Below, in pieces: positions 1 through 64,000 of a stretch of 64,000 nucleotides of DNA. The notes below the pieces were generated by a model. The model was not told the DNA's origin and ran no database searches. It saw only the letters and a program-made list of their open reading frames with translations. How positions within the stretch are numbered: the stretch's first letter is position 1; the number at the start of each line of letters is the position of its first letter. Made by a program: the position numbers and the translations under genes. The stretch comes from an uncultured Pseudomonadota bacterium (GTDB lineage: Bacteria > Pseudomonadota > Alphaproteobacteria > Rs-D84): the NCBI GenBank assembly GCA_902793435.1, contig CADBDF010000004.1, positions 1 to 64,000 on the forward strand. Reading direction: 5' to 3'.

Positions 1-167
1 TCTGTGGTTTTTGATAACATATTGATTTTACGATAAAAGTGAATTTTAAAATTTTTGAAAAAAGTTGTTGCTTTTAAACCTAGGTTTTTTTTAGACCGGT
101 TTAATCAATAAAAACACAGTAAAATTAAATACTTTTTTCTAACAGATTCCATTATGCAAAAAAACAA

Positions 168-199
168 AAAAAAGCCGACATATTACCGTCGGCTTTTTC
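168..199 (-). terminator. Rho-independent terminator after pilN
   Basis: Stem AAAGCCGAC (171-179) pairs with GTCGGCTTT (188-196) and both sides carry A/T runs. It lies just past the stop of the pilN-like gene, so the two-gene pilus unit ends here. Bases 1-167 to its left are very AT-rich and show no gene. Confidence 0.85.
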
Positions 200-217
200 T
201 CCTACAAACTGGTTATT

Positions 218-1846
218 TTAATTCAATGGTGCGCCCCAATTCTGTTGGATACTGCGTTCCGCGTCCAATGGGCTAATCAACACTTGCGGTGTTAATATAA
301 CCACCAACACATCACGACCCGATTGTGTTGAACGAGAACCAGACAATGCCATAAAGTCTGGATCACCCAAACCATAACGCGTGTCATTATTCTTTTGCTT
401 TTCAAACCCAGACACAACCAACATTTGCCCAGATTCCATAATAACCTCTTGCATAAAACTACGTTCTTCCACCTCTGGCAACTGCAATGTGACTTCGCCA
501 ATTGTTTGTGTGGACATTTTTACCAATTCACGCACAGACATACGGAACAGCAACAAAATCTTGCCATTTTCCAAAACATTCGGCAACAGTTGCATCGAAA
601 AACCTGTCTGTAAATCCGCCTGATCAACGGTACTGGATTCAACGGTTGTAAAGTTGCGCGATTCGAAACGTTTAATATATCCGGTTGATGTCATATTGCT
701 GACCGGTGCAACACGATTATTACGCGTTGTCACACCAACATTTGTCACCAAAGATACCTTACCCTGCTTTGCCAAAGCCTCAATCAATCCGGCACTGCCC
801 GCGCCACGCGCCAAAGAACCATTCATAATTTGGTCGTTGGTATATGCACCCGAAACAACACTGCCATTTTCCATATGTGTTGCACCGGTTGTCGCCGACA
901 ACGTATTTGACAAAACCGCAATATTCATTGAACTGGCACCAACCGCCGCCAAATTGTTCTTTGGATTTGCAACAATATTCAACCCAGATGTCGAATTAAT
1001 CGCCGCCGCCAAATTCAAACCAAATGCCGAATCATTAGAAATCGAAACTTGCAACACTTTGACATCGATTGTCACCAACTGTGACAAACGTTTGTTTTGA
1101 CGTTCGACATATTCACTGATACGCGACAACACAGATGGTGGCGCGGTTGCAGTAATTGTTCCCAAACTGCGCGATACCGTAAATCCAGAATTTTCTGTCT
1201 TACCAACAATCGCCGTCAGGGCTTTTTCAACCTCGTCCCACTCTTTCATTGTTGTTTCCAAAACGACCTGACCAGAATTATCCGATTGCACAGCCGTTTG
1301 ATATGAAATATCTGTACCCAACGCATACAATGTAAATGTACGTGTTTCTGTTTCATAGAATACAATTGCATTTTTATCATAATACCACAGCAAATCTAAA
1401 TCTGTTGCAACCTGGGACAACAAACCAGACAATTTGCCAGTATATGCAACATTTATAGTTTTCTTTAATTTTTCACCGTTAATTTGTTTATCGATTTTAA
1501 CCGGTATTCCCGTCACAGAATTAATATTATTTGCCAAAACCTGTAAAGTCACAGGTTCATCCAACAAAATTGTTATACCTGTATCGGTTTCAAATTGCGC
1601 CGGCAAATTATTACGATGTTCCAACGAAATTGATTTATTACCCAACCAAACACCTTCGGACATGGAAACAGTATCGCCACTGGCAACCTTGGCACGTGGA
1701 TTTTTTGCCATTTCAAACGCATCATACGCATTAACAAAATCTTGATCCACAGTCGCCGAAACCTTGGCAGACTGTTCGCGCGCACACGCGGTCAGCATCA
1801 ACCCCAAACATGCGAAAACAAAAACTTTTTTTAACAATGCTCTCAT
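218..1846 (-). CDS. pilN: PilN-family type IVb pilus secretin (lipoprotein)
   Basis: Likely outer-membrane secretin of a type IVb pilus (R64 PilN / BfpB type), the ring through which the pilus fibre passes. The N-terminus is a lipoprotein signal with lipobox LTAC at about residues 18-21. A middle N-domain section (about 85-250) is followed by a secretin core, visible in stretches such as GFSMQLLPNV and VVSGFEKQ. Length 542 matches the PilN family, which is shorter than GspD or PilQ. The start is ATG with GGGGAG upstream. It follows the TcpQ-domain gene by 43 bases on the same strand. The inner-membrane platform, ATPase and pilin genes are not in this window. The secretin family is clear; assignment to PilN rather than another short secretin is fairly sure. 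Confidence 0.85.
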   Translation of the reverse strand: MRALLKKVFVFACLGLMLTACAREQSAKVSATVDQDFVNAYDAFEMAKNPRAKVASGDTVSMSEGVWLGNKSISLEHRNNLPAQFETDTGITILLDEPVTLQVLANNINSVTGIPVKIDKQINGEKLKKTINVAYTGKLSGLLSQVATDLDLLWYYDKNAIVFYETETRTFTLYALGTDISYQTAVQSDNSGQVVLETTMKEWDEVEKALTAIVGKTENSGFTVSRSLGTITATAPPSVLSRISEYVERQNKRLSQLVTIDVKVLQVSISNDSAFGLNLAAAINSTSGLNIVANPKNNLAAVGASSMNIAVLSNTLSATTGATHMENGSVVSGAYTNDQIMNGSLARGAGSAGLIEALAKQGKVSLVTNVGVTTRNNRVAPVSNMTSTGYIKRFESRNFTTVESSTVDQADLQTGFSMQLLPNVLENGKILLLFRMSVRELVKMSTQTIGEVTLQLPEVEERSFMQEVIMESGQMLVVSGFEKQKNNDTRYGLGDPDFMALSGSRSTQSGRDVLVVILTPQVLISPLDAERSIQQNWGAPLN

Positions 1847-1889
1847 ATTTATACTCCCCTAAAAGAAACCCAAGGTCAGCGGATAATTC

Positions 1890-2750
1890 TTACTCTTCGT
1901 TTGTAGAAATAACCAAAACCAAATTACCTTTATAGAACTTAGCATATGGAACCGGTGTCGCACGTCCAAAATTACGCACCAACGCGGACGCAACATCTGT
2001 AAAACGACCCTTGAATACCGCAGATGCCTCTATTGGATATTCACGTGATGTACTCCAAACCAAATCCCAACCTTCTTTGTCACACCATTCTTGCAAAACC
2101 TCACGCAGTGTCTGGCCACTGGCAACCACCCATGAACGTACCGCATCAGGTTGTGATTTTGGTGCCTCGGCATCACTTTGCACGCCAATCTCGGTAATTT
2201 CGGCCTCGCTATCCATTTCATTAAACACCGCGTCCATTGCCTTGTTACGTTTTGTGCAATTTTTACGACCGCTACGCGAAACCGCCAAAACATTACCGCC
2301 ATCATCTTCCATTACATCACGACGCAACAATGGCATTTCTGCCCCATTTTCACATTCATCATCAAATCCCATCGGGATATTATTTCCATGCAACATATTT
2401 GCACCACCGGTCCAACCAGTTCCATTAAAATCGAAACTGTTATCAACAACCATATCATCACCAATTTTGGAAACAATACGAATATTATCACTGTTTTTTG
2501 CCCCTGGTGCATCATCGCAATTTACCGTCACATCGGCATCAGAACCCGCCAAAGGCCACGCAGGAACATTTTCATATGAATTCGCGACCGGCGCCACATT
2601 ATTGCGTTCGGTCTGTCGTGCAGAATTATCAGCAGTACGATATTCATTTGTAAAAACCTCAGACGTGGTGACCTGGGGTAAATATTCATCGGCAAAACAA
2701 TAGCCCGCCGCAGTTGCAAACATTGCAAAAATCAAAAACTTACGAAACAT
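1890..2750 (-). CDS. TcpQ/PilL-like type IVb pilus periplasmic protein
   Basis: 286 residues with an N-terminal signal peptide (about 1-20, ending CFADE), a long Asn/Asp-rich low-complexity middle and a C-terminal TcpQ domain (about 205-286). The C-terminal pattern, GQTLREVLQEWC, then a Trp-rich DLVW segment and a final hydrophobic LVLVIS strand, is typical of the toxin co-regulated pilus Q domain. That domain supports the secretin in type IVb pili and resembles peptidoglycan- or secretin-binding modules. The gene directly precedes the pilN-like secretin, which is the usual arrangement. The start is ATG after AAAGGACC. The middle region is not recognisable. Confidence 0.75.
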   Translation of the reverse strand: MFRKFLIFAMFATAAGYCFADEYLPQVTTSEVFTNEYRTADNSARQTERNNVAPVANSYENVPAWPLAGSDADVTVNCDDAPGAKNSDNIRIVSKIGDDMVVDNSFDFNGTGWTGGANMLHGNNIPMGFDDECENGAEMPLLRRDVMEDDGGNVLAVSRSGRKNCTKRNKAMDAVFNEMDSEAEITEIGVQSDAEAPKSQPDAVRSWVVASGQTLREVLQEWCDKEGWDLVWSTSREYPIEASAVFKGRFTDVASALVRNFGRATPVPYAKFYKGNLVLVISTNEE

Positions 2751-2915
2751 TTAAAGGTCCTTTCTTTCAATCTAGATATTGTCATTATAACAACTTCACC
2801 GAATCTGTGCAAGACCAAAAAAGCCTAAAATTATGTTTTTATTCTATATATTACATAAAAACACACGAATCGAAAAAAGTATGTTATACTTATGTTGTAA
2901 TTTCAGGAGTTTGAT

Positions 2916-3458
2916 ATGCAAAATACAATAATTTTAACTTTATCCACATTAACATTTATCGGGGTTATCGCGACATTTATAATAATGATGAAATTAAGTA
3001 ATAAAATCAGCGATATTACCAATACTTTGACATACCAATATAATATGATTATGAAAATTCAATCGACATTGAAAAATAAAAACGCAACAAATGCGGTGGC
3101 TGAAAATGCTGAAATTATTTATTCAGATTTATTGCAAAATTTAATTCCAATTATGGCGGCACTGGACACAATGCCACGCAACACAACCGAACACCCATTA
3201 TGGCGCGCGCTAGGTGGCATCATGGACGAATACGCAAAAAATCCATTTGCATTAGAAAAATTACGTCGCTGCATTAAACTGGACAGCAACATCGCCCACA
3301 ATGTAAATAACTATATTGCACGCGCAAACAAATTATTACAGTACTTAACAACCACAGAACCAGATGGTATTTTATCATCAACATTTACAGACGGCCTGTT
3401 GGGACAATCACTAACATTTTTTGGTCAGGCACAACAACTTGCAGAAAGCGGTGATTAA
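2916..3458 (+). CDS. Hypothetical single-pass membrane protein upstream of sufB
   Basis: 180 residues, not recognised. Residues 5-26 form one strong membrane helix. The rest is soluble and mostly helical, likely cytoplasmic or periplasmic, with no cysteine cluster or nucleotide motif. AGGAG stands 7 bases before the ATG, and a TATACT hexamer lies about 20 bases further upstream. The stop is 2 bases before sufB, so it is co-transcribed and probably translationally coupled with sufBC. A role in Fe-S assembly is possible from position only. Confidence 0.7.
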   Translation: MQNTIILTLSTLTFIGVIATFIIMMKLSNKISDITNTLTYQYNMIMKIQSTLKNKNATNAVAENAEIIYSDLLQNLIPIMAALDTMPRNTTEHPLWRALGGIMDEYAKNPFALEKLRRCIKLDSNIAHNVNNYIARANKLLQYLTTTEPDGILSSTFTDGLLGQSLTFFGQAQQLAESGD

Positions 3459-3460
3459 AT

Positions 3461-4789
3461 TTGAAACTGGATACAAAACTTATTTGTGAAATATCTGCTT
3501 TACGTCATGAACCAAAATGGCTGACCGATTGGCGACTTGCTGCATTTGAAAATTGGAAAAAAATGATTGAGCCACATTGGGCCGAAATAGATTATGCACC
3601 AATCGACTATGATTCTTTTGATTATTACGCAACACAAAAACCAATCGATAACACAGATTTAGCAGACACATACAAAAAAATGAATTTGCCAGATGCCGAA
3701 CAACGCGCCTTGTTGGGCATGGCAACCGATACGGTTATCGACAGCCAATCTGTGCACACATCATACAGTGACGAATTATCAAAACTGGGGATTATATTTT
3801 TACCTTTTTCCCAGGCCGTAATCCAATACCCAGATTTAGTAAAAAAATATCTAGGTTCTGTTGTTCCATCAACCGATAACTTTTTTGCGGCTTTAAATTC
3901 TGCTGTATTTTCAGACGGCACATTTGTTTATGTTCCGCCATACACAAAATGTCCTATTGACTTGGCCAGTTATTTTAGAATTGAAACCGCCAAAATTGGA
4001 CAGTTTGAACGCACACTGATTATCGCAGACCATGGCGCCGAACTCAGTTATATGGAAGGTTGCAGTGCCCCGCGCCGTCCAAATCATCAATTACACAGCG
4101 GGGTTGTTGAAATTATTGTAATGGACAATGCACATGTTAAATATGCAACTGTCCAAAATTGGTATGCCGGAAAAACCGTTGGTAAAAAATCTGTGGGTGG
4201 AATTTTAAACTTTGTCACTAAACGCGGAAAGTGTGAAAATAATGCAACACTTGATTGGACCCAGGTTGAAATTGGATCCAGCATGACATGGAAATACCCA
4301 TCAACGATTTTGTCCGGAAACAATGCGCATAGCGACTTTTATTCATTAACAATTACACGTGGCGCACAACAGTCTGATACAGGAACTAAAATGATTCATA
4401 TTGGGAACAATTCTGTATCCAACATTGTGTCATACGGTGTGGCATTGGATAATTCAAATCAAACATTTCGCAGTCTGGTAAGTTTCTCGGGACAAAACTG
4501 CACAAACGCATCAAAATGCGACACAACAATTATTGGAACAAACGCAACAGCAAACACAATTCCAACAATTGTGCATGGTAATAACACAAACAACCAATCA
4601 CACGAGGCAACAACCGGTACAATTGATGCAGCCACCTTGTTCTATTTGGAACAATCAGGCCTGGACACCGATACCGCGATTGCATTGATTATCGGTGCAA
4701 CTGCAAATCCTATTTTAAACAGATTACCGATGGAATTCTTGGTTGAATCCAAACAACTGATACAAATGGCAATACACCAAGGGGAATAA
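3461..4789 (+). CDS. sufB: Fe-S cluster assembly scaffold SufB
   Basis: SufB, the scaffold subunit of the SUF complex that builds Fe-S clusters. The N-terminal section with EPHWAEIDYAPIDY is diagnostic of SufB rather than SufD, as is the C-terminal GATANPILNRLPMEF region. At 442 residues it is somewhat shorter than the E. coli protein. It starts with TTG, because no ATG lies in a suitable place and the upstream stop is 2 bases away. It is followed 2 bases later by sufC. No sufD is found in the window; sufS, sufE and sufT sit about 27 kb away. Confidence 0.93.
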   Translation: MKLDTKLICEISALRHEPKWLTDWRLAAFENWKKMIEPHWAEIDYAPIDYDSFDYYATQKPIDNTDLADTYKKMNLPDAEQRALLGMATDTVIDSQSVHTSYSDELSKLGIIFLPFSQAVIQYPDLVKKYLGSVVPSTDNFFAALNSAVFSDGTFVYVPPYTKCPIDLASYFRIETAKIGQFERTLIIADHGAELSYMEGCSAPRRPNHQLHSGVVEIIVMDNAHVKYATVQNWYAGKTVGKKSVGGILNFVTKRGKCENNATLDWTQVEIGSSMTWKYPSTILSGNNAHSDFYSLTITRGAQQSDTGTKMIHIGNNSVSNIVSYGVALDNSNQTFRSLVSFSGQNCTNASKCDTTIIGTNATANTIPTIVHGNNTNNQSHEATTGTIDAATLFYLEQSGLDTDTAIALIIGATANPILNRLPMEFLVESKQLIQMAIHQGE

Positions 4790-4791
4790 AA

Positions 4792-5466
4792 ATGCTGGAA
4801 ATAAAAAATCTATCTGTATCATACGGCGACAAAGTTTTACTGGAAAATATCAACATGTCTGTTGAACATGGCGCACGCCATTTGTTAAGTGGCCATAACG
4901 GTTCTGGTAAATCTACATTGGTTCAAACAATCGCAGGAAACCCAGAATACACAATACACAACGGACAAATTATTTTTAATAATACCGACATAACAAACGA
5001 CAACACAACACATCGCGCTTTATTAGGAATTTTCTTGGGTGCACAAAATGTTCCTGAAATTCCGGGACTTTCCGTTATGTCTTTTTTAAAACACAGCGTT
5101 TCAGCACACAAACATTTTAATACAGGTCAAGATTTATCCATGGGCGAATTTATGGAAACATTGGAAAATGCACGCACCAAATTAAATATTCCACGCGATT
5201 GGTTAAACCGCAGTATGAACGTTGGATTTTCTGGTGGAGAACGCAAACGTTTGATGTTATTAAGATTAATTTTAACACAACCAAAATTTGCAATGTTGGA
5301 TGAACCTGATTCTGGGGCAGACATGGAAACGCAACAACAAATTGCAAACACAATTCATGATATGCCAAATACGACTTTCATGTTTATCAGTCACCAAGAA
5401 AAATTTACAAAACTGATTTCACCAACAGATATAACAACATTGGAAAAAGGAAAAATAAAAATATAA
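4792..5466 (+). CDS. sufC: SUF system ATPase SufC
   Basis: ABC-type ATPase that drives conformational change of the SufB scaffold. Walker A is GHNGSGKST (about residues 34-42), the signature is SGGERKR, Walker B ends in FAMLDEPDSG (the SufC-typical DEPDSG), and the switch His is in FISHQE. Length 224 is slightly under the usual 250. It begins 2 bases after sufB and is the last gene of this three-gene unit. Confidence 0.95.
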   Translation: MLEIKNLSVSYGDKVLLENINMSVEHGARHLLSGHNGSGKSTLVQTIAGNPEYTIHNGQIIFNNTDITNDNTTHRALLGIFLGAQNVPEIPGLSVMSFLKHSVSAHKHFNTGQDLSMGEFMETLENARTKLNIPRDWLNRSMNVGFSGGERKRLMLLRLILTQPKFAMLDEPDSGADMETQQQIANTIHDMPNTTFMFISHQEKFTKLISPTDITTLEKGKIKI

Positions 5467-5488
5467 AACTTGTTTCATAAAAAACGCG

Positions 5489-5498
5489 CTATACGCAT
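5489..5498 (+). repeat. CTATACGCAT motif, copy 1
   Basis: Copy of a 10-base word found five times on the plus strand (also 6586, 15241, 41851, 46079). This copy reads CGCTATACGCATAAAAACC and lies between sufC and the AI-2E exporter gene. Copy 2, with the same CATAAAAACC extension, lies just after that gene. Confidence 0.6.
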
Positions 5499-5531
5499 AA
5501 AAACCAACAAAAAAACAAAGGAGGCATCAAC

Positions 5532-6578
5532 ATGATGAACGGAATAATAGTTTTCACAGGAATTGTGTTATTATTATGGTTCGGTCGTTCCATACTAATA
5601 CCATTATTGGTGGCAATATTTTTATGGTATTTAATAAATGCAATCGCTGCATATTTTCGTAAAATTTTACCATTTAGTTATTGCGTAAAAAATTGTCCAA
5701 CATTTTGGCCAGGATTTTTTAACATATTATCAATATTATTATCCGCAACCAGTTTATGTTGGTTATTTTATGCATTTGCGACACAAATAAATCCAATGTT
5801 TTCAGAATTCGTCACACGAATTCCAGAAATTCAAACTAAACTAATTTCATTCAGTACATACCTGTTTCATCAACTGGGATTAACATTTGATATCAATATG
5901 TTTCCAAATTTAACAGATATCGTAAAAACCGTTGGTTCATCTGCGGCAAACATTGCGACATCATTTGGCATGATACTGATTTACATTTTGTTTTTATTTG
6001 TGGAGCAAAGCACATTTCATAAAAAATTAAACAATCTGTTTGAATCTAAATCTAAAACAAATAAATTCAAATTCATTATCGACAGTTTCGACAAAAACAT
6101 GAAAAAATATTTATTTGTAAAAACCATTATCGCCGCAGCAACTGGAATTGGCGCATATATATGGTTGCGAATAATCGGTTTGGAATTTGCGGGTGTTTGG
6201 GCATTTTTAGTATTCATCATGAATTACATACCAACAATCGGTTCAATTGTTGCATGTACTATGCCAATTCTATACGCATTGATTTCGGGAGATTCTGTAA
6301 ATTTACCAATATTAACCGCTGGCGGATTGATTGCTTTGGAAATATTATTTGGCAATATTTTGGATCCAAAATTTATGGGAAAAACATTAAATTTATCCAC
6401 ATTGGCAATATTGATAAACCTGGTATTTTGGGGATTATTATGGGGAATCGCCGGAATGTTTTTCAGTGTTCCAATTTTGGCGGCAATATTCATTATCACC
6501 GCACAATTTGATTCAACCCGTTGGATTGCAGTATTATTATCAACCGATGGTCAAATTCCAGAAAAAACAGAAGATTAA
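5532..6578 (+). CDS. AI-2E family transporter (PerM/UPF0118)
   Basis: 348-residue polytopic membrane protein of the AI-2 exporter superfamily, which exports small solutes or signals, or Na+/H+ in some members. Helices lie at about 5-45, 60-85, 140-165 and several in 200-330. The family-typical C-terminal LVFWGLLWGIAGMFFSVPI stretch is present. AAAGGAGG precedes the ATG by 7 bases, one of the best ribosome sites in the window. The gene is flanked on both sides by the CTATACGCAT repeat and ends at a strong hairpin. The actual substrate cannot be told. Confidence 0.85.
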   Translation: MMNGIIVFTGIVLLLWFGRSILIPLLVAIFLWYLINAIAAYFRKILPFSYCVKNCPTFWPGFFNILSILLSATSLCWLFYAFATQINPMFSEFVTRIPEIQTKLISFSTYLFHQLGLTFDINMFPNLTDIVKTVGSSAANIATSFGMILIYILFLFVEQSTFHKKLNNLFESKSKTNKFKFIIDSFDKNMKKYLFVKTIIAAATGIGAYIWLRIIGLEFAGVWAFLVFIMNYIPTIGSIVACTMPILYALISGDSVNLPILTAGGLIALEILFGNILDPKFMGKTLNLSTLAILINLVFWGLLWGIAGMFFSVPILAAIFIITAQFDSTRWIAVLLSTDGQIPEKTED

Positions 6579-6585
6579 AAAATTT

Positions 6586-6595
6586 CTATACGCAT
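6586..6595 (+). repeat. CTATACGCAT motif, copy 2
   Basis: Second copy, 8 bases after the stop of the AI-2E gene. Its CGCATAAAAACCGC extension forms the outer arm of the terminator that follows. Confidence 0.6.
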
Positions 6596-6632
6596 AAAAA
6601 CCGCATATTTTTTTATATTGCGGTTTTTATTT
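6596..6632. terminator. Bidirectional terminator between AI-2E gene and ruvX
   Basis: AAAAACCGCA (6596-6605) pairs with TGCGGTTTTT (6619-6628), and T runs follow in both directions. It serves two convergent genes and overlaps the stop of ruvX. Confidence 0.85.
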
Positions 6633-7076
6633 TATGCGTTTAATCATTGCAATCGCATTTTCCAAAATTACACGTGCAGATTGCGAATCCAAATTTTGTT
6701 TAATATCCACACGACGCACCCGCCCCATAGACTCTTGAGCAGATGCCGAAGACAAAGTTTCGTCCAACAAACAAATAGGAATATCAATTATTTGTGACAA
6801 AGAATCCGCAAATACACGAACCATTTTTGTTGTATCTGAATCTGTGCCATCAATACGCAAAGGTAATCCAATAACAACCCCAGTTGCATGTTCGGTATTT
6901 ATAATTGATGCTATTTTTTTAACCAAATCATCATTTCCATCCGCCAAAACAACGGGTCGCACAAACACAAAATCACGACTTTCATCACTGACCGCGACCC
7001 CTGTTCTGCGCGCGCCCCAATCAATACCAACAATTCGTCCGTCTTTAGAAAAATCCTTGAAATCAGGCAAAATCAT
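6627..7076 (-). CDS. ruvX: RuvX/YqgF pre-16S rRNA nuclease family protein
   Basis: 149 residues, RNase H-like fold of the YqgF family (putative Holliday junction resolvase, pre-16S rRNA processing). The first acidic strand is GIDWGARRTGVAVSD (about residues 18-32). GLPLRIDGT and the DETLSSASA segment (about 105-113), with the conserved Asp and Glu, are in place. Length is normal. It is divergent from gatC, and the 37-base gap holds start signals for both genes, with AAAGGA before this ATG. Confidence 0.9.
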   Translation of the reverse strand: MILPDFKDFSKDGRIVGIDWGARRTGVAVSDESRDFVFVRPVVLADGNDDLVKKIASIINTEHATGVVIGLPLRIDGTDSDTTKMVRVFADSLSQIIDIPICLLDETLSSASAQESMGRVRRVDIKQNLDSQSARVILENAIAMIKRIK

Positions 7077-7113
7077 AGTATAATTCCTTTACTTTAACAA
7101 TATAGGATTGAAA

Positions 7114-7410
7114 ATGGCATTTAGCAAGCAACAATTACAAAAATTCGCAGACCTGATTAAAATTGAAATCTCTGACGAACAACTTGAAAAAATGAACATC
7201 GACAGTGTCGTTGATTGGTTAAACAAATTACAAAAAATCGATACAACGGGCGTTAAACCATTATTAAACCCCAGCGAACACGATTTACCAATGCGCGCCG
7301 ATGTTGTGACCGAACCAAATATGCGTGATAAAATTTTGGCAAATTCCCCGGACAAGGCCGGCGTATCACGCGGTTATTTCGCAGTACCAAAGGTTATGGA
7401 TGCCGATTAA
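7114..7410 (+). CDS. gatC: Asp/Glu-tRNA amidotransferase subunit C
   Basis: Small subunit of GatCAB, which turns Glu-tRNA(Gln) and Asp-tRNA(Asn) into Gln- and Asn-tRNA. Recognised by the DVVTEPNMRDKIL and SRGYFAVPKVM segments typical of the GatC C-terminus. I chose the ATG at 7114 because AGGA stands 6 bases before it; a TTG two codons upstream overlaps that site. That gives 98 residues. First gene of the gat cluster. Confidence 0.92.
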   Translation: MAFSKQQLQKFADLIKIEISDEQLEKMNIDSVVDWLNKLQKIDTTGVKPLLNPSEHDLPMRADVVTEPNMRDKILANSPDKAGVSRGYFAVPKVMDAD

Positions 7411-7422
7411 AGGAAAATAAAA

Positions 7423-7701
7423 ATGCAACACAAAATCACAGAACAAGTTTCAATTCATCCTTTGGATTCCTTTTTGAACATATGCAAAAAAGGTCCAAAC
7501 ACCCCATTCCAACTGGAAATCTATCACACAGATAAATCACCAAAGAAAAATGTCGGTGCAATTGCAAAATATAGTGGTAAATTTTCTTACCAAATTGGAA
7601 GCCAAGTTGATGTACAGCCCAAGGTGACTGTAAATATGGGTTGCTGGCTGACTAATGTAATTATGAATGAATGTTTACAAGATTACATACGCGGACAATA
7701 A
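7423..7701 (+). CDS. Hypothetical 92-residue protein inside the gat cluster
   Basis: Not recognised. It has its own AAGGAAAAT ribosome site and lies between gatC (12 bases) and gatA (18 bases), so it is very likely a real co-transcribed gene. It has no membrane helix or signal peptide. The composition looks beta-rich (FSYQIGSQVDVQPKVTVNMG), and there are three cysteines without a CxxC pair. The position suggests a link to the transamidase or to translation, which is inference only. Confidence 0.65.
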   Translation: MQHKITEQVSIHPLDSFLNICKKGPNTPFQLEIYHTDKSPKKNVGAIAKYSGKFSYQIGSQVDVQPKVTVNMGCWLTNVIMNECLQDYIRGQ

Positions 7702-7719
7702 AAAAATAGGAAGAACGAA

Positions 7720-9189
7720 ATGATTGATTTAACAATAGTTGAAGCATTAAAAAAATTAAAATCGCGCGAAATATCTGCGACCGAATTAACACGCGCACAT
7801 TTGGACAGAATTGAAAAATTCGGCACCGAATTAAATTCATATATTACTGTCACACCCGAACGCGCCTTGGCTGATGCCGCTGCAGCCGACGCACGTTATG
7901 CCAATGGCACTGCGCGCGTTTTGGACGGTATTCCAATCGCGATGAAGGATTTATTCGCAACATGTGGTATCCGCACAACCGCAGCATCGCACATGTTGGA
8001 AAATTTTGTTCCAGAATATGAATCCACAATTTCGCAAAAATATATTGATGCTGGAACGGTCCTGTTGGGTAAAGCCAACTTGGACGAATTTGCAATGGGC
8101 ACATTTTCAAAAACTTCCTATTTTGGTGCCCCGGTCAGTCCATGGCAACGCAGTCGCAGACTCACCGCCGGGGGGTCATCGGGTGGAACAACATCTGCTG
8201 TGGCTGGCGGTCTTGCCATGGGCGGCACAGGCACCGACACAGGTGGTTCGATTCGTTTCCCTGCGTCAATCACAGGATTGGTTGGTGTAAAACCAACATA
8301 CGGTTTATGTTCTCGTTGGGGTTGTATCGCATTTGCATCAAGTCTTGATACCCCCGGTCCAATTGCACGCACCGTTGATGATGCTGCATTGTTATTATCC
8401 ATTATGGCGGGCCATGATGCCAAAGATTCAACCAGCAGTCCAAATCAAAATTTTCATATATCGGGCGAACTGGAACCAATCTTGGGTAATGGCAAAAAAT
8501 TGCGCATTGGTATAATCAAAGAATTCAAAGATGTTGAAATTTCACCAGACATGAAACGCATATTTGATGCACGTGTTAAAGATTTAGAATCCGCTGGGGC
8601 AGAAATTGTTGAAGTTTCTATTCCAAATATATTGGATGCATTGGCGGCGTATTATATAATTGCTCCTGCCGAGGCTTCATCAAACCTGGCACGCTATGAC
8701 GGTGTTCGTTATGGTTTGCGCGTCGAAGGCAAAGATATTTATGACACATACAAAAAAACACGCGCTGCAGGATTCGGGACCGAGGTTAAACGCCGTATGA
8801 TTATTGGAACCGCGGTTTTATCTTCGGAATCGTACGATGTATATTTTATGCAGGCTGCACGTGTTCGTCGTTTAATTGCAGATGCTTTCAATCGTGCATT
8901 TGAACAATGCGATTTAATCGTGTGTCCGGCGGGCGCATCAACCGCACAACCACTGGACGCAGATTTGTCCCCATTGGAATATTACGCATTGGATTTATTT
9001 ACCGTCGCCATGAATTTGGCAGGTGTCCCTGCGGTCAGCGTTCCGGCTGGCATGGCGGAAAATGGTTTGCCATTGGGCATGCAGGTTGTAGGCCGCCGTT
9101 TCGACGATTTACGCGCATTACAACTGGCAAAACATATCCAAGGATTCAGCGGTGTTGATAATCGTCCAACAAAAATCATGGGTGAATAA
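7720..9189 (+). CDS. gatA: Asp/Glu-tRNA amidotransferase subunit A
   Basis: Amidase subunit that releases ammonia from glutamine for the GatCAB reaction. The amidase signature is clear: the Lys of AMKDLFAT (about residue 76), the GGSSGG serine motif and the GTDTGGSIRFPAS stretch with the second catalytic Ser. Length 489 is normal. It follows the 92-residue gene with AGGAA upstream. The cluster is then interrupted by tRNA-Phe on the other strand before gatB. Confidence 0.96.
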   Translation: MIDLTIVEALKKLKSREISATELTRAHLDRIEKFGTELNSYITVTPERALADAAAADARYANGTARVLDGIPIAMKDLFATCGIRTTAASHMLENFVPEYESTISQKYIDAGTVLLGKANLDEFAMGTFSKTSYFGAPVSPWQRSRRLTAGGSSGGTTSAVAGGLAMGGTGTDTGGSIRFPASITGLVGVKPTYGLCSRWGCIAFASSLDTPGPIARTVDDAALLLSIMAGHDAKDSTSSPNQNFHISGELEPILGNGKKLRIGIIKEFKDVEISPDMKRIFDARVKDLESAGAEIVEVSIPNILDALAAYYIIAPAEASSNLARYDGVRYGLRVEGKDIYDTYKKTRAAGFGTEVKRRMIIGTAVLSSESYDVYFMQAARVRRLIADAFNRAFEQCDLIVCPAGASTAQPLDADLSPLEYYALDLFTVAMNLAGVPAVSVPAGMAENGLPLGMQVVGRRFDDLRALQLAKHIQGFSGVDNRPTKIMGE

Positions 9190-9230
9190 TCAAATGAAAA
9201 AAATGTTGGGAAAAAATGAGTATAAAAAAA

Positions 9231-9306
9231 TGGTGGCCAGAAGTGGAATCGAACCACTGACACAGGGATTTTCAGTCCCTTGCTCTACCAACTGAGCTAT
9301 CTGGCC
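9231..9306 (-). tRNA. tRNA-Phe (GAA)
   Basis: 76 bases including an encoded CCA. The acceptor arms GGCCAGA and TCTGGCC pair fully. The D arm has AGCTCAGTTGGTAGAGC, the anticodon loop CTGAAAA carries GAA, and the T loop is GGTTCGATTCC. It lies between gatA and gatB but on the opposite strand. Confidence 0.97.
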
Positions 9307-9396
9307 ATCCGTGAGAAGCATATTACGGTATAAAAAACTAAAATGCAAGAAAAAATATGTTAATATAGATTATACATAAAAAATAAAGGGCAAAAA

Positions 9397-10920
9397 ATGT
9401 ATACAATAAAAGGCAAAACAGGTGATTGGGAAGTAGTTGTTGGTTTGGAAACTCATATAGAGGTTTTATCCAACAGTAAAATTTTCAGTGGTGCGTCCGC
9501 AAATTACAATCCAACAATCGCCCCCAACACCCAGGTATCATTTGTTGATGCGGCTATGCCAGGCATGTTGCCGGTATTAAATGAATACTGCGTTGATCAG
9601 GCCATTAAATTTGGTTTGGGTATCAATGCAGAAATTTCACGCATCAGCCGTTTTGCCCGCAAACAATATTTTTACCCTGACCTGCCCCAAGGATATCAAA
9701 TTTCGCAACCGGCGGACGAACCACCCGTTGTCGGTCGCGGCTGGGTTGAAATCATGGGTGATGACGGTAATCCCAAAAAGATTTTAATCGAACGCGCACA
9801 TTTGGAACAGGACGCGGCAAAAAACAAACATGATATGCACCCAACAAAATCATTTGTTGATTTGAATCGTTCTGGGGTCACACTGTTGGAAATCGTGACA
9901 TTTTTAGATGTAAAAAATCCAGAAAACAATTCATATATTTCGTCCCCTGACGAAGCCGAACAATATTTGCGCAAAATTCGTGAAATTGCGCGCGCCCTGG
10001 GCGTATCCAAGGCAAATATGGAAGAAGGTTCCATGCGTGCCGACGTCAATGTTTCTGTCCGCCGCGTTGGCGATAAAAAATTCGGCACACGCACAGAGAC
10101 CAAAAACATGGTGTCTTTTAAATTCATCAAAAACGCCATTGAATACGAGGCAAACCGCCAAGTAGAACTGTTGGAATCCGGCGGCACCGTCACCCAAGAC
10201 ACTATGCGTTATAACCAAGCCGACGGGACCACATCTGTCCTGCGCAGCAAAGAAGACGCGTTGGATTATCGTTATTTCCCAGACCCAGATTTATTGCCAT
10301 TGGTTATAACCGACGAACGCATTGAACGTATCCGTAAAACAATGCCAGAATTGCCAGAGGCAACACGCGCACGCTATATCAACACATACGGATTAAACGA
10401 ATATGATGCGGCACGTTTAACCGAAACAACCGATATTTCACATTGGTTTGATACAGCGGTTGGCAACAAAGCCGAACGTGCCAAACCAATTGCAAACTGG
10501 ATGATTAGTGAATTATTTGCACACCCTGAAAACTATGATATTACAAATACGGTGCGCGAACGTGATGCGGACGAACCACGCATTATCACACCTGAAAATA
10601 TTGCCGAATTGGTTGATATGATTGGGGCATCCGAAATCAACGGCAAACAGGCCAAAGAAATATTTATCAAAATGTTGGACGGCGAAACCGGCACACCACA
10701 TGAAATTGCCGACAAATTTGGTATGAAACAAATGACCGATACTGGTGCCATTGAAAAAATCATTGATGATGTTTTATCACAAAATGCATCTCAGGTTGAA
10801 CAATATAAATCTGGCAAGGTTGGATTGTTTGGATTCTTTGTTGGTGCCGTCATGCGTGCAACCGGTGGCAAGGCAAACCCAACTGTTGTAAATGAAATTT
10901 TGAAAAAGAAGTTAGGATAA
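9397..10920 (+). CDS. gatB: Asp/Glu-tRNA amidotransferase subunit B
   Basis: tRNA-binding and kinase-like subunit of GatCAB. The N-terminal VVGLETHIEV and RKQYFYPDLPQGYQISQ motifs, the SMRADVNVSVR stretch and the C-terminal YqeY-like tail (GFFVGAVMRATGGKANP) are all present. Length 507 is slightly longer than usual. GGGC precedes the ATG. Because tRNA-Phe separates it from gatA, it probably has its own promoter in the AT-rich bases 9330-9390. Confidence 0.96.
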   Translation: MYTIKGKTGDWEVVVGLETHIEVLSNSKIFSGASANYNPTIAPNTQVSFVDAAMPGMLPVLNEYCVDQAIKFGLGINAEISRISRFARKQYFYPDLPQGYQISQPADEPPVVGRGWVEIMGDDGNPKKILIERAHLEQDAAKNKHDMHPTKSFVDLNRSGVTLLEIVTFLDVKNPENNSYISSPDEAEQYLRKIREIARALGVSKANMEEGSMRADVNVSVRRVGDKKFGTRTETKNMVSFKFIKNAIEYEANRQVELLESGGTVTQDTMRYNQADGTTSVLRSKEDALDYRYFPDPDLLPLVITDERIERIRKTMPELPEATRARYINTYGLNEYDAARLTETTDISHWFDTAVGNKAERAKPIANWMISELFAHPENYDITNTVRERDADEPRIITPENIAELVDMIGASEINGKQAKEIFIKMLDGETGTPHEIADKFGMKQMTDTGAIEKIIDDVLSQNASQVEQYKSGKVGLFGFFVGAVMRATGGKANPTVVNEILKKKLG

Positions 10921-10924
10921 ATTC

Positions 10925-11368
10925 ATGTCTGATATTATCGTATTTATTTCACCAAAATTTACTGATGCCGACAAAGAAAAAATCGCAGAATCCATGCGTA
11001 TACATGAAATAGAAACAACAACCGACCCAAATGTCGCAACGGCTATTTTGGAACCCAGTTTAAAAAAAACAACGCCAAAAACTATTGGCATGGTTTTGGA
11101 AAATGCACCCCAAAATTTAACTTTGGCGGATATCGCACAAATAGTAATAGACCAAACACGTGGCGAAATTTTTGAAATAAAACAACATATGGAACATATG
11201 GAATATATAAAAAATGTGGTAATCCCAGAAGTTTCAGCAGCACAAACAGCATTACCCAAAAAATCGTACCATAAAAAAACACATACGTACGACGCATCAA
11301 AAAAACAGTTTAATTACATAAACAAAATACGCAATAAAACCGTATTTAATCGAACAAAGCACAAATAA
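10925..11368 (+). CDS. Hypothetical 147-residue protein between gatB and miaB
   Basis: Not recognised. Residues 1-95 look like a small alpha/beta domain (DIIVFISPKFTDAD, then TIGMVLENAPQNLTLADI). The last 40 residues are a very basic, Lys/Asn-rich tail that could bind nucleic acid. It starts 4 bases after gatB and ends 2 bases before miaB, so it is in an operon with both. Confidence 0.65.
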   Translation: MSDIIVFISPKFTDADKEKIAESMRIHEIETTTDPNVATAILEPSLKKTTPKTIGMVLENAPQNLTLADIAQIVIDQTRGEIFEIKQHMEHMEYIKNVVIPEVSAAQTALPKKSYHKKTHTYDASKKQFNYINKIRNKTVFNRTKHK

Positions 11369-11370
11369 AA

Positions 11371-12666
11371 ATGAAAAAATTCTATATAAAAACTTTTGGT
11401 TGCCAAATGAATGTCTATGATGGATTGCGTATCGCCGCAATGTTGGAACATCATGGACTCGAAAGCACAGACAATGTCGCCGATGCTGACATAATTTTAT
11501 TAAACACATGCGCGGTTCGCGCCAAGGCAACCGACAAAGTTTATTCTGCATTGGGACGCATACGACGCGCAAAAAAACCAGATGCAATATATGGAATTGT
11601 TGGTTGCGTTGCTCGTGAATCTGGTGCCGACGCATTTCGTAAAATCCGCGATTTGAATTTTGTTTTGGGACCACAAAGTTATCATAAATTACCTGAAATA
11701 ATTAAAAATCCAGATAGCAAATTACTGGACATTGATTTGGGCGGTTTGGAAAAATTTGATGAATTACCACCAATAACTAAATCACCTTATGTCGCATATA
11801 TTCCTGTCCAGGAAGGTTGCAATCATTGTTGTACATATTGCATTGTGCCTTTCACACGCGGTCGCGAAATATCCAGACCATATAACGATATTTTGGCGGA
11901 AACAATGCATGCAGCGTCCGTTGGTGCAATTGAAATTTGCTTTATTGGTCAAAATGTAAATGGATATAAATTCACCGATAATGATGGGAAAACATATCGT
12001 TTATCTGATTTAATAAAACAAACATCAAAAATCGATTCTGTTAAAAGAATTCGTTTTACGTCCAGTTATCCAACCGAAATGACAGACGATTTAATTGAAT
12101 TATTCAAAACCGAATCGAAATTATTACCATTTTTGAACATGCCTATTCAAAGTGGTTCAAACGATATTTTGAAAAAAATGAATCGTCAATATAATCTGGA
12201 CGAATATATAAACATAATAAATAAATTCAAAATCGCACGTCCAGACATACAAATTTCCAGTGATTTTATCGTTGGTTTTCCTGGTGAAACAAATGCAGAT
12301 TTCGAACAAACTGTCGATATCGCAAAACGTATCAAATACATAAATTCTTATTCATTTAAATACTCACCCCGCCCTCATACTGCGGCGGCAATAATGCAAA
12401 ATCAAATTCCAGAAAACATTAAAAGCGAACGTTTAATAAAACTGGACGCGGTATTGAACGATATTCAACGCGAGTTTAATTTATCATGCCAAGATAAAGT
12501 GTTTGATTGCTTATACGAAGGCGCTGATAAAACTGGCACAAAACAAATTTATCGCACCCCATATATGCAGCCATGTATTGTTGAAACGGATAATCCAACC
12601 CCAATGGCACGCATAAAAATCACATCTGGAAACAAATCATGCCTGCATGGAAAAATTGTTGATTAA
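11371..12666 (+). CDS. miaB: tRNA-2-methylthio-N6-dimethylallyladenosine synthase MiaB
   Basis: Radical SAM methylthiotransferase acting on A37 of tRNAs reading U-starting codons. The N-terminal UPF0004 domain has its three cluster cysteines (FGCQMN, NTCAVR, GCVAR). The radical SAM site is EGCNHCCTYC, a CxxxCxxC about residue 148. A short TRAM domain closes the protein. Length 431 is normal. It is the last gene of the gat run and overlaps the convergent barrel gene by 4 bases. Confidence 0.95.
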   Translation: MKKFYIKTFGCQMNVYDGLRIAAMLEHHGLESTDNVADADIILLNTCAVRAKATDKVYSALGRIRRAKKPDAIYGIVGCVARESGADAFRKIRDLNFVLGPQSYHKLPEIIKNPDSKLLDIDLGGLEKFDELPPITKSPYVAYIPVQEGCNHCCTYCIVPFTRGREISRPYNDILAETMHAASVGAIEICFIGQNVNGYKFTDNDGKTYRLSDLIKQTSKIDSVKRIRFTSSYPTEMTDDLIELFKTESKLLPFLNMPIQSGSNDILKKMNRQYNLDEYINIINKFKIARPDIQISSDFIVGFPGETNADFEQTVDIAKRIKYINSYSFKYSPRPHTAAAIMQNQIPENIKSERLIKLDAVLNDIQREFNLSCQDKVFDCLYEGADKTGTKQIYRTPYMQPCIVETDNPTPMARIKITSGNKSCLHGKIVD

Positions 12667-13925
12667 AAAGCAAGTTTAACATTTGCAGAAAATTTACCAG
12701 CCCAACCAAATTCTGTGTCAATCACACCGATTGATATGCCACCACCAATTTTATCCGTAACCGTCCATATTGCTAAATCAATAGCGGCATCTAAATACCC
12801 TGCTGAATTTATACCGCCACGTAAATTATATGAATATGATACACCGTCCATAAAATATTTAAATCCAACATCCGTTCCTGTATGCAACAAATACATATTA
12901 TCATGCGCATTTGAAATTTTTACATCATTTGCACCAATTCCAACAAACGGTGATAAAAACAAACCTGATTCAAAATTCAATTTTGCACCGATATCTGTGC
13001 CAAAATAATACCCGAACACATTTGAATTATCGTTTGATGATGTTTTTATTTTTGCAAAACTTAAACCACCAACACCGCGCACAAACATAACATCATTTAA
13101 TTCATATAACACACGCAGATTTCCACCATATATCGCATAATCAAAATCATCAACCCCATACTTGAATTCTGCCCCAGATAAATATGCCGTTGCCCCAACA
13201 AACAACCGACCGGCAACTTTGGCTCCAGAATTCAAATGCAAACCAACACCGTTAAAGTCTGATGCATTATAATAATCAGGTGCCACAGATAAAAAATAAT
13301 CATCAACAAAATCAAACTTTGCAAATAACTCGTGTTGATTTATCGCCGATACAGGTCGCAATAATACCGATGGTGTATATTGCAACATTGAATCAATACC
13401 TGTCAAACCCGCAGACACCTGATGTGATGCCAAATATGCTGCCGAATAGCTACGATTTATACACATACCCGAACTACCGTCACATGCACCCCACTCATAC
13501 ACAAAATCGTTTGATGGATTTTCTTCTTCTATATCAGGCGCCCTATTCCAACTTAAATTATGAAAAACAACCAAATCATTTTGTTTGCCATTTATCCCGT
13601 TCAAGAAAGGTTCTTGGAATCGAAACACAACATTATCATTTTGAATTGATAAATTTGTATTAAAATCATTATCTGTTAAAAACGACCCATCAACCAACAA
13701 TGCAATTCTTTGCGAACCGCCATCTATTTTCAAAACAGTCGCACCAATGTTATCCAGAGCACTCAATGAATATCCACTACCACCTATGATAACAACCTCT
13801 TCATTTACTGGCCAAGACAACGAATCTAAATCTGCTGGACTTTCAATTGGCGGAACGACACCAAACACAGCACGTGTGATAAATAATTCAACCGCCATAC
13901 AAGATGCCAACATTACATATCTCAT
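12663..13925 (-). CDS. Secreted protein with C-terminal outer-membrane beta-barrel
   Basis: Not assigned to a named family. A signal-like hydrophobic stretch comes first. About residues 30-130 form a small beta-rich domain, and the last 230 residues have alternating aromatic and polar strands ending in Phe (ANVKLAF), as in outer-membrane barrels or autotransporter translocators. Starts are weak: a TTG lies 8 codons upstream, the ATG at 13925 has no good ribosome site, and another ATG lies at 13913. It is convergent with miaB. Confidence 0.6.
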   Translation of the reverse strand: MRYVMLASCMAVELFITRAVFGVVPPIESPADLDSLSWPVNEEVVIIGGSGYSLSALDNIGATVLKIDGGSQRIALLVDGSFLTDNDFNTNLSIQNDNVVFRFQEPFLNGINGKQNDLVVFHNLSWNRAPDIEEENPSNDFVYEWGACDGSSGMCINRSYSAAYLASHQVSAGLTGIDSMLQYTPSVLLRPVSAINQHELFAKFDFVDDYFLSVAPDYYNASDFNGVGLHLNSGAKVAGRLFVGATAYLSGAEFKYGVDDFDYAIYGGNLRVLYELNDVMFVRGVGGLSFAKIKTSSNDNSNVFGYYFGTDIGAKLNFESGLFLSPFVGIGANDVKISNAHDNMYLLHTGTDVGFKYFMDGVSYSYNLRGGINSAGYLDAAIDLAIWTVTDKIGGGISIGVIDTEFGWAGKFSANVKLAF

Positions 13926-14079
13926 AAAATAAAGTCTAATAAAACACAATCACAAAACAAAGGAAAAAATTCTTAAAACCCATTGGGCATCTAAACCTAT
14001 ATAAAACACGACATTTCTTTGATACGATTAAAGTATCGACACAGAAAGAAACAAACAAAAAACTCAAAAAGGAGAAAAC

Positions 14080-14682
14080 ATGAAAAAACTTGCTATTTCT
14101 ACACTTGCTGTATTAATCGCATGCCCTGCATTTGCGGGCCAACATTGCAACGACAGTTTTTGGAGTGATTTAGACCCATATATTGCGTTGCGTGGCGGTA
14201 TTGGATATACCAATACAAACTATAATTTTGATGGACAAAAAGAATCTATCGCCGATATGGTTTTGGACGGACGTGTTGCTTTGGGTATTCAAATGCACAA
14301 ATTATACCGGACAGAACTTGAATGGGCAATCTATGGCGATGCCAAAGACAACGCAGACTTTGGTGCCGCAACAAATGTGGAAGTAAAAACAAAATTACAA
14401 ACATTGTTGATGAACGCATACATGGATTTGGGTTCTTATAACATTGTTCGCCCATACATTGGTTTGGGTGCCGGTGTTGGATTTACAGAAATCGGTCGTT
14501 CCGGTGCAACAATCGAACAACACACCGATGACAAAGGTGGTTTTGCCGCTGGTGCAATATTGGGTATGACTTTTGACATGGACCAATTTGCAATTGATGT
14601 TGCAACCAGATACACATATGTTGATGTCCAGGCTGGATTGCATAACTTTGGTGCCGATGTTGGTGTCAGATTTATGTTTTAA
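14080..14682 (+). CDS. Small outer-membrane beta-barrel protein
   Basis: 200 residues: a signal peptide cleaved after FAG or nearby (about residue 20), then an eight-strand-type barrel of the Omp25/OmpX-like outer membrane beta-barrel family. Visible signs are YIALRGGIGY, VRPYIGLGAGVG, and a C-terminal VGVRFMF ending in Phe, the BAM recognition signal. AGGAG stands 7 bases before the ATG. The leader has a short inverted repeat, GATAC-gattaaa-GTATC (near 14018-14034), which could be a regulatory site. It ends in its own terminator. Confidence 0.75.
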   Translation: MKKLAISTLAVLIACPAFAGQHCNDSFWSDLDPYIALRGGIGYTNTNYNFDGQKESIADMVLDGRVALGIQMHKLYRTELEWAIYGDAKDNADFGAATNVEVKTKLQTLLMNAYMDLGSYNIVRPYIGLGAGVGFTEIGRSGATIEQHTDDKGGFAAGAILGMTFDMDQFAIDVATRYTYVDVQAGLHNFGADVGVRFMF

Positions 14683-14710
14683 AAAAAACATCATAAAACA
14701 AAAATATTTT

Positions 14711-14740
14711 CCCATACAGATTTGTATGGGTTTTTATTTT
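14711..14740 (+). terminator. Terminator of the small barrel gene
   Basis: CCCATACA (14711-14718) pairs with TGTATGGG (14723-14730), followed by TTTTTATTTT. Confidence 0.85.
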
Positions 14741-14749
14741 ATACAAAAC

Positions 14750-14780
14750 ACAAAATAAAAAAACCGACCAAATTGGTCGG
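14750..14780 (-). terminator. Terminator of the Dps-like gene
   Basis: CCGACCA (14764-14770) pairs with TGGTCGG (14774-14780) around a 3-base loop. Read on the minus strand it is followed by a T run. Confidence 0.85.
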
Positions 14781-14803
14781 CATAACATTTAATCAATATA
14801 TTT

Positions 14804-15157
14804 TTATAATCTGGCCAATGCCAATTTATTCAACAGCCCAGATTCTATATCGGTCAATAAAGATACCATACCTTGATTAACTTCTTCGTTGGCAACCGCG
14901 CGTTCAATATATTCAATCAACTGAACACATTTTTTTACAATATCCAATTCAACAAATTTTGGATTTAAAATTCCAGCTTTGAAAATACTTTTATCTTCGG
15001 TTGCCATAAAATAACGTTCTGCAATTTTATCAACCCAATCATCAATATCTTCACTCAATCTGTCGAACAACAAATGACGCGAATAATCATCTGTGGTCCA
15101 ATGATTTATTTTACAAGAATATTTTAATGCAATTAAATGCTGAATCAATTCATACAT
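14804..15157 (-). CDS. Dps/ferritin-like small protein (DUF5856-like)
   Basis: 117 residues, all-helical. The segment NHWTTDDYSRHLLFDRLSED (about 18-37), then DDWVDKIAERYF, closely resembles the first ferroxidase half of Dps proteins (H-W then H, then D/E on helix B). The length fits the DUF5856-type ferritin-like family rather than full Dps. It may bind iron or act as a stress protein; this is family-based inference. AGGAGG stands 5 bases before the ATG, so it is strongly translated. Single-gene unit. Confidence 0.6.
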   Translation of the reverse strand: MYELIQHLIALKYSCKINHWTTDDYSRHLLFDRLSEDIDDWVDKIAERYFMATEDKSIFKAGILNPKFVELDIVKKCVQLIEYIERAVANEEVNQGMVSLLTDIESGLLNKLALARL

Positions 15158-15240
15158 ATTTTCCTCCTTTGTGTTTTACACATAAAAAAATTAAACCTTT
15201 TATATATAAAACAAAACAGGACATTATTCAAAAAACATCG

Positions 15241-15250
15241 CTATACGCAT
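15241..15250 (+). repeat. CTATACGCAT motif, copy 3
   Basis: In the 190-base gap between the Dps-like gene and a lipoprotein gene. The copy extends to CTATACGCATT, and TTCTGGGA follows, shared with copy 5 at 46079. Apart from this motif the gap holds only AT-rich leader sequence. Confidence 0.6.
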
Positions 15251-15348
15251 TGTTTCTGGGACTTTCTAGGCAATCATACCTAACGCAAATTAAATTTTTT
15301 ATTATAAAATAGTTTTGTATTTCATATAAAAAACCAAAGGAGAAAAAT

Positions 15349-15891
15349 ATGAAAAAAATACTTAAACTATTATCTGCATTGGCTGTGATAGTGACTGTTG
15401 CAGGCTGCACAAATACAAATGAATACAACCATAAAAAACATTATTATAACGACGAACAGATTTGCACAAAATGTGGCAAGAAAAATTGCGAACACAAAAA
15501 ACATTATTACAACGACAAACATAAAAACAAATTATATTCAAAAATGTACACTCGCAACAATCATGGCGAAGCCAGTGAAATCGGTTATGTTAAATTCTAT
15601 GACATCGACAGCGGTGTAAAAATGGTCGTAAATGTTGATAAATTGCGCGATGATATCGATTACACAACAAAAATATATCAATGCAAAGATGCGAAATGCA
15701 CCAACCCAGACACATGTTGCAAAGAAACAACAATGTCTTTGGAAATGCCTTTGACACGTAAAAACAAAAAATCCCCAATGCTGCAAGAAACATTTATCAT
15801 CAAAAACATAAACACCAATCATTTACAAGGCGCAACAATATTCTTTGAACGCGACAAAGGATATCGTGCCGCATGGGGATTTTTGGATTAA
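15349..15891 (+). CDS. Cysteine-rich small lipoprotein with internal repeat
   Basis: 180 residues with a lipoprotein signal (lipobox VAGC about residues 17-20). The next 50 residues contain the word HKKHYYND twice, around the knuckle CTKCGKKNC, which could bind a metal. A second cysteine group, CKDAKCTNPDTCC, lies about residue 122. The C-terminal half looks beta-rich. No family recognised. AAAGGAG precedes the ATG. It is convergent with the P-type ATPase gene and shares a terminator with it. Confidence 0.7.
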   Translation: MKKILKLLSALAVIVTVAGCTNTNEYNHKKHYYNDEQICTKCGKKNCEHKKHYYNDKHKNKLYSKMYTRNNHGEASEIGYVKFYDIDSGVKMVVNVDKLRDDIDYTTKIYQCKDAKCTNPDTCCKETTMSLEMPLTRKNKKSPMLQETFIIKNINTNHLQGATIFFERDKGYRAAWGFLD

Positions 15892-15901
15892 AAATAACCA
15901 C

Positions 15902-15933
15902 AAAAAACAGTCGCAAATGCGACTGTTTTTTTT
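15902..15933. terminator. Bidirectional terminator, lipoprotein / P-type ATPase
   Basis: AACAGTCGC (15906-15914) pairs with GCGACTGTT (15919-15927), with a T run to the right and an A run to the left. Confidence 0.85.
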
Positions 15934-18562
15934 ATTTGATAAACATCTTGCGAATCAAATCCAACGGTATAACCAAACAAGCCAATTCAAATATCAATCG
16001 CCATTGTGCATATGTCAAAGGCACAACACTAAACACACCACCACCATATTCAACAATTGCAACCGTCCCCAAAACAATTATTGCACCAATAAATAAAAAC
16101 ATTGGATTTTTATGTAAATCACGCAACAAGTGCATATCATCAACACGCACATTAAACCCATTAAATGCCGCCATCAACATAATCAACGCAAATCGCGCAG
16201 TTAAATTTACCAATTCATTATCCCCAAATACATTTGCCACAGACGGTACAAACAGCAACGCAAAAATAATTCCAAATTCAATACAACTGGCAAAAATTCG
16301 CAATGATGTTTTCCATGAAAACAATGACGCGCCTTTTTTTGATGGCGGCACCATCATATATTCTGGTTTAGCGGGTTCAGCACCAAATGCCAAAGAATTC
16401 AAACTGTCCATAACAATATTTATCACCAAAATTTGAACTGCGACAAATGCTGGGAAACCAAGAACAATTGGATAAAACAAACTCAAAATCACCAACATTA
16501 AATTTATCGGCATTTGAAACAGTAAAAATTTAGTCACATTATTCAAGAAAGTTCGACCAAACAACACCGCGTCTGTAATAGATACAAAATTATCATCTGT
16601 AATTATGATATCGCCCGCCTCTTTACAAACATCTGTCCCTGAGCCCATTGCAAAGCCGACATCTGCACGTTTTAATGCGGGTGCATCATTTGTTCCATCG
16701 CCACACATACCGATACACAAATTCATTTCTTGGGCAATTTTAACCAATCTCAATTTTGTTCGTGGCACAGCGCGTGCAACAACTTTGATTTTATACAGAT
16801 TCTTTTTTATTTCCGCATCTGTCATCAAATCTAATTCATGTGCAGTTAAAACCATATCATCAGGATTGACGACAATCCCTGTATCCACACCAATCGCACG
16901 CGCCGTATCCAAAATATCACCTGTCATCATAATAACATGAATTCCAGCCCTGTGCATACGCGCCACAGCACTGGGGACTTCGCGACGAACATCATCACGA
17001 ATACTGACCAAGGATATCAAAGTCAAATTATCCGGCAATTTTTTATTCAATGTTTTATTTGGACAATATGCCAATGCCAAAACACGTTTTGCCTGGCGTG
17101 CATTATCGCGTATAATTTCTATCATTTTATTTTTATTTATCTTGTGCGCAACACCATTAACATCGATATATTTTGTCACATGTTCTAAAATAATTTCTGG
17201 CGCCCCTGTGTATAAAGTAAATTGTTTTGAATCCACGCGTCGCATAATACGCACCGCCGAAAATTTATTAGCACTGTCGAACGGAATTTTATCCAAAGGT
17301 TTAATATCACGAAAAACCGCATGCACCAAATGTGATTTTGGATTTAACACCGACAACAAAGCACGTTGAGTGCTGGTTCCACCAGAAATTTTACCATTAT
17401 CATCATATGTTGCACCCGTATTAAATAAAATATCTGCGGCAATAAATCGTGCCACCGGCAAATCAGTATCAAAACCAACCTGACTGCCATCGCCCAGATA
17501 ATTAGTAATAGGAATTAAATTTCCATATGTCAAAGTTCCTGTTTTATCAGTGCATAAAATTTGAATATTCCCAGCTTCTGGAATTTTATGCGTATTTTTT
17601 GCCAACACATTATGCCGTATCATATTACGCGCATTTTGTGCGATAATCATAGTGATAATAAACGGCAATCCTTCGGGAACAGCCGCCACAACAATCGTTA
17701 ATGCAACAACCAATGCCATTAAAATTTGATGCAATACAACCAATAATCCCTGGGACAAAAACATATTTATACCGCCCACATGCACCACAGAATCAGCCAA
17801 CAACACAATTGCAACAATCCCGCCACCGATATAACCAAACCAACCTATTTTTTGTGCCAATTTATCTAATTTAATATCCAAATCTGTTTTTACTTCATCT
17901 ATATCACGCATAGCCAATAAAGTTTGTGCATTTTCCGTATTAACACCAACACGCGTGACCCGCATATAACATTCACCACTTTGCACAGTTGTACCACTGA
18001 ACAACAAATTTTGACTGACATAATCTTCGGCGGTAATTTGTGCCGCACCATTATAACGAAAATTTTTTATTGGCGATTTTGGACATTCTTCACTTTCACC
18101 ATTTAATACCGAATTATTCACATTTATTTCACCATCAATAATATAACCATCGGCCGGCACAGTTTCCCCAGATTGCAAAAACACAATATCACCAACGACA
18201 ATATCAACTGTATTTATTGTTTTCTTTCTGGAATCACGCAATACAATTGCGTGTCGCATTGCCGTTTTATTTTTTAAATCGATTGAATATTTTTGCGCCC
18301 GCAACTTTGTAATTGTACCAATAACCCCAACACAAACCAAAACCACCCCAACACCAATTGGTTCCACATAGCCACCAACACCAACCATTGCCAAGACCAA
18401 AAACAATCCCAGCATAAACAATAAAATCACATTGATTTTATCATCAAACATTTCCAACAAAAAATGCCATGCCGTCTTGGGTTTTACCCCAGGCACGACA
18501 TTTTCACCATATTTATTTCTGTTTTGCGCAACCTGTGCCGATGTCAAACCAACGATTTTCAT
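15932..18562 (-). CDS. Calcium-translocating P-type ATPase (PMCA-like)
   Basis: P-type IIB cation pump, probably Ca2+ export. The N-terminal FLLEMFDDKINVILL, the M4 ion site PEGLP, phosphorylation site DKTGT, MTGD and GDGTNDAP are all present, with about ten membrane helices. The chosen ATG at 18562 has GGGGGG 5 bases upstream; an ATG ten codons earlier lacks this. That gives 876 residues. Two usual motifs differ: TGES reads NGES, and KGAPE reads TGAPE, so a nucleotide-contacting Lys is missing. Single gene with terminators at both ends. Confidence 0.9.
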   Translation of the reverse strand: MKIVGLTSAQVAQNRNKYGENVVPGVKPKTAWHFLLEMFDDKINVILLFMLGLFLVLAMVGVGGYVEPIGVGVVLVCVGVIGTITKLRAQKYSIDLKNKTAMRHAIVLRDSRKKTINTVDIVVGDIVFLQSGETVPADGYIIDGEINVNNSVLNGESEECPKSPIKNFRYNGAAQITAEDYVSQNLLFSGTTVQSGECYMRVTRVGVNTENAQTLLAMRDIDEVKTDLDIKLDKLAQKIGWFGYIGGGIVAIVLLADSVVHVGGINMFLSQGLLVVLHQILMALVVALTIVVAAVPEGLPFIITMIIAQNARNMIRHNVLAKNTHKIPEAGNIQILCTDKTGTLTYGNLIPITNYLGDGSQVGFDTDLPVARFIAADILFNTGATYDDNGKISGGTSTQRALLSVLNPKSHLVHAVFRDIKPLDKIPFDSANKFSAVRIMRRVDSKQFTLYTGAPEIILEHVTKYIDVNGVAHKINKNKMIEIIRDNARQAKRVLALAYCPNKTLNKKLPDNLTLISLVSIRDDVRREVPSAVARMHRAGIHVIMMTGDILDTARAIGVDTGIVVNPDDMVLTAHELDLMTDAEIKKNLYKIKVVARAVPRTKLRLVKIAQEMNLCIGMCGDGTNDAPALKRADVGFAMGSGTDVCKEAGDIIITDDNFVSITDAVLFGRTFLNNVTKFLLFQMPINLMLVILSLFYPIVLGFPAFVAVQILVINIVMDSLNSLAFGAEPAKPEYMMVPPSKKGASLFSWKTSLRIFASCIEFGIIFALLFVPSVANVFGDNELVNLTARFALIMLMAAFNGFNVRVDDMHLLRDLHKNPMFLFIGAIIVLGTVAIVEYGGGVFSVVPLTYAQWRLIFELACLVIPLDLIRKMFIK

Positions 18563-18625
18563 ATATCCCCCCATGCAAAAATTAACAAACACATTTTATC
18601 ACAAAAGCAAGAGTCAATAAACACA

Positions 18626-18662
18626 AAAAAAGGCCGTGACAAATAACGCCACCGGCCTTTTT
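18626..18662. terminator. Terminator of the 45-codon gene
   Basis: Stem AAGGCCG with CGGCCTT around a 15-base loop, A/T runs on both sides. It lies between the start of the ATPase gene and the end of the small ORF at 18689. Confidence 0.8.
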
Positions 18663-18688
18663 ATCCTTAATAAAACTAACCTTGTTCT

Positions 18689-18826
18689 TTATAAACCGTT
18701 GTCAGAGCCTGTTAAATCGATTCCACGGTCTTTGAACATTTCAACCAAATTGATAGGCTCCAAATCTTGTTGTTTTACCATCATCGTAGCCTTTGCCAAA
18801 TTCAGTTTCTTTTTTACGTCTGTCAT
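18689..18826 (-). CDS. Hypothetical 45-residue protein with strong promoter
   Basis: Short ORF, not recognised. It has everything a real gene needs in 200 bases: a near-consensus promoter (18864-18892), an AAGAGG ribosome site 7 bases before the ATG, a continuous frame and a terminator. The peptide is MTDVKKKLNLAKA, then a helical middle (NLVEMFKDRG) and a short acidic end (TGSDNGL). The charged, helix-friendly composition suggests a small cytosolic regulator or the N-terminus-type peptide of a processed product; no function can be claimed. Confidence 0.6.
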   Translation of the reverse strand: MTDVKKKLNLAKATMMVKQQDLEPINLVEMFKDRGIDLTGSDNGL

Positions 18827-18863
18827 CTTTTTGCCTCTTAAAAAAATCTCTCTGGCAACCGTT

Positions 18864-18892
18864 AATTTACACTAATAAATTCTTTTTGTCAA
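18864..18892 (-). promoter_or_regulatory. Sigma70-type promoter of the 45-codon gene
   Basis: Perfect -35 TTGACA (18887-18892), a 17-base spacer and -10 TAAATT (18864-18869), read on the minus strand. Confidence 0.75.
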
Positions 18893-18916
18893 GTATTTAT
18901 TAGTTTTTTATTACGA

Positions 18917-20419
18917 TTACATTCCGCAATCCAGACATTCTTCCCCTATTTCCTGGATTTCTGCGTCACCATCGGTCACAACAGCGATTGGGACAACCTT
19001 GCCTGGTTCGGTGTAATGCGTTTCTTTGACAACGCGCACACGACGATTTTGGGCATTTGGCACACCATCAGCCGTTGGAACTTTCAAATCTTCTTCACCT
19101 GCGGAAACTGCGACAATTTGACTTGCAGGGATTCCGTATTGAATCAGCATTTTCTGGACAGCCTCGGCTCTGCGACCACCCAATGCATAATTATAACTGT
19201 TGCTGCCAGATGTATCCGTATGACCAACCACTGAAACCTTGATGTTCTTGTTATTTTGGGTTGCGGTTGCCAATTCACGAATCAACGCATCATATTCAGG
19301 CTTTATAATGGCTTTGTTAAAGTCAAAATGAACTTCGAATATCTCTTCCATTACATGTTGTGTTGGTTCCAATGGAATCTGTTGGACTTTAATAACAGCC
19401 TTTTCATCGTTTGGTTTCAATGCGTCCAAACGGTCATTGATGGCCTTAATTTCTGCACGCATAGCCATCATCATATTGATAAACTCGTCACGAGTGACAA
19501 CTTCTTCACCTAATGTTGGATCTTGGTTACATGGGCATGTTTCCACCGCCGGTTCATTGTCTGGAACATTTATTACGACTGGACGACCCGTCTTGCAGTC
19601 ACATTTTGACCCATTACTTGAATTTACTGCAACTGTATTGCCACTATTGGAAACATGTTTATCGCCACCATAAATATTTTGATTAAATACCATTGGCGCC
19701 GATCCTACAGGCACAGTTTGCACCAAATTTGCCGGAATATTAACATTATTTACAATCACGATACCGTCACGTGGATATGATGCCCCACCCACAGTTTTCA
19801 AAGAACGTGTATCTGGATAAAATTCTTTTTTATTAATTTCAATTGTCGCAGGTTTTGCCGCCGCGCGTTTTGCAACCTTGCAACCACCACTTTTACAATT
19901 ACGCAACACGTCCATTGCCGCGATAAAACGGTCATGACATTGATGCGCAGTCTCCTCCTGGGCGGTTGATTCCGCAGACAACCAACAATCAAATTTCGCC
20001 TGTGCCTCGGCTGCAACATCTGGACGATTTTCTGTGGCATCATTTTTGAATTCTTCAATCATGTCATTATATGCCATTTTCAACATTTCAGCAGTTGCCT
20101 CGTCATCGATTGGCCAATTTCCCACAGTTTCCGGGAACGGTGTTTCCCCTGAAAAAGCCGTCACAGCCTTTTGCGCAAACAATTCACCCATTTCCGGATA
20201 ACCCGATGTCCGCGCATTATAAATTGCATAAGACCGATAATTCATCGCCAACTGATTCAAAAAAGAATCCTGATGCGGTGCCGAATAAACATCTAAACCT
20301 TCGACATAATCAACTGTTGGGGTTGATACATCCTCATAACGATTATCGGTTCCTGCGCATGCCGTCAAAGCCGACACCAAAGCCAAACCAAAAACACGTG
20401 AAAATATTTTGTTTGCCAT
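18917..20419 (-). CDS. OmpA-domain lipoprotein
   Basis: 500 residues. Lipoprotein signal with lipobox LTAC (about 18-21), a helical domain of about 180 residues, a low-complexity linker rich in Asn/Val, a short Cys-containing segment, then a C-terminal OmpA domain (about 370-480). The peptidoglycan-binding features are FDFNKAIIKPEYD, the GHTDTSG motif, and NRRVRV with its conserved Arg residues. It probably tethers the outer membrane to the wall. The start has AAGGAAGG upstream and a clear promoter at 20449-20477. It is a single gene whose upstream gap contains repeat copy A. Confidence 0.85.
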   Translation of the reverse strand: MANKIFSRVFGLALVSALTACAGTDNRYEDVSTPTVDYVEGLDVYSAPHQDSFLNQLAMNYRSYAIYNARTSGYPEMGELFAQKAVTAFSGETPFPETVGNWPIDDEATAEMLKMAYNDMIEEFKNDATENRPDVAAEAQAKFDCWLSAESTAQEETAHQCHDRFIAAMDVLRNCKSGGCKVAKRAAAKPATIEINKKEFYPDTRSLKTVGGASYPRDGIVIVNNVNIPANLVQTVPVGSAPMVFNQNIYGGDKHVSNSGNTVAVNSSNGSKCDCKTGRPVVINVPDNEPAVETCPCNQDPTLGEEVVTRDEFINMMMAMRAEIKAINDRLDALKPNDEKAVIKVQQIPLEPTQHVMEEIFEVHFDFNKAIIKPEYDALIRELATATQNNKNIKVSVVGHTDTSGSNSYNYALGGRRAEAVQKMLIQYGIPASQIVAVSAGEEDLKVPTADGVPNAQNRRVRVVKETHYTEPGKVVPIAVVTDGDAEIQEIGEECLDCGM

Positions 20420-20448
20420 AATTCCTTCCTTTGTATTTAATCCCTTGT

Positions 20449-20477
20449 ATTATACTATTTTTTTGTCAGTCAGTAAA
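20449..20477 (-). promoter_or_regulatory. Promoter of the OmpA-domain lipoprotein
   Basis: -35 TTTACT (20472-20477), 17-base spacer, perfect -10 TATAAT (20449-20454). Confidence 0.7.
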
Positions 20478-20545
20478 GCAGAAAAACAGACGAAAATAAT
20501 TTGTTTAAAGAAATATTTTTATCAGCTTTTACCAAAATCAATAAG

Positions 20546-20623
20546 AACAGTATAGATGCGAAGATAAAAACGAGCGTAATGTACAAAACGTACATAAACA
20601 AGCCATCAACAAGCAGATGTGCC
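20546..20623. repeat. 76-78 bp repeat family, copy A
   Basis: 78 bases, the most diverged of four related copies. It keeps the ends AAC...TAGATGCG and CAACAAGCAGATGTGCC. Its centre is the perfect inverted repeat ATGTAC-aaaa-CGTACAT. It sits directly after the stop of the gene at 20625 and upstream of the OmpA lipoprotein promoter. Confidence 0.7.
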
Positions 20624-20624
20624 A

Positions 20625-21452
20625 TTATTTATCTAAAAATTGGGTGACTGTGGGTGCAAGTGACCCCATCCCAGACAATCCACCACCACTGGTGAGCCCC
20701 CCAACCGCCTGCATAATACTGCCAGTATTGGTGGTTTGACCCGCATTAGAAATCGTTGTGGTTAAAAATGAAGCATACGCCTCGCGATTACGTTTGGAAA
20801 TATTTTCAGGCGAACACTTTTCCATTTTTTCCATCATTTTACCATACATGGCGGCCTCGTCATTGGTATAATCTACAACGGTAAAATCAATTGCACCAAA
20901 AACTTTATATATATTTGATTTATATTTTTGTTTGGACGATGCACATGTTGGCATGCCATCGGCACAATAATATCCATACGAAGCCTTGGGATAATCTTGC
21001 CAAATCATATCTTTATCCCCTGCGCCATCAAAAAGTTCAGTACATGTATCAATACTGTTTGTGGTCGCCGTCACCTTTAAATCAGTGGCATATGTTTCGC
21101 CATTCGCAGTTTCGCATTTCCGCCCAGTTCCAGCCACACTGGAAAGCATTTTTTCCGCAGACACCGCCCCAACCTTGGCATATTCTTTGACCATATTATT
21201 AACCCAGTTAATTTCTGTGGCCGTCGGCACACACTCTGCCGCCAATTCTTTTTGTTGCTTGGTCAAAGCCGACACATTGGACACCAATCCAATAACGCCC
21301 GGCAACAATGACCCCGATGTTATACTTTCCAAACCCGATGTTTCTTGTTTTTTAACATTTGATGCTTTTTTGACCTGAAAATCAGCCGCATTGGCAACAA
21401 CACCACACATGCAGACAATAATTCCCATTAAAAAAGAAATTTTTTTTCTCAT
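20625..21452 (-). CDS. Hypothetical secreted protein
   Basis: About 275 residues with a clear signal peptide (cleavage near VANAADF). The mature protein has about six cysteines spread along it (including CETANG, CTELF, CADGMPTC), which suggests disulphides, and a Gly/Ser-rich C-terminus. No family recognised; a pilus- or secretion-related role is possible but unsupported. I chose the ATG at 21452. A TATAAT -10 box (21467-21472) lies only 14 bases upstream, so the leader is very short. Divergent from lptC. Confidence 0.65.
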   Translation of the reverse strand: MRKKISFLMGIIVCMCGVVANAADFQVKKASNVKKQETSGLESITSGSLLPGVIGLVSNVSALTKQQKELAAECVPTATEINWVNNMVKEYAKVGAVSAEKMLSSVAGTGRKCETANGETYATDLKVTATTNSIDTCTELFDGAGDKDMIWQDYPKASYGYYCADGMPTCASSKQKYKSNIYKVFGAIDFTVVDYTNDEAAMYGKMMEKMEKCSPENISKRNREAYASFLTTTISNAGQTTNTGSIMQAVGGLTSGGGLSGMGSLAPTVTQFLDK

Positions 21453-21539
21453 CTCCGTATGCAAACATTATATCATAAAAAAATTCATGAATAAATATAA
21501 AAATTGCTTTTTTAATTATGTTATGCAAACATTTACTCG

Positions 21540-22019
21540 ATGGCACAAGATAACAGAACTTTTATCATTTTTAAAAAGCACCGGCGTTTTACCCGTCTGT
21601 GGCAGTTTTTATTCACAGGCTGGGGCTTGGTTATGGTTGCTGCATTGGCGGCGGGTGCGGTATTTACAAAACAACTAATTTGGACACCTATATCCGCAAT
21701 AAACATGGTTGATATTACCAGCAACCAATTCAAAATGACAAATGCGAACTTTGCCGGTATTGACCATCAAGGCCACCCTTTTTCAATTCATGCAAAAACA
21801 GGTCGCCAAGAATATTCGCATCCTGATATAATATTTATGGAATCGGTCAATGGAACAACTGTCCGTATTGTTGATGGCAAAAAGATAACTGACAAAATTC
21901 GCGCAAACACGGCCGAATTCAATCAATCGAATCGTGATTTGCGACTGATTGGAAATGTCCATATTGATTCCAGCAACGGCGACAAAGCTCAAACACAAGA
22001 AATGGTGATAAAATTATGA
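21540..22019 (+). CDS. lptC: LPS export protein LptC
   Basis: 159 residues: one N-terminal membrane helix (about 25-47), then a periplasmic beta-jellyroll of the LptC family. LptC links the inner-membrane LptBFG pump to the periplasmic LptA bridge in LPS export. The repeated short beta strands and the C-terminal NRDLRLIGNVHID stretch are family-like. It is shorter than the usual 190-220. It overlaps lptB by 4 bases (ATGA). An lptA gene, normally between these two, is absent here. Confidence 0.8.
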   Translation: MAQDNRTFIIFKKHRRFTRLWQFLFTGWGLVMVAALAAGAVFTKQLIWTPISAINMVDITSNQFKMTNANFAGIDHQGHPFSIHAKTGRQEYSHPDIIFMESVNGTTVRIVDGKKITDKIRANTAEFNQSNRDLRLIGNVHIDSSNGDKAQTQEMVIKL

Positions 22020-22744
22020 AACAATCTGTATTACGCGTTGAACATTTATCTAAAAATTACGGCAAACGAACAGTTATTCGCGATATATCAATGATTGTTC
22101 GCCAAGGCGAATCTGTGGGATTATTGGGACCAAACGGTGCTGGAAAAACAACGGCTTTTTACTGTATAACCGGTCAATTAAATGCGACATCTGGGCAAAT
22201 ATTTTTAAATTCCCAAGATATAACACACCTGCCATTTTATCAAAGGGCGCGTTTGCATATTGGATATCTGCCCCAGGAAAACAGTGTATTTCGCGGATTA
22301 ACCGTTGAACAAAACATTATGGCAATATTGGAAGTTGTTGAACCATCACGCAAAAAACGTATTCAAAAATTAGAATCATTATTGAACGAATTTTCAATTT
22401 CTCATTTACGCACCAGTCCTGCAACTGCACTGTCTGGTGGCGAACGTCGTCGTGTTGAAATTGCACGCGCATTGGCAAACGACCCAAAATTTATATTATT
22501 GGACGAACCATTTGCCGGCATTGACCCAATTGCCGTAAATGAAATTCGTGATTTAGTATCACAATTAAAAGACAGAGGTTTAGGCGTAATTATCACCGAC
22601 CACAATGTTCGCGAAACATTAGGCATTACCGACCGCAGTTATGTTTTACACGATGGAAAAATTTTAAAACATGGCACCGCACGCGAAATTACCGCCGACG
22701 AACAGGTAAAAAAAGTATATCTGGGCGAAAATTTCAGCATGTAA
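22016..22744 (+). CDS. lptB: LPS export ABC ATPase LptB
   Basis: Cytoplasmic ATPase of the LptBFG extractor. Walker A is GPNGAGKTT (about 38-46), the Q-loop is followed by YLPQENSVFRGLTVEQN, the signature is LSGGERRRVEIARAL, Walker B is FILLDEPFAGIDP and the switch is ITDHNVRETL, all matching LptB closely. Length 242 is normal. Translationally coupled to lptC; lptG lies 38 kb away in this window. Confidence 0.95.
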   Translation: MKQSVLRVEHLSKNYGKRTVIRDISMIVRQGESVGLLGPNGAGKTTAFYCITGQLNATSGQIFLNSQDITHLPFYQRARLHIGYLPQENSVFRGLTVEQNIMAILEVVEPSRKKRIQKLESLLNEFSISHLRTSPATALSGGERRRVEIARALANDPKFILLDEPFAGIDPIAVNEIRDLVSQLKDRGLGVIITDHNVRETLGITDRSYVLHDGKILKHGTAREITADEQVKKVYLGENFSM

Positions 22745-22754
22745 AAAAGTAATA

Positions 22755-22799
22755 AAAAAACAATCCCCGCAAAACGCGGGGCTATTTTTTGGTGGACGC
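22755..22799. repeat. Duplicated tRNA-Lys tail plus terminator, copy 1
   Basis: 45 bases matching 22948-22992 with two mismatches, offset 193. It includes the hairpin CCCCGC-aaaac-GCGGGG and the last bases of tRNA-Lys with its CCA (TGGTGGACGC on this strand), but the rest of the tRNA is missing. It acts as the terminator of lptB. Confidence 0.85.
22764..22790 (+). terminator. Terminator of lptB
   Basis: CCCCGC (22765-22770) pairs with GCGGGG (22776-22781), followed by CTATTTTTT. Confidence 0.85.
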
Positions 22800-22947
22800 T
22801 TTGGGGACTCCCTCGGCCGGCAAAGCCGACACTACGGGGAAACCGTAACGATTTGATTGCACGATGTTTATCAAATCTACTTGTTTTCGAACCCAACCGG
22901 CAAACTTTTGTTTGCCAACTATTTCAATCCAATCATATCCATCAACC
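22800..22947. other. Structured spacer between the two tRNA-tail copies
   Basis: About 150 bases with several hairpins, among them GGCAAAC-tttt-GTTTGCC (22899-22916) and TCGGC...GCCGA near 22815-22830. The minus strand is open across it and could encode a peptide ending in SALPAEGVPKASTKK, but no start or ribosome site supports a gene. It looks like a remnant of an inserted element. Confidence 0.4.
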
Positions 22948-22992
22948 AAAAAACAATCCCCGCAAAATGCGGGGTTATTTTTTGGTGGACGC
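22948..22992. repeat. Duplicated tRNA-Lys tail plus terminator, copy 2
   Basis: The copy attached to the intact tRNA-Lys. Its hairpin CCCCGC (22958-22963) with GCGGGG (22969-22974) is the tRNA terminator when read on the minus strand. Confidence 0.85.
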
Positions 22993-23058
22993 ACAGGGAC
23001 TCGAACCCTGGACCCACTGATTAAGAGTCAGTTGCTCTACCAACTGAGCTATGCATCC
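22983..23058 (-). tRNA. tRNA-Lys (CTT)
   Basis: 76 bases with encoded CCA. Acceptor GGATGCA pairs with TGCGTCC (one G-T). D arm AGCTCAGTTGGTAGAGC, anticodon loop CTCTTAA giving CTT, and T loop GGTTCGAGTCC are all present. Confidence 0.96.
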
Positions 23059-23114
23059 AAAACTTAAAACAGACAAAATTATATTATAAAATATCACAAA
23101 ATCAAGTTTTTACT

Positions 23115-24662
23115 TTATTTTTTTAAATAATTCACTGGATTATATGCGCGTGTTCCCTTACGAATTTCAAAATGCAACTGTGGTCTATCAACCTTGCCTG
23201 ATTGACCAACCGTCCCAATTTTTTGCCCAACAACAACGGTTGCACCACGACGCACACTCATTGTATCCATATGTGCATAGACCGTCATAAAACCATCACT
23301 ATGTTGAATAATAATTAAATTTCCCATACCTTTGACTTCATTTCCAGCATACGCAACAAAACCATTTTCCGCCGCCATAACTTTTGCGCCCTTGGTTCCT
23401 GCAATATTAATACCATCATTAACCAAACCATTTGGCTTTGAACCAAACCCAGATAAAATCTTGCCACGCAAAGGCCATGAAAATTTAGATGCTGACCGCG
23501 CCGCCAATGTCTTGGTTGCACGTTTGGTTGTTTTTTTGGTATCCACCCCAGATGTTGTTTTGGTTGCTGTTTTAGATGTTTGTTTTTTTGTCCCAGTTTT
23601 TGTATCTTTCACAGTCGCCTTGGTATTTTTCGCGATTGTTTTTGTTGAAACCTTTTCTGTTTTTGCATTTACCTTTTTTGATGTATCCACCTTTTTGATC
23701 GCATCTACTTTTTTAACATCTGTCTTTTTAACATCTGTCTTCTTCACATCGACTTTCTTAGGTGTCTCTTTCTTCACAGATTCCGGCACAGTTTTTTTCA
23801 TGTCTGTTTTATTACTATTAACTTTTGCCGTCGTCGGCTTTGACGATTGCGCCTTGGATTCAATTTTGGGTTCTGGTTTAACCACCGCACGCACAGGCGC
23901 ATTATATTTCGGCACAGACAAAACATCTGGAACTTTTATTTTTTGCCCAACCGACAAAGTAAATGGCGCAGATATTTTATTCAACACCGCCAAATCATTT
24001 ACCGGCACCGAATATTTACGCGAAATAGAATACAATGTATCACCCGCCGCCACAGTCACATCACGCAACGGCGCACGCATTGTTTCCAGCACTTTTTCAT
24101 CATCATCATTTAATTTTTTAACCTGGGGCAATGATTCTGTTTTTTTATCTTCAACTTTTTTTGATTGTGGCTTTTCTGTTTCCGCCTTTGTTTCTACTTT
24201 ATCATCAACAACTGGTTTTCCCGCAACATAATCTGGGATTTTTAAATCTTCAACATCGGTATCCGGCGCATAACCATATTCATTGATTTCTGTATCTGTT
24301 GTATCAGGTTCTTCTTTGTTATCTGGTTCATCGACAGATTCTTCATCATCTGGCATACCGACATCATCGTCCGCGACATCTGTGTCTTGGGCTGGCATTG
24401 TGTAATCATCAGCCGGCGAATATAAAACATAATCTTGTTCGGTCACATCACCATTACCATATTCGGTCGCCGATGCATAAACACCATAATCCGCCACAGC
24501 CGTTTTATAAATTTCACTGTCTGGTTCCGCCAACAATGTTGGATACCGCGTGGAAATAAAATCACCAACATCATCAGGAATAGATGCTATTTTTGGCTGT
24601 AAATCACAGCCCGCAACAACAGCGATTATACCAACGAAAAAAATCCCAAAAAACCTTTTCAT
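23115..24662 (-). CDS. LysM/LytM-domain protein, NlpD-like amidase activator
   Basis: 515 residues. Lipoprotein-like signal (VAGC about residue 19), an acidic Asp-rich region, a LysM domain (about 200-245, GDTLYSISRKYSV), a Lys/Thr-rich linker with imperfect VKKTD repeats, then a C-terminal LytM/M23 domain (about 395-515). Zinc ligands of active M23 enzymes are missing: the first motif reads NDGINI instead of HxGxD, and HLH reads QLH. That matches NlpD and EnvC, which switch on cell-wall amidases rather than cut. Last gene of the minus-strand convoy behind tatBC. Confidence 0.85.
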   Translation of the reverse strand: MKRFFGIFFVGIIAVVAGCDLQPKIASIPDDVGDFISTRYPTLLAEPDSEIYKTAVADYGVYASATEYGNGDVTEQDYVLYSPADDYTMPAQDTDVADDDVGMPDDEESVDEPDNKEEPDTTDTEINEYGYAPDTDVEDLKIPDYVAGKPVVDDKVETKAETEKPQSKKVEDKKTESLPQVKKLNDDDEKVLETMRAPLRDVTVAAGDTLYSISRKYSVPVNDLAVLNKISAPFTLSVGQKIKVPDVLSVPKYNAPVRAVVKPEPKIESKAQSSKPTTAKVNSNKTDMKKTVPESVKKETPKKVDVKKTDVKKTDVKKVDAIKKVDTSKKVNAKTEKVSTKTIAKNTKATVKDTKTGTKKQTSKTATKTTSGVDTKKTTKRATKTLAARSASKFSWPLRGKILSGFGSKPNGLVNDGINIAGTKGAKVMAAENGFVAYAGNEVKGMGNLIIIQHSDGFMTVYAHMDTMSVRRGATVVVGQKIGTVGQSGKVDRPQLHFEIRKGTRAYNPVNYLKK

Positions 24663-24699
24663 CGCTAACGATTATATCATATTTTTATCGACAAATAAA

Positions 24700-25419
24700 T
24701 TATTTGTTGGTGTCCCCACGCATAAACAAAACACTTATTTCAAACAAAGCCCACATTGGCACAGCCAACAAAATCTGGGACACAACATCTGGGGGGGTCA
24801 AAACCGCCGCGGCAATAACTATTAAAATAATTGCATATCGGCGCATAGCCACAACACGCGCACGCGACAGCACCCCTATTCTGTTCAACAAAATCATAAT
24901 TACAGGTAATTGAAACGCGATTCCAAAAACCTTTAACAACCGAATTGTAAATGTCAAATAATCACGAACAGCCGGTAAAATAATTGCCGGCACAGATGAC
25001 GATTGGTTTAATTCTATAAAAAATCCAAATACGAACGGAAATAAAACATAGAAAGCAAATCCAGCCCCAATCAAAAATAATATCGGCGATGCAATCATTA
25101 TTGGCCAAATAAAATTCTTTTCGTTTTTCTTTAATCCAGGCGCAACAAAAGCCCACACATGCCATAACATAACAGGTATCGACAACAACAATGCAACCGT
25201 CACAGATAATGACAATCGTATCATCAAACCGTCTGTTATCCCATTATATAACAAATTTCCATTCCAAATTTTCAGCAATGGTTTTGTTAAAAATTCTTGG
25301 ACACTTGGTGCAACATACCACCCCAAAACAAAGAACGCCAAAAATATAAAAACGCACCACAAAAATCGCCGGCGCAATTCTGCAAAATGTTCCATCAAAG
25401 TCATTTTTTTATTATTCAT
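24700..25419 (-). CDS. tatC: Sec-independent translocase subunit TatC
   Basis: 239-residue polytopic protein, the signal-peptide receptor of the twin-arginine export pathway. LMEHFAELRRRF at the N-terminus is the TatC hallmark, and six helices follow with the conserved FxxP-containing first periplasmic loop region. It overlaps tatB by 4 bases. tatA is separate, about 9 kb away. Confidence 0.95.
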   Translation of the reverse strand: MNNKKMTLMEHFAELRRRFLWCVFIFLAFFVLGWYVAPSVQEFLTKPLLKIWNGNLLYNGITDGLMIRLSLSVTVALLLSIPVMLWHVWAFVAPGLKKNEKNFIWPIMIASPILFLIGAGFAFYVLFPFVFGFFIELNQSSSVPAIILPAVRDYLTFTIRLLKVFGIAFQLPVIMILLNRIGVLSRARVVAMRRYAIILIVIAAAVLTPPDVVSQILLAVPMWALFEISVLFMRGDTNK

Positions 25420-25700
25420 TTTTTTGCTGTTTTCTTGCGTCCGCGTGTTTTTTTAATCGGTGTTGAAAAATCATTCAATATATCATTTGTTGTTGTATTT
25501 ATTATATCATTTATAGGTTTTTCTAAATCTATTTGGTCTTTGATTTTATCGGTTGCATCTGTAATTTGCCAAATAATTTTACGAATATATTTTATCACAC
25601 GCGCCAAAAAACGTGCCACATCCGGCCAATATTTTACCGGCACAACCAAAATTGCGACAATTAAAATTACTAAAAATTCAGCCCAACTGATACCAAACAT
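25416..25700 (-). CDS. tatB: Sec-independent translocase subunit TatB
   Basis: 94 residues. One N-terminal helix (MFGISWAEFLVILIVAILVV) with the short Tat-type hinge, then an amphipathic helix and a charged tail ending in Lys/Arg. The position directly before tatC and the MFGISWAE start favour TatB over TatA. The conserved Gly-Pro hinge reads VPVKYWPD. Confidence 0.85.
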   Translation of the reverse strand: MFGISWAEFLVILIVAILVVPVKYWPDVARFLARVIKYIRKIIWQITDATDKIKDQIDLEKPINDIINTTTNDILNDFSTPIKKTRGRKKTAKK

Positions 25701-25702
25701 TT

Positions 25703-26317
25703 TTAATCATAAAAATCATCTGTGGCGGCATTACTGATTGTTTTATGCCGACCTATTTGGAAATAACTTTTTTCAAAATCTGTTTTTGGTTTTAAATTAC
25801 GAAACACAACATCAGTGCTGACCCCGGTTGCATCTGTCACCGTCCAAGATTTTAATTTAACCGGCGATTTATCAAAAACAACCGTCATATGTCCCAAACC
25901 CTTGTTATCACGCATATACATATTTAACGCAAAAGAATTTTTTTCTTCAAAAGTATCTGTCACAACAATATCTGCATTTTGCAAATCTATATTTTTACGC
26001 ACCAAAATTCCCGCGGGCGTACTGGTCAATGGCACAGTTGTAATTTGGTCCAATGTTTTATCATAAAAATATAAATCTTTACCATCTGCAATCAATTGAA
26101 TTGGTGCGTTTTTATAATCCAAACGGACGCGTCCTGGACGCAACATAGAAAACAAACCACGTGCAACTTTGCCTTTGGACGTTTGCATAAAATCGCCCGT
26201 CAATCCGGTCACAGAATTTAAATATTTTTCAGCCGCCGCGACATATTTTTTATCCACCTCTGCATTTGCAGACACCGCCACAAACATTGCAAAAATCACA
26301 ACAAATAATTTTTTCAT
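25703..26317 (-). CDS. lolA: Outer-membrane lipoprotein carrier LolA family
   Basis: About 204 residues with signal peptide (VSANAEV). LolA carries lipoproteins across the periplasm. Family signs: LTGDFMQTSKGKVARGLFSMLRPGRVRLDYK (family-like, about 40-70) and the DLYFYDKTLDQITTVPL strand. The ATG at 26317 is preferred to the TTG three codons earlier because AAGGGGG lies about 10 bases before it. It is coupled to the nrnA-like gene. Confidence 0.85.
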   Translation of the reverse strand: MKKLFVVIFAMFVAVSANAEVDKKYVAAAEKYLNSVTGLTGDFMQTSKGKVARGLFSMLRPGRVRLDYKNAPIQLIADGKDLYFYDKTLDQITTVPLTSTPAGILVRKNIDLQNADIVVTDTFEEKNSFALNMYMRDNKGLGHMTVVFDKSPVKLKSWTVTDATGVSTDVVFRNLKPKTDFEKSYFQIGRHKTISNAATDDFYD

Positions 26318-26322
26318 CTCTA

Positions 26323-27273
26323 TCAAGCCCCCTTGAATAATTCTATTACACGTTGTTTTACATTTTCCAAACTGTCATTAACAACCGCCCCAGATGCGCA
26401 TATATGACCACCACCACCCAGTTTTTCAGCAATTTTATTTACCGGCAAAAACTTACTGCGCAACGATACACCGATTTGATTTTCTTTTTGTTGTTTTAAC
26501 AAAACGATATATTCGATACCTTTAATCTGTCCCAACAAAGACAAAGCCGTTTCGCCACGTCCATCTAGATTTTTATATGCCGCCGAATCAACGGTCGCAA
26601 TTACCAATCTGTTATGATAATAAAATTCAGCATCTGCGACAACACGCGCCTCGGTTTGAATTGTTTTACGTGGTTTATGACTTAATAATTCTAATTGTCT
26701 TTGGATATCAACACCTTTATCAACCAATTCAGCCATAATTCGCAAAGAACGACCATCTTTGGCATATTTAAAATTACCTGTATCGGTTAAAATTCCAATT
26801 GCCAACAGGTTTAAAACCTTGTCATCATATTCCCAGCCGGCATCAATCATCAAATCATAAATTAAACATGCTGTTGCCGCCGCAGTTTCATCATCAATAC
26901 ATAAATTTCCAATTTTTTCGTCATTCCAATGATGGTCAATTTCAACCAAGAATTTTGCCGTATCCAGCGCACCGCGCGTTCCGCCAATATTGCGTGTTGT
27001 TCCATAATCCATCAATATTGCCAAATCAAACGGTTTAGACAAATCCACCTGTTCAAAATAATGTGCGCGCCCACGCAAAGGAATATACCTAAATGCCTCT
27101 GGTACATTACCATCATAAATACAAACACTGTCTTTGCCATAATTTAAATAAATCAACTGGTACAACGCTAACACAGAACACAACGCATCACCATCAGGAT
27201 TTTTATGTGCCGTCAGCAAAATTGAATCCGCCGCTTTAATTTTTTCTAATAAGATTTTAGTTTCTTGTTTCAT
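26323..27273 (-). CDS. nrnA: DHH/DHHA1 phosphoesterase, NrnA-like
   Basis: About 316 residues. DHH domain with HKNPDGDALCS (about 20-30), MDYGTT and IDHHWND, and a C-terminal DHHA1 domain ending in the GGGGHICASGAV motif. The family degrades nano-RNA (oligoribonucleotides) and pAp. The ATG at 27273 comes 1 base after the recJ stop, so the two DHH proteins are coupled; a TTG five codons upstream is less likely. Motifs are clear, but the exact substrate is inferred. Confidence 0.85.
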   Translation of the reverse strand: MKQETKILLEKIKAADSILLTAHKNPDGDALCSVLALYQLIYLNYGKDSVCIYDGNVPEAFRYIPLRGRAHYFEQVDLSKPFDLAILMDYGTTRNIGGTRGALDTAKFLVEIDHHWNDEKIGNLCIDDETAAATACLIYDLMIDAGWEYDDKVLNLLAIGILTDTGNFKYAKDGRSLRIMAELVDKGVDIQRQLELLSHKPRKTIQTEARVVADAEFYYHNRLVIATVDSAAYKNLDGRGETALSLLGQIKGIEYIVLLKQQKENQIGVSLRSKFLPVNKIAEKLGGGGHICASGAVVNDSLENVKQRVIELFKGA

Positions 27274-27274
27274 A

Positions 27275-29038
27275 TTATCTAACCGCAATATCTTCTACTA
27301 CAAATTGTGCCGTATGCCGTCCGTTAAATTCATTATCTTTTAACCGTCCCAGCATAGATATTGTAGTGTTTGTATTCGCATCGTCCAGTAAAAAATTACC
27401 AACCGGCGTTCCAACCAAATTAAACCCAACAAATGCCAAAGATGTCCCCAATGAAGTTTTTATTGAACCACGAATATGCGAACCATTTCCCATAATCGTT
27501 GCATAATGCAATATCGCACCATTTAACACCAATTCTGGTTCCGGATTTCCCTGACCAAATGGCGCCAACACAGCCAATTTCTGTACCAAAGACATATTTG
27601 CACCACTGGCATCTATTTCTGCATCAACCATAACTTCTGGAACAATTTTATTATTTCCTAATTGTTCTATAACAGACGCTTCTAAAAAATCACGAAATTC
27701 TTGTTCTTTGTCCGCCGGCAAAGAAAATCCTGCCGCCGCTGCGTGTCCGCCACCTTCGGTCACGATACCACGTGCCAATGCGTCATGGATAATCCGTCCC
27801 AAATCAACATTTGCAACAGACCGCCCTGACCCATTTATAACACCATCTATCTTGGTTGCCACACACGAAGGCCGATTGTATTTATCTTTTAACCGTCCGG
27901 CAATAATTCCCATAACACCGCCATGCCAATTATCGCCACATACAAACAAACTGCATCGACCATCTGCACAGCATTGTTCCGCCTGGGAAACCGCACCCAA
28001 CATGATTGCATTTTGAATATCAATACGCTCTTTGTTCATAAAATCTAATTTCTCTGCCAGCGCACGTGCCACCAACGGGTTATCAGTCAGTAATAATTCC
28101 AACGCAGGCTTTGCCGAATCCAAACGACCGGCGGCATTCAAGCGCGGCCCCAATACAAAACCCGAAACATACACAGATGCACCTTTGACCCCGGCAACAT
28201 CCATCAATATACGCAAACCTAAATTTTTACGTCCGTCCATAACACGCAATCCGGTTGATACAAACGCACGATTTAATCCAACCAATGGCATAGTATCGCA
28301 AATTGTTCCCAACGCGACCAAATCCATATAATCCATCAAGTTTATTTGTGACTGTAATTCGCAAACAGTTCCATTTGAACAATTACGCAATTCACGATTA
28401 ACCGCAACCAAAGTCAAAAACGCAACACCAACACCCGCCAAATAATTCAACCCAGATGTATCATCAACACGTTTAGGATTTACAACCGCATCGGCATTTG
28501 GCAAAACATTATCAGGCGAATGATGGTCTGTCACAACAACCGTTAATCCACGCGATTTTGCGTATTCAACCTCGGTCACGCAACTGATACCACAATCAAC
28601 AGTCACTAAAACCGTTGCCCCAGAATTTATCAATTCATCAATGGCACCCGTATTTAACCCATAACCTTCACCGTCCCTGGTTGGAACATGCCAAACGACA
28701 TCTACATTCAAAGAACGCAAGAATTTTACAAATATCGCGGTTGATGTAATTCCATCAACATCATAATCACCATAAACCGCAATTTTACGATGCGAACAAA
28801 TTGCCTCGGCAATTATCTTGGCCGCACGTTCCATATCATTTAAAACAAATGGGTCTGGCATATATTCTTTGATTGTTGGTGCCAAAAATTTTTCAATTTC
28901 CACATCACCAACCAAACCACGACCTGCCAAAATATTTTTAACCAACGCATCAGCAAAATTCGTAGTTTCACCAAAATCTATACTATGATCCATCACCCAT
29001 GCTTGACCCAGCAGGGACTTTTCAACTAACTTTTTCAC
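27275..29038 (-). CDS. recJ: Single-stranded-DNA exonuclease RecJ
   Basis: 5'-3' ssDNA exonuclease of recombination and mismatch repair. DHH motifs: YGDYDVDGITSTAIF, VTVDCGIS and VTDHHSPDN. A C-terminal DHHA1 section has GGGHAAAAGFSL, and an OB-like domain closes the protein. I chose the GTG at 29038, preceded by AAAAGAG, over a TTG seven codons earlier. A TATAAT lies just upstream. Length about 587 is normal. Confidence 0.92.
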   Translation of the reverse strand: MKKLVEKSLLGQAWVMDHSIDFGETTNFADALVKNILAGRGLVGDVEIEKFLAPTIKEYMPDPFVLNDMERAAKIIAEAICSHRKIAVYGDYDVDGITSTAIFVKFLRSLNVDVVWHVPTRDGEGYGLNTGAIDELINSGATVLVTVDCGISCVTEVEYAKSRGLTVVVTDHHSPDNVLPNADAVVNPKRVDDTSGLNYLAGVGVAFLTLVAVNRELRNCSNGTVCELQSQINLMDYMDLVALGTICDTMPLVGLNRAFVSTGLRVMDGRKNLGLRILMDVAGVKGASVYVSGFVLGPRLNAAGRLDSAKPALELLLTDNPLVARALAEKLDFMNKERIDIQNAIMLGAVSQAEQCCADGRCSLFVCGDNWHGGVMGIIAGRLKDKYNRPSCVATKIDGVINGSGRSVANVDLGRIIHDALARGIVTEGGGHAAAAGFSLPADKEQEFRDFLEASVIEQLGNNKIVPEVMVDAEIDASGANMSLVQKLAVLAPFGQGNPEPELVLNGAILHYATIMGNGSHIRGSIKTSLGTSLAFVGFNLVGTPVGNFLLDDANTNTTISMLGRLKDNEFNGRHTAQFVVEDIAVR

Positions 29039-29077
29039 GCTATACTCTTTTCTTATCAAATATATTATAGCGGAAAT

Positions 29078-30742
29078 TTATTCAAATATCAACGGCAGGA
29101 TTCCATCAAGTATTTTTTCAGCAGTCGGCACAGAATTTTGTGATGCGGTTCGCCAACCACCTGTTTCTGCAATAGCCTGGGGTTCGTCCAAAGTCACCAT
29201 TATAATATATTGTGGTGCATCGGCTGGGAAAATACCAACAAATGTTGTCATATTGCGTTTTTTATCAATAACACCATTTATACGTTTTTCTGCGGTTCCT
29301 GTTTTTCCACCAATTTTAATTCCATTAATACGCGTTAATTTTCCACTGGTTTCTTCGACAACGCGCACCATATTTTCGCGCAATTTTGCAGATATATTTT
29401 CGTCCAAAACGCGTTCGCCTTTGATACGACCAACATCGCGTTTTCGTATTGTTGGGTTGATATAAATACCACCATTTGTGACAGCATTAACCCCCAACAA
29501 TAAATGCATAGGTGTGACGGCCACCGTATGTCCAAACGAAGCAGATGCAATATCGGTAATTCCCCATTTTTTTGGAAAAATAGGATGTTCCGTTTTACCA
29601 AAATCCAAACTTAATTTTTCGTCCAAATGCAAACGATGAAAAAATCTGGCCTGGGCACCTTCGGGAAATTTTTCTGCGATTTGCACACTGCCCACATTAC
29701 AAGAATGAACCATCACATCATCAACATCCATCCAATCTTGTTTAAATTTTGTGACATCATGAAACGTATGAATATATTTACCACTTTTGGTTCTTAAAAT
29801 ATATGGTTTTGCGACATAATACCGCCCACCAATATTATTTTCATACGCAATCGCGGTATTAAATATTTTGAACACAGACCCCATTTCCAACACATCGCGC
29901 ATTTGTTTAAATCTGCGATTTTCAATCGGGTACCACGACACATGTTCTGGGTCATAATCCGGCAAAGACACCATAGCCAAAATTTCACCTGTGCGTGAAT
30001 TCATCAAAGTTCCCATTGCGGCCTTGGCATGATATTTTTGTACCGCTTCGGATAAACGACTGTGGAATTGTTCTTGAATTCTGGCGTCCAAAGACAAACG
30101 CAAAGGGTCGCGATTTTCACGCAAATACGAATCAAATATTTGTTCGGCACCGTCCAAGCCTTCGCCTTCTTTGCCGACAAAACCAACGATATGCGCAAAC
30201 AAATTGTGTTTTGGATAAACGCGTCTTTGTTCTGTGACCATTTCCAAACCACTCAAACTGTGTTTAGGTTGTTTTTTTAATCGCGCGTCCGCAATTGATT
30301 GTTGTATTGCCGTTTTCAAAGCATCAATTTCACTTTGTGTTGCCTTTTCACGCAAAACAACATACTTACCTTGGCGAATAAATTCATACACCTGATTCAC
30401 AGAATATTGATATGGAAAAACATTATGAATTGTTTGTGCCACCGCATCTGCATCAACAACAAATTTAGAAACCAACTGCACCTTGGCACTCATAACATTT
30501 TTTGCCAGTTTTACACCATTTCTATCTTCGATATCTGCGCGTGTGACAACCCATTCACCATCAACAGATGTGCCACCTTTCTTGTCGGTCCCAATAATTC
30601 CATAATATAAAGTCTTGGCAAAAAACAAAGCAAACACCAGGTATATTCCACCCAACAGCCACCCCAATCTAACACGTTCTGTATCGCGGCGTTTTGCAAC
30701 GCGTCTTTTAGATTTATAAACATCGCTTCCTAATTCGAACAT
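29078..30742 (-). CDS. ftsI: Division penicillin-binding protein FtsI (PBP3)
   Basis: 554 residues: one membrane helix (about 27-47), a pedestal domain and a C-terminal transpeptidase domain. Active-site motifs are SVFK (the SxxK serine), SCN and KTGTAEK. The residues RDPLRLSLDARIQ are typical of FtsI/Pbp2-class proteins. FtsI makes septal peptidoglycan crosslinks. It is 1 base behind the ftsL-like gene, so the pair is kept, but it is far from the usual dcw cluster and follows the suf genes. Confidence 0.93.
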   Translation of the reverse strand: MFELGSDVYKSKRRVAKRRDTERVRLGWLLGGIYLVFALFFAKTLYYGIIGTDKKGGTSVDGEWVVTRADIEDRNGVKLAKNVMSAKVQLVSKFVVDADAVAQTIHNVFPYQYSVNQVYEFIRQGKYVVLREKATQSEIDALKTAIQQSIADARLKKQPKHSLSGLEMVTEQRRVYPKHNLFAHIVGFVGKEGEGLDGAEQIFDSYLRENRDPLRLSLDARIQEQFHSRLSEAVQKYHAKAAMGTLMNSRTGEILAMVSLPDYDPEHVSWYPIENRRFKQMRDVLEMGSVFKIFNTAIAYENNIGGRYYVAKPYILRTKSGKYIHTFHDVTKFKQDWMDVDDVMVHSCNVGSVQIAEKFPEGAQARFFHRLHLDEKLSLDFGKTEHPIFPKKWGITDIASASFGHTVAVTPMHLLLGVNAVTNGGIYINPTIRKRDVGRIKGERVLDENISAKLRENMVRVVEETSGKLTRINGIKIGGKTGTAEKRINGVIDKKRNMTTFVGIFPADAPQYIIMVTLDEPQAIAETGGWRTASQNSVPTAEKILDGILPLIFE

Positions 30743-30743
30743 A

Positions 30744-31034
30744 TTATTGCTTCCTTAATGGTAAATCATCAACATCTGTGTATTTTTTAAAACCGATTAT
30801 TTCAACACGTGGGACAACCGCCATAACACTATTTTGCAAATATTCTGCATTTATCATAGATTCAAATTTTGCCTGGGACACTGCAATTTGTTGTTGTGTT
30901 TTTACAATTTCTGCATTGGTATAATTTAATGTTCGTCTTTGTATTCTGTTTGCCACCTGTAATGCGACCATAACAAAAACGCACCCAGCCAATGCCCAAA
31001 CACCAATTTTAAACATTTTCTGTTCTTCGTTCAT
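30744..31034 (-). CDS. ftsL: FtsL-like division protein
   Basis: About 96 residues: short cytoplasmic start, one helix (about 10-30), then a coiled-coil-like periplasmic section (IVKTQQQIAVSQAKFESM). The topology, size and place right before ftsI all fit FtsL, which has little sequence conservation. The chosen ATG has GGGGACGG upstream; it is 11 codons inside the longest frame, which would overlap sufE. Confidence 0.7.
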   Translation of the reverse strand: MNEEQKMFKIGVWALAGCVFVMVALQVANRIQRRTLNYTNAEIVKTQQQIAVSQAKFESMINAEYLQNSVMAVVPRVEIIGFKKYTDVDDLPLRKQ

Positions 31035-31063
31035 ATCCGTCCCCTCGCCAGAATAGTATTTTA

Positions 31064-31429
31064 TCATAAATTTTGTAAAAAACTAATCATAGAATTTACC
31101 CCAGATAACCTTGCGGCACCCAAATTCAATTTCAGGCCCAAAAACTCGCCCATTAAATCCATTTCACGTATCTGGGTTAGTGTTTTTGAATCAACCATTG
31201 CCAACAATATCGCCAACACACCACGCACAATCGCCGAATCAGCAACACCATAAAACCGACCATCTGGGCCAACACATATTTCAACATGCGATGTACAACC
31301 CGTAATTTCATGACATTGGGCACTTTGTGGCACAGATTCCAATTCGCGACCAAAATCCATAACCAATTCTAATTTATCCACAGGATTGTCCAACGAATTT
31401 AAAAGATTTTTTATTTTTTCATATTGCAT
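31064..31429 (-). CDS. sufE: Cysteine desulfuration protein SufE
   Basis: 121 residues. SufE accepts the persulfide from SufS and passes it to SufB. The catalytic Cys is in ITGCTSHVEI (about residue 44), matching the GCQSxVW region of the family. Slightly shorter than E. coli SufE (138). It follows sufT by 6 bases. Confidence 0.9.
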   Translation of the reverse strand: MQYEKIKNLLNSLDNPVDKLELVMDFGRELESVPQSAQCHEITGCTSHVEICVGPDGRFYGVADSAIVRGVLAILLAMVDSKTLTQIREMDLMGEFLGLKLNLGAARLSGVNSMISFLQNL

Positions 31430-31435
31430 AACTAA

Positions 31436-31750
31436 TTACCAACCCATATTTGTTAAATCTAATTCCAAACGCGCCTCGTCTGTCATACGCGATAAATCCC
31501 ACGCAGGTTCCCAAACCAATTTAACATCTGCGTTTTTAACACCTGGAACATTTGACAAGACCTGTTTTACCTGTGCCAATAATTCTTCCATCATTGGACA
31601 TGTTGGACTGGTAAAAGTCATAGTTATCGCAACATTATCATCATCTATGTTAATATCATACACCAAACCCATATCCCAAATATTCACAGGAATTTCTGGG
31701 TCAAACACTGTTTTCAAAGCATTTATAACATCATCACGATTTACTGTCAT
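31436..31750 (-). CDS. sufT: SufT/MIP18-family Fe-S assembly factor (DUF59)
   Basis: 104 residues. DUF59 fold recognised by LKTVFDPEIPVNIWDMGLVY and MTFTSPTCPMMEELL, with the reactive Cys in the TCPM motif. This family assists Fe-S cluster maturation. It overlaps sufS by 4 bases and is followed by sufE. Gene symbol by context; other DUF59 names are possible. Confidence 0.85.
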   Translation of the reverse strand: MTVNRDDVINALKTVFDPEIPVNIWDMGLVYDINIDDDNVAITMTFTSPTCPMMEELLAQVKQVLSNVPGVKNADVKLVWEPAWDLSRMTDEARLELDLTNMGW

Positions 31751-32859
31751 TTTATAATCTTTTTTACAACCGATATAAACTTATCTGCGTCCGCCAATGT
31801 GTTCCATGGACCAACAGACACACGTATTGAACCATCAATATTCATTGCATGATGAATCCACGATGCGCACATATTACCAACACGCAAACATATACCATTT
31901 GCCCCCGCCAAAGTTCCAAAATCCAACACATGCATACCATCAATTACAAAAGACAAAACCGCCGCATCACGTGATGATAAAATTTTAATACGTTTAATTT
32001 TTTGCAATTCATCATACATATATTGAATTAATTTCAAATCAGGACGTGATTTTTCCAATTCATCAATTGCAACTGCCAGCCCAGAAATCTGGGTCAATGG
32101 CAAAGTACCTGACTCGAATCTGTCGGGCGCATTATTCCAGATTGGAATATTATCATCGACACGCAACACCATACCGCCACCAAATTTGTCCGGCATATAT
32201 TTATCAGCATCTTTGATATATAAAACACCGATACCTGTATCCGCACCAATTTTATGTCCTGAAAAAACCAAGAAATCACAATCCCAATCCACCACATCTA
32301 TTTTTTTATGCACGATATATTGTGTTGCATCAACAATGGTTATAACATTTGGATTTTTATGCCGAGCGACGCGAATAATTTCCGCGACATCTTGGGGCAT
32401 ACCTAATACATTTGACATCGCAGTTATAACCAATATGTCTGTTGTGGGTATAGAATCGATTTTAATATTAAAATCATCATCTAAATCATATACAGATAGT
32501 TGTTTAATTTTTTTATTTGTTATCGCATCTTGCCATGGCAACCGCGCCGAATGATGTTCTAAATTTGACACCGCCACAGAAAAATCAGCCATATTATAAT
32601 TACGTGCAATTATATTAACGATTCTATTTAAACCATCGGTTGCGTTTGCCGTCCAAACAATCTGTGATTCGGTTGCATTTATAAAATTGGCCACCCTTTT
32701 GCGTGAAATTGCAACCATATCATCAACCGCCACCGCACGTGCGCAGACCCCCCGCCCCGCATTAGCATAGCGATTACGCAGGAAATCCGCCTGATTTTGA
32801 ATTACAGATTCAGGCTTTAAAAAACTTGCCGCGGCATCAAAATATACGATTTCGTTCAT
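31747..32859 (-). CDS. sufS: Cysteine desulfurase SufS-like
   Basis: Class V aminotransferase fold, PLP enzyme that takes sulfur from cysteine. The PLP lysine is in FSGHKIGADTGIGVLY, the active Cys in LRVGNMCASW, and NLEHHSARLPW is SufS-typical. I chose the ATG at 32859 (MNEIVYFDAAA), with AAGGA 10 bases upstream, over upstream starts. About 370 residues, a little shorter than E. coli SufS. It heads the sufS-sufT-sufE run, divergent from trxA. Confidence 0.92.
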   Translation of the reverse strand: MNEIVYFDAAASFLKPESVIQNQADFLRNRYANAGRGVCARAVAVDDMVAISRKRVANFINATESQIVWTANATDGLNRIVNIIARNYNMADFSVAVSNLEHHSARLPWQDAITNKKIKQLSVYDLDDDFNIKIDSIPTTDILVITAMSNVLGMPQDVAEIIRVARHKNPNVITIVDATQYIVHKKIDVVDWDCDFLVFSGHKIGADTGIGVLYIKDADKYMPDKFGGGMVLRVDDNIPIWNNAPDRFESGTLPLTQISGLAVAIDELEKSRPDLKLIQYMYDELQKIKRIKILSSRDAAVLSFVIDGMHVLDFGTLAGANGICLRVGNMCASWIHHAMNIDGSIRVSVGPWNTLADADKFISVVKKIIK

Positions 32860-32932
32860 ATACAAAAATCCTTGCATTTCACAAAGATTATAATACACTC
32901 AAACCAAATATCAACAACCCAAGGAGAAAAAA

Positions 32933-33250
32933 ATGGCTTTACAACATGCAACAGACGAGAATTTTCAAAACACAATTCAAAATGGATTAACATTGGTGGA
33001 TTTCTGGGCAACATGGTGTGGTCCATGCCGTATGTTTGGTCCAATTTTTGAATCTGTATCCGAAAAGGTTCCTGGTGTCAATTTCGTTAAATTCGAGGTT
33101 GATGAAACAAATCGCGCAACCCCAACAAAATTTGGTATCCGCAGCATTCCCAGTGTCCTGGCATTCCGCGATGGCAATTTGATTGAGGCCCGCACAGGTT
33201 TAATGGACGAAGAAACCGTTATCGCATGGATTAAAGAATTACAATCCTAA
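32933..33250 (+). CDS. trxA: Thioredoxin
   Basis: 105 residues. Redox site WATWCGPC (about 24-31), cis-Pro in IRSIPSVLAF, and the usual five-strand length. Disulphide reductase working with the TrxB found at 63 kb. A TATAAT lies about 45 bases upstream and AAGGAG 6 bases upstream of the ATG. It is followed closely by the DksA-like gene. Confidence 0.96.
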   Translation: MALQHATDENFQNTIQNGLTLVDFWATWCGPCRMFGPIFESVSEKVPGVNFVKFEVDETNRATPTKFGIRSIPSVLAFRDGNLIEARTGLMDEETVIAWIKELQS

Positions 33251-33277
33251 GGAAAAACAAAACCAAAAGGTAAAAAA

Positions 33278-33706
33278 ATGGCAAAACAAGATTACAAAAC
33301 ACTGGAATTACCTGCAAAATACGTTCCAAAGAAAAGCGAAGAATACATGTGCTTGGAACAACGCGCGTATTTCTATCAAATTTTGATGGCACAAAAACAA
33401 GAAATAACCGATGGCAATTCGGGTGTTTTGAACACCGTTCGTGGTGCTGATTCAAATGATAACGGTGGCGGTGGCGACGATGCAGACAACGCATCACAAG
33501 AACAGGCATTAACAATGAATCTGCGCATGACCGAACGCGACAACAATTTATTAAAGAAAATAGATGCAGCATTGGAAAGATTGGAAAACGGAACATTTGG
33601 ATTCAGTGTTATATCCGGCGAAGAAATTGGTATTTCGCGTATGTTGGCACGTCCATTGGCAACAATGACTGTCGAAGAACAGGAAGAATACGAATCCAGA
33701 AAATAA
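33278..33706 (+). CDS. dksA: DksA/TraR-family RNA polymerase regulator lacking zinc ligands
   Basis: 142 residues. DksA binds the RNA polymerase secondary channel and, with ppGpp, resets transcription. The coiled coil with the tip motif DDADNAS (fits DxxDxA, about 66-72) and the C-terminal GEEIGISRMLARPLAT are clear. All four zinc-cysteine positions are replaced: the two in the GYCxxCG knuckle read Ser and Ser, and the two in the LCxxC knuckle read Thr and Glu. The globular domain must therefore fold without zinc. The gene is 27 bases after trxA. Confidence 0.85.
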   Translation: MAKQDYKTLELPAKYVPKKSEEYMCLEQRAYFYQILMAQKQEITDGNSGVLNTVRGADSNDNGGGGDDADNASQEQALTMNLRMTERDNNLLKKIDAALERLENGTFGFSVISGEEIGISRMLARPLATMTVEEQEEYESRK

Positions 33707-33730
33707 ACAATCGTTATGTGATATCAAACA

Positions 33731-33761
33731 ATCGGGTTATATTTTATAACCCGTTTTTTTA
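33731..33761 (+). terminator. Terminator after dksA
   Basis: CGGGTTAT (33733-33740) pairs with ATAACCCG (33746-33753), followed by TTTTTTT. Confidence 0.9.
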
Positions 33762-33797
33762 TAAAAAAAGAAACAGAAACACCCAAGGAATGTGAAT

Positions 33798-34130
33798 TTA
33801 TTCAATCCACATATCAACCAGAGTGGCGCTAGAGCCAGTGCCTGATTTTACCTTGGATGTTCTGTTTGCATCTGTCCAACCAATAGTCGCCACCTCTTTA
33901 TTAGAAGAGGTTTGAACTGCGGTTGTTTGGGGATTTTGAGACAGAGTTACAGAGGAATTAGTACCAGTATTTTTAATGACGACATTACCTGACTCGCGCT
34001 TAATCGTACTATCGACATAAGACGTAGAAGCCAGCTGCGTATCCGTAGCAGCCATGGCAGAATTACCACAAACCACGCAAAAAACGCAAGAAAACAACAA
34101 AAATTTGGATATTGTTGCTCTCAGTCTCAT
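33798..34130 (-). CDS. Small secreted hypothetical protein
   Basis: 110 residues with signal peptide (NSAMAATDT). The mature part is Ser/Thr/Asn-rich and beta-like, starting with TQLASTSYVDSTIK. No family recognised. It resembles in style, but not clearly in sequence, the secreted protein at 57441. AAGGGGAAA precedes the ATG. Possibly a surface-exposed fibre fragment or adhesin tip. Confidence 0.6.
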   Translation of the reverse strand: MRLRATISKFLLFSCVFCVVCGNSAMAATDTQLASTSYVDSTIKRESGNVVIKNTGTNSSVTLSQNPQTTAVQTSSNKEVATIGWTDANRTSKVKSGTGSSATLVDMWIE

Positions 34131-34195
34131 TATTACTTTTTCCCCTTAATCACAAGGGTAGTAAAAATAATAAAACTGACGCAAGCACAAAAATA

Positions 34196-34429
34196 TTATT
34201 TTTGCTTTTTATTACTGACTTTTTTATAAGTCTTTGTTTTTGCGGTCGTTTTTTTTACATGCGATTTTTCATTTTTATCATCTTTTTTGGCAGAATCCCT
34301 CATTTCGCGTTTAAACACATTTACGCCATCTGCCAGATTTTTCATCATACCTGGTATAGATTTATGACCAAACAAAATGACCAGCAAAACAACAATAACC
34401 AGTATTTCCATCCAACCTAATCTTCCCAT
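34196..34429 (-). CDS. tatA: Sec-independent translocase subunit TatA
   Basis: 77 residues. N-terminal helix followed by the TatA hinge and FG motif (MEILVIVVLLVILFGHKSIP), an amphipathic helix and a long Lys-rich tail. It forms the pore of the Tat system with TatBC found 9 kb away. GGAGG stands 5 bases before the ATG. It is 15 bases behind the SPOR-domain gene and probably co-transcribed with it. Confidence 0.93.
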   Translation of the reverse strand: MGRLGWMEILVIVVLLVILFGHKSIPGMMKNLADGVNVFKREMRDSAKKDDKNEKSHVKKTTAKTKTYKKVSNKKQK

Positions 34430-34444
34430 ATTTGCCTCCTTTTG

Positions 34445-35242
34445 TTATTTGGCCACATAACAATCCAATCCATCAGATTTTGCATTACGGCAAAAACCAT
34501 TTGCATCACTGCTGTTATTAAACGCGACACGCAAACGATATGTTGTCCGTCCATCTTTCAACACCGATGCCAAAACAACGAACTGTTTGCCTGCAAACAA
34601 ACTGCTGTGCGCCGCGCGAATTTTTTTGCCCGCCGCATTTGCCGCATCACGCGTAGCATAAGAACCAAATTGCACATACCACGCCGCCCCAGATTTTGCG
34701 ACTGTTTTTTGAGCCGCCGGCTTATTCACTGACTTTGGTGCAGGTTTGGCCACTGGTTTTTGTTGAACAACAGGTTTTGGCGCAGGTGCCGCATCAACCT
34801 TGTTTGGATTAAATACAACCTCGCGTCTATCTTGCACAACGCGCACATCTGGTTCTGGATTGACCGCAACCTGTTGGGGTTGGGGTTGTGACTGAACCTG
34901 AACAGGTGGCATTGGCATAGGTTTTGGTTCCACACGCACATTATCAGGCACCTGTAAAGGTTGCTGATTTGCGTCCATCACCGGGGCCGATGGCATTGGC
35001 ATATCGCCACCATCAACGACAACCTCTGGTTCGGCATCTAAATCAATTTCTACGGACGAAGACGGCGTGCCAGACACAGTCCGCACAATAATATATGTTG
35101 CCAGCGCAATAACAACCAACCCTATTCCCAATAACAACCAAGGTTTCCGGGGACGTGGGCTAACAAACGCGGCCTCTGGCAAAGAATCAGATGCGTCTGC
35201 ATCTAAATCCAATAAATCTAAATTTGTATTATCTTCGTTCAT
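34445..35242 (-). CDS. SPOR-domain membrane protein
   Basis: 265 residues: acidic cytoplasmic start, one membrane helix (about 33-55), a long Pro/Gln-rich periplasmic linker and a C-terminal SPOR domain (about 187-265; WYVQFGSYATRDAAN). SPOR domains bind denuded septal peptidoglycan, so it is likely a division-site protein. The start region carries an unusual 26-base palindrome that overlaps the AAGGGAG ribosome site. tatA follows in the same unit. Confidence 0.85.
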   Translation of the reverse strand: MNEDNTNLDLLDLDADASDSLPEAAFVSPRPRKPWLLLGIGLVVIALATYIIVRTVSGTPSSSVEIDLDAEPEVVVDGGDMPMPSAPVMDANQQPLQVPDNVRVEPKPMPMPPVQVQSQPQPQQVAVNPEPDVRVVQDRREVVFNPNKVDAAPAPKPVVQQKPVAKPAPKSVNKPAAQKTVAKSGAAWYVQFGSYATRDAANAAGKKIRAAHSSLFAGKQFVVLASVLKDGRTTYRLRVAFNNSSDANGFCRNAKSDGLDCYVAK

Positions 35243-35249
35243 AAAAAAC

Positions 35250-35305
35250 TCCCTTAGATTCTTTTATCTAAGGGATATTATATCACAAAAAACACACTAA
35301 AACAA
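35250..35305 (-). promoter_or_regulatory. Promoter and palindrome of the SPOR-tatA unit
   Basis: -35 TTGTTT (35300-35305), 17-base spacer, -10 TATAAT (35277-35282). The palindrome TCCCTTAGAT (35250-35259) / ATCTAAGGGA (35266-35275) covers the likely transcription start and includes most of the ribosome site AAGGGAG (35249-35255). It could be a repressor operator, or an RNA hairpin if transcription starts at its outer edge. Confidence 0.6.
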
Positions 35306-35320
35306 ATACAGATATCATTT

Positions 35321-35461
35321 TTATTTTGGTTGTGCTCCAAAATGTGGCGGCACAATCAATTTTTGGTTTTGTTCTACAATCGGTTCAACCTCGCAATTAC
35401 AGCAACCGGCAACCGCCGCCACTGACAAAACCGCCAAACAAATCAACAAAGCTTTTTTCAT
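35321..35461 (-). CDS. 46-residue lipoprotein
   Basis: Small ORF with signal MKKALLICLAVLSVAAVAGC, a proper lipobox VAGC with the lipidated Cys at residue 20, then CNCE and a 24-residue Pro/Gln-containing tail. AAGGAAAAGAG precedes the ATG. Entericidin-like in size but not in sequence. Repeat copy B ends 38 bases upstream of its start codon, so the repeat may be part of its promoter or leader. Confidence 0.75.
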   Translation of the reverse strand: MKKALLICLAVLSVAAVAGCCNCEVEPIVEQNQKLIVPPHFGAQPK

Positions 35462-35498
35462 CTCTTTTCCTTTTAATCTTAAAACCATTTAAAAAAAT

Positions 35499-35574
35499 AA
35501 CGAGACAGATGCGCAGTTGTTTATGAGTGCGGTGTAGAACTGCTACATAAACGAATAAACAACAAGCAGATGCC
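35499..35574. repeat. 76-78 bp repeat family, copy B
   Basis: 76 bases from AACGAGACAGATGCGCAG to CAACAAGCAGATGCC. Arms GTTGTTTAT and ATAAACAAC are complementary and enclose TGTA...TACA. It lies between the thrS terminator and the small lipoprotein gene. Confidence 0.75.
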
Positions 35575-35584
35575 CTTTATTTTA

Positions 35585-35620
35585 ATAAATTATGCCCCAA
35601 TCAATCGATTGGGGCAATAA
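35585..35620 (-). terminator. Terminator of thrS
   Basis: GCCCCAATC (35594-35602) pairs perfectly with GATTGGGGC (35607-35615) around a 4-base loop. AT-rich sequence follows on the minus strand. Confidence 0.8.
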
Positions 35621-35623
35621 CTT

Positions 35624-37357
35624 TTATGCAGGCATCTTTACCGCATCACCCATTTGGCGAACAAAATCATTTAATGCCACAACCTCTTGGGCATCAATAC
35701 CCAATTTACGCAAAGTGACCGTTTTATCATTTTGTTCTTTTTCACCAACAACGGCAATAATCGGCGTTTTTGCCAAAGACAATTCGCGAACCTTGTAATT
35801 GACCTTTTCGTCACGCAAATCTGCACGCGCACAAACACCCGCGCCGCGCAAATCCGCAACCACAGATTCCGCATATTCACGATATTTTTCGGATACAGGC
35901 ACCACAACAACCGGTTCCGGCGACAACCACAATGGCAAATTACCACCTGTTGATTCTAACAAAATACCCATAAATCTTTCAATGGAACCCAACATAGCGC
36001 GATGCAACATAATTGGACGATGCTTTTCACCATCTTCGCCGATATAAGACAAATCGAATCTTTCTGGCAAATTCATATCCAATTGCACCGTTCCGCACTG
36101 CCAAACACGACCCATAGAATCTTTCAAATAATTATCGATTTTTGGACCATAGAAAGCGGCATCGTTTTCTGCAATTTCATATTCAATACCATTTGCATCC
36201 AACGCATGCTTTAATGCAGCCTCGGCTTTATCCCAAACTTCGTCAGAACCGATACGGAATTCTGACAAAGGACGTGTTGCCAACTTCATCGTGATTTTTT
36301 CAAATCCAAATTTATTGTAAATATCTTTGATAAAGCGCAATATTTTTACAACTTCGCTTTCTAACTGTTCTTCCGTACAGAAAATATGCGCATCATCTTG
36401 GGTAAATTCACGCACACGCATCAACCCAGACAAAGCACCTGCGGCCTCGTAACGATTAACCTTGCCGAATTCAGCAAAATATAATGGTAAATCTTTATAC
36501 GAACGAATACCTTGACCGAACACCAACATACAACCCGGACAAGACATAGGTTTCACACAGAACACTTTACCATCTTGGGTTGTTCCTGAATAATTATGCG
36601 CACCATATTTTGCCCAGTGACCAGATTTTTCCCACAAACATCTGTCCATCACAGACGGCGTAGAAATTTCCATATAGCCGGCCAATTCCTGACGATGACG
36701 AATATAATCAATCAAATGACGATAAATCTTATATCCCTTGTCATGCCAAAATACTGCACCTGGTGCATATTCTGGTTCAAAATGGAACAAATCCATATCA
36801 CGACCTAACTTACGATTATCGCGTTTTGCGGCCTCTTCCTGCATTTTCAAGAATTCGTCTAATTCTTCTTTGCTGGCAAATGCATCAACATAGATTCTTT
36901 GCAACATTTTATTTTTAGAATCGCCCTTCCAATATGCACCTGCAACGGAACGAATTTTGAAAGCATCGCGTGGTAAATCTTTGGAACTTTCCACATGTGG
37001 GCCGCGACACAAATCCGTAAAATCACGAAAAGAATACACAGACAATTTTTCGCCATTGGCATCGTATTCATTTAACCATTCCATTTTATATGGTTGATCA
37101 TGGAATAATTCTTTGGCTTCATCCAAACTAACAATTCTTTGTTCGAAACGACCATTTGATTTAATCAAATCGCGCATTTCTTTTTCAATTTTTTCAAAAT
37201 CATCTTCACTGAATCTGTAATCGGTATCAAAATCATAATAAAATCCGTTTTCAATAGCCGGACCACCCGCAAATTTAATATCTGGGTGTAATTTTTTAAC
37301 CGCAGCCGCCATAACATGTGCCAACGAATGACGAATCAATTCAATAGGATAAGACAT
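35624..37357 (-). CDS. thrS: Threonyl-tRNA synthetase lacking the TGS domain
   Basis: 577 residues. It starts directly in the editing (N2/SAD) domain, with zinc-binding-type HSLAH and DLCRGPHV motifs, then the class II catalytic core (MSCPGCML, RVREFTQDDAHIF, GSIERFMGIL) and the anticodon domain (about 470-577). Usual ThrS is about 640 and begins with a TGS domain of about 60 residues, which is missing. The upstream bases contain stops, so it is not a start-site error. Strong promoter at 37413-37441. Confidence 0.95.
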   Translation of the reverse strand: MSYPIELIRHSLAHVMAAAVKKLHPDIKFAGGPAIENGFYYDFDTDYRFSEDDFEKIEKEMRDLIKSNGRFEQRIVSLDEAKELFHDQPYKMEWLNEYDANGEKLSVYSFRDFTDLCRGPHVESSKDLPRDAFKIRSVAGAYWKGDSKNKMLQRIYVDAFASKEELDEFLKMQEEAAKRDNRKLGRDMDLFHFEPEYAPGAVFWHDKGYKIYRHLIDYIRHRQELAGYMEISTPSVMDRCLWEKSGHWAKYGAHNYSGTTQDGKVFCVKPMSCPGCMLVFGQGIRSYKDLPLYFAEFGKVNRYEAAGALSGLMRVREFTQDDAHIFCTEEQLESEVVKILRFIKDIYNKFGFEKITMKLATRPLSEFRIGSDEVWDKAEAALKHALDANGIEYEIAENDAAFYGPKIDNYLKDSMGRVWQCGTVQLDMNLPERFDLSYIGEDGEKHRPIMLHRAMLGSIERFMGILLESTGGNLPLWLSPEPVVVVPVSEKYREYAESVVADLRGAGVCARADLRDEKVNYKVRELSLAKTPIIAVVGEKEQNDKTVTLRKLGIDAQEVVALNDFVRQMGDAVKMPA

Positions 37358-37412
37358 ATTAACTACCTCTAACTTTATTTATATTTGTTTAATTTTTTTG
37401 AAACTGTTTTTG

Positions 37413-37441
37413 ATTATAATACGCACCATTTTTTAGTGCAA
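37413..37441 (-). promoter_or_regulatory. Promoter of thrS
   Basis: -35 TTGCAC (37436-37441), 17-base spacer, perfect -10 TATAAT (37413-37418). A GC-rich CCCCGCGGGG inverted repeat lies just upstream (about 37457-37467). The rest of the 227-base gap is AT-rich, with no gene seen. Confidence 0.8.
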
Positions 37442-37556
37442 GCAGAACCCTTAGACCCCCGCGGGGGTTGTGCAAGTCAAAGTAGTAAAGAATATTTTTT
37501 TCAACAACATACCACTATTTTAAGACTTTACATATTAAAAGTCAATACCATGATAT

Positions 37557-37588
37557 AAAAAAAAGCGGGAAAACCGCTTTTTTTTTAT
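37557..37588 (-). terminator. Terminator of the PAQR-family gene
   Basis: AAAAGCGG (37561-37568) pairs with CCGCTTTT, with A and T runs on both sides. It overlaps the stop of the gene at 37585. Confidence 0.85.
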
Positions 37589-38364
37589 ATTAAACACGCA
37601 ACTGTTGGGAAATCGATGATACTACCAAACAACACAGCAAAAAAGAAACACACCGACCCACCAATAACAAACAAATGCCACAACGCATGAGAAAACCGCA
37701 TACGGCGCCACAGATAAAATATTACACCAATCGAATAAGACAAACCACCCGCCAACACAAACCACATTCCACGATGAGATATTGTTTGAATCATGGCTGG
37801 TAAAATCCAAAGCAATGCCCAACCCATAATCAAATATAACACAACAACCCATTTTGGTTGCTGTTTGGGATTTTTAAATTTCATTATTGCGCCAAAAATA
37901 ACAATCGCCCACAACACACCAAACATAGACCACCCCAGTCCCATATGATGACATCTATTTAAATTCACCAATAAAAACGGTGTATATGTTCCGGCGATTA
38001 AGGCATAAATAGCGATACTGTCCCATACCTCGAAAAAGCACTCACTCTTTTCGCCAATCATCGCATGACACATTGTTGAACCAAAATATAAAAAGAACAT
38101 TGTTGCACCAAATATAGAACAAGAAACAACCGCCCATACATTATGATACAACACCGCATAGGCAACCAACATCGCCAGTCCCGCAATTGCAAGACCAATA
38201 CCAATTCCATGCGTTAAAATATTCAATACCGATTCACTATGCGTCACCGGTCTTTCCCAACGGAACAAACCAGTCGCACGCAATACACGCAACAAAGTTG
38301 ATGCATGTGAATCTTTTTTTACTGCGCGCAATTTTGCTTTTATTTCTCTCTTTGATTTTGTCAT
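37585..38364 (-). CDS. Hemolysin III / PAQR-family membrane protein
   Basis: 259 residues, seven predicted helices. Family motifs: ILTHGIGIGLAIAG, the STMCHAM segment with conserved Ser/His, the DSIAIYALIAGTYTPF stretch and the C-terminal HALWHLFVIGGS with two metal His. Members regulate membrane homeostasis and are putative zinc-dependent hydrolases. It lies 1 base behind gltX on the same strand. The N-terminal 35 residues are unusually basic (KSKREIKAKLRAVKK). Confidence 0.85.
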   Translation of the reverse strand: MTKSKREIKAKLRAVKKDSHASTLLRVLRATGLFRWERPVTHSESVLNILTHGIGIGLAIAGLAMLVAYAVLYHNVWAVVSCSIFGATMFFLYFGSTMCHAMIGEKSECFFEVWDSIAIYALIAGTYTPFLLVNLNRCHHMGLGWSMFGVLWAIVIFGAIMKFKNPKQQPKWVVVLYLIMGWALLWILPAMIQTISHRGMWFVLAGGLSYSIGVIFYLWRRMRFSHALWHLFVIGGSVCFFFAVLFGSIIDFPTVACLI

Positions 38365-38365
38365 A

Positions 38366-39943
38366 TTATTTTAATGCCCCCTGCACTCTTTCCTTTACAC
38401 GATTTTCACCCATCACTTGCATCACAGAATATAAATCAGGTGTATTTGTTCGACCAGTTAATGCAACACGCAAATTCATTGCGACATCACCATTTTTAAT
38501 TCCTAATTTTGTTGCAATAGCGACAATTTTATTCCACCAAGTGTCTTTATCATCAGCAATATTAAATGTGGATAAAAATTCATTTAACGCATCTTTGTTA
38601 AATTCAAATTCACGATTCGCATTAAACAAATTATCCCAAAAATATTCAACCTCAGCCAAAGTTTGTTGCCATGTAATAAAATCTTTACGAATACGTTTTG
38701 GATTATCGCGTTCAATAGACAAAACATTACGTAAATATTGCACATCGGCAACCTGGTCTTTACGCACAGAATCTGCATAATTTTGCGCCCAGTCAATAAT
38801 ACTTTTAACCAATGTATCCACAGGCATTTGTGCAATATTTTCTTTGGCCCACCACTCTAATTTTTTCATATCAAATAATGCACCGGACATTGGTATCTTT
38901 TTTGGACGAAACTCATAATCCCAAATAGATTTAACCGCACCTTTTAATTTAGATTCTTCATAACCCGATGCAATAATATTAAACAAATATTCCAACACCG
39001 CATTGGTCGGCCACCCCGCCGCCAACAAATTTGCAACATTGGATTCTGGGTCATGTCGCTTTGATAATTTACGTTGTTTTCCTGTATCTGCATCAATTGT
39101 ATCCAATGTCGATGTATGGATATAAAGTGGCGGCGTCCAACCCATCATACGAAACAACTGATAATGCAATGGCAAAGACGACAACCATTCTGCCCCACGC
39201 ACAACATGTGTTGTCCGCATAAAATGATCATCACACAAATGTGCAAAATGGTATGTTGGCAAACCATCATTTGATTTTATCAAAACCAAATCTTCATTAT
39301 TTTCCGGAAAAGAAATTGAACCGCGCACCGCATCTTTACAAAAAATACGTTGTGCCGGATTACCTGTTGAATACAAACGAATCGATGGAACCTCACCTTT
39401 ATCCAAATGCGCAATAATATCTTCGTCTGTTAAATCGCGGTCGCGTGCAAATTCACCATATATCCCGGTTGGGAAACCCGCCGCGGTTTGACGATTACGT
39501 ATTTCTTCCATTTCGTCCGCAGTTAAAAAGCAAGGGTATGCCAATCCCCGTGCCAACAAATCCGCCGCAACTGAATGATAAATATCGCGACGTCTGGATT
39601 GATAATACGGGCCATACTTTTCATCGTTATTATAAGAGAGCCCAAATTTACTTAATGAATCTATAATAATTTTTACAGCATCGGCAACTTCGCGTTTAGT
39701 ATCCGTATCTTCAATACGCAACATAAACACACCACCCGATTGTTGTGCTAATTTTGAGTTTATCAAAACCTGATACAAACCACCAATATGCATAAATCCA
39801 GTTGGACTGGGTGCGAATCGGGTGACAAAAGCCCCCTCTGGCAAATTACGTTCCGGGAATTTTTCCTCTAATTCCTGCAAAGTATATTTTGGTTTTCCAC
39901 CCAAAACTCGTTCTATCAAATCAGGTTTTAATCCATTACGCAT
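38366..39943 (-). CDS. gltX: Glutamyl-tRNA synthetase, Clostridia-type
   Basis: 525 residues, class I synthetase with PSPTGFMHIGG (HIGH motif) and RKLSKRHD (KMSKS motif). It is longer than ordinary alphaproteobacterial GltX (about 470) and carries a 37-residue N-terminal extension (EEKFPERNLPEG) plus PTYHFAHLCDDHFMRTTHV and EWLSSLPLH segments that I know from Clostridia-type GltX. With GatCAB in the same window it may charge tRNA-Gln as well as tRNA-Glu. It is divergent from trmB with a 46-base gap and heads a unit with the PAQR gene. Confidence 0.92.
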   Translation of the reverse strand: MRNGLKPDLIERVLGGKPKYTLQELEEKFPERNLPEGAFVTRFAPSPTGFMHIGGLYQVLINSKLAQQSGGVFMLRIEDTDTKREVADAVKIIIDSLSKFGLSYNNDEKYGPYYQSRRRDIYHSVAADLLARGLAYPCFLTADEMEEIRNRQTAAGFPTGIYGEFARDRDLTDEDIIAHLDKGEVPSIRLYSTGNPAQRIFCKDAVRGSISFPENNEDLVLIKSNDGLPTYHFAHLCDDHFMRTTHVVRGAEWLSSLPLHYQLFRMMGWTPPLYIHTSTLDTIDADTGKQRKLSKRHDPESNVANLLAAGWPTNAVLEYLFNIIASGYEESKLKGAVKSIWDYEFRPKKIPMSGALFDMKKLEWWAKENIAQMPVDTLVKSIIDWAQNYADSVRKDQVADVQYLRNVLSIERDNPKRIRKDFITWQQTLAEVEYFWDNLFNANREFEFNKDALNEFLSTFNIADDKDTWWNKIVAIATKLGIKNGDVAMNLRVALTGRTNTPDLYSVMQVMGENRVKERVQGALK

Positions 39944-39954
39944 TTTCGTTTCCC

Positions 39955-39983
39955 TTGTGTTTATAACTTTATGATTCTATACT
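39955..39983 (+). promoter_or_regulatory. Promoter of trmB, leaderless configuration
   Basis: -35 TTGTGT (39955-39960), 17-base spacer, -10 TATACT (39978-39983). Only 6 bases separate the -10 from the ATG at 39990, and no ribosome site is present. Confidence 0.65.
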
Positions 39984-39989
39984 AATTAT

Positions 39990-40625
39990 ATGGAAAAACA
40001 AGAAATAAGAACATTTGGTCGTCGTCATGGCAAAAAATTATCGCCACGAAAACAGTTATTATTGGAAACTGTTTTACCGGCTTTTTTGCCAAAAAACATC
40101 AAAAACACCGGGAATTTAATTTTGGAAATTGGTTTTGGCAATGGCGAACATGTTCGCGATTTGGCGATTCGCAATCCTGAATCTATTATTATTGGTGCCG
40201 AACCATTTATGAACGGGGTTGCGGCATTATTATCGGCAATAACAAACGAATCGACCAATCAAGTTATGGACGAATATAAAAACATAAGAATTTGGCCTGA
40301 CGATGTTCGCAAAATGTTTAATGAATTGGACGCAAAATTTAATGAAATATGGGTATTACACCCTGACCCATGGCCCAAGGCCCGACACGAAAAACGCAGA
40401 TTATTAAACGCTGATTTTTTGTCTGTATTGGGAACCAGACTAACAAAAAACGGTCAAATTATTATTGGCACAGACCATTGGGAATATTTCGATTGGATTG
40501 TTGAACAAAGTAAAAAAACGGCGCTTAACGCATCGTTTCCGGCACAATCTTTAATTCATACACGATATGCAGAAAAAAACATGGCCGGAACAACCGAACC
40601 AAAATATTTGATTTTATCCAATTAA
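39990..40625 (+). CDS. trmB: tRNA (guanine-N7-)-methyltransferase
   Basis: 211 residues. TrmB methylates G46 of tRNAs. SAM-binding LILEIGFGNGEHV (about 46-58) and the family signature HPDPWPKARHEKRRL (about 130-144) are present. Length is normal. The start has no Shine-Dalgarno sequence and lies at the expected transcription start. It overlaps the convergent gene at 40622 by 4 bases. Confidence 0.95.
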   Translation: MEKQEIRTFGRRHGKKLSPRKQLLLETVLPAFLPKNIKNTGNLILEIGFGNGEHVRDLAIRNPESIIIGAEPFMNGVAALLSAITNESTNQVMDEYKNIRIWPDDVRKMFNELDAKFNEIWVLHPDPWPKARHEKRRLLNADFLSVLGTRLTKNGQIIIGTDHWEYFDWIVEQSKKTALNASFPAQSLIHTRYAEKNMAGTTEPKYLILSN

Positions 40626-41290
40626 TACGCAACAAAGAATTTTAATTTATCTATCAATTCTGGACGATTTATTTCTACCAACCTATAAACCTGTTCTGCT
40701 CGAACAAAACTGGTTCCTAACATGACATGTAATTCCATATTTTGTGCCGTCCAATTTTCCAACGCACTGTAAATTCTGCCAACAAAATCAGATTTATCCA
40801 TATCTTCGTGCGACATAATTAGCAACACAGATGACGCGTGTAATTTATTTAAATCCGCAAACACATCGTCCCAATCCAAAGGCCATATTTCAAATATATC
40901 CAACCCGATTGATAAATCTTTGTTAAAAAACAAATCATCACGCACAGCCGACAGCGATTCAGCGAATCGTTTTAAATCATTTAATTTCACAATTAACTGT
41001 GCGCCATTTGCACCCTGTTTAAATACAGAATTTATATTAACAGCCAAATTTGAAATATCATCACCTGCAACACAATCGAATCGCGAATATATTTTTATAT
41101 TTGATTTTTCAACCCATGGCCAAATCACAGGAACCGATGTCGGCAATACCGATAATGCAGGCACTTTCATTTCAACCATATATTCCGCCGCCCCCGCCAA
41201 TTCCGCACCGTCCGGATTATCACCCATCCACAAAGACACAGATTTTGCCACATCAACATTATTATCAAAAATTTCTTTTATATCTATCAT
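40622..41290 (-). CDS. Hypothetical protein, possible TIM-barrel fold
   Basis: 222 residues, not recognised. Alternating strand-helix pattern with acidic strand ends (SIGLDIFEIWPLDWDDV, then SVLLIMSHEDMD) could be an aldolase-like TIM barrel, but no catalytic motif was identified. No signal or membrane segment. It shares a 42-base divergent promoter region with the gene at 41333. Confidence 0.6.
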   Translation of the reverse strand: MIDIKEIFDNNVDVAKSVSLWMGDNPDGAELAGAAEYMVEMKVPALSVLPTSVPVIWPWVEKSNIKIYSRFDCVAGDDISNLAVNINSVFKQGANGAQLIVKLNDLKRFAESLSAVRDDLFFNKDLSIGLDIFEIWPLDWDDVFADLNKLHASSVLLIMSHEDMDKSDFVGRIYSALENWTAQNMELHVMLGTSFVRAEQVYRLVEINRPELIDKLKFFVAY

Positions 41291-41295
41291 TATGC

Positions 41296-41324
41296 TTTCT
41301 AGTTTATCATAAATATGATATAAT
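41296..41324 (+). promoter_or_regulatory. Promoter of the unknown four-gene operon
   Basis: Perfect -10 TATAAT (41319-41324), 17-base spacer, weak -35 TTTCTA (41296-41301). Only 8 bases lie between -10 and the ATG at 41333. Confidence 0.55.
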
Positions 41325-41332
41325 TAAAACAA

Positions 41333-42253
41333 ATGAAATTACACGAAAGACTAAATTTTTTATTACTGGGGACACTATGGATTTTGGCCATAGTGTTGAT
41401 ATTGAATTTTTGGTTAAATACGGCATACCGTTTTAATATGTTTTCTGGGGCACATTGGGAATATATATCAAATATCCAGGCCCAAAACCTGCCTATATCC
41501 AGTGGTTTTTATATTGCATTTATTATTGCAATAACAATGGCTATACTGGGGTTATATTTATTATTCCGTCCAAAATTTAGAAAAATAAAATTGCCCATAT
41601 CACAAAAAACTGTGACGCAACAAATCACACCACAACAACCAATTATCAAACCCGAACAAACGGTTCAGCAACCCGCACCCCTGGAACAAAAAAACGATAT
41701 TCAACCGACAAACACACAAATATCATCAAATCCAATGATGGCACGACCACCGCGTTTGCATATTCAAATGCCACAAAAAACAGTAAATCGTCCTGTCACC
41801 GCAACCCAAAACACACAACCAGCAATAAAAAAACAAGAACCCGTTGCGCGCTATACGCATGAAATCCGGGAAATTTTTGAAAAAAATAAATTTATGGTTT
41901 TAACACCAAAACCAATCAATCGTATTCCTTTGTCATTGATTGCAATTGGTGCAAATGAAACATTATGGATTGGCGCAACCAATATATCACACGAACAAAT
42001 GAGTGATATAATATTGACATTAAAAAATGTATTTAACGAAACACTGGAAGATATTGAAATAGATTTAAATGCATTTATAATAAACCCAACAGATACAGAT
42101 TTCGTAGATGCAATTTTGGATTTAAAAGATATTCAAGAACTAGAATCCGCAATCCAAAATATTCCAAACGAACCTGAATCTGACGAAAACGACAGTATGG
42201 ACGCTTTTGCTGGATATATTGAAACCGTTTTGACATATTTGGGAAATAAATAA
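41333..42253 (+). CDS. Hypothetical two-helix membrane protein
   Basis: 306 residues, not recognised. Two membrane helices (about 8-28 and 58-80), a Pro/Gln-rich linker (about 85-180), then a soluble C-terminal domain (about 185-306) with alternating hydrophobic strands and an acidic end (ESDENDSMD). The layout, anchor plus linker plus domain, resembles envelope or secretion scaffold proteins. First gene of a tight operon; its stop overlaps the next start by 1 base. It contains CTATACGCAT copy 4 in its coding sequence. Confidence 0.65.
   Translation: MKLHERLNFLLLGTLWILAIVLILNFWLNTAYRFNMFSGAHWEYISNIQAQNLPISSGFYIAFIIAITMAILGLYLLFRPKFRKIKLPISQKTVTQQITPQQPIIKPEQTVQQPAPLEQKNDIQPTNTQISSNPMMARPPRLHIQMPQKTVNRPVTATQNTQPAIKKQEPVARYTHEIREIFEKNKFMVLTPKPINRIPLSLIAIGANETLWIGATNISHEQMSDIILTLKNVFNETLEDIEIDLNAFIINPTDTDFVDAILDLKDIQELESAIQNIPNEPESDENDSMDAFAGYIETVLTYLGNK
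41851..41860 (+). repeat. CTATACGCAT motif, copy 4
   Basis: Within the coding region of the gene at 41333, reading GCGCTATACGCAT, the same 13 bases as copy 1. Confidence 0.5.
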
Positions 42254-42759
42254 TGAAAATAAGTGAAACAAATGCTATTGCACGCATATCAGAACTGGGC
42301 ATGGACGATATGCCCCTGATAGAATACACCCCAAAACCCAAATTATTACCAAACGATTGGTTTGCAAAATATCGCACATTATGTCATGAATTTATGGAAT
42401 CTTTATCTAATTGTGCCACCGAAATTGCATTTATGAATTTATCACAAAATGAATTTATGGGGTTATTAACCGGACGTGCATTACCACGAAACACATCTAT
42501 TCGGTGGCGCATACCAATTACACTGGGTGGCGAAATGTCGATTGAAAACATGTTTTTATGTCGCACCTTCCCAAACAGCCACAGATTAGACAGATTCATA
42601 ATGGAACAAACCGGCAACGAAACATTATGGTTGCCCAATCCTGAAAAAGCGGTATATGTCACAACACATACGGCAACGGGTGGCACCGGCGGTAACGCAA
42701 CATCTGACCGTCTGTCCCAGGTCGCCGCACAAATCGCCAAAGATAATTCATTGGGGTAA
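42253..42759 (+). CDS. Hypothetical 168-residue protein
   Basis: Not recognised. Soluble, no signal. The centre has a well-formed RWRIPITLGGEMSIENMF stretch with LCRTFPNSHRLDRFIMEQ, and the end is Gly/Thr-rich (TATGGTGGNATSDRL), looking like a conserved family rather than noise. It overlaps the previous gene by 1 base and is 3 bases before the next, so it belongs to one operon. Confidence 0.65.
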   Translation: MKISETNAIARISELGMDDMPLIEYTPKPKLLPNDWFAKYRTLCHEFMESLSNCATEIAFMNLSQNEFMGLLTGRALPRNTSIRWRIPITLGGEMSIENMFLCRTFPNSHRLDRFIMEQTGNETLWLPNPEKAVYVTTHTATGGTGGNATSDRLSQVAAQIAKDNSLG

Positions 42760-42762
42760 AAC

Positions 42763-43197
42763 ATGAACCAAACAGAATTTTTAGACACAATAAAAAATAA
42801 AGGCGCATTGATTTGGGGACCATCAAACGCACGCGCCATTGAACACGCAAACTCTAATTTACAGCAAAAAAAATGTGCCATGTTTCCTAATTTTATGATT
42901 AGTTTATATACACAAACGGCTGGAATAAATTTAGGCTCCGGATATATATTTGGTCCAACGGAATTACCAAATGGAAACAATTTTCCAATTCCCAGTATCA
43001 CAGATATAAACTCAGAAATTCAAAACATACCTGCATTAAAAAACAAAACATTATTTGGTCGCAACGATTTATTTTGGTTTGCATTTGATTCTTTTGGAAC
43101 ATGTTATATGCTCAGTAATATAAACGGCAGCATTTTACGCAAATATGATGACGGATATCGCGCATTATACGATTGCTTGATGGGTGGAAAAATTTAA
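42763..43197 (+). CDS. Possible SUKH/YrhA-like protein
   Basis: 144 residues. GSGYIFGPTELPNG and the C-terminal LFGRNDLFWFAFDSFGTC followed by a YRALYDCL helix recall SUKH-superfamily (SMI1/KNR4, YrhA) proteins, many of which are immunity proteins against toxins. The match is by pattern only. No partner toxin is recognised; the preceding 168-residue gene would be the position to test. Zero-gap junction to the RHH gene. Confidence 0.5.
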   Translation: MNQTEFLDTIKNKGALIWGPSNARAIEHANSNLQQKKCAMFPNFMISLYTQTAGINLGSGYIFGPTELPNGNNFPIPSITDINSEIQNIPALKNKTLFGRNDLFWFAFDSFGTCYMLSNINGSILRKYDDGYRALYDCLMGGKI

Positions 43198-43407
43198 ATG
43201 AAAAAACTATCTGTATCTTTATCTGGACATCAAACCAGTATATCACTGGAACCTGAATTTATATTGGAATTACAGCGTATAGCCAAAAATCAAAACACAT
43301 CGGTCGCGGCAATTATTTCCAATATAGACAAAACGCGCAGTGCAAATTCAAATTTATCATCTGCAATACGCGTTTGGATTTTAAATAATATAAAAAGAGA
43401 CAATTAA
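43198..43407 (+). CDS. Ribbon-helix-helix protein (RHH_4)
   Basis: 69 residues. The start LSVSLSGHQTSISLEPEFI and the end SSAIRVWILNNI fit the RHH_4 family, common in alphaproteobacteria: a beta strand for DNA contact, then two helices. Likely a small DNA-binding regulator. It directly abuts the previous gene and closes the operon, so it may regulate it. It overlaps the convergent gene at 43404 by 4 bases. Confidence 0.75.
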   Translation: MKKLSVSLSGHQTSISLEPEFILELQRIAKNQNTSVAAIISNIDKTRSANSNLSSAIRVWILNNIKRDN

Positions 43408-44081
43408 TCTTTTTGCTTACTATTTTGTTCTAACTGCATCATCAATATTTGTTGTGGCGATTTTGGCAACGCACTCAACAAAGCATCTGCGCATTGTGAT
43501 TCTGTCACGAAATCATAATTTTTTTCCATCAAAGATATAATTGTATTATGAATTTCATTATCTGAAAATTTTCTTTTTTCTGACCAATCATATTGCATTT
43601 TATATGGAACCTTAGACGATGGAGTATAAATATTGACCCCCAATTCTGTTGCTAATTTTCTGCGTGCGTCATTTGAATTAAACAAACACAATGCCGTATT
43701 ACGACCATGCGCGGTTCTGCGAAATTGAATCAACGGCATACCTTTTTCATCACGCATAGATGCCAAATCTTTATCTTTGATATCACGCACCAATTTGACA
43801 ATTTTATAAACAGGTATGCGATATAATGAAACCAAACGAACCACAGGAGTCCAATGAATATCTTGCTCTGGAACTTTTTTTAAATTCACCAAATTAAACT
43901 TATTAACAAATTCATCAAAATAACCTTTATGTAAAAAATATTGACCGTCACGAAACAAAACGTGTTTATGACCACCCCATGTATCATAAACAGATTTTAA
44001 ATTTTGTACCAACGCATCACGTGATATATCAACATTCGCCCGTATTTTTTCATAATCCAACCAAACATTAGTTTTAAACAT
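43404..44081 (-). CDS. Hypothetical 225-residue protein
   Basis: Not recognised. Soluble and charged, with a helical N-terminus and aromatic-rich middle (YFLHKGYFDEFVNKFN); the section IPVYKIVKLVRDIKDKD followed by basic residues might hold a helix-turn-helix. The ATG at 44081 has AAGGG upstream; a GTG three codons earlier is less likely. Single gene, tail-to-tail with the RHH_4 operon. Confidence 0.6.
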   Translation of the reverse strand: MFKTNVWLDYEKIRANVDISRDALVQNLKSVYDTWGGHKHVLFRDGQYFLHKGYFDEFVNKFNLVNLKKVPEQDIHWTPVVRLVSLYRIPVYKIVKLVRDIKDKDLASMRDEKGMPLIQFRRTAHGRNTALCLFNSNDARRKLATELGVNIYTPSSKVPYKMQYDWSEKRKFSDNEIHNTIISLMEKNYDFVTESQCADALLSALPKSPQQILMMQLEQNSKQKD

Positions 44082-44124
44082 AATAATCACCCTTTTATTT
44101 TTTTACAAATAACACTATATATCT

Positions 44125-46068
44125 TTAATTACGTTTATCAAGTCTATACGCAATAAATCCGCCAAAAATTGCAATTAGAACAATTATAACGAACCACGCG
44201 TCACGCCCCAACATTCTGTATAAAGTCATATGAGAACCAGTTGCCACACCGTCCAACACACCAATTTGTCCAATGGGTAATTGCGATATAATTTTACCGT
44301 CCGCACCAACAAACGCACTAATTCCAGAATAATTAGCCCTGATAACCGGAACACCCGATTCGATTGCCGCCCTGCGCACCATATCCAGATGTTGATATGT
44401 CCCCGGTGTTTTTCCAAACCAAGTATCATTTGTTATATTCACAATCGCATCAACATAATCATTTTTTACAACCGCGTTTGAAAATATAATTTCATAGCAA
44501 ACCGCCGGCGCAAAAACAAAACTGGTGTTTTTATCAATACGTAAATCCATCAAACGCGCACCTTGCCCAGCCGTCAAATTTGCAGGTGTTGGAATAAATT
44601 TAATTGGGCCATATTCACCAAACGGCACCAAATGAGATTTACTGTAATAATCTAAAATATCACCATTTTCATTTGCCAAAACCAATGAATTATATACTGA
44701 CGAATCATAATCAACAACATGCGCACCAATTATCACAGGAACATTTAATTGTTTTGCAATCGGCATAAAATCATTTGGACGCAATGCAAACGGATACGAT
44801 GTTTCTGGATAAATAACAACATCAATATTGCGAACATCACCCGCCAATTTTATCAATGCATCAACACGATTTTTTGCCTGATTCAATGCGTCCGCACGCG
44901 TCATAGAAATTTTAGATTCTTGACTGGTCACTGGTTGAACGACACGAATTCGCGTTGCACCATTACCCGTATTTGATTGCCCAATATTGTTATACCCAAC
45001 AAATATTCCAACAAATAAAAACACAGAAAAAAACAGCAACAAAAACCAATTCGCTTTGCCACCACGATTATATAATAATTGCACAGACGATGCAATCAAA
45101 CCCAATATCACAAATCCTAATCCCAATGCCCCAAACAACGACATAGAATTCGAAATAATTGCGCCACCCAAAGTAATATTTGCAATTGGATTCCATGGAA
45201 AACCAGTCAAAAACCATTCACGCAACCACAACACCGCGGTTGCCGACAAAGCAAAAACCATTGGTTTTACACTATTTTTATTGTATATACATCGTGTCAA
45301 TACAAATGGAATTGTGAATATAATTGCGCCAACCAATGCCAATCCAATCAATGCCGGCCCGGTCCAAATTGCAAATCGTTTTGTTAATTCCGGAACAACA
45401 TATATGGAATTTAACGACCACCAAAACATAGATACCGAATACATGGCGCCAAAAGGAACTGCACGCAGCCAAACCCGCCACCAAGCAATCTTTTCGTTAT
45501 CAACACACAACAACCAATATGCCACACCAAATGACAAAATCGTTATCCACCACAAATTAAAAGGTGCAAAACCCAACGACGCCAAACCACCCAGCGCCCC
45601 AACCAATACATATTTCCACCACTTAAACCCAGAAATATTTTCATCAGCATACGGATTTTTAAATCCCAACTTTTTCAAAACCTTGATTTCCTTGGACTCC
45701 ATAACACGCGCCTGGGCATCGGTCAAATGATCATACCCCAACAAATGAAACATACCATGCACAACCATATGCGCCGTATGTTCAGCCACAGAAATATTAG
45801 CAGCCGCCGCCTCACGTTTTACCGTATCCAACGATATATAAATATCACCCAACAAAATATCGTCCCCCAATTCAAAAGACAAAACATTTGTTGGTTTATC
45901 CATATCACGATACATTTTATTCATCGCATGAATTTCATTATCATCAGTCAAAGTGATAGAAACCTCGGCATCATGATATTTTGCACCAACAACCGCATTT
46001 GCAATTTTTTCAAAATCTATATTATATTTTTTCCAACGAGAATCATTATAATTCACATAAACTTTCAT
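44125..46068 (-). CDS. Fusion: YbeY endoribonuclease + apolipoprotein N-acyltransferase Lnt
   Basis: 647 residues in one frame. Residues 1-145 are YbeY (16S rRNA maturation and ribosome quality control), with zinc motif HGMFHLLGYDH and three His. Residues about 150-647 are Lnt, which adds the third acyl chain to lipoproteins: about six to seven helices, then a nitrilase domain with Glu (YPETSYPF), Lys (YYSKSHLVPFGEY) and Cys (PAVCYEI). I chose ATG at 46068 (MKVYVNYND) with AGGC upstream. No stop separates the parts. These genes are often neighbours in alphaproteobacteria, so fusion could come from loss of a stop. Confidence 0.85.
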   Translation of the reverse strand: MKVYVNYNDSRWKKYNIDFEKIANAVVGAKYHDAEVSITLTDDNEIHAMNKMYRDMDKPTNVLSFELGDDILLGDIYISLDTVKREAAAANISVAEHTAHMVVHGMFHLLGYDHLTDAQARVMESKEIKVLKKLGFKNPYADENISGFKWWKYVLVGALGGLASLGFAPFNLWWITILSFGVAYWLLCVDNEKIAWWRVWLRAVPFGAMYSVSMFWWSLNSIYVVPELTKRFAIWTGPALIGLALVGAIIFTIPFVLTRCIYNKNSVKPMVFALSATAVLWLREWFLTGFPWNPIANITLGGAIISNSMSLFGALGLGFVILGLIASSVQLLYNRGGKANWFLLLFFSVFLFVGIFVGYNNIGQSNTGNGATRIRVVQPVTSQESKISMTRADALNQAKNRVDALIKLAGDVRNIDVVIYPETSYPFALRPNDFMPIAKQLNVPVIIGAHVVDYDSSVYNSLVLANENGDILDYYSKSHLVPFGEYGPIKFIPTPANLTAGQGARLMDLRIDKNTSFVFAPAVCYEIIFSNAVVKNDYVDAIVNITNDTWFGKTPGTYQHLDMVRRAAIESGVPVIRANYSGISAFVGADGKIISQLPIGQIGVLDGVATGSHMTLYRMLGRDAWFVIIVLIAIFGGFIAYRLDKRN

Positions 46069-46078
46069 AGTATTGCCT

Positions 46079-46088
46079 CTATACGCAT
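46079..46088 (+). repeat. CTATACGCAT motif, copy 5
   Basis: Between mucR and the ybeY-lnt start, touching the mucR stop. It continues CATTAATTCTGGGA, like copy 3. Confidence 0.55.
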
Positions 46089-46468
46089 TAATTCTGGGAT
46101 TTTTTATTTTTCCCCAATCCAGATTTTTTTGCAATTTTCGACCTGACATTTGCATAATTTGGTGCAACAAATGGGTAATCATCTGGCAATCCCCATTTTG
46201 CACGATACTGTTCAGGTGTCATATTAAATCGCCGTTTAATATAACGCCGTAACATAACATGCCACGTTCCATCTTCCAGACATTGAATTCTATCTGGTTG
46301 GACCGAATCAGCAATTTGTTGGGGACTGACCACCGTTCCACGCAAAATTGCACGCGCAGAATTTACCGCATCAGCCATAGACAAATCTGGATTATTTGCC
46401 ATTGCCGCCGCCGCCAGATTCGCAACAGCCAATGTAAATTCATTATTTTTCGTATTAATATTTACCAT
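46088..46468 (-). CDS. MucR/Ros-family transcriptional regulator
   Basis: 126 residues. MucR proteins are alphaproteobacterial nucleoid-associated repressors of virulence and exopolysaccharide genes. The family end is very clear: NMTPEQYRAKWGLPDDYPFVAPNYA. The zinc-finger part is degraded: the Cys pair reads CLED, and the two His positions read Tyr and Arg (RYIKRRF). AAGGA lies upstream, with a TATAAT near 46500. It stands just before ybeY-lnt on the same strand. Confidence 0.88.
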   Translation of the reverse strand: MVNINTKNNEFTLAVANLAAAAMANNPDLSMADAVNSARAILRGTVVSPQQIADSVQPDRIQCLEDGTWHVMLRRYIKRRFNMTPEQYRAKWGLPDDYPFVAPNYANVRSKIAKKSGLGKNKKSQN

Positions 46469-46540
46469 TTGCCAAAAATCCTTTTATTTACTAATATTAT
46501 ATCACAAATAAACTACAAATAAAACGAAAGTCAAATTATA

Positions 46541-47821
46541 ATGAAAAAAGATACCAGACCACTCGCCGATATTATGCGCCCCACAACCATAGAAGAAGTT
46601 GTTGGCCAACAAAATTTATTAGGCGAAAACGGATTGATACGCCGTATGGTTGATAACCACAAATTATCAAATTTAATATTATGGGGTCCCCCAGGTTGCG
46701 GTAAAACAACAATTGCACGCGCATTGGCACATTCTGTTGATATGGATTTTGTCCCGATGTCTGCGGTATTTTCTGGGTCTGCCGATATAAAGAAAGCAAT
46801 GGACGCGGCGCGTATGAATCGCGATATTGGTCGTGGAACACTGTTATTCATAGACGAAATACACAGATTTAATAAAACCCAGCAAGATACATTATTACCG
46901 TACCTGGAAGACGGTACAGTTGTTTTTATCGGTGCCACAACCGAAAACCCCAGTTTCAATTTAAACAACGCATTGCTGTCACGTTGTCATATTGGTGTAT
47001 TAACTGCACTCGGCACAGATGATTTAATGATATTATTAGATCGCGCCGAAAAATTTTTAAATAAAAAATTACCATTAACCATGGACGCAAAAATTCACTT
47101 GGCACAAATGGCGGACGGCGACGCGCGATTTTTATTAAACACCGTTGAATATTTATCAAGCGCGAATTTTAAACACGATTTAGACATAGATGCATTAGAC
47201 AGCGCAATACAAAAACGCGCGCCATTAAGTGATAAAACAGGTGACGAACATTATAATTTAATATCTGCGGTTCATAAATCTTTACGCGCCAGCGATACAG
47301 ATGCGGCATTATACTGGGTCGCCCGCATGATGACATCTGGCCAAGACGCCAGATATATATTCAGGCGACTAACACGATTTGCAATGGAAGATGTTGGCCT
47401 GGCCGACCCAAACGCATTACAAATTGCAATTGCAGCATGGAACGCATACGAACGCCTGGGCAGTCCCGAAGGCGATATCGCATTGACAGAACTGGTTGTA
47501 TATTTGGGCACAGCTCCAAAAAGTAACGCATGTGACCGCGCAATTCACGCATCGTATTCTGCGGCAGAAAAAACAGGCAGCCTGCCCCCACCAAAAAACA
47601 TTTTAAACGCACCAACAAAAATGATGAAAAATTTAGGGTATGGTGCCGGATACATTTATGAACCAGATACTGCACTTGGATTTTCTGGTCAAAACTGTTT
47701 CCCAGAAACCATGTCACGCCAAAGATATTACACACCTGTGGAACGCGGATTTGAACGTGAAATAAAAAAACGTATTGATTATTGGGACGGATTACGTGAA
47801 AAAATAAACAATAAAAAATAA
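46541..47821 (+). CDS. rarA: Replication-associated recombination protein RarA (MgsA)
   Basis: 426 residues. AAA+ ATPase acting at stalled replication forks. Walker A is GPPGCGKTT (about 48-56), Walker B is LLFIDEIHRFN, sensor region is GATTENPSF, and the C-terminal tetramerisation part has YGAGYIYEPD. Length is normal. No clear ribosome site before the ATG (AT-rich). Ends in a terminator shared with the convergent porin-like gene. Confidence 0.95.
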   Translation: MKKDTRPLADIMRPTTIEEVVGQQNLLGENGLIRRMVDNHKLSNLILWGPPGCGKTTIARALAHSVDMDFVPMSAVFSGSADIKKAMDAARMNRDIGRGTLLFIDEIHRFNKTQQDTLLPYLEDGTVVFIGATTENPSFNLNNALLSRCHIGVLTALGTDDLMILLDRAEKFLNKKLPLTMDAKIHLAQMADGDARFLLNTVEYLSSANFKHDLDIDALDSAIQKRAPLSDKTGDEHYNLISAVHKSLRASDTDAALYWVARMMTSGQDARYIFRRLTRFAMEDVGLADPNALQIAIAAWNAYERLGSPEGDIALTELVVYLGTAPKSNACDRAIHASYSAAEKTGSLPPPKNILNAPTKMMKNLGYGAGYIYEPDTALGFSGQNCFPETMSRQRYYTPVERGFEREIKKRIDYWDGLREKINNKK

Positions 47822-47844
47822 CGCCATTTTGGCGTTATTTTTTT
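47817..47844. terminator. Bidirectional terminator after rarA
   Basis: AATAACGCCA (47817-47826) pairs with TGGCGTTATT (47830-47839), T run to the right, A run to the left. Confidence 0.9.
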
Positions 47845-48568
47845 AAAACAGAATATTTAAATACATGCCGACCGCAGATTCTTCCCGTTCATATTCATAC
47901 GAAAATGTTGCGCCATATTGCGTCCGTCCAAATTGACGCGCCAATTTAAAACGCAACCATTCACGGTCAAAGTCAGGATTTGTTGCAACACGAATTGTCG
48001 CACCAATTCCCAAACGCCAACCATCAACCATACGAAAATACGAATCAGGCATAAAATCAATATATGACATGCCACGCGTATCATCAAAAATCCATGTTGA
48101 TTTAACAGTTCCCGCCAAAGACACCCCTGCCCATTGGCGTCCAACACGCAATCCCGCAAAATATGTTGATTTTGCAAAGTCTGGTTCCCGCACATGACGA
48201 TTACCACCAAATCGCGCACCGAATAAAACATCGGTTAAAATATGTGCCGAATTATTATCCGCCAACCCTGCACGATAAACACCGTTTAATTCGATACTGG
48301 AAAAACCGCGTTCTTTGCGTTCATGCACAAAATCGAACTGATAATGAACATTTGCGCCCGCGGTCAAACGACTGTTCAAACCATACGAAAACGCCTGACC
48401 CAACCGCAAAATATCATTACCATAATCAACAGATGTTGTTGATAATAAATGTTCTGTGTCCAACAGATACAACACATCAGATGTATCTGCCATCAAATAA
48501 TCGTCATCTGCGTATGCGGCACCACACAGCACAACCGTTCCAACAAAACCACATAATAACTTTTTCAT
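47843..48568 (-). CDS. Outer-membrane beta-barrel protein
   Basis: 241 residues: signal peptide (AAYADDD), then repeated amphipathic strands and a Phe end (MYLNILF). No named family; it resembles the upstream barrel gene in composition and may be a paralogue or partner. It follows that gene by 19 bases on the same strand, so the two form a unit. Confidence 0.7.
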   Translation of the reverse strand: MKKLLCGFVGTVVLCGAAYADDDYLMADTSDVLYLLDTEHLLSTTSVDYGNDILRLGQAFSYGLNSRLTAGANVHYQFDFVHERKERGFSSIELNGVYRAGLADNNSAHILTDVLFGARFGGNRHVREPDFAKSTYFAGLRVGRQWAGVSLAGTVKSTWIFDDTRGMSYIDFMPDSYFRMVDGWRLGIGATIRVATNPDFDREWLRFKLARQFGRTQYGATFSYEYEREESAVGMYLNILF

Positions 48569-48587
48569 ATAAACCTATACCCATTGT

Positions 48588-49763
48588 TTAGAATTGGAAC
48601 ATAACTTGCAACCCAACCGACCATTCGCGGAATTTAGACAAATCAACATACGCATAATGTGCCGGGTCATTAAACTGTGCCGCCGTCGCAGGCAAAGTTC
48701 CATCATGCACAACCAAAGTCTTGTCATCTGCGCTGTCATACAAAGATGTTTTTGCATACAGATTCAATGCAAACCAATCATTTGGTTGCCAACCGAATGC
48801 GCCCTTGATAGAAAATTGGTCATGCCAATCATAGAAACCATATAAACCTTCGACATTTAACGTCCAATCTTCTGCCAATACGGTCCAAACACCCATACCT
48901 AATTCACCCATAAAAACAGTATCGGTTGAATCACCATAAACCAACATACCCCATTCGTTCGTGGTCAGGTTTTCCATATAATCACCATAAACATCACCGT
49001 CCATATTCACCAACCAACCGCGTGCCAAACCATAGATTGTTGATGTTGCGACTTTATATCCTGCCTTTAAATCAGCAATAAAATAATCAACACCATGTTT
49101 TTGATGTTCATAATATCCAGATATCGTTGCAATCCAATCGTCTGTATCAACAATACGACCCTGCAAACCCAAACCATACAAATTCAATCCATTTGATTTA
49201 TATTCATCTGTACCTGCACCTGCGGTATCTGTCCATGTTAATTTATCACGATTGTATTTACCCATTGCCTGCAAAGCGATACGGTCAGTCAAACCAAAAC
49301 TCAAATCTTCCTTTAAAGACAATTCTTTTAATTTTCTGGCAACTTCACCTGTGGCATTACCAAAATTATATTTACCCTCTAAATATTCACCGGTGGTCAC
49401 CGAACCAAATTGGAATTGCAAAGGCTGATAAAAAGGATTTGCAATAAAATATTTACGCTTTGCAGATTTACGATATGTTTCGCCACGCATATATGTTTGT
49501 TTATTTTCACGTGGTTTTACCTGACTATAATGACGTGGTTCATAATTTGTATTGATATTATCATACACACCCGCACGCGACGCACGTGGTGCATAATCAT
49601 TAGAATAAGATTCATAAGCACTGCGATTTATACGAATTGTATCACCATCAGAATTTGTCATATTGATACTGGAATACATAGAACTGCGGCCCGCCGCATT
49701 AACATCTGCACCAAACGCAACACAGCCCAAAACTGCGAAAATTCCAAAAAATTTAATATTCAT
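48588..49763 (-). CDS. Outer-membrane beta-barrel protein
   Basis: 391 residues. Signal peptide (DVNAAGR), a Tyr/Asn/Arg-rich leader (about 25-110), then a barrel of strands with Trp/Tyr girdle residues, ending LQVMFQF with the terminal Phe. AAAGGAG precedes the ATG. Tandem repeat copies C and D lie between the ftsK end and this gene's start. Likely porin-like; substrate unknown. Confidence 0.7.
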   Translation of the reverse strand: MNIKFFGIFAVLGCVAFGADVNAAGRSSMYSSINMTNSDGDTIRINRSAYESYSNDYAPRASRAGVYDNINTNYEPRHYSQVKPRENKQTYMRGETYRKSAKRKYFIANPFYQPLQFQFGSVTTGEYLEGKYNFGNATGEVARKLKELSLKEDLSFGLTDRIALQAMGKYNRDKLTWTDTAGAGTDEYKSNGLNLYGLGLQGRIVDTDDWIATISGYYEHQKHGVDYFIADLKAGYKVATSTIYGLARGWLVNMDGDVYGDYMENLTTNEWGMLVYGDSTDTVFMGELGMGVWTVLAEDWTLNVEGLYGFYDWHDQFSIKGAFGWQPNDWFALNLYAKTSLYDSADDKTLVVHDGTLPATAAQFNDPAHYAYVDLSKFREWSVGLQVMFQF

Positions 49764-49868
49764 TTAAAATCTCCTTTCCCGTCAATTATATCACATTTTA
49801 CCCCAATAAAAAAGCCATAATTACATTTGAATTAAAAAGTAAAAAACAAAATATAAATATGTAAATAG

Positions 49869-49946
49869 AACGAGGTAGATACGCAGTTATTTGCAAGTGC
49901 AGTGTAAAAGAGCTACATGAGTGAGCCGGAATCAAGCAGATATGCC
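49869..49946. repeat. 76-78 bp repeat family, copy C
   Basis: 78 bases from AACGAGGTAGATACGCAG to AAGCAGATATGCC. Pairing differs here: TTATTTGC inside the copy is complementary to GCAAATAA just beyond it (about 49950-49957). It lies 102 bases from copy D in the same orientation. Confidence 0.75.
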
Positions 49947-49970
49947 ACAGCAAATAAAAACAGATTTTAT

Positions 49971-50048
49971 AACAGTGTAGATGCGCAGTTGTTTGCAAGT
50001 GAAGTGTACAAATGCTACATGAACGAACAAACAACAAGCAGATATGCC
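49971..50048. repeat. 76-78 bp repeat family, copy D
   Basis: 78 bases from AACAGTGTAGATGCGCAG to CAACAAGCAGATATGCC. Inner arms GTTGTTTG and CAAACAAC pair. The copy is enclosed by 13-base inverted arms (49961-49973 and 50049-50061), the right one spanning the ftsK stop. Confidence 0.8.
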
Positions 50049-50049
50049 G

Positions 50050-52257
50050 TTATAAAATCTGGCGTTTGTTGTTGGCATCAGGCGCACTCACAATCCCTTC
50101 TTGTTCCATACGTTCCATAAAACCAGCCGCCTTGTTATAACCAATTCCCAATCTTCGTTGCAAATATGAAATTGTCGGTTTTTTATCACGTAAAACAATT
50201 TCTTTGGCCTGGGAATATAAATCACCGTCCTTGGCGGCCTTGGCATCCGCCGCCGATGGCACAACACCACCTGACGCCATATCATCACCAGAATCCGTCA
50301 CCCCAGATGCATATTCTGGTTCGCCCTGGGAACGCAAGAAATCACCAATACGCGTTAATTCTTTATCCGAAATAAACGCACCATGAATACGTACCAAATC
50401 ATGTCCAGAATCACTGTACAACATATCACCACATGCCAATAATTGTTCAGCACCCTTTTCACCTAATGCCGTCATTGAATCGATTACACTACGCGCATGG
50501 AAAGAAACACGTATTGGGAAATTGGCCTTGATAACACCTGTAATGGTATTTGCGTCTGGACGCTGGGTTGCCATAATCAAATGAATTCCGGCGGCACGCG
50601 CCTTTTGTGCAATTCGTTGCACACACATTTCAACTTCTTTACGCGCCACAGCCATCAAATCAGCAACCTCGTCGATTACTATTACAATATACGGCATATC
50701 AGACAAATCGACTTCTTGGGTTTCAAACAACAATTCACCCGTTTCCTCATCTGTGCCAATGGCAACCTGTTGAGTAATTTTTTCACCAGCCTCGCGCTTG
50801 GCGGCAACGATTTCGTTATAACTTTGAATATTACGCGCATTAACAACCTGCAACTGTTTATAACGTTCTTCCATTTCACGCACCGCCCATTTCAATGCGT
50901 TCACAGCCGCCGTCGCATCTAATTTCACAATAGGTGTAATCAAATGTGGGATATCGTCCCAGAACCCAAAATCAACACCCTTGGGGTCAATAATAATCAA
51001 TTTGCATTTATCAGGTGTAAAATGATACACAATGGAAGTAATTATCGATTGAACAAACACAGATTTTCCAGTTCCCGTATGTCCAGAAACCAACATATGT
51101 GGCATTTTTGCCAAATCATAATATAACGGATTTCCACCAATATCGACACCCAACGCCAACGGTATTTTAAATGGCGAATTTACAAACATATCGTTTTCTA
51201 TTAACCCACGATATTTAACAGTCTGTGGTTTTACATTTGCCATTTCTACACCAATCAATTGTGTTGATGGAATCGGCGCAATACGCAAAGTTTTTGTTGC
51301 CATGGCACGTGTCATATCTTTGACAGTCTTGGTCACATCAATTAATTTCGTTCCACTTTCTGGCAAAAATTCATACAACGTCACGATTGGCCCCGGACGA
51401 ATACCTGTCACTTTGCCATACACATTATATTCTGCAAAATGTGTTTCCATAGATTCTGCCTGGGCCCTTAATTCTGGCGTCACAACACCTTTGCCAAACA
51501 CAGATTCTTCCAAAAATTCAGGGTCAGGTAATTCATATTCCCCACTTTCAATTGTGACTTTTTTACGAACCGCACGTGTTTTCTTTTGCTTAGGTTTCTC
51601 TTCTTCCTCTGCTTCTTCGGGTTCTTCTTCTACGTCTTCTTCCTCTTCTTCTACATCTTCTTCACGCACAGGCAAAATATGAAATGCAGACAGCACCCAA
51701 CGAATTGCACCCCAAACCAAATGCGCAACACTAACCACATAATCCCATTTTATATGCAATAAAATTCCAGCCATCAACCCAAATCCAGCCAACGAAAGCA
51801 AACCAATAACTATTTGCCAATTCCCCATAAACGCACCAAAATCATTTGACGCAATCGCACCAAACATACCACCAAACGAAGAACCAGGAAATACCATACC
51901 AAACCCAGCGCACCCCAAACACAACGCAATAAATCCACGCAATATATTATATTCAGGCGTTGCCATTTCATCGCGTCCGCCCATATAGTAAAAACCGGCA
52001 CGCATCAAACACAAAAACAAAAATATCATTGGAATAAAACCAAACATATAACGCAACAGACCGACAACATAGCCAAATATGCCATGATTACCATATGTAC
52101 TGGAAACCGCCCAACCATCCAAATAGGAATTATAAAACAAAGCCGACAAAATCGCCAATACACCAACACAAAACATCGCCCCGCCTAACAACCGCCAAGC
52201 CAGGTCTTTCAACGCCCCAGATAACCTTTCTGGTAAAAATCTAGATTTTCCTTCCAT
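50050..52257 (-). CDS. ftsK: DNA translocase FtsK
   Basis: 735 residues. Four N-terminal helices (about 25-170), an acidic Glu-rich linker (about 185-220), the RecA-like motor with Walker A GHTGTGKSV (about residue 400) and Walker B VIVIDEVADLM, then a C-terminal winged-helix gamma domain (YLQRRLGIGYNKAA) that reads orientation sequences. It pumps chromosomes at division and activates XerD, which is also in this window. The ATG at 52257 sits 6 bases after a -10 box, so the mRNA is probably leaderless. Confidence 0.95.
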   Translation of the reverse strand: MEGKSRFLPERLSGALKDLAWRLLGGAMFCVGVLAILSALFYNSYLDGWAVSSTYGNHGIFGYVVGLLRYMFGFIPMIFLFLCLMRAGFYYMGGRDEMATPEYNILRGFIALCLGCAGFGMVFPGSSFGGMFGAIASNDFGAFMGNWQIVIGLLSLAGFGLMAGILLHIKWDYVVSVAHLVWGAIRWVLSAFHILPVREEDVEEEEEDVEEEPEEAEEEEKPKQKKTRAVRKKVTIESGEYELPDPEFLEESVFGKGVVTPELRAQAESMETHFAEYNVYGKVTGIRPGPIVTLYEFLPESGTKLIDVTKTVKDMTRAMATKTLRIAPIPSTQLIGVEMANVKPQTVKYRGLIENDMFVNSPFKIPLALGVDIGGNPLYYDLAKMPHMLVSGHTGTGKSVFVQSIITSIVYHFTPDKCKLIIIDPKGVDFGFWDDIPHLITPIVKLDATAAVNALKWAVREMEERYKQLQVVNARNIQSYNEIVAAKREAGEKITQQVAIGTDEETGELLFETQEVDLSDMPYIVIVIDEVADLMAVARKEVEMCVQRIAQKARAAGIHLIMATQRPDANTITGVIKANFPIRVSFHARSVIDSMTALGEKGAEQLLACGDMLYSDSGHDLVRIHGAFISDKELTRIGDFLRSQGEPEYASGVTDSGDDMASGGVVPSAADAKAAKDGDLYSQAKEIVLRDKKPTISYLQRRLGIGYNKAAGFMERMEQEGIVSAPDANNKRQIL

Positions 52258-52263
52258 GCCCCG

Positions 52264-52269
52264 ATTATA
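52264..52269 (-). promoter_or_regulatory. -10 box of ftsK
   Basis: TATAAT, 6 bases from the chosen ATG (CGGGGC between). The -35 is weak (TTTAAT at 17-base spacing). The alternative upstream start six codons earlier lies inside this box. Confidence 0.6.
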
Positions 52270-52302
52270 CCACAAAAAATCCTAAAATTAAAGGGGGACG
52301 AA

Positions 52303-52328
52303 ATAAAAAATCGGGATTTCCCCGACTT
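52303..52328 (-). terminator. Terminator of the PAP2 gene
   Basis: TCGGG (52311-52315) pairs with CCCGA (52321-52325). Read on the minus strand it is followed by TTTTTTATTT. Confidence 0.75.
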
Positions 52329-52329
52329 T

Positions 52330-53013
52330 CTATTTTATCCGTCTAACAATCGCCAAAACAACATCTGCGGCGACCATACCAATAAACGCCCCCAATATAA
52401 CATCGGTCGGCCAATGCGCCCCGGTTGCCACACGTGATACCGCAATAATAATTGCCAAACTCCATGTCAGCCATTTGAAACGCGGCATCAACATACCTAA
52501 CATAACCAAGCCGGCAAACGATAACGCGGTATGTCCAGACGGCATAGAATTAAACCAATAATTTGTTGTAAATGGGTAAAAACCATCTAATCCCAACATA
52601 TCAAAAAATTTTGGACGCATACGACCAATAACAACCTTTAATATTTCGACAACGACCCCAGACAAACACAGCGAACACAAAACCAAAAACGCATTACTGT
52701 TTTTTAATTTTGAATATGCATCTTTAAATAAAAACCGCACATTAAACCAATGCATTTGTGTTGTTGGATCATTACGCAATTCGTACGTTTTTTTCAAATA
52801 CATCAATATTGTTGCCAATAAAAACACCGCAACCCAGACCTTGCCATCAAATATATTCGCGAACCAATGCCACAAAGTAATATCATAATTTTGCAACCAC
52901 AAATACACCGGTATATCAAACCAACACACCCCAGCAACCACAGTCGCCAAAACCAGTAAAGTTGCAACAATTAAACGCAACCATTTAATTTTATTTTGTT
53001 TTGAAATAAACAT
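52330..53013 (-). CDS. PAP2-family membrane phosphatase
   Basis: 227 residues, about six helices. Three-part phosphatase site: KVVIGRMRP, MPSGHTA and SRVATGAHWPTD, with the catalytic His in the last two. Probably a lipid phosphate phosphatase (undecaprenyl-pyrophosphate or phosphatidic acid type), acting on the periplasmic face. It follows the S41-like gene by 9 bases and has its own terminator. Confidence 0.88.
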   Translation of the reverse strand: MFISKQNKIKWLRLIVATLLVLATVVAGVCWFDIPVYLWLQNYDITLWHWFANIFDGKVWVAVFLLATILMYLKKTYELRNDPTTQMHWFNVRFLFKDAYSKLKNSNAFLVLCSLCLSGVVVEILKVVIGRMRPKFFDMLGLDGFYPFTTNYWFNSMPSGHTALSFAGLVMLGMLMPRFKWLTWSLAIIIAVSRVATGAHWPTDVILGAFIGMVAADVVLAIVRRIK

Positions 53014-53022
53014 ATAAATCCC

Positions 53023-54492
53023 CTATTCTGCGATTAACCTGTTATAAACAGTTTTATCGGTTAAAATTTTTGTTGCAACCGCCATCGACATCATATCTTC
53101 ATCATCACCACTGGTAATAACCGGACATCCACGCCGCACAGATGCAACATTTACTTTATCATTTTTGTTAAAATCCTGAATTTTAAAATCGTTATTTATA
53201 ACATTTACAAAGAACGCATTTTGCTGCTTTGACGAACGAATATTCGACAAACACACAATTGGGAAAACCCCACGAGAATCCAATGCGTACCCACCCACAG
53301 ATTTAATAGATTTATTTAATAATTCCAATGCACCACCATTTGACAATTCAATACGTGTTGCAATACGCGCCTCGCCTGCTGTTGGTGTGCCAACCAAAAC
53401 CCCGCGTCCATTTTCATAAATTGCCGATGCCAAACCTTCGGCTGTACCACGTGTGGTATTAGATGTCAAAACAACAATATTTGCATCAGTCACCGCATCT
53501 CCACCCGGCACAAATTCAACATCTTCACCTGCCGTTTGCGATACACGCATAACAGGTTTTGCCCCCATAAATAATCCAGCCATTTTTGTGGTAGCTTTGG
53601 CATCGGTTCCTGATGCCGCACGCAAATCCAAAATAATACCATCAATATTTTTATATTTTGCCAATGCCTCATTAACAATATTTGTTGCATTATCTGTCAT
53701 TTCATTAACAACAATTTCTAACAAACCACCCTTATCAATTGGTCGATAAATAATATCTGCATCCGCCAACACAATTGTTGCACGACGCAACACAACATTA
53801 CGATTTCCTGATGGCGTCAATAAATGCAACTTGGCGGTTCCGCTATTTAAACCTTGGAAAACAGAATCTAATTCTGTATCTGTCATTTTTGAAACATCAC
53901 GTCCATTAACAACATCAATTAAATCGCCAACCTTTATTCCAGCCATATCCGCAGGCGAACCTTGGACAATCGCACCAACACGAAAATCGCCATTATTTTC
54001 ACGCCAGCCTGACAGACCAACACTGGTTAAAATACGATTGCCAGAATTATTCAAAATTGTTTCACGTGATATATATTTGCCAGATTCATCTATTCCTTGC
54101 ATTAATGCCGAAACTGCACGTTCATAAATTTCTTCATTGGATAACTGCGCCAATTCAGAATCACGCGCACGCATTTTATCAATCAATGATGTTGTAATTT
54201 TTCCGTATTGCAACCAATCACCCTTTTGTGGCTGTTGATAATTTCCAACAATCGAATCGCGCCAAACTAAAATAATTCTGTCATCTGTCGCCGCCAAATG
54301 TGCATGTGGGCTTAGATTTTCCAGCCCTTCGATAACTACACCGATATTTTTTCCACCCCATTGCACAGAATCTAATTTTTCATAAATTTCTGCAAAAATA
54401 TTCACAGATTTTTCTGGCATACCGGAATCTGCATACGCAGAAAAAACGGTCAATGCAAAAAGCCCAGAAAAAACTATATGTGAAATTTTCAT
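53023..54492 (-). CDS. S41-family (C-terminal processing) protease homologue, catalytic residues lost
   Basis: 489 residues. Signal peptide (VFSAYADS), PDZ domain (about 155-235; IVQGSPADMAGIKVGDLIDVV) and S41 core (about 255-400). In active Ctp proteases the nucleophile is in GSASASE and the Lys in TFGKG. Here the first reads TTRGTAEG and the second TAGEARI, so both Ser and Lys are replaced. It is probably a non-cutting scaffold. ATG at 54492 has AGGGAGG upstream; the frame extends 28 codons further but into secF. It follows secF on the same strand. Confidence 0.8.
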   Translation of the reverse strand: MKISHIVFSGLFALTVFSAYADSGMPEKSVNIFAEIYEKLDSVQWGGKNIGVVIEGLENLSPHAHLAATDDRIILVWRDSIVGNYQQPQKGDWLQYGKITTSLIDKMRARDSELAQLSNEEIYERAVSALMQGIDESGKYISRETILNNSGNRILTSVGLSGWRENNGDFRVGAIVQGSPADMAGIKVGDLIDVVNGRDVSKMTDTELDSVFQGLNSGTAKLHLLTPSGNRNVVLRRATIVLADADIIYRPIDKGGLLEIVVNEMTDNATNIVNEALAKYKNIDGIILDLRAASGTDAKATTKMAGLFMGAKPVMRVSQTAGEDVEFVPGGDAVTDANIVVLTSNTTRGTAEGLASAIYENGRGVLVGTPTAGEARIATRIELSNGGALELLNKSIKSVGGYALDSRGVFPIVCLSNIRSSKQQNAFFVNVINNDFKIQDFNKNDKVNVASVRRGCPVITSGDDEDMMSMAVATKILTDKTVYNRLIAE

Positions 54493-54532
54493 TTTATTCC
54501 TCCCTTTACTCTCTTTACATTGACCGACATTA

Positions 54533-55396
54533 TTAATATTTTGTTTCGCGCAAATTAAAGTGATACAAAATAACATTAGAAATATAAATGGACGTCAGTG
54601 TTCCCATAACAACACTGAAAGTCATGGCAATTGCAAAATCACGCAACATCATTCCTCCAAACACATACAAACCAACCATAGCCAATATGGTTGAAATACT
54701 GGTCATCAATGTTCTGCGCAACATTTCATTAACAGACAAATCAATCAAATCATTCATCGGCATTTTATGATATTTTTGTATATTTTCATCGATACGGTCA
54801 TAATTCACAACCTTATCATTAATTGAATAACCAATACCCATCAAAATAACCGCAATCGCCGTTTGGTTAAATTCCAAACCTGTGACAGAAAAGAAGCCGA
54901 ACATCAAAACAAAGTCCAACAACAACGACACAAAGGAACCAACCGCATAACCACCGCGATAACGAATCCAAATATATACACTCATCAACACAAAAGAAAC
55001 CAACACCGCCAAAATACCACCGCGGATAAGTTCGCCACCAATTTTGGGTCCAACAATTTGCACCTGGGAATATGTCACATTATCACCCAAAATATTTTTA
55101 ATTTCCGTCACACGTGCATTTTGTTGTGCATCGGTAGAACCTTTTGGCAAACCAACACGTACCAACACAGAACCACCATCAACAACCTGTAATTCTGGTT
55201 TAAATTCTGCCAAAGCGGAACGCATTTTATCAATAGTATATTCGGCATTTGTTGGTTGAACTTCCATCGAAATACCACCAGAAAAGTCGATACCGTAATT
55301 CAGTCCTTTAAAACACAAAGACAAAATCGACAATAAAACCAACGCGCCAGAAATCCAATAGGACAACTTACGATATTTCATAAAGTGTAAATTCAT
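54533..55396 (-). CDS. secF: Protein translocase subunit SecF
   Basis: 287 residues, six helices and one periplasmic loop. GINYGIDFSGG-like motif (LNYGIDFSGGISMEV), the VGPKIGGEL section and GYSINDKVVNYDRI are SecF hallmarks. With SecD it uses the proton gradient to finish protein export. The ATG at 55396 is preferred to a GTG three codons earlier because AAAGGTGGGG is correctly spaced only for it. 11 bases behind secD. Confidence 0.95.
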   Translation of the reverse strand: MNLHFMKYRKLSYWISGALVLLSILSLCFKGLNYGIDFSGGISMEVQPTNAEYTIDKMRSALAEFKPELQVVDGGSVLVRVGLPKGSTDAQQNARVTEIKNILGDNVTYSQVQIVGPKIGGELIRGGILAVLVSFVLMSVYIWIRYRGGYAVGSFVSLLLDFVLMFGFFSVTGLEFNQTAIAVILMGIGYSINDKVVNYDRIDENIQKYHKMPMNDLIDLSVNEMLRRTLMTSISTILAMVGLYVFGGMMLRDFAIAMTFSVVMGTLTSIYISNVILYHFNLRETKY

Positions 55397-55407
55397 CAGC
55401 CCCACCT

Positions 55408-56967
55408 TTATTTATTTTTAATAAAACCAATTTTTTTGTTTTTCGCATTCATATACCAATCAATCAAAACACGTGACAACACCAAACATGTAAATAAAGT
55501 TGTTATCACACCGATTGATAAAGTGACCGCAAAACCACGAATTGGACCCGCACCAAATTCAAACAAAATCAACGAGCAAATCAAATTCGTTAAATTACCG
55601 TCCATAACTGTTTTGACAGAACGCGAAAATCCCATATCAACGGCACGTAATGTCGGCACACCGGCACGAACCTCGTCACGAATACGTTCATACGGCAATA
55701 TGTTCGCATCAACCGCCATACCCAAAGTCAAAACAATACCTGCGATACCTGGCAAAGTCAGTGTTGCACCCAACACAGCCGAAACACCAACAATCATCGC
55801 CAAATTAACCAACAATACAATATCGGCAAAGAATCCAAATAATCCATACACCAATATCATAAATACGACGATAAACAACACACCAACTGCCGAACCAATT
55901 TTACCAGACGCAATAGTATCAGCACCCAATCCGGCACCAACTGTGCGTTCTTCGATGACCGTTAATGGCGCAGGCAACGCACCACTGCGTAATAATACCG
56001 CCAAATCTTTTGCACCCTGCAAAGTAAATCCACCAGAAATTTGACCACGTCCCCCAGGTATAGGTTCGCGAATATTTGGCGCCGACAAAACTTTGCCGTC
56101 CAACACAATTGCAAACCTTTCATTTACGTGTTCTGTGGTCAATTTTGCAAAACGACGCGCCCCCGATGCATCAAACACAGTTGTCACAACCGGCATATTG
56201 TTTTGATCAAAATCCGCCTGAGAATCTTTTAAAGATTCACCAGAAACCTCGACATGCGAATACACAGGAACCAACTGTTCTGGATTTTCCATATATGGCA
56301 AAAATACAGTTCCCGCCGGCGCACGTTTCGATGCCAGTTGTTCAGGACTAACATTTTCATTTACCAAATGAAACGTCATTTTTGCGGTCTGGCCAATCAA
56401 TTCTTTGATACGTTCTGGGTTATCAACACCAGGCAACTGAATCAAAATATATTTTCCACCCTGACTTTGAATAGACGGTTCTTTGGTACCCAACGCATCA
56501 ATACGACGACGAACAATTTCGATACTGCGTGTCAAAGCATCATTAACCATTTCTTGCTTTTGCTTTTCTGTATATTCAACACGAACGATATTTCCAGACG
56601 ACGAAACATCAACACCGGCACCCAACACAGATTTTAATCTGCCTTTGGCCTTGGACACTTCCGTACCATCACGCACAGCCAATGTAATCACACCATCAAC
56701 ATTACGCAAATTAGAAAAACGAATAATTCCACGATTTCTATCCACCAATGCAGAACGAACCTCGTCATACAATTGCACAGATTTGTCCTGAAACATTTGG
56801 TCTGTATTGACCTCTAACAATAACTGCGCACCACCTTTTAAATCCAATCCCAAATTGATTGGTTGAATCCACGATGGAAAATATTTTGCTGCACCCGGCA
56901 CAAACGTCGGCACAGCCAACAAAACACCAAACACTGCAACAAATACAATTGCCAGTTTTTTAAACAT
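55408..56967 (-). CDS. secD: Protein translocase subunit SecD
   Basis: 519 residues. N-terminal helix, periplasmic domain starting with LGLDLKGGAQLLLEV, then six helices with GMAVDANILPYERIRDE, the conserved GxxVDxN proton-path region. SecD length is normal for alphaproteobacteria. Middle gene of yajC-secD-secF. Confidence 0.96.
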   Translation of the reverse strand: MFKKLAIVFVAVFGVLLAVPTFVPGAAKYFPSWIQPINLGLDLKGGAQLLLEVNTDQMFQDKSVQLYDEVRSALVDRNRGIIRFSNLRNVDGVITLAVRDGTEVSKAKGRLKSVLGAGVDVSSSGNIVRVEYTEKQKQEMVNDALTRSIEIVRRRIDALGTKEPSIQSQGGKYILIQLPGVDNPERIKELIGQTAKMTFHLVNENVSPEQLASKRAPAGTVFLPYMENPEQLVPVYSHVEVSGESLKDSQADFDQNNMPVVTTVFDASGARRFAKLTTEHVNERFAIVLDGKVLSAPNIREPIPGGRGQISGGFTLQGAKDLAVLLRSGALPAPLTVIEERTVGAGLGADTIASGKIGSAVGVLFIVVFMILVYGLFGFFADIVLLVNLAMIVGVSAVLGATLTLPGIAGIVLTLGMAVDANILPYERIRDEVRAGVPTLRAVDMGFSRSVKTVMDGNLTNLICSLILFEFGAGPIRGFAVTLSIGVITTLFTCLVLSRVLIDWYMNAKNKKIGFIKNK

Positions 56968-56984
56968 AACACCACACCTTTTTA

Positions 56985-57302
56985 TTATTTAGATTCCACA
57001 CCCGCCACAGCATTCTTGCTAACCGTCACAACAACACCTTTGGCAATTTCCAATTCAATTGTTTTTTCATTGATTGATTTAATGGTTCCATAAATACCAC
57101 CCGCCAACACACGCGAACCAACGCTTAACGAATTCAGCATTTTTTGATATTCCGCCATACGTTTTTTTGCAGGCCTTACCATTAAAAAGTAAATAATTCC
57201 AAAAACAACCGCACAATATAACAACATTCCTAACCAACTGCCCTGTTCGGCCGCAGCCACGTTATTTGCCATCATATTCGCAGATTCAACTGTATTTTCC
57301 AT
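56985..57302 (-). CDS. yajC: Preprotein translocase subunit YajC
   Basis: 105 residues. One helix (about 25-45; FGIIYFLMVRPAKKR) with the typical RPxxKR turn, then a beta-rich domain GSRVLAGGIYGTI. YajC associates with SecDF. GGAG precedes the ATG. It heads the secretion operon that continues through secD, secF and the S41-like gene. Confidence 0.95.
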   Translation of the reverse strand: MENTVESANMMANNVAAAEQGSWLGMLLYCAVVFGIIYFLMVRPAKKRMAEYQKMLNSLSVGSRVLAGGIYGTIKSINEKTIELEIAKGVVVTVSKNAVAGVESK

Positions 57303-57390
57303 AATTTCTCCTTTTGATTATGGTTGAAACATAGACAAAAAACCCAAAAAAGTAAAGAAAAAAAGCGGAAAGTCGCACAATCATTTTCAA

Positions 57391-57420
57391 CAAAAAAAAT
57401 TCGGCATAAAATATGCCGAA
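57391..57420 (-). terminator. Terminator of the secreted protein gene at 57441
   Basis: TTCGGCATA (57400-57408) pairs with TATGCCGAA (57412-57420). On the minus strand TTTTTTTT follows. Confidence 0.9.
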
Positions 57421-57440
57421 CCAGAAATTAAAATTCTTAT

Positions 57441-57965
57441 TTACTGGGCATCAGCCGCAGTTGCAATTTTCATCCACGTTCTGCCATTATCGCTACTGGC
57501 TGTGGCTGGCTGATTTGAATGGTTGCCGATTGTCACATAACCACATTCATCACTGGACCCACAATTTCCGGCATACGCAGTTGATAATTTATCACGTTGC
57601 AAAACCGCAACATTTGCCTTGTTATTTTTAATACTGGACGTGGAAATATTTGTACTGGCCGTTGCCGCCAAATCTCCAACCGCAACCCCTGTAATTGTCG
57701 GTGTATCACCAACATCTGTAATAACATTGTTAATCGCCGTACCCTCAACAGAAGCCAGTTTCGCAGTTTGCGGAACCGTTCCACGTCTATAACCATAATC
57801 GTATGTAGATGAACTGGTGCTGCTATCAACCGTTCCATCGCCATATGTAATATCATAAACAGATTTACGAACAACATTTGTTGATGCCGTTTTAATATCC
57901 GCATTAGCCCCAGCCGCAACAAACAGCGTACCAAAAACACCAGCAAACAAAGCAACTTTCTTCAT
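57441..57965 (-). CDS. Secreted Thr/Ser-rich hypothetical protein
   Basis: 174 residues with signal peptide (AGANADIK). The mature protein is rich in Thr, Ser, Val and Asn, with one nearby cysteine pair (CGSSDEC about 137-143) and the end DNGRTWMKIATA. No family recognised. Probably surface or periplasmic. AAGGAAAGG precedes the ATG. Single gene with terminator. Confidence 0.65.
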   Translation of the reverse strand: MKKVALFAGVFGTLFVAAGANADIKTASTNVVRKSVYDITYGDGTVDSSTSSSTYDYGYRRGTVPQTAKLASVEGTAINNVITDVGDTPTITGVAVGDLAATASTNISTSSIKNNKANVAVLQRDKLSTAYAGNCGSSDECGYVTIGNHSNQPATASSDNGRTWMKIATAADAQ

Positions 57966-58046
57966 TTTCCTTTCCTTTTTATCTATACGATAACTCTTTA
58001 CGCAAATAATGATATCATAGTTTTAAAATTTTGACAATTGAAAAAT

Positions 58047-59840
58047 TTAACTTCTTTCAAAAATAATATCCAAATCAGTTAATGGAATAATTTTATACAC
58101 CGGCCGACCATGATTACATTGTCCGCCACGTGTGGTATTTTCAATATCACGCAACAACGCATTCATTTGTGCAACATCTAATTTTTGCCCTGCCCGCACA
58201 GAATGATGACATGCCCAATTTGCCAATTTCAAATGCAACCTTTCATTTAATTGTACCGAATGACCATTTGCACGAACCTCATCTGCAATTTCATGCAACA
58301 ATGTTGCCCAATTTAAATCCCAATCAGCCGGCTTTTCAAATATTGCAATTGCGGTATCACCAAACGAATCCAATGTCAGCCCCGAATTTTTTAACTCATC
58401 TGCGATTTCCAACACAGCCTCAACATCTTCGGCACGCATATTTACAACAATCGGGGTCAATAATGGTTGAACCTTTATTGTATGGGTCCGCACACGTTCA
58501 TACGTAATACGTTCATGCGCCGCATGTTGATCAACAATAATTAAATTATCCCCAGATTCCGCCAATATATATTTATCACCAATTTGTCCAATTGCATGTC
58601 CCAACGGTCTTTGCGCAAACGCATCATCTGGCGAAACAATATTTTTTTCGCACACAACATTTTCATCATTTAAATTTTGTTCATCAAAAAAGTTTTTCAC
58701 ATTTGGCGACCGCACAGACAACACTTTTTGCACAGTATTTGTATCACGATTTGCCAAATTAAAATTATCATAGTTTGGCGTTGCAACTGGAATATTCATC
58801 TGTTGAGGTTTTGACACAAATTCCAAATCATGTGACATATCATTGGACAAATTATTTTGCACAACTGTCTGCAAAGTTTCCGCCAAACGATTTCTTAAAT
58901 TTTTAATAATAAATGCACGCACATGCGATGGCTCTAAAAAATGAACCTCTGTCTTGGCGGGCGACACATTTACATCAACATTTGCCGAATTAAGATTTAA
59001 AAATAACGCACACAACGGAAACTCGCGCGCATGCATAACGTCCATATACGCGGCCCGCAAAGCCCCAACAACAACCTTGTCTTTTATTGGTCGTGAATTT
59101 ACAAATAAAAATTGATCAACCGATGACGCACGACGCAATGTGGGTTCTGACACAAAGCCCGTTAATGTCATATCCCCAGATTCAGATTTTGCGTTAATTT
59201 CCAACATACGACCATTTATATCATCGCCCATAACGGCAATCATACGTTCCAACAAATCTTGTCCTTTTGGGAAAAACCATTTGTTGTTTAAAACAAAACC
59301 AACGTCCCGTCGCGCCAAAGCCAACCGTTTGATTATTTCCAAAACCGACATTGTTTCTGCGCGGTCACCACGTAAAAATTTCAATCGTGCCGGCACATTT
59401 CCAAATAAATTTTGAACCCTGATTCGTGTTCCAGAATCCCAATTAGACGGTTTTATTTCACCTGTGGTTGCATTTAATTGCCAACCGTTTGGCTCACTGT
59501 CATTATATGTATCAATCGTCATATTAGAAACAGACGCAATTGACGGCAATGCTTCGCCACGAAACCCCATATATGTAATATTTGTTAAATCATCATCTGG
59601 TAATTTTGATGTTGCATGCCGCATTATTGATTTTGCCAAATCATCACGCACCATACCGCGCCCATTATCAACAACAGTTATTGATGTGCGTCCCCCATCA
59701 ACAACATCAACCACAATTTGGTCAGCCCCCGCGTCCAGCGCATTTTCAACCAATTCTTTTACAACACTAGCTGGATTTTCCACCACTTCACCCGCGGCAA
59801 TTTGATTCACTAAAAAATCAGGCAACACGCGAACCGACAT
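58047..59840 (-). CDS. mutL: DNA mismatch repair protein MutL
   Basis: 597 residues. N-terminal GHKL ATPase with NQIAAGEVV, DNGRGM and GFRGEAL. The C-terminal domain holds the endonuclease motif DQHAAHERITYE, so this MutL nicks DNA itself, as in bacteria without MutH. A TTG one codon upstream was rejected; AGGAAAGGG is spaced for the ATG at 59840. 29 bases downstream of greA on the same strand. Confidence 0.95.
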   Translation of the reverse strand: MSVRVLPDFLVNQIAAGEVVENPASVVKELVENALDAGADQIVVDVVDGGRTSITVVDNGRGMVRDDLAKSIMRHATSKLPDDDLTNITYMGFRGEALPSIASVSNMTIDTYNDSEPNGWQLNATTGEIKPSNWDSGTRIRVQNLFGNVPARLKFLRGDRAETMSVLEIIKRLALARRDVGFVLNNKWFFPKGQDLLERMIAVMGDDINGRMLEINAKSESGDMTLTGFVSEPTLRRASSVDQFLFVNSRPIKDKVVVGALRAAYMDVMHAREFPLCALFLNLNSANVDVNVSPAKTEVHFLEPSHVRAFIIKNLRNRLAETLQTVVQNNLSNDMSHDLEFVSKPQQMNIPVATPNYDNFNLANRDTNTVQKVLSVRSPNVKNFFDEQNLNDENVVCEKNIVSPDDAFAQRPLGHAIGQIGDKYILAESGDNLIIVDQHAAHERITYERVRTHTIKVQPLLTPIVVNMRAEDVEAVLEIADELKNSGLTLDSFGDTAIAIFEKPADWDLNWATLLHEIADEVRANGHSVQLNERLHLKLANWACHHSVRAGQKLDVAQMNALLRDIENTTRGGQCNHGRPVYKIIPLTDLDIIFERS

Positions 59841-59873
59841 CAAAAACCCTTTCCTAACCTTTTTATTGTATAT

Positions 59874-60344
59874 TTAGTCTTTAAATTTAACTTCAATAAT
59901 TTCAAATTCTTTTTCACCACTTGGTAATTTCACAGTACAACAATCACCCACGCAACGTCCAATCAACGCGCGTCCCATTGGTGATGTGCAAGAAATAATT
60001 TGTCGCCCATCAGATTCCACATCCGACAAAATCCGGCACTGCATACGATTGCCATCTTCGTCTTCGGCGATGACACGCGCACCAAAAACCACTTTGTCGC
60101 CAGACAAACTGTCTATATCAATAACATCAGCATTTGCAACAATACTTTCGATATATTGTATGCGTTTATCAATCTGTCTTTGTTTTTCGCGTGCCGCACT
60201 GTAATCCGCATTTTCTGACAAATCGCCCAACGACCGCGCCCATTGAACAACACGCAAAATTTCAGGTCTTTGCACCTCTTTTAAATCTTTTAATTCTTTT
60301 AACAGTGTATCAAATCCAGCCCGCGAAATTGGTTTTTTTTCCAT
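59874..60344 (-). CDS. greA: Transcription elongation factor GreA
   Basis: 156 residues. Coiled-coil N-terminus with ENADYSAAREKQ, which inserts into the RNA polymerase channel and rescues backtracked complexes, and a C-terminal FKBP-like domain (SPMGRALIG). The frame extends 51 codons upstream, but the ATG at 60344 has GGTGG and gives the normal length. Divergent from lptG; competes with DksA for the same channel. Confidence 0.95.
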   Translation of the reverse strand: MEKKPISRAGFDTLLKELKDLKEVQRPEILRVVQWARSLGDLSENADYSAAREKQRQIDKRIQYIESIVANADVIDIDSLSGDKVVFGARVIAEDEDGNRMQCRILSDVESDGRQIISCTSPMGRALIGRCVGDCCTVKLPSGEKEFEIIEVKFKD

Positions 60345-60402
60345 AACAACCACCTTTATCAACATTATTTTCAAAGCCAAATTATACACTTTCATTTTAA
60401 TT

Positions 60403-60431
60403 TTGCAATTATCAAATGAACAAGGTATAAT
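60403..60431 (+). promoter_or_regulatory. Promoter of lptG
   Basis: -35 TTGCAA (60403-60408), 17-base spacer, perfect -10 TATAAT (60426-60431). The ATG at 60442 is 10 bases after the -10, giving a leader of only a few bases. Confidence 0.75.
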
Positions 60432-60441
60432 TCCCAATATT

Positions 60442-61491
60442 ATGAGTATTTTATTTAGATTTTTATTACGCAAATTCTTTGGGGGCATTGGCATCATATT
60501 GCTGATTGTGTGCGGAATTATTTATGCGGTCACATTTGTTGAACGTCTGCCATCAAATCCGGACACAATATCCGCAATAACAGATGCCTGGGTGCGTTTA
60601 TTAGAATATATACCAATGTTTTTACCATTAACAGTGTTTATGGGAACATTACTGGCAATGTATAATTTAACTAAATCCAGCGAGGCCATTATTATATCCA
60701 GTGCCGGTCGGTCACCATATCAAATTGCACGTCCATTTTTATTAGGTGCTTTTTTGGTTGGCATATTCGCAACAACGGTTATAAACCCATATTTTGTTAG
60801 TGTCAGTGCAAAAAACATAACAGACCAAGAATTACAATTGGTCGATAACACAATATGGATTCGTGAAGAAGCCGACAATCATTTTTTAACAATGTCTGCA
60901 CACGATATGCACAAAACCAACGAAACATTGATATTTGGTGACGCAACAATATTTATCCAAGATAACAATTTCAAATTATTAAATCGTATTGAAACACAAT
61001 CCGCCACATTATCTAATGACGGAATTGCTGCACAAAATGCAACAATATGGGACACACGCGGAAACACAACAAACGGCAAATGGGAAATAAAAACAAAACT
61101 GACACCTAAAACCGTATTGGAAAGATATTTACAACCAAACCAAATTTCATTTTGGGAATTACCCGGGTTTATACATAAAATGTCTGCAATTGGGGTGCCA
61201 ATGCGTGGGCATCTGGTTCAGTTTTGGACACTATTATTCTTGCCATTAACCATGGTGGCAATGGCGACATTGGGAATTGCATTTTCACAAACCCGCCAAC
61301 GCAGAAATTTTAACTTTGGCTTGAAATTTAGTCTGGGTATCATTACATGTTTCTTGATGTATTTTTTAATCAATACATTTAATGCCCTGGGGGCAACTGG
61401 CGCACTGCCACCAATATTGGCGATTATTGCACCACCGATTATAATTATCGCGGCATCTGGGGCATTTATTGAACATTTTGACACGATATAA
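60442..61491 (+). CDS. lptG: LPS export permease LptG/LptF family
   Basis: 349 residues, YjgP/YjgQ family: three N-terminal helices, a periplasmic jellyroll (about 130-250) and three C-terminal helices. It pulls LPS from the inner membrane with LptB. The family-typical PxTVFMGTLLAMYNL (LPLTVFMGTLLAM) segment and the long third helix are present. The frame opens 13 codons earlier, inside the promoter, so ATG at 60442 is the real start. The LptF partner is not here. LptG versus LptF cannot be settled. Confidence 0.85.
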   Translation: MSILFRFLLRKFFGGIGIILLIVCGIIYAVTFVERLPSNPDTISAITDAWVRLLEYIPMFLPLTVFMGTLLAMYNLTKSSEAIIISSAGRSPYQIARPFLLGAFLVGIFATTVINPYFVSVSAKNITDQELQLVDNTIWIREEADNHFLTMSAHDMHKTNETLIFGDATIFIQDNNFKLLNRIETQSATLSNDGIAAQNATIWDTRGNTTNGKWEIKTKLTPKTVLERYLQPNQISFWELPGFIHKMSAIGVPMRGHLVQFWTLLFLPLTMVAMATLGIAFSQTRQRRNFNFGLKFSLGIITCFLMYFLINTFNALGATGALPPILAIIAPPIIIIAASGAFIEHFDTI

Positions 61492-61505
61492 AGGGGATAA
61501 ATACT

Positions 61506-61634
61506 ATGCCATTAAAGAAAAAAACAAATACAAAAAAGATATTGATTTGGTTATGTATAATTGTATTGGTTTTATTTATGATAATGTATTTTGAACCAAC
61601 AACTACACCGATTGAATTGGAATTGTACCCATGA
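61506..61634 (+). CDS. 42-residue single-pass membrane protein
   Basis: Short ORF between lptG and xerD. Basic start (MPLKKKTNTKK), one helix (about 12-28) and a short periplasmic tail ending TTTPIELELYP. GGGG stands 8 bases before the ATG, and its TGA overlaps the xerD ATG, so it is translationally coupled. Not recognised. Comparable in size to small membrane subunits that adjust larger complexes, perhaps LptG. Confidence 0.65.
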   Translation: MPLKKKTNTKKILIWLCIIVLVLFMIMYFEPTTTPIELELYP

Positions 61635-62506
61635 ATTATATAGATGTTTTTCTTGAAGCTTTATCTGCCGAAAAAGGACGCAGTGAAAAAACAATTACAA
61701 GTTATGAATCTGATTTAAATTTGGCAGAAAACGCCCTACCAAACGGATTATTGGGCGCAACCGATAACGACATTCAAAATTATTTATCGTCTTTGACACA
61801 AACAGAACGCGCGTCCAGTATTGCCCGCAAAGCAAGTGCCCTGCGCACATTTTATAAATTTTTAATGTTGGAAAAAATCATTCAAACAAACCCAACCAAA
61901 AATTTGGAATTACCAAAACGTTCGCGTCCATTACCAAAATTATTATCAACCGATGAAATCGATTTATTAATATCATCGGCTGGCGATATAAAAACATCTG
62001 TGCGACTGCGCGCAATGATTGAATTATTATACGCATCAGGTCTGCGCGTATCTGAATTATGCGAATTACCAATGACTGCGATTTTGGGCGACCACTTACT
62101 AATTCATGGCAAAGGTGCCAAAGAACGCATGGTTCCAATGCACGCAGGCGCAATATCTGCATTACAAAAATGGTTAGATTTGCGCGATGCCCCCGATTCG
62201 AAATATGTATTTCCAGGCACTGGAAAAACCGGACATATAACACGCGATGGATTTTTTAAAATTTTAAAAAAATGCGCCGTATTGGCGGGTCTGGACCCAA
62301 ACCATGTTTCGCCACACGTCCTGCGACATTCGTTTGCATCACACTTGTTGGCACATGGGGCAAATTTGCGTGCAATACAAACCATGTTGGGACACGAAGA
62401 CATTTCAACAACGCAAATTTACACCCATGTTTTACCTGAACAACTGCGTGAAACGGTTGAAAATTATCACCCATTATCTAAAAAATCAAAGGATACAGAA
62501 CAATGA
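61631..62506 (+). CDS. xerD: Tyrosine recombinase XerD
   Basis: 291 residues. N-terminal SAM-like DNA-binding domain, then catalytic domain with Arg (ASGLRVSELCEL), Lys (HGKGAKERMVP), HxxR (HVLRHSFASHLL) and Tyr (TQIYTHV). It resolves chromosome dimers at dif with a partner recombinase under FtsK control. XerC is possible, but the sequence is closer to XerD. Overlaps the gene before and the gene after. Confidence 0.92.
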   Translation: MNYIDVFLEALSAEKGRSEKTITSYESDLNLAENALPNGLLGATDNDIQNYLSSLTQTERASSIARKASALRTFYKFLMLEKIIQTNPTKNLELPKRSRPLPKLLSTDEIDLLISSAGDIKTSVRLRAMIELLYASGLRVSELCELPMTAILGDHLLIHGKGAKERMVPMHAGAISALQKWLDLRDAPDSKYVFPGTGKTGHITRDGFFKILKKCAVLAGLDPNHVSPHVLRHSFASHLLAHGANLRAIQTMLGHEDISTTQIYTHVLPEQLRETVENYHPLSKKSKDTEQ

Positions 62507-63003
62507 TAACCAAATGCGACCACCCAGGATGTACCAAGGCCGGCACATGTCGTGCGCCAAAAAATCGTGATTTGCGTGAATATTGGCATTTCTGTCAAAA
62601 ACACGCCGCTGAATACAATAAAAATTGGAATTATTATGCCAATATGACGCCCCAAGAAATCGAAGAAGACTGGGAAAGACAAACATTTGGCGCACCATTA
62701 AAAGACAACAAAACCGCAAACGCAAACGAGACCGAATATGTCCAATTTTTAAACGATTTTATAACTGGACGTTCGCGCTTTGACCATGCACCAAAACCCA
62801 GCAAATTGGGAACAAATATAACGAACGCATTTCGCGCATTGGATTTGCCTATTACGGCCACCTGGCGCGAGGTTGGTGCAAAATATCGCGCATTGGCAAA
62901 AAAACACCACCCAGATACAGCAGAAAACAAAGAATCTGCAACCACAGAATTTACAAAAATTACAAATGCATATAACACATTAAAGAAGTATTTTAACAAA
63001 TAA
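62503..63003 (+). CDS. J-domain protein
   Basis: 166 residues. N-terminal Cys/His cluster (CDHPGCTKAGTC, then HFCQKH) suggests a zinc-binding knuckle. The C-terminal 60 residues form a J domain with the HPD motif (KKHHPDTA), which stimulates DnaK ATPase. This layout, J domain at the end, is typical of the small alphaproteobacterial J-domain proteins. The ATG overlaps the xerD stop. Client unknown. Confidence 0.85.
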   Translation: MITKCDHPGCTKAGTCRAPKNRDLREYWHFCQKHAAEYNKNWNYYANMTPQEIEEDWERQTFGAPLKDNKTANANETEYVQFLNDFITGRSRFDHAPKPSKLGTNITNAFRALDLPITATWREVGAKYRALAKKHHPDTAENKESATTEFTKITNAYNTLKKYFNK

Positions 63004-63012
63004 TTTAATATG

Positions 63013-63042
63013 TTGCGTAAATGCCATGGGCTGTGCTATGCT
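63013..63042 (+). promoter_or_regulatory. Promoter of trxB
   Basis: -35 TTGCGT (63013-63018), 18-base spacer, -10 TATGCT (63037-63042). Confidence 0.65.
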
Positions 63043-63076
63043 GTGCCAAAACAAAAAAGGAAATTAAGGATAAAAA

Positions 63077-63976
63077 ATGTATGATATTATAATCTTAGGT
63101 TCTGGTCCTGCGGGCTTAACGGCTGCAATTTATTGCGCACGCGCAAATAAAAAAACTTTGATAATTGCCGGTGACACACTGGGTGGTCAAACAGGTGAAA
63201 TTGCAAATCTGGAAAATTTCCCTGGATATATGGGTTCCGGCATGGATTGGATACAATCCACATTAAAACAAGCAACCGGGTTTGGTGCCGAAATTGCATA
63301 CACATCTGCAACAGAGATAACATGGGACGATAATTTAACATATACAATTAAATGCGACAACGGGAAAACATTTACCGCCAGCGCAGTTGTCATGGCAACT
63401 GGCGCACGCGCACGCAGATTGGAAATCGACGGCGCACGCGAATTGGTGGGTAATGGTGTTTCATATTGCGCAACATGCGACGGATTTTTCTATTCTGGGA
63501 AAAAGGTATTGGTAATTGGTGGCGGAAACAGTGCGTTAAACGATGCTTTATACCTGGCTGATTTGGCAAGCGAAGTTAAAATCGTTTATCGCAAATCTGC
63601 ATTTACACGTGCCGAGGCCATCGTTCGCGACCGCGTTGCTGCACGCGAAAATATCAAACCAATATTTAACACCGAATTAAAATCTATCCGTAAAAACCCA
63701 GAAACCGGTGAATTGATTGCAACAACAACAACCGGAGACAACATTGTTTGTGATGGAATATTTGTTGCCATTGGACACGAAGCCAACACTGATTATTTAA
63801 CAGAATCAATCAAACGCGATGATGTTGGCAGAATCGAATCGACAAACCTACCCCGCGGATTATTTGTTGCAGGTGACGAAAAAAGTGGTATAAAGATGCA
63901 GGTAGCAACCGCTGTTGGTTCCGGATGCAGTGCCGCGATGGACGCAATCGCATATATAAATACAAAGGATAACTAA
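63077..63976 (+). CDS. trxB: Thioredoxin reductase
   Basis: 299 residues. FAD-binding GSGPAGLTAAIY near the start, redox site CATCDG (about 135-140), NADPH site GGGNSALNDALY and C-terminal FAD motif GLFVAGDEKSG. It reduces the thioredoxin at 32.9 kb. Length is slightly shorter than E. coli TrxB (321). AAGGA precedes the ATG. Confidence 0.96.
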   Translation: MYDIIILGSGPAGLTAAIYCARANKKTLIIAGDTLGGQTGEIANLENFPGYMGSGMDWIQSTLKQATGFGAEIAYTSATEITWDDNLTYTIKCDNGKTFTASAVVMATGARARRLEIDGARELVGNGVSYCATCDGFFYSGKKVLVIGGGNSALNDALYLADLASEVKIVYRKSAFTRAEAIVRDRVAARENIKPIFNTELKSIRKNPETGELIATTTTGDNIVCDGIFVAIGHEANTDYLTESIKRDDVGRIESTNLPRGLFVAGDEKSGIKMQVATAVGSGCSAAMDAIAYINTKDN

Positions 63977-63977
63977 A

Positions 63978-64000
63978 ATGTTGGACATAAAATTTATTCG
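63978..64000 (+). CDS. serS: Start of seryl-tRNA synthetase (partial, runs off window)
   Basis: Only the first codons are visible, reading MLDIKFI, the usual opening of SerS. It begins 1 base after the trxB stop. The identity rests on seven residues. Confidence 0.5.

What the first reader, a model, noticed from the sequence alone, without database searches (positions are those of the whole stretch)
35250..35305. 26-base palindrome over the start region and ribosome site of the SPOR-tatA unit
TCCCTTAGAT/ATCTAAGGGA is a perfect 10-base palindrome with a 6-base gap. It starts 1 base after the -10 TATAAT and includes most of the AAGGGAG ribosome site. As DNA it would suit a dimeric repressor; as RNA it could hide the ribosome site. 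It would tie a division protein and Tat export to one signal.
Basis: partly seen in the sequence, partly recalled or inferred. Interest (0 to 1): 0.55.

Follow-up and report, generated by a model that had tools for sequence, protein, structure and literature searches.

The report
RNA hairpin straddling promoter and ribosome site
In one group of gut bacteria with very small genomes, the DNA just before a cell-envelope gene can form an RNA hairpin that would stop or mute messages arriving from the gene upstream but leave the gene's own message free; it resembles switches known from phage T4 and has not been tested by experiment.

Summary
The palindrome is real: on the minus strand TCCCTTAGAT-N6-ATCTAAGGGA at 35275..35250, one base after TATAAT, its right arm holding most of AAGGGAG, followed by T6 and the ATG of a SPOR-domain gene that precedes tatA. 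It is the only copy in the 898 kb genome, even with 3 mismatches. The genus is Candidatus Enterousia (by named relatives). The hairpin plus T6 occurs in 10 of 10 genomes of one SPOR-protein cluster and 0 of 138 other leaders. Inner stem pairs changed together (AGAT/ATCT to GTAA/TTAC), and loop length varies. That suits RNA pairing, not a fixed dimeric operator. The predicted transcript start lies just after TCCCTT, inside the left arm, so the gene's own mRNA should lack the strand that masks the ribosome site. Only read-through RNA from the upstream lipoprotein gene would form the full hairpin, which also looks like an intrinsic terminator. Most likely it is a terminator fused with a start-site-gated ribosome-site lock that insulates SPOR-tatA from upstream transcription. 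Phage T4 I-TevI uses the same masking logic. New variant of a known kind; no expression data.

The parts
35277..35291 (-). T-rich extended -10 promoter (TTTTTGTGATATAAT) of the SPOR-tatA unit
   Evidence: the same TTTTT-RTGRTATAAT element stands before nearly all SPOR genes printed (a few have TACAAT or other variants)
35266..35275 (-). Left arm TCCCTTAGAT; the first six bases complement the SD and lie upstream of the predicted transcript start
   Evidence: bases 2-7 after the -10 have pairwise identity 0.94 in the clade against mean 0.47, maximum 0.84, in 138 neighbourhoods
35269..35270 (-). Predicted transcript start (A at 35269, the 8th base after the -10; 35270 is the 7th)
   Evidence: Inference: purine at the 7th base in 108 of 138 other leaders; in the clade the 7th is T in 10 of 10 and the 8th A or G in 10 of 10. 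Not mapped.
35260..35265 (-). Hairpin loop (AAAAGA)
   Evidence: loop length varies among relatives
35250..35259 (-). Right arm ATCTAAGGGA, holding most of the SD
   Evidence: AAGGGAGTTTTTTATG identical in 10 of 10 clade genomes
35249..35255 (-). Shine-Dalgarno sequence AAGGGAG
35243..35248 (-). T6 tract between SD and ATG; U-tract of the terminator-like hairpin
   Evidence: leader hairpin plus T-run 10 of 10 in the clade, 0 of 138 elsewhere at -8 kcal/mol
34445..35242 (-). SPOR-domain membrane protein gene (265 aa)
   Evidence: Pfam SPOR PF05036, E 3.2e-10
34196..34429 (-). tatA-like gene (77 aa), 15 bases after SPOR
   Evidence: Pfam TatA_B_E PF02416, E 3.9e-09; linkage 10 of 10
35321..35461 (-). 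Upstream small lipoprotein-like gene (46 aa), the source of any read-through RNA
   Evidence: lipoprotein-like frame upstream in 10 of 10 clade and 133 of 138 other loci; no Pfam match

Best explanation
The palindrome works as an RNA hairpin on read-through transcripts. RNA polymerase arriving from the upstream lipoprotein gene transcribes the whole 10-bp stem and then six U: the hairpin ends part of these transcripts as an intrinsic terminator, and in those that continue it holds the ribosome site of SPOR closed. RNA polymerase starting at the gene's own extended -10 promoter begins inside the left arm, after TCCCTT, so its mRNA lacks the masking strand and is translated. The effect is to insulate SPOR-tatA from upstream transcription in a spacer of 78 bases. 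Shown here: sequence, conservation in one clade, paired changes in the stem, predicted folds. Inferred: start site, existence of read-through RNA, termination, translational effect.
For: Stem plus T6 in 10 of 10 genomes of one SPOR-protein cluster and 0 of 138 others. Three inner pairs change on both sides (A-U to G-C, G-C to U-A, U-A to A-U) on one branch of the tree (support 88/89), loop size varying. Exchanging the first 9 or 11 bases among clade members weakens folding in 100 of 100 trials; exchanging the first 7 does not, as they are nearly constant. The outer left arm, upstream of the predicted start, is conserved (0.94) where similarly diverged relatives average 0.47. Full-length leader -15.3 kcal/mol, z -4.5; predicted own transcript -4.4, z -1.5. 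SD unpaired 0.17 in read-through RNA, 0.56 in own RNA, clade means. The only other TCCCTT...AAGGGA sites are terminator-like. 35 of 138 relatives outside the clade have a terminator-like hairpin further upstream in the same region, against 64 of 690 shuffles.
Against: No RNA data; the start is predicted. 103 of 138 other leaders have no terminator-like hairpin at -8 kcal/mol in this region, so most relatives do without one. Two of ten clade members (L007, L008) break an outer pair, and L003, L008 and L010 break or bulge inner pairs, although all ten still fold at -8.3 or better. Cutting a leader at the start site also raises SD exposure outside the clade (0.45 to 0.66; 13 of 138 gain over 0.5, against 3 of 10 in the clade), so the exposure numbers alone are weak. 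The stem substitution is one evolutionary event.
Confidence: 0.6

Rival explanations
1. A DNA operator: a dimeric repressor binds TCCCTTAGAT-N6-ATCTAAGGGA just downstream of the -10 and blocks initiation.
For: Perfect dyad at the classic repressor position; outer half-sites TCCCTT/AAGGGA nearly constant in the clade.
Against: Single site in the genome with up to 3 mismatches; spacing between constant halves varies 13-16 bases and inner bases change in both arms together; the right half is already fixed by the SD; the only other similar sites are terminator-like.
Confidence: 0.1
2. A 5'-UTR switch (thermometer, protein- or ligand-sensing) in the gene's own mRNA: transcription starts upstream of the left arm and the hairpin gates translation.
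For: Hairpin covers the SD; full-length leader folds at -15.3 kcal/mol.
Against: The extended -10 is directly before the arm, and purine placement in relatives puts the start 7-8 bases after it. A 10-bp stem over the SD in every mRNA would silence an envelope gene unless opened by something; no Rfam family matches.
Confidence: 0.14
3. A by-product: a chance hairpin in a clade ancestor, kept by descent and kept matched by template switching (quasipalindrome repair), without function.
For: One origin; one stem replacement event; some members carry unrepaired mismatches; most relatives lack it.
Against: Outer arm identity 0.94 against 0.47 in similarly diverged neighbourhoods; the T6 tract in the SD-ATG gap is also kept in all ten.
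Confidence: 0.12

Closest known systems
Phage T4 I-TevI leader (also I-TevII, I-TevIII, segB, Aeh1 mobE; genes e, soc) - PMC2988022, passages seen
   Same: A stem masks the SD only in RNA from upstream promoters; the nearby promoter is placed so that its RNA does not include enough sequence to form the stem, leaving the SD free.
   Different: There it times late phage genes; here a chromosomal gene with a sigma-70-like extended -10, and the stem carries a U-tract so that it may also terminate. Start not mapped here.
Intrinsic (Rho-independent) terminators
   Same: 10-bp stem, 6-base loop, then G and T6; scored as terminator-like.
   Different: Right arm is the SD and the U-tract is the SD-ATG spacer of the next gene; the promoter of that gene abuts the left arm and its predicted start lies inside it.
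IS10/IS50-type protection of transposase from read-through (recalled; the paper opened, PMC5006887 gave no passage on it)
   Same: Outside transcripts fold over the start region, the internal promoter's do not.
   Different: No mobile element here.

Membership tests
Start-site-gated SD masking (T4 I-TevI type) | Stem pairs with the SD | tested here: met
   10 of 10 clade genomes
Start-site-gated SD masking (T4 I-TevI type) | Own transcript starts inside the left arm | tested here: inconclusive
   Predicted from -10 position and purine statistics; not mapped
Start-site-gated SD masking (T4 I-TevI type) | Upstream-initiated RNA crosses the site and is poorly translated | not testable with these tools
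   No expression data; co-directional lipoprotein gene upstream in 10 of 10
Intrinsic terminator | Stable stem followed at once by a U-tract | tested here: met
   only 4 G-C pairs of 10, so strength is uncertain
Intrinsic terminator | RNA 3' ends in the U-tract | not testable with these tools
   No RNA data
Dimeric repressor operator | Fixed half-site spacing and sequence across relatives | tested here: not met
   Gap between TCCCTT and AAGGGA 13-16; inner four bases of two kinds
Dimeric repressor operator | Protein binds the DNA | not testable with these tools
   None
Known Rfam leader element | Match to a curated family | tested here: not met
   no match at the site; two sub-threshold hits elsewhere

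The most novel reading that the evidence does not exclude
Within about 50 bases one clade of streamlined bacteria has fused promoter, transcript start, terminator of the gene before and ribosome site of the gene after into one overlapping element: the same strand is promoter DNA for one polymerase and a lock plus terminator for another. Relatives place terminator-like hairpins in other positions in the same region (18 with the hairpin abutting the T-run before the -10, 17 further upstream, of 138), which would make this a natural series of solutions to insulating neighbours when intergenic space shrinks.
Probability: 0.4. Interest if true: 0.5.

Novelty: new variant of a known kind. Interest (0 to 1): 0.36.

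Why it matters
It would be a chromosomal, non-phage case of start-site-gated ribosome-site masking, joined to a terminator, in an uncultured gut lineage with a reduced genome. It shows how read-through can be controlled when the spacer between genes is under 80 bases, and it gives a precise, mutation-ready hypothesis. It also warns that a palindrome at an operator position need not be an operator.

Tried and rejected
Operator regulon: only one full site, and two other TCCCTT...AAGGGA sites are terminator-like. Genus-wide hairpin between the discriminator and the SD: some distant leaders fold well (for example L048, L105, L106), but the 138 non-clade leaders as a group hardly beat dinucleotide shuffles (mean z -0.17; 3 of 100 shuffled group means as low), and the head-swap excess (0 of 100 as low) shrinks to a group z of -0.75 with one representative from each of 49 clusters; not claimed. 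Rfam: nothing at the site. Other hairpin-locked starts in the genome: none convincing in 460 kb. Paper searches on terminator/promoter overlap and read-through masking gave the T4 review (PMC2988022) and nothing in their listings that plainly matches the fused arrangement; many subscription papers are not held, so no claim of absence from print is made.

Rows dropped: the script that finds SPOR starts failed on 12 loci (L041, L043, L061, L072, L107, L111, L141, L146, L147, L194, L209, L233), and 226 leaders were reduced to 148 distinct ones, which include some from other genera of the family. In one search, 6 of 156 genus genomes had no SPOR match. Of the 23 matching genomes of other genera, I fetched 8.

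Full report
OBSERVATION. The palindrome is exactly as described, on the minus strand at 35275..35250, one base after the TATAAT of an extended -10 (35291..35277) and running into AAGGGAG, T6 and the ATG of the SPOR gene at 35242. The SPOR domain and the following tatA-like gene are confirmed by Pfam, and a tatC lies elsewhere in the same window. The 26-mer is unique in the 898 kb genome, even with 3 mismatches. A 10-bp perfect stem by itself is not rare here: 11 overlapping rows (6 distinct hairpins) in the window against 0.8 expected, most looking like terminators.

RELATIVES. The family search found SPOR in 106 of 113 genomes, and the genus search in 150 of 156. Named records place the genus as Candidatus Enterousia: L165 is Ca. 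E. onthequi, and PMC12306168 (passages seen) puts Enterousia in order Rs-D84 of the Alphaproteobacteria, with genomes near or below 1 Mb. From the fetched loci I obtained 148 distinct leaders. The promoter element and the order lipoprotein-SPOR-tatA are shared widely: lipoprotein-like frame upstream in 10 of 10 clade and 133 of 138 other loci, tatA-like frame downstream in 10 of 10 and 126 of 138. The leader hairpin is not shared: it is confined to ten genomes (L002-L010, L032), which are exactly one cluster of SPOR proteins at normalised bit score 0.5.

RNA OR DNA. In these ten, AAGGGAGTTTTTTATG is identical. The left arm keeps TCCCTT except for one base in two genomes, while the inner four bases come in two matched kinds, AGAT/ATCT (6 genomes) and GTAA/TTAC (4 genomes, one group with support 88/89; single members deviate by a base or an insertion), with loops of different size. 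Joint change of both arms with free spacing is what RNA pairing allows and a fixed dimer site does not. Swapping the first 9 or 11 bases between members lowers stability in 100 of 100 trials; swapping the first 7 does not, because they are nearly constant. Caution: the stem replacement is one event, and template switching could also produce matched arms.

WHERE THE TRANSCRIPT STARTS. In the 138 other leaders the 7th base after the -10 is a purine in 108, mostly A. In the clade the 7th is T in all ten and the 8th is A or G in all ten. The predicted start is therefore the base directly after TCCCTT. So the six bases that pair with the SD would be promoter DNA but not part of the gene's own mRNA. 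Yet those bases (positions 2-7) are conserved at 0.94 pairwise identity, against a mean of 0.47 and a maximum of 0.84 in 138 neighbourhoods of ten related genomes. A natural reason is that they act when transcribed from further upstream. Full leader: -15.3 kcal/mol, z -4.5. From the predicted start: -4.4, z -1.5. Clade mean SD openness is 0.17 against 0.56, but leaders outside the clade also open when cut there (0.45 to 0.66), so this number is supportive only.

TERMINATOR. The stem is followed by G and T6, scored as terminator-like. Leader hairpin plus T-run at -8 kcal/mol or better: 10 of 10 in the clade, 0 of 138 elsewhere; shuffled clade leaders 11 of 500. In the region upstream of the -10, 35 of 138 relatives have a terminator-like hairpin instead (18 abutting the T-run before the -10, 17 further up), against 64 of 690 in shuffles. 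Against an obligatory terminator, 103 of 138 have none at that threshold. The genome's two other TCCCTT...AAGGGA sites sit after genes and are followed by T-rich sequence.

MECHANISM. Best supported (0.6): the hairpin acts on read-through RNA, ending some of it and locking the ribosome site of the rest, while the own promoter, starting inside the left arm, makes an unlocked mRNA. Steps shown are sequence, conservation, paired change and predicted folding. Steps inferred are start site, read-through, termination and translation. The same masking logic is documented for T4 I-TevI and others (PMC2988022, passages); that it could be joined to a terminator in a chromosomal spacer is the variant here. 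In a survey of about half the genome no other identifiable gene showed it, so it looks like a local device, not a regulon.

VERDICT. Real and conserved within a small clade; the operator reading is unlikely, and the RNA reading is right in kind but probably acts on upstream RNA. Modest interest.

Noticed in passing
window 21467-21481, 35277-35291, 46496-46510, 52264-52278 (all minus strand): A T-rich extended -10 element TTTTTNTGRTATAAT occurs 4 times with at most 1 mismatch, against 0.73 expected; it may be a main promoter type of this genus.
   Followed up: partly
L015, L025, L037, L064, L067, L077, L125, L148, L150 and others, upstream of SPOR: In 18 relatives a terminator-like hairpin abuts the T-run of the extended -10, so terminator and promoter overlap in another way.
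   Followed up: partly
window 35321-35461 (-): A 46-aa lipoprotein-like protein with conserved ending EPIVEQN.KLIVPP.FG..PK and no Pfam match; a lipoprotein-like frame of this kind is next to SPOR in 143 of 148 loci.
   Followed up: partly
L048 leader (also L045): A different leader palindrome, GTGGCATC...GATGCCAC, with the SD in the loop; possibly an independent device.
   Followed up: no
window 35593-35616: A perfect 10-bp hairpin TGCCCCAATC...GATTGGGGCA just after thrS with poor T-runs on both sides.
   Followed up: no
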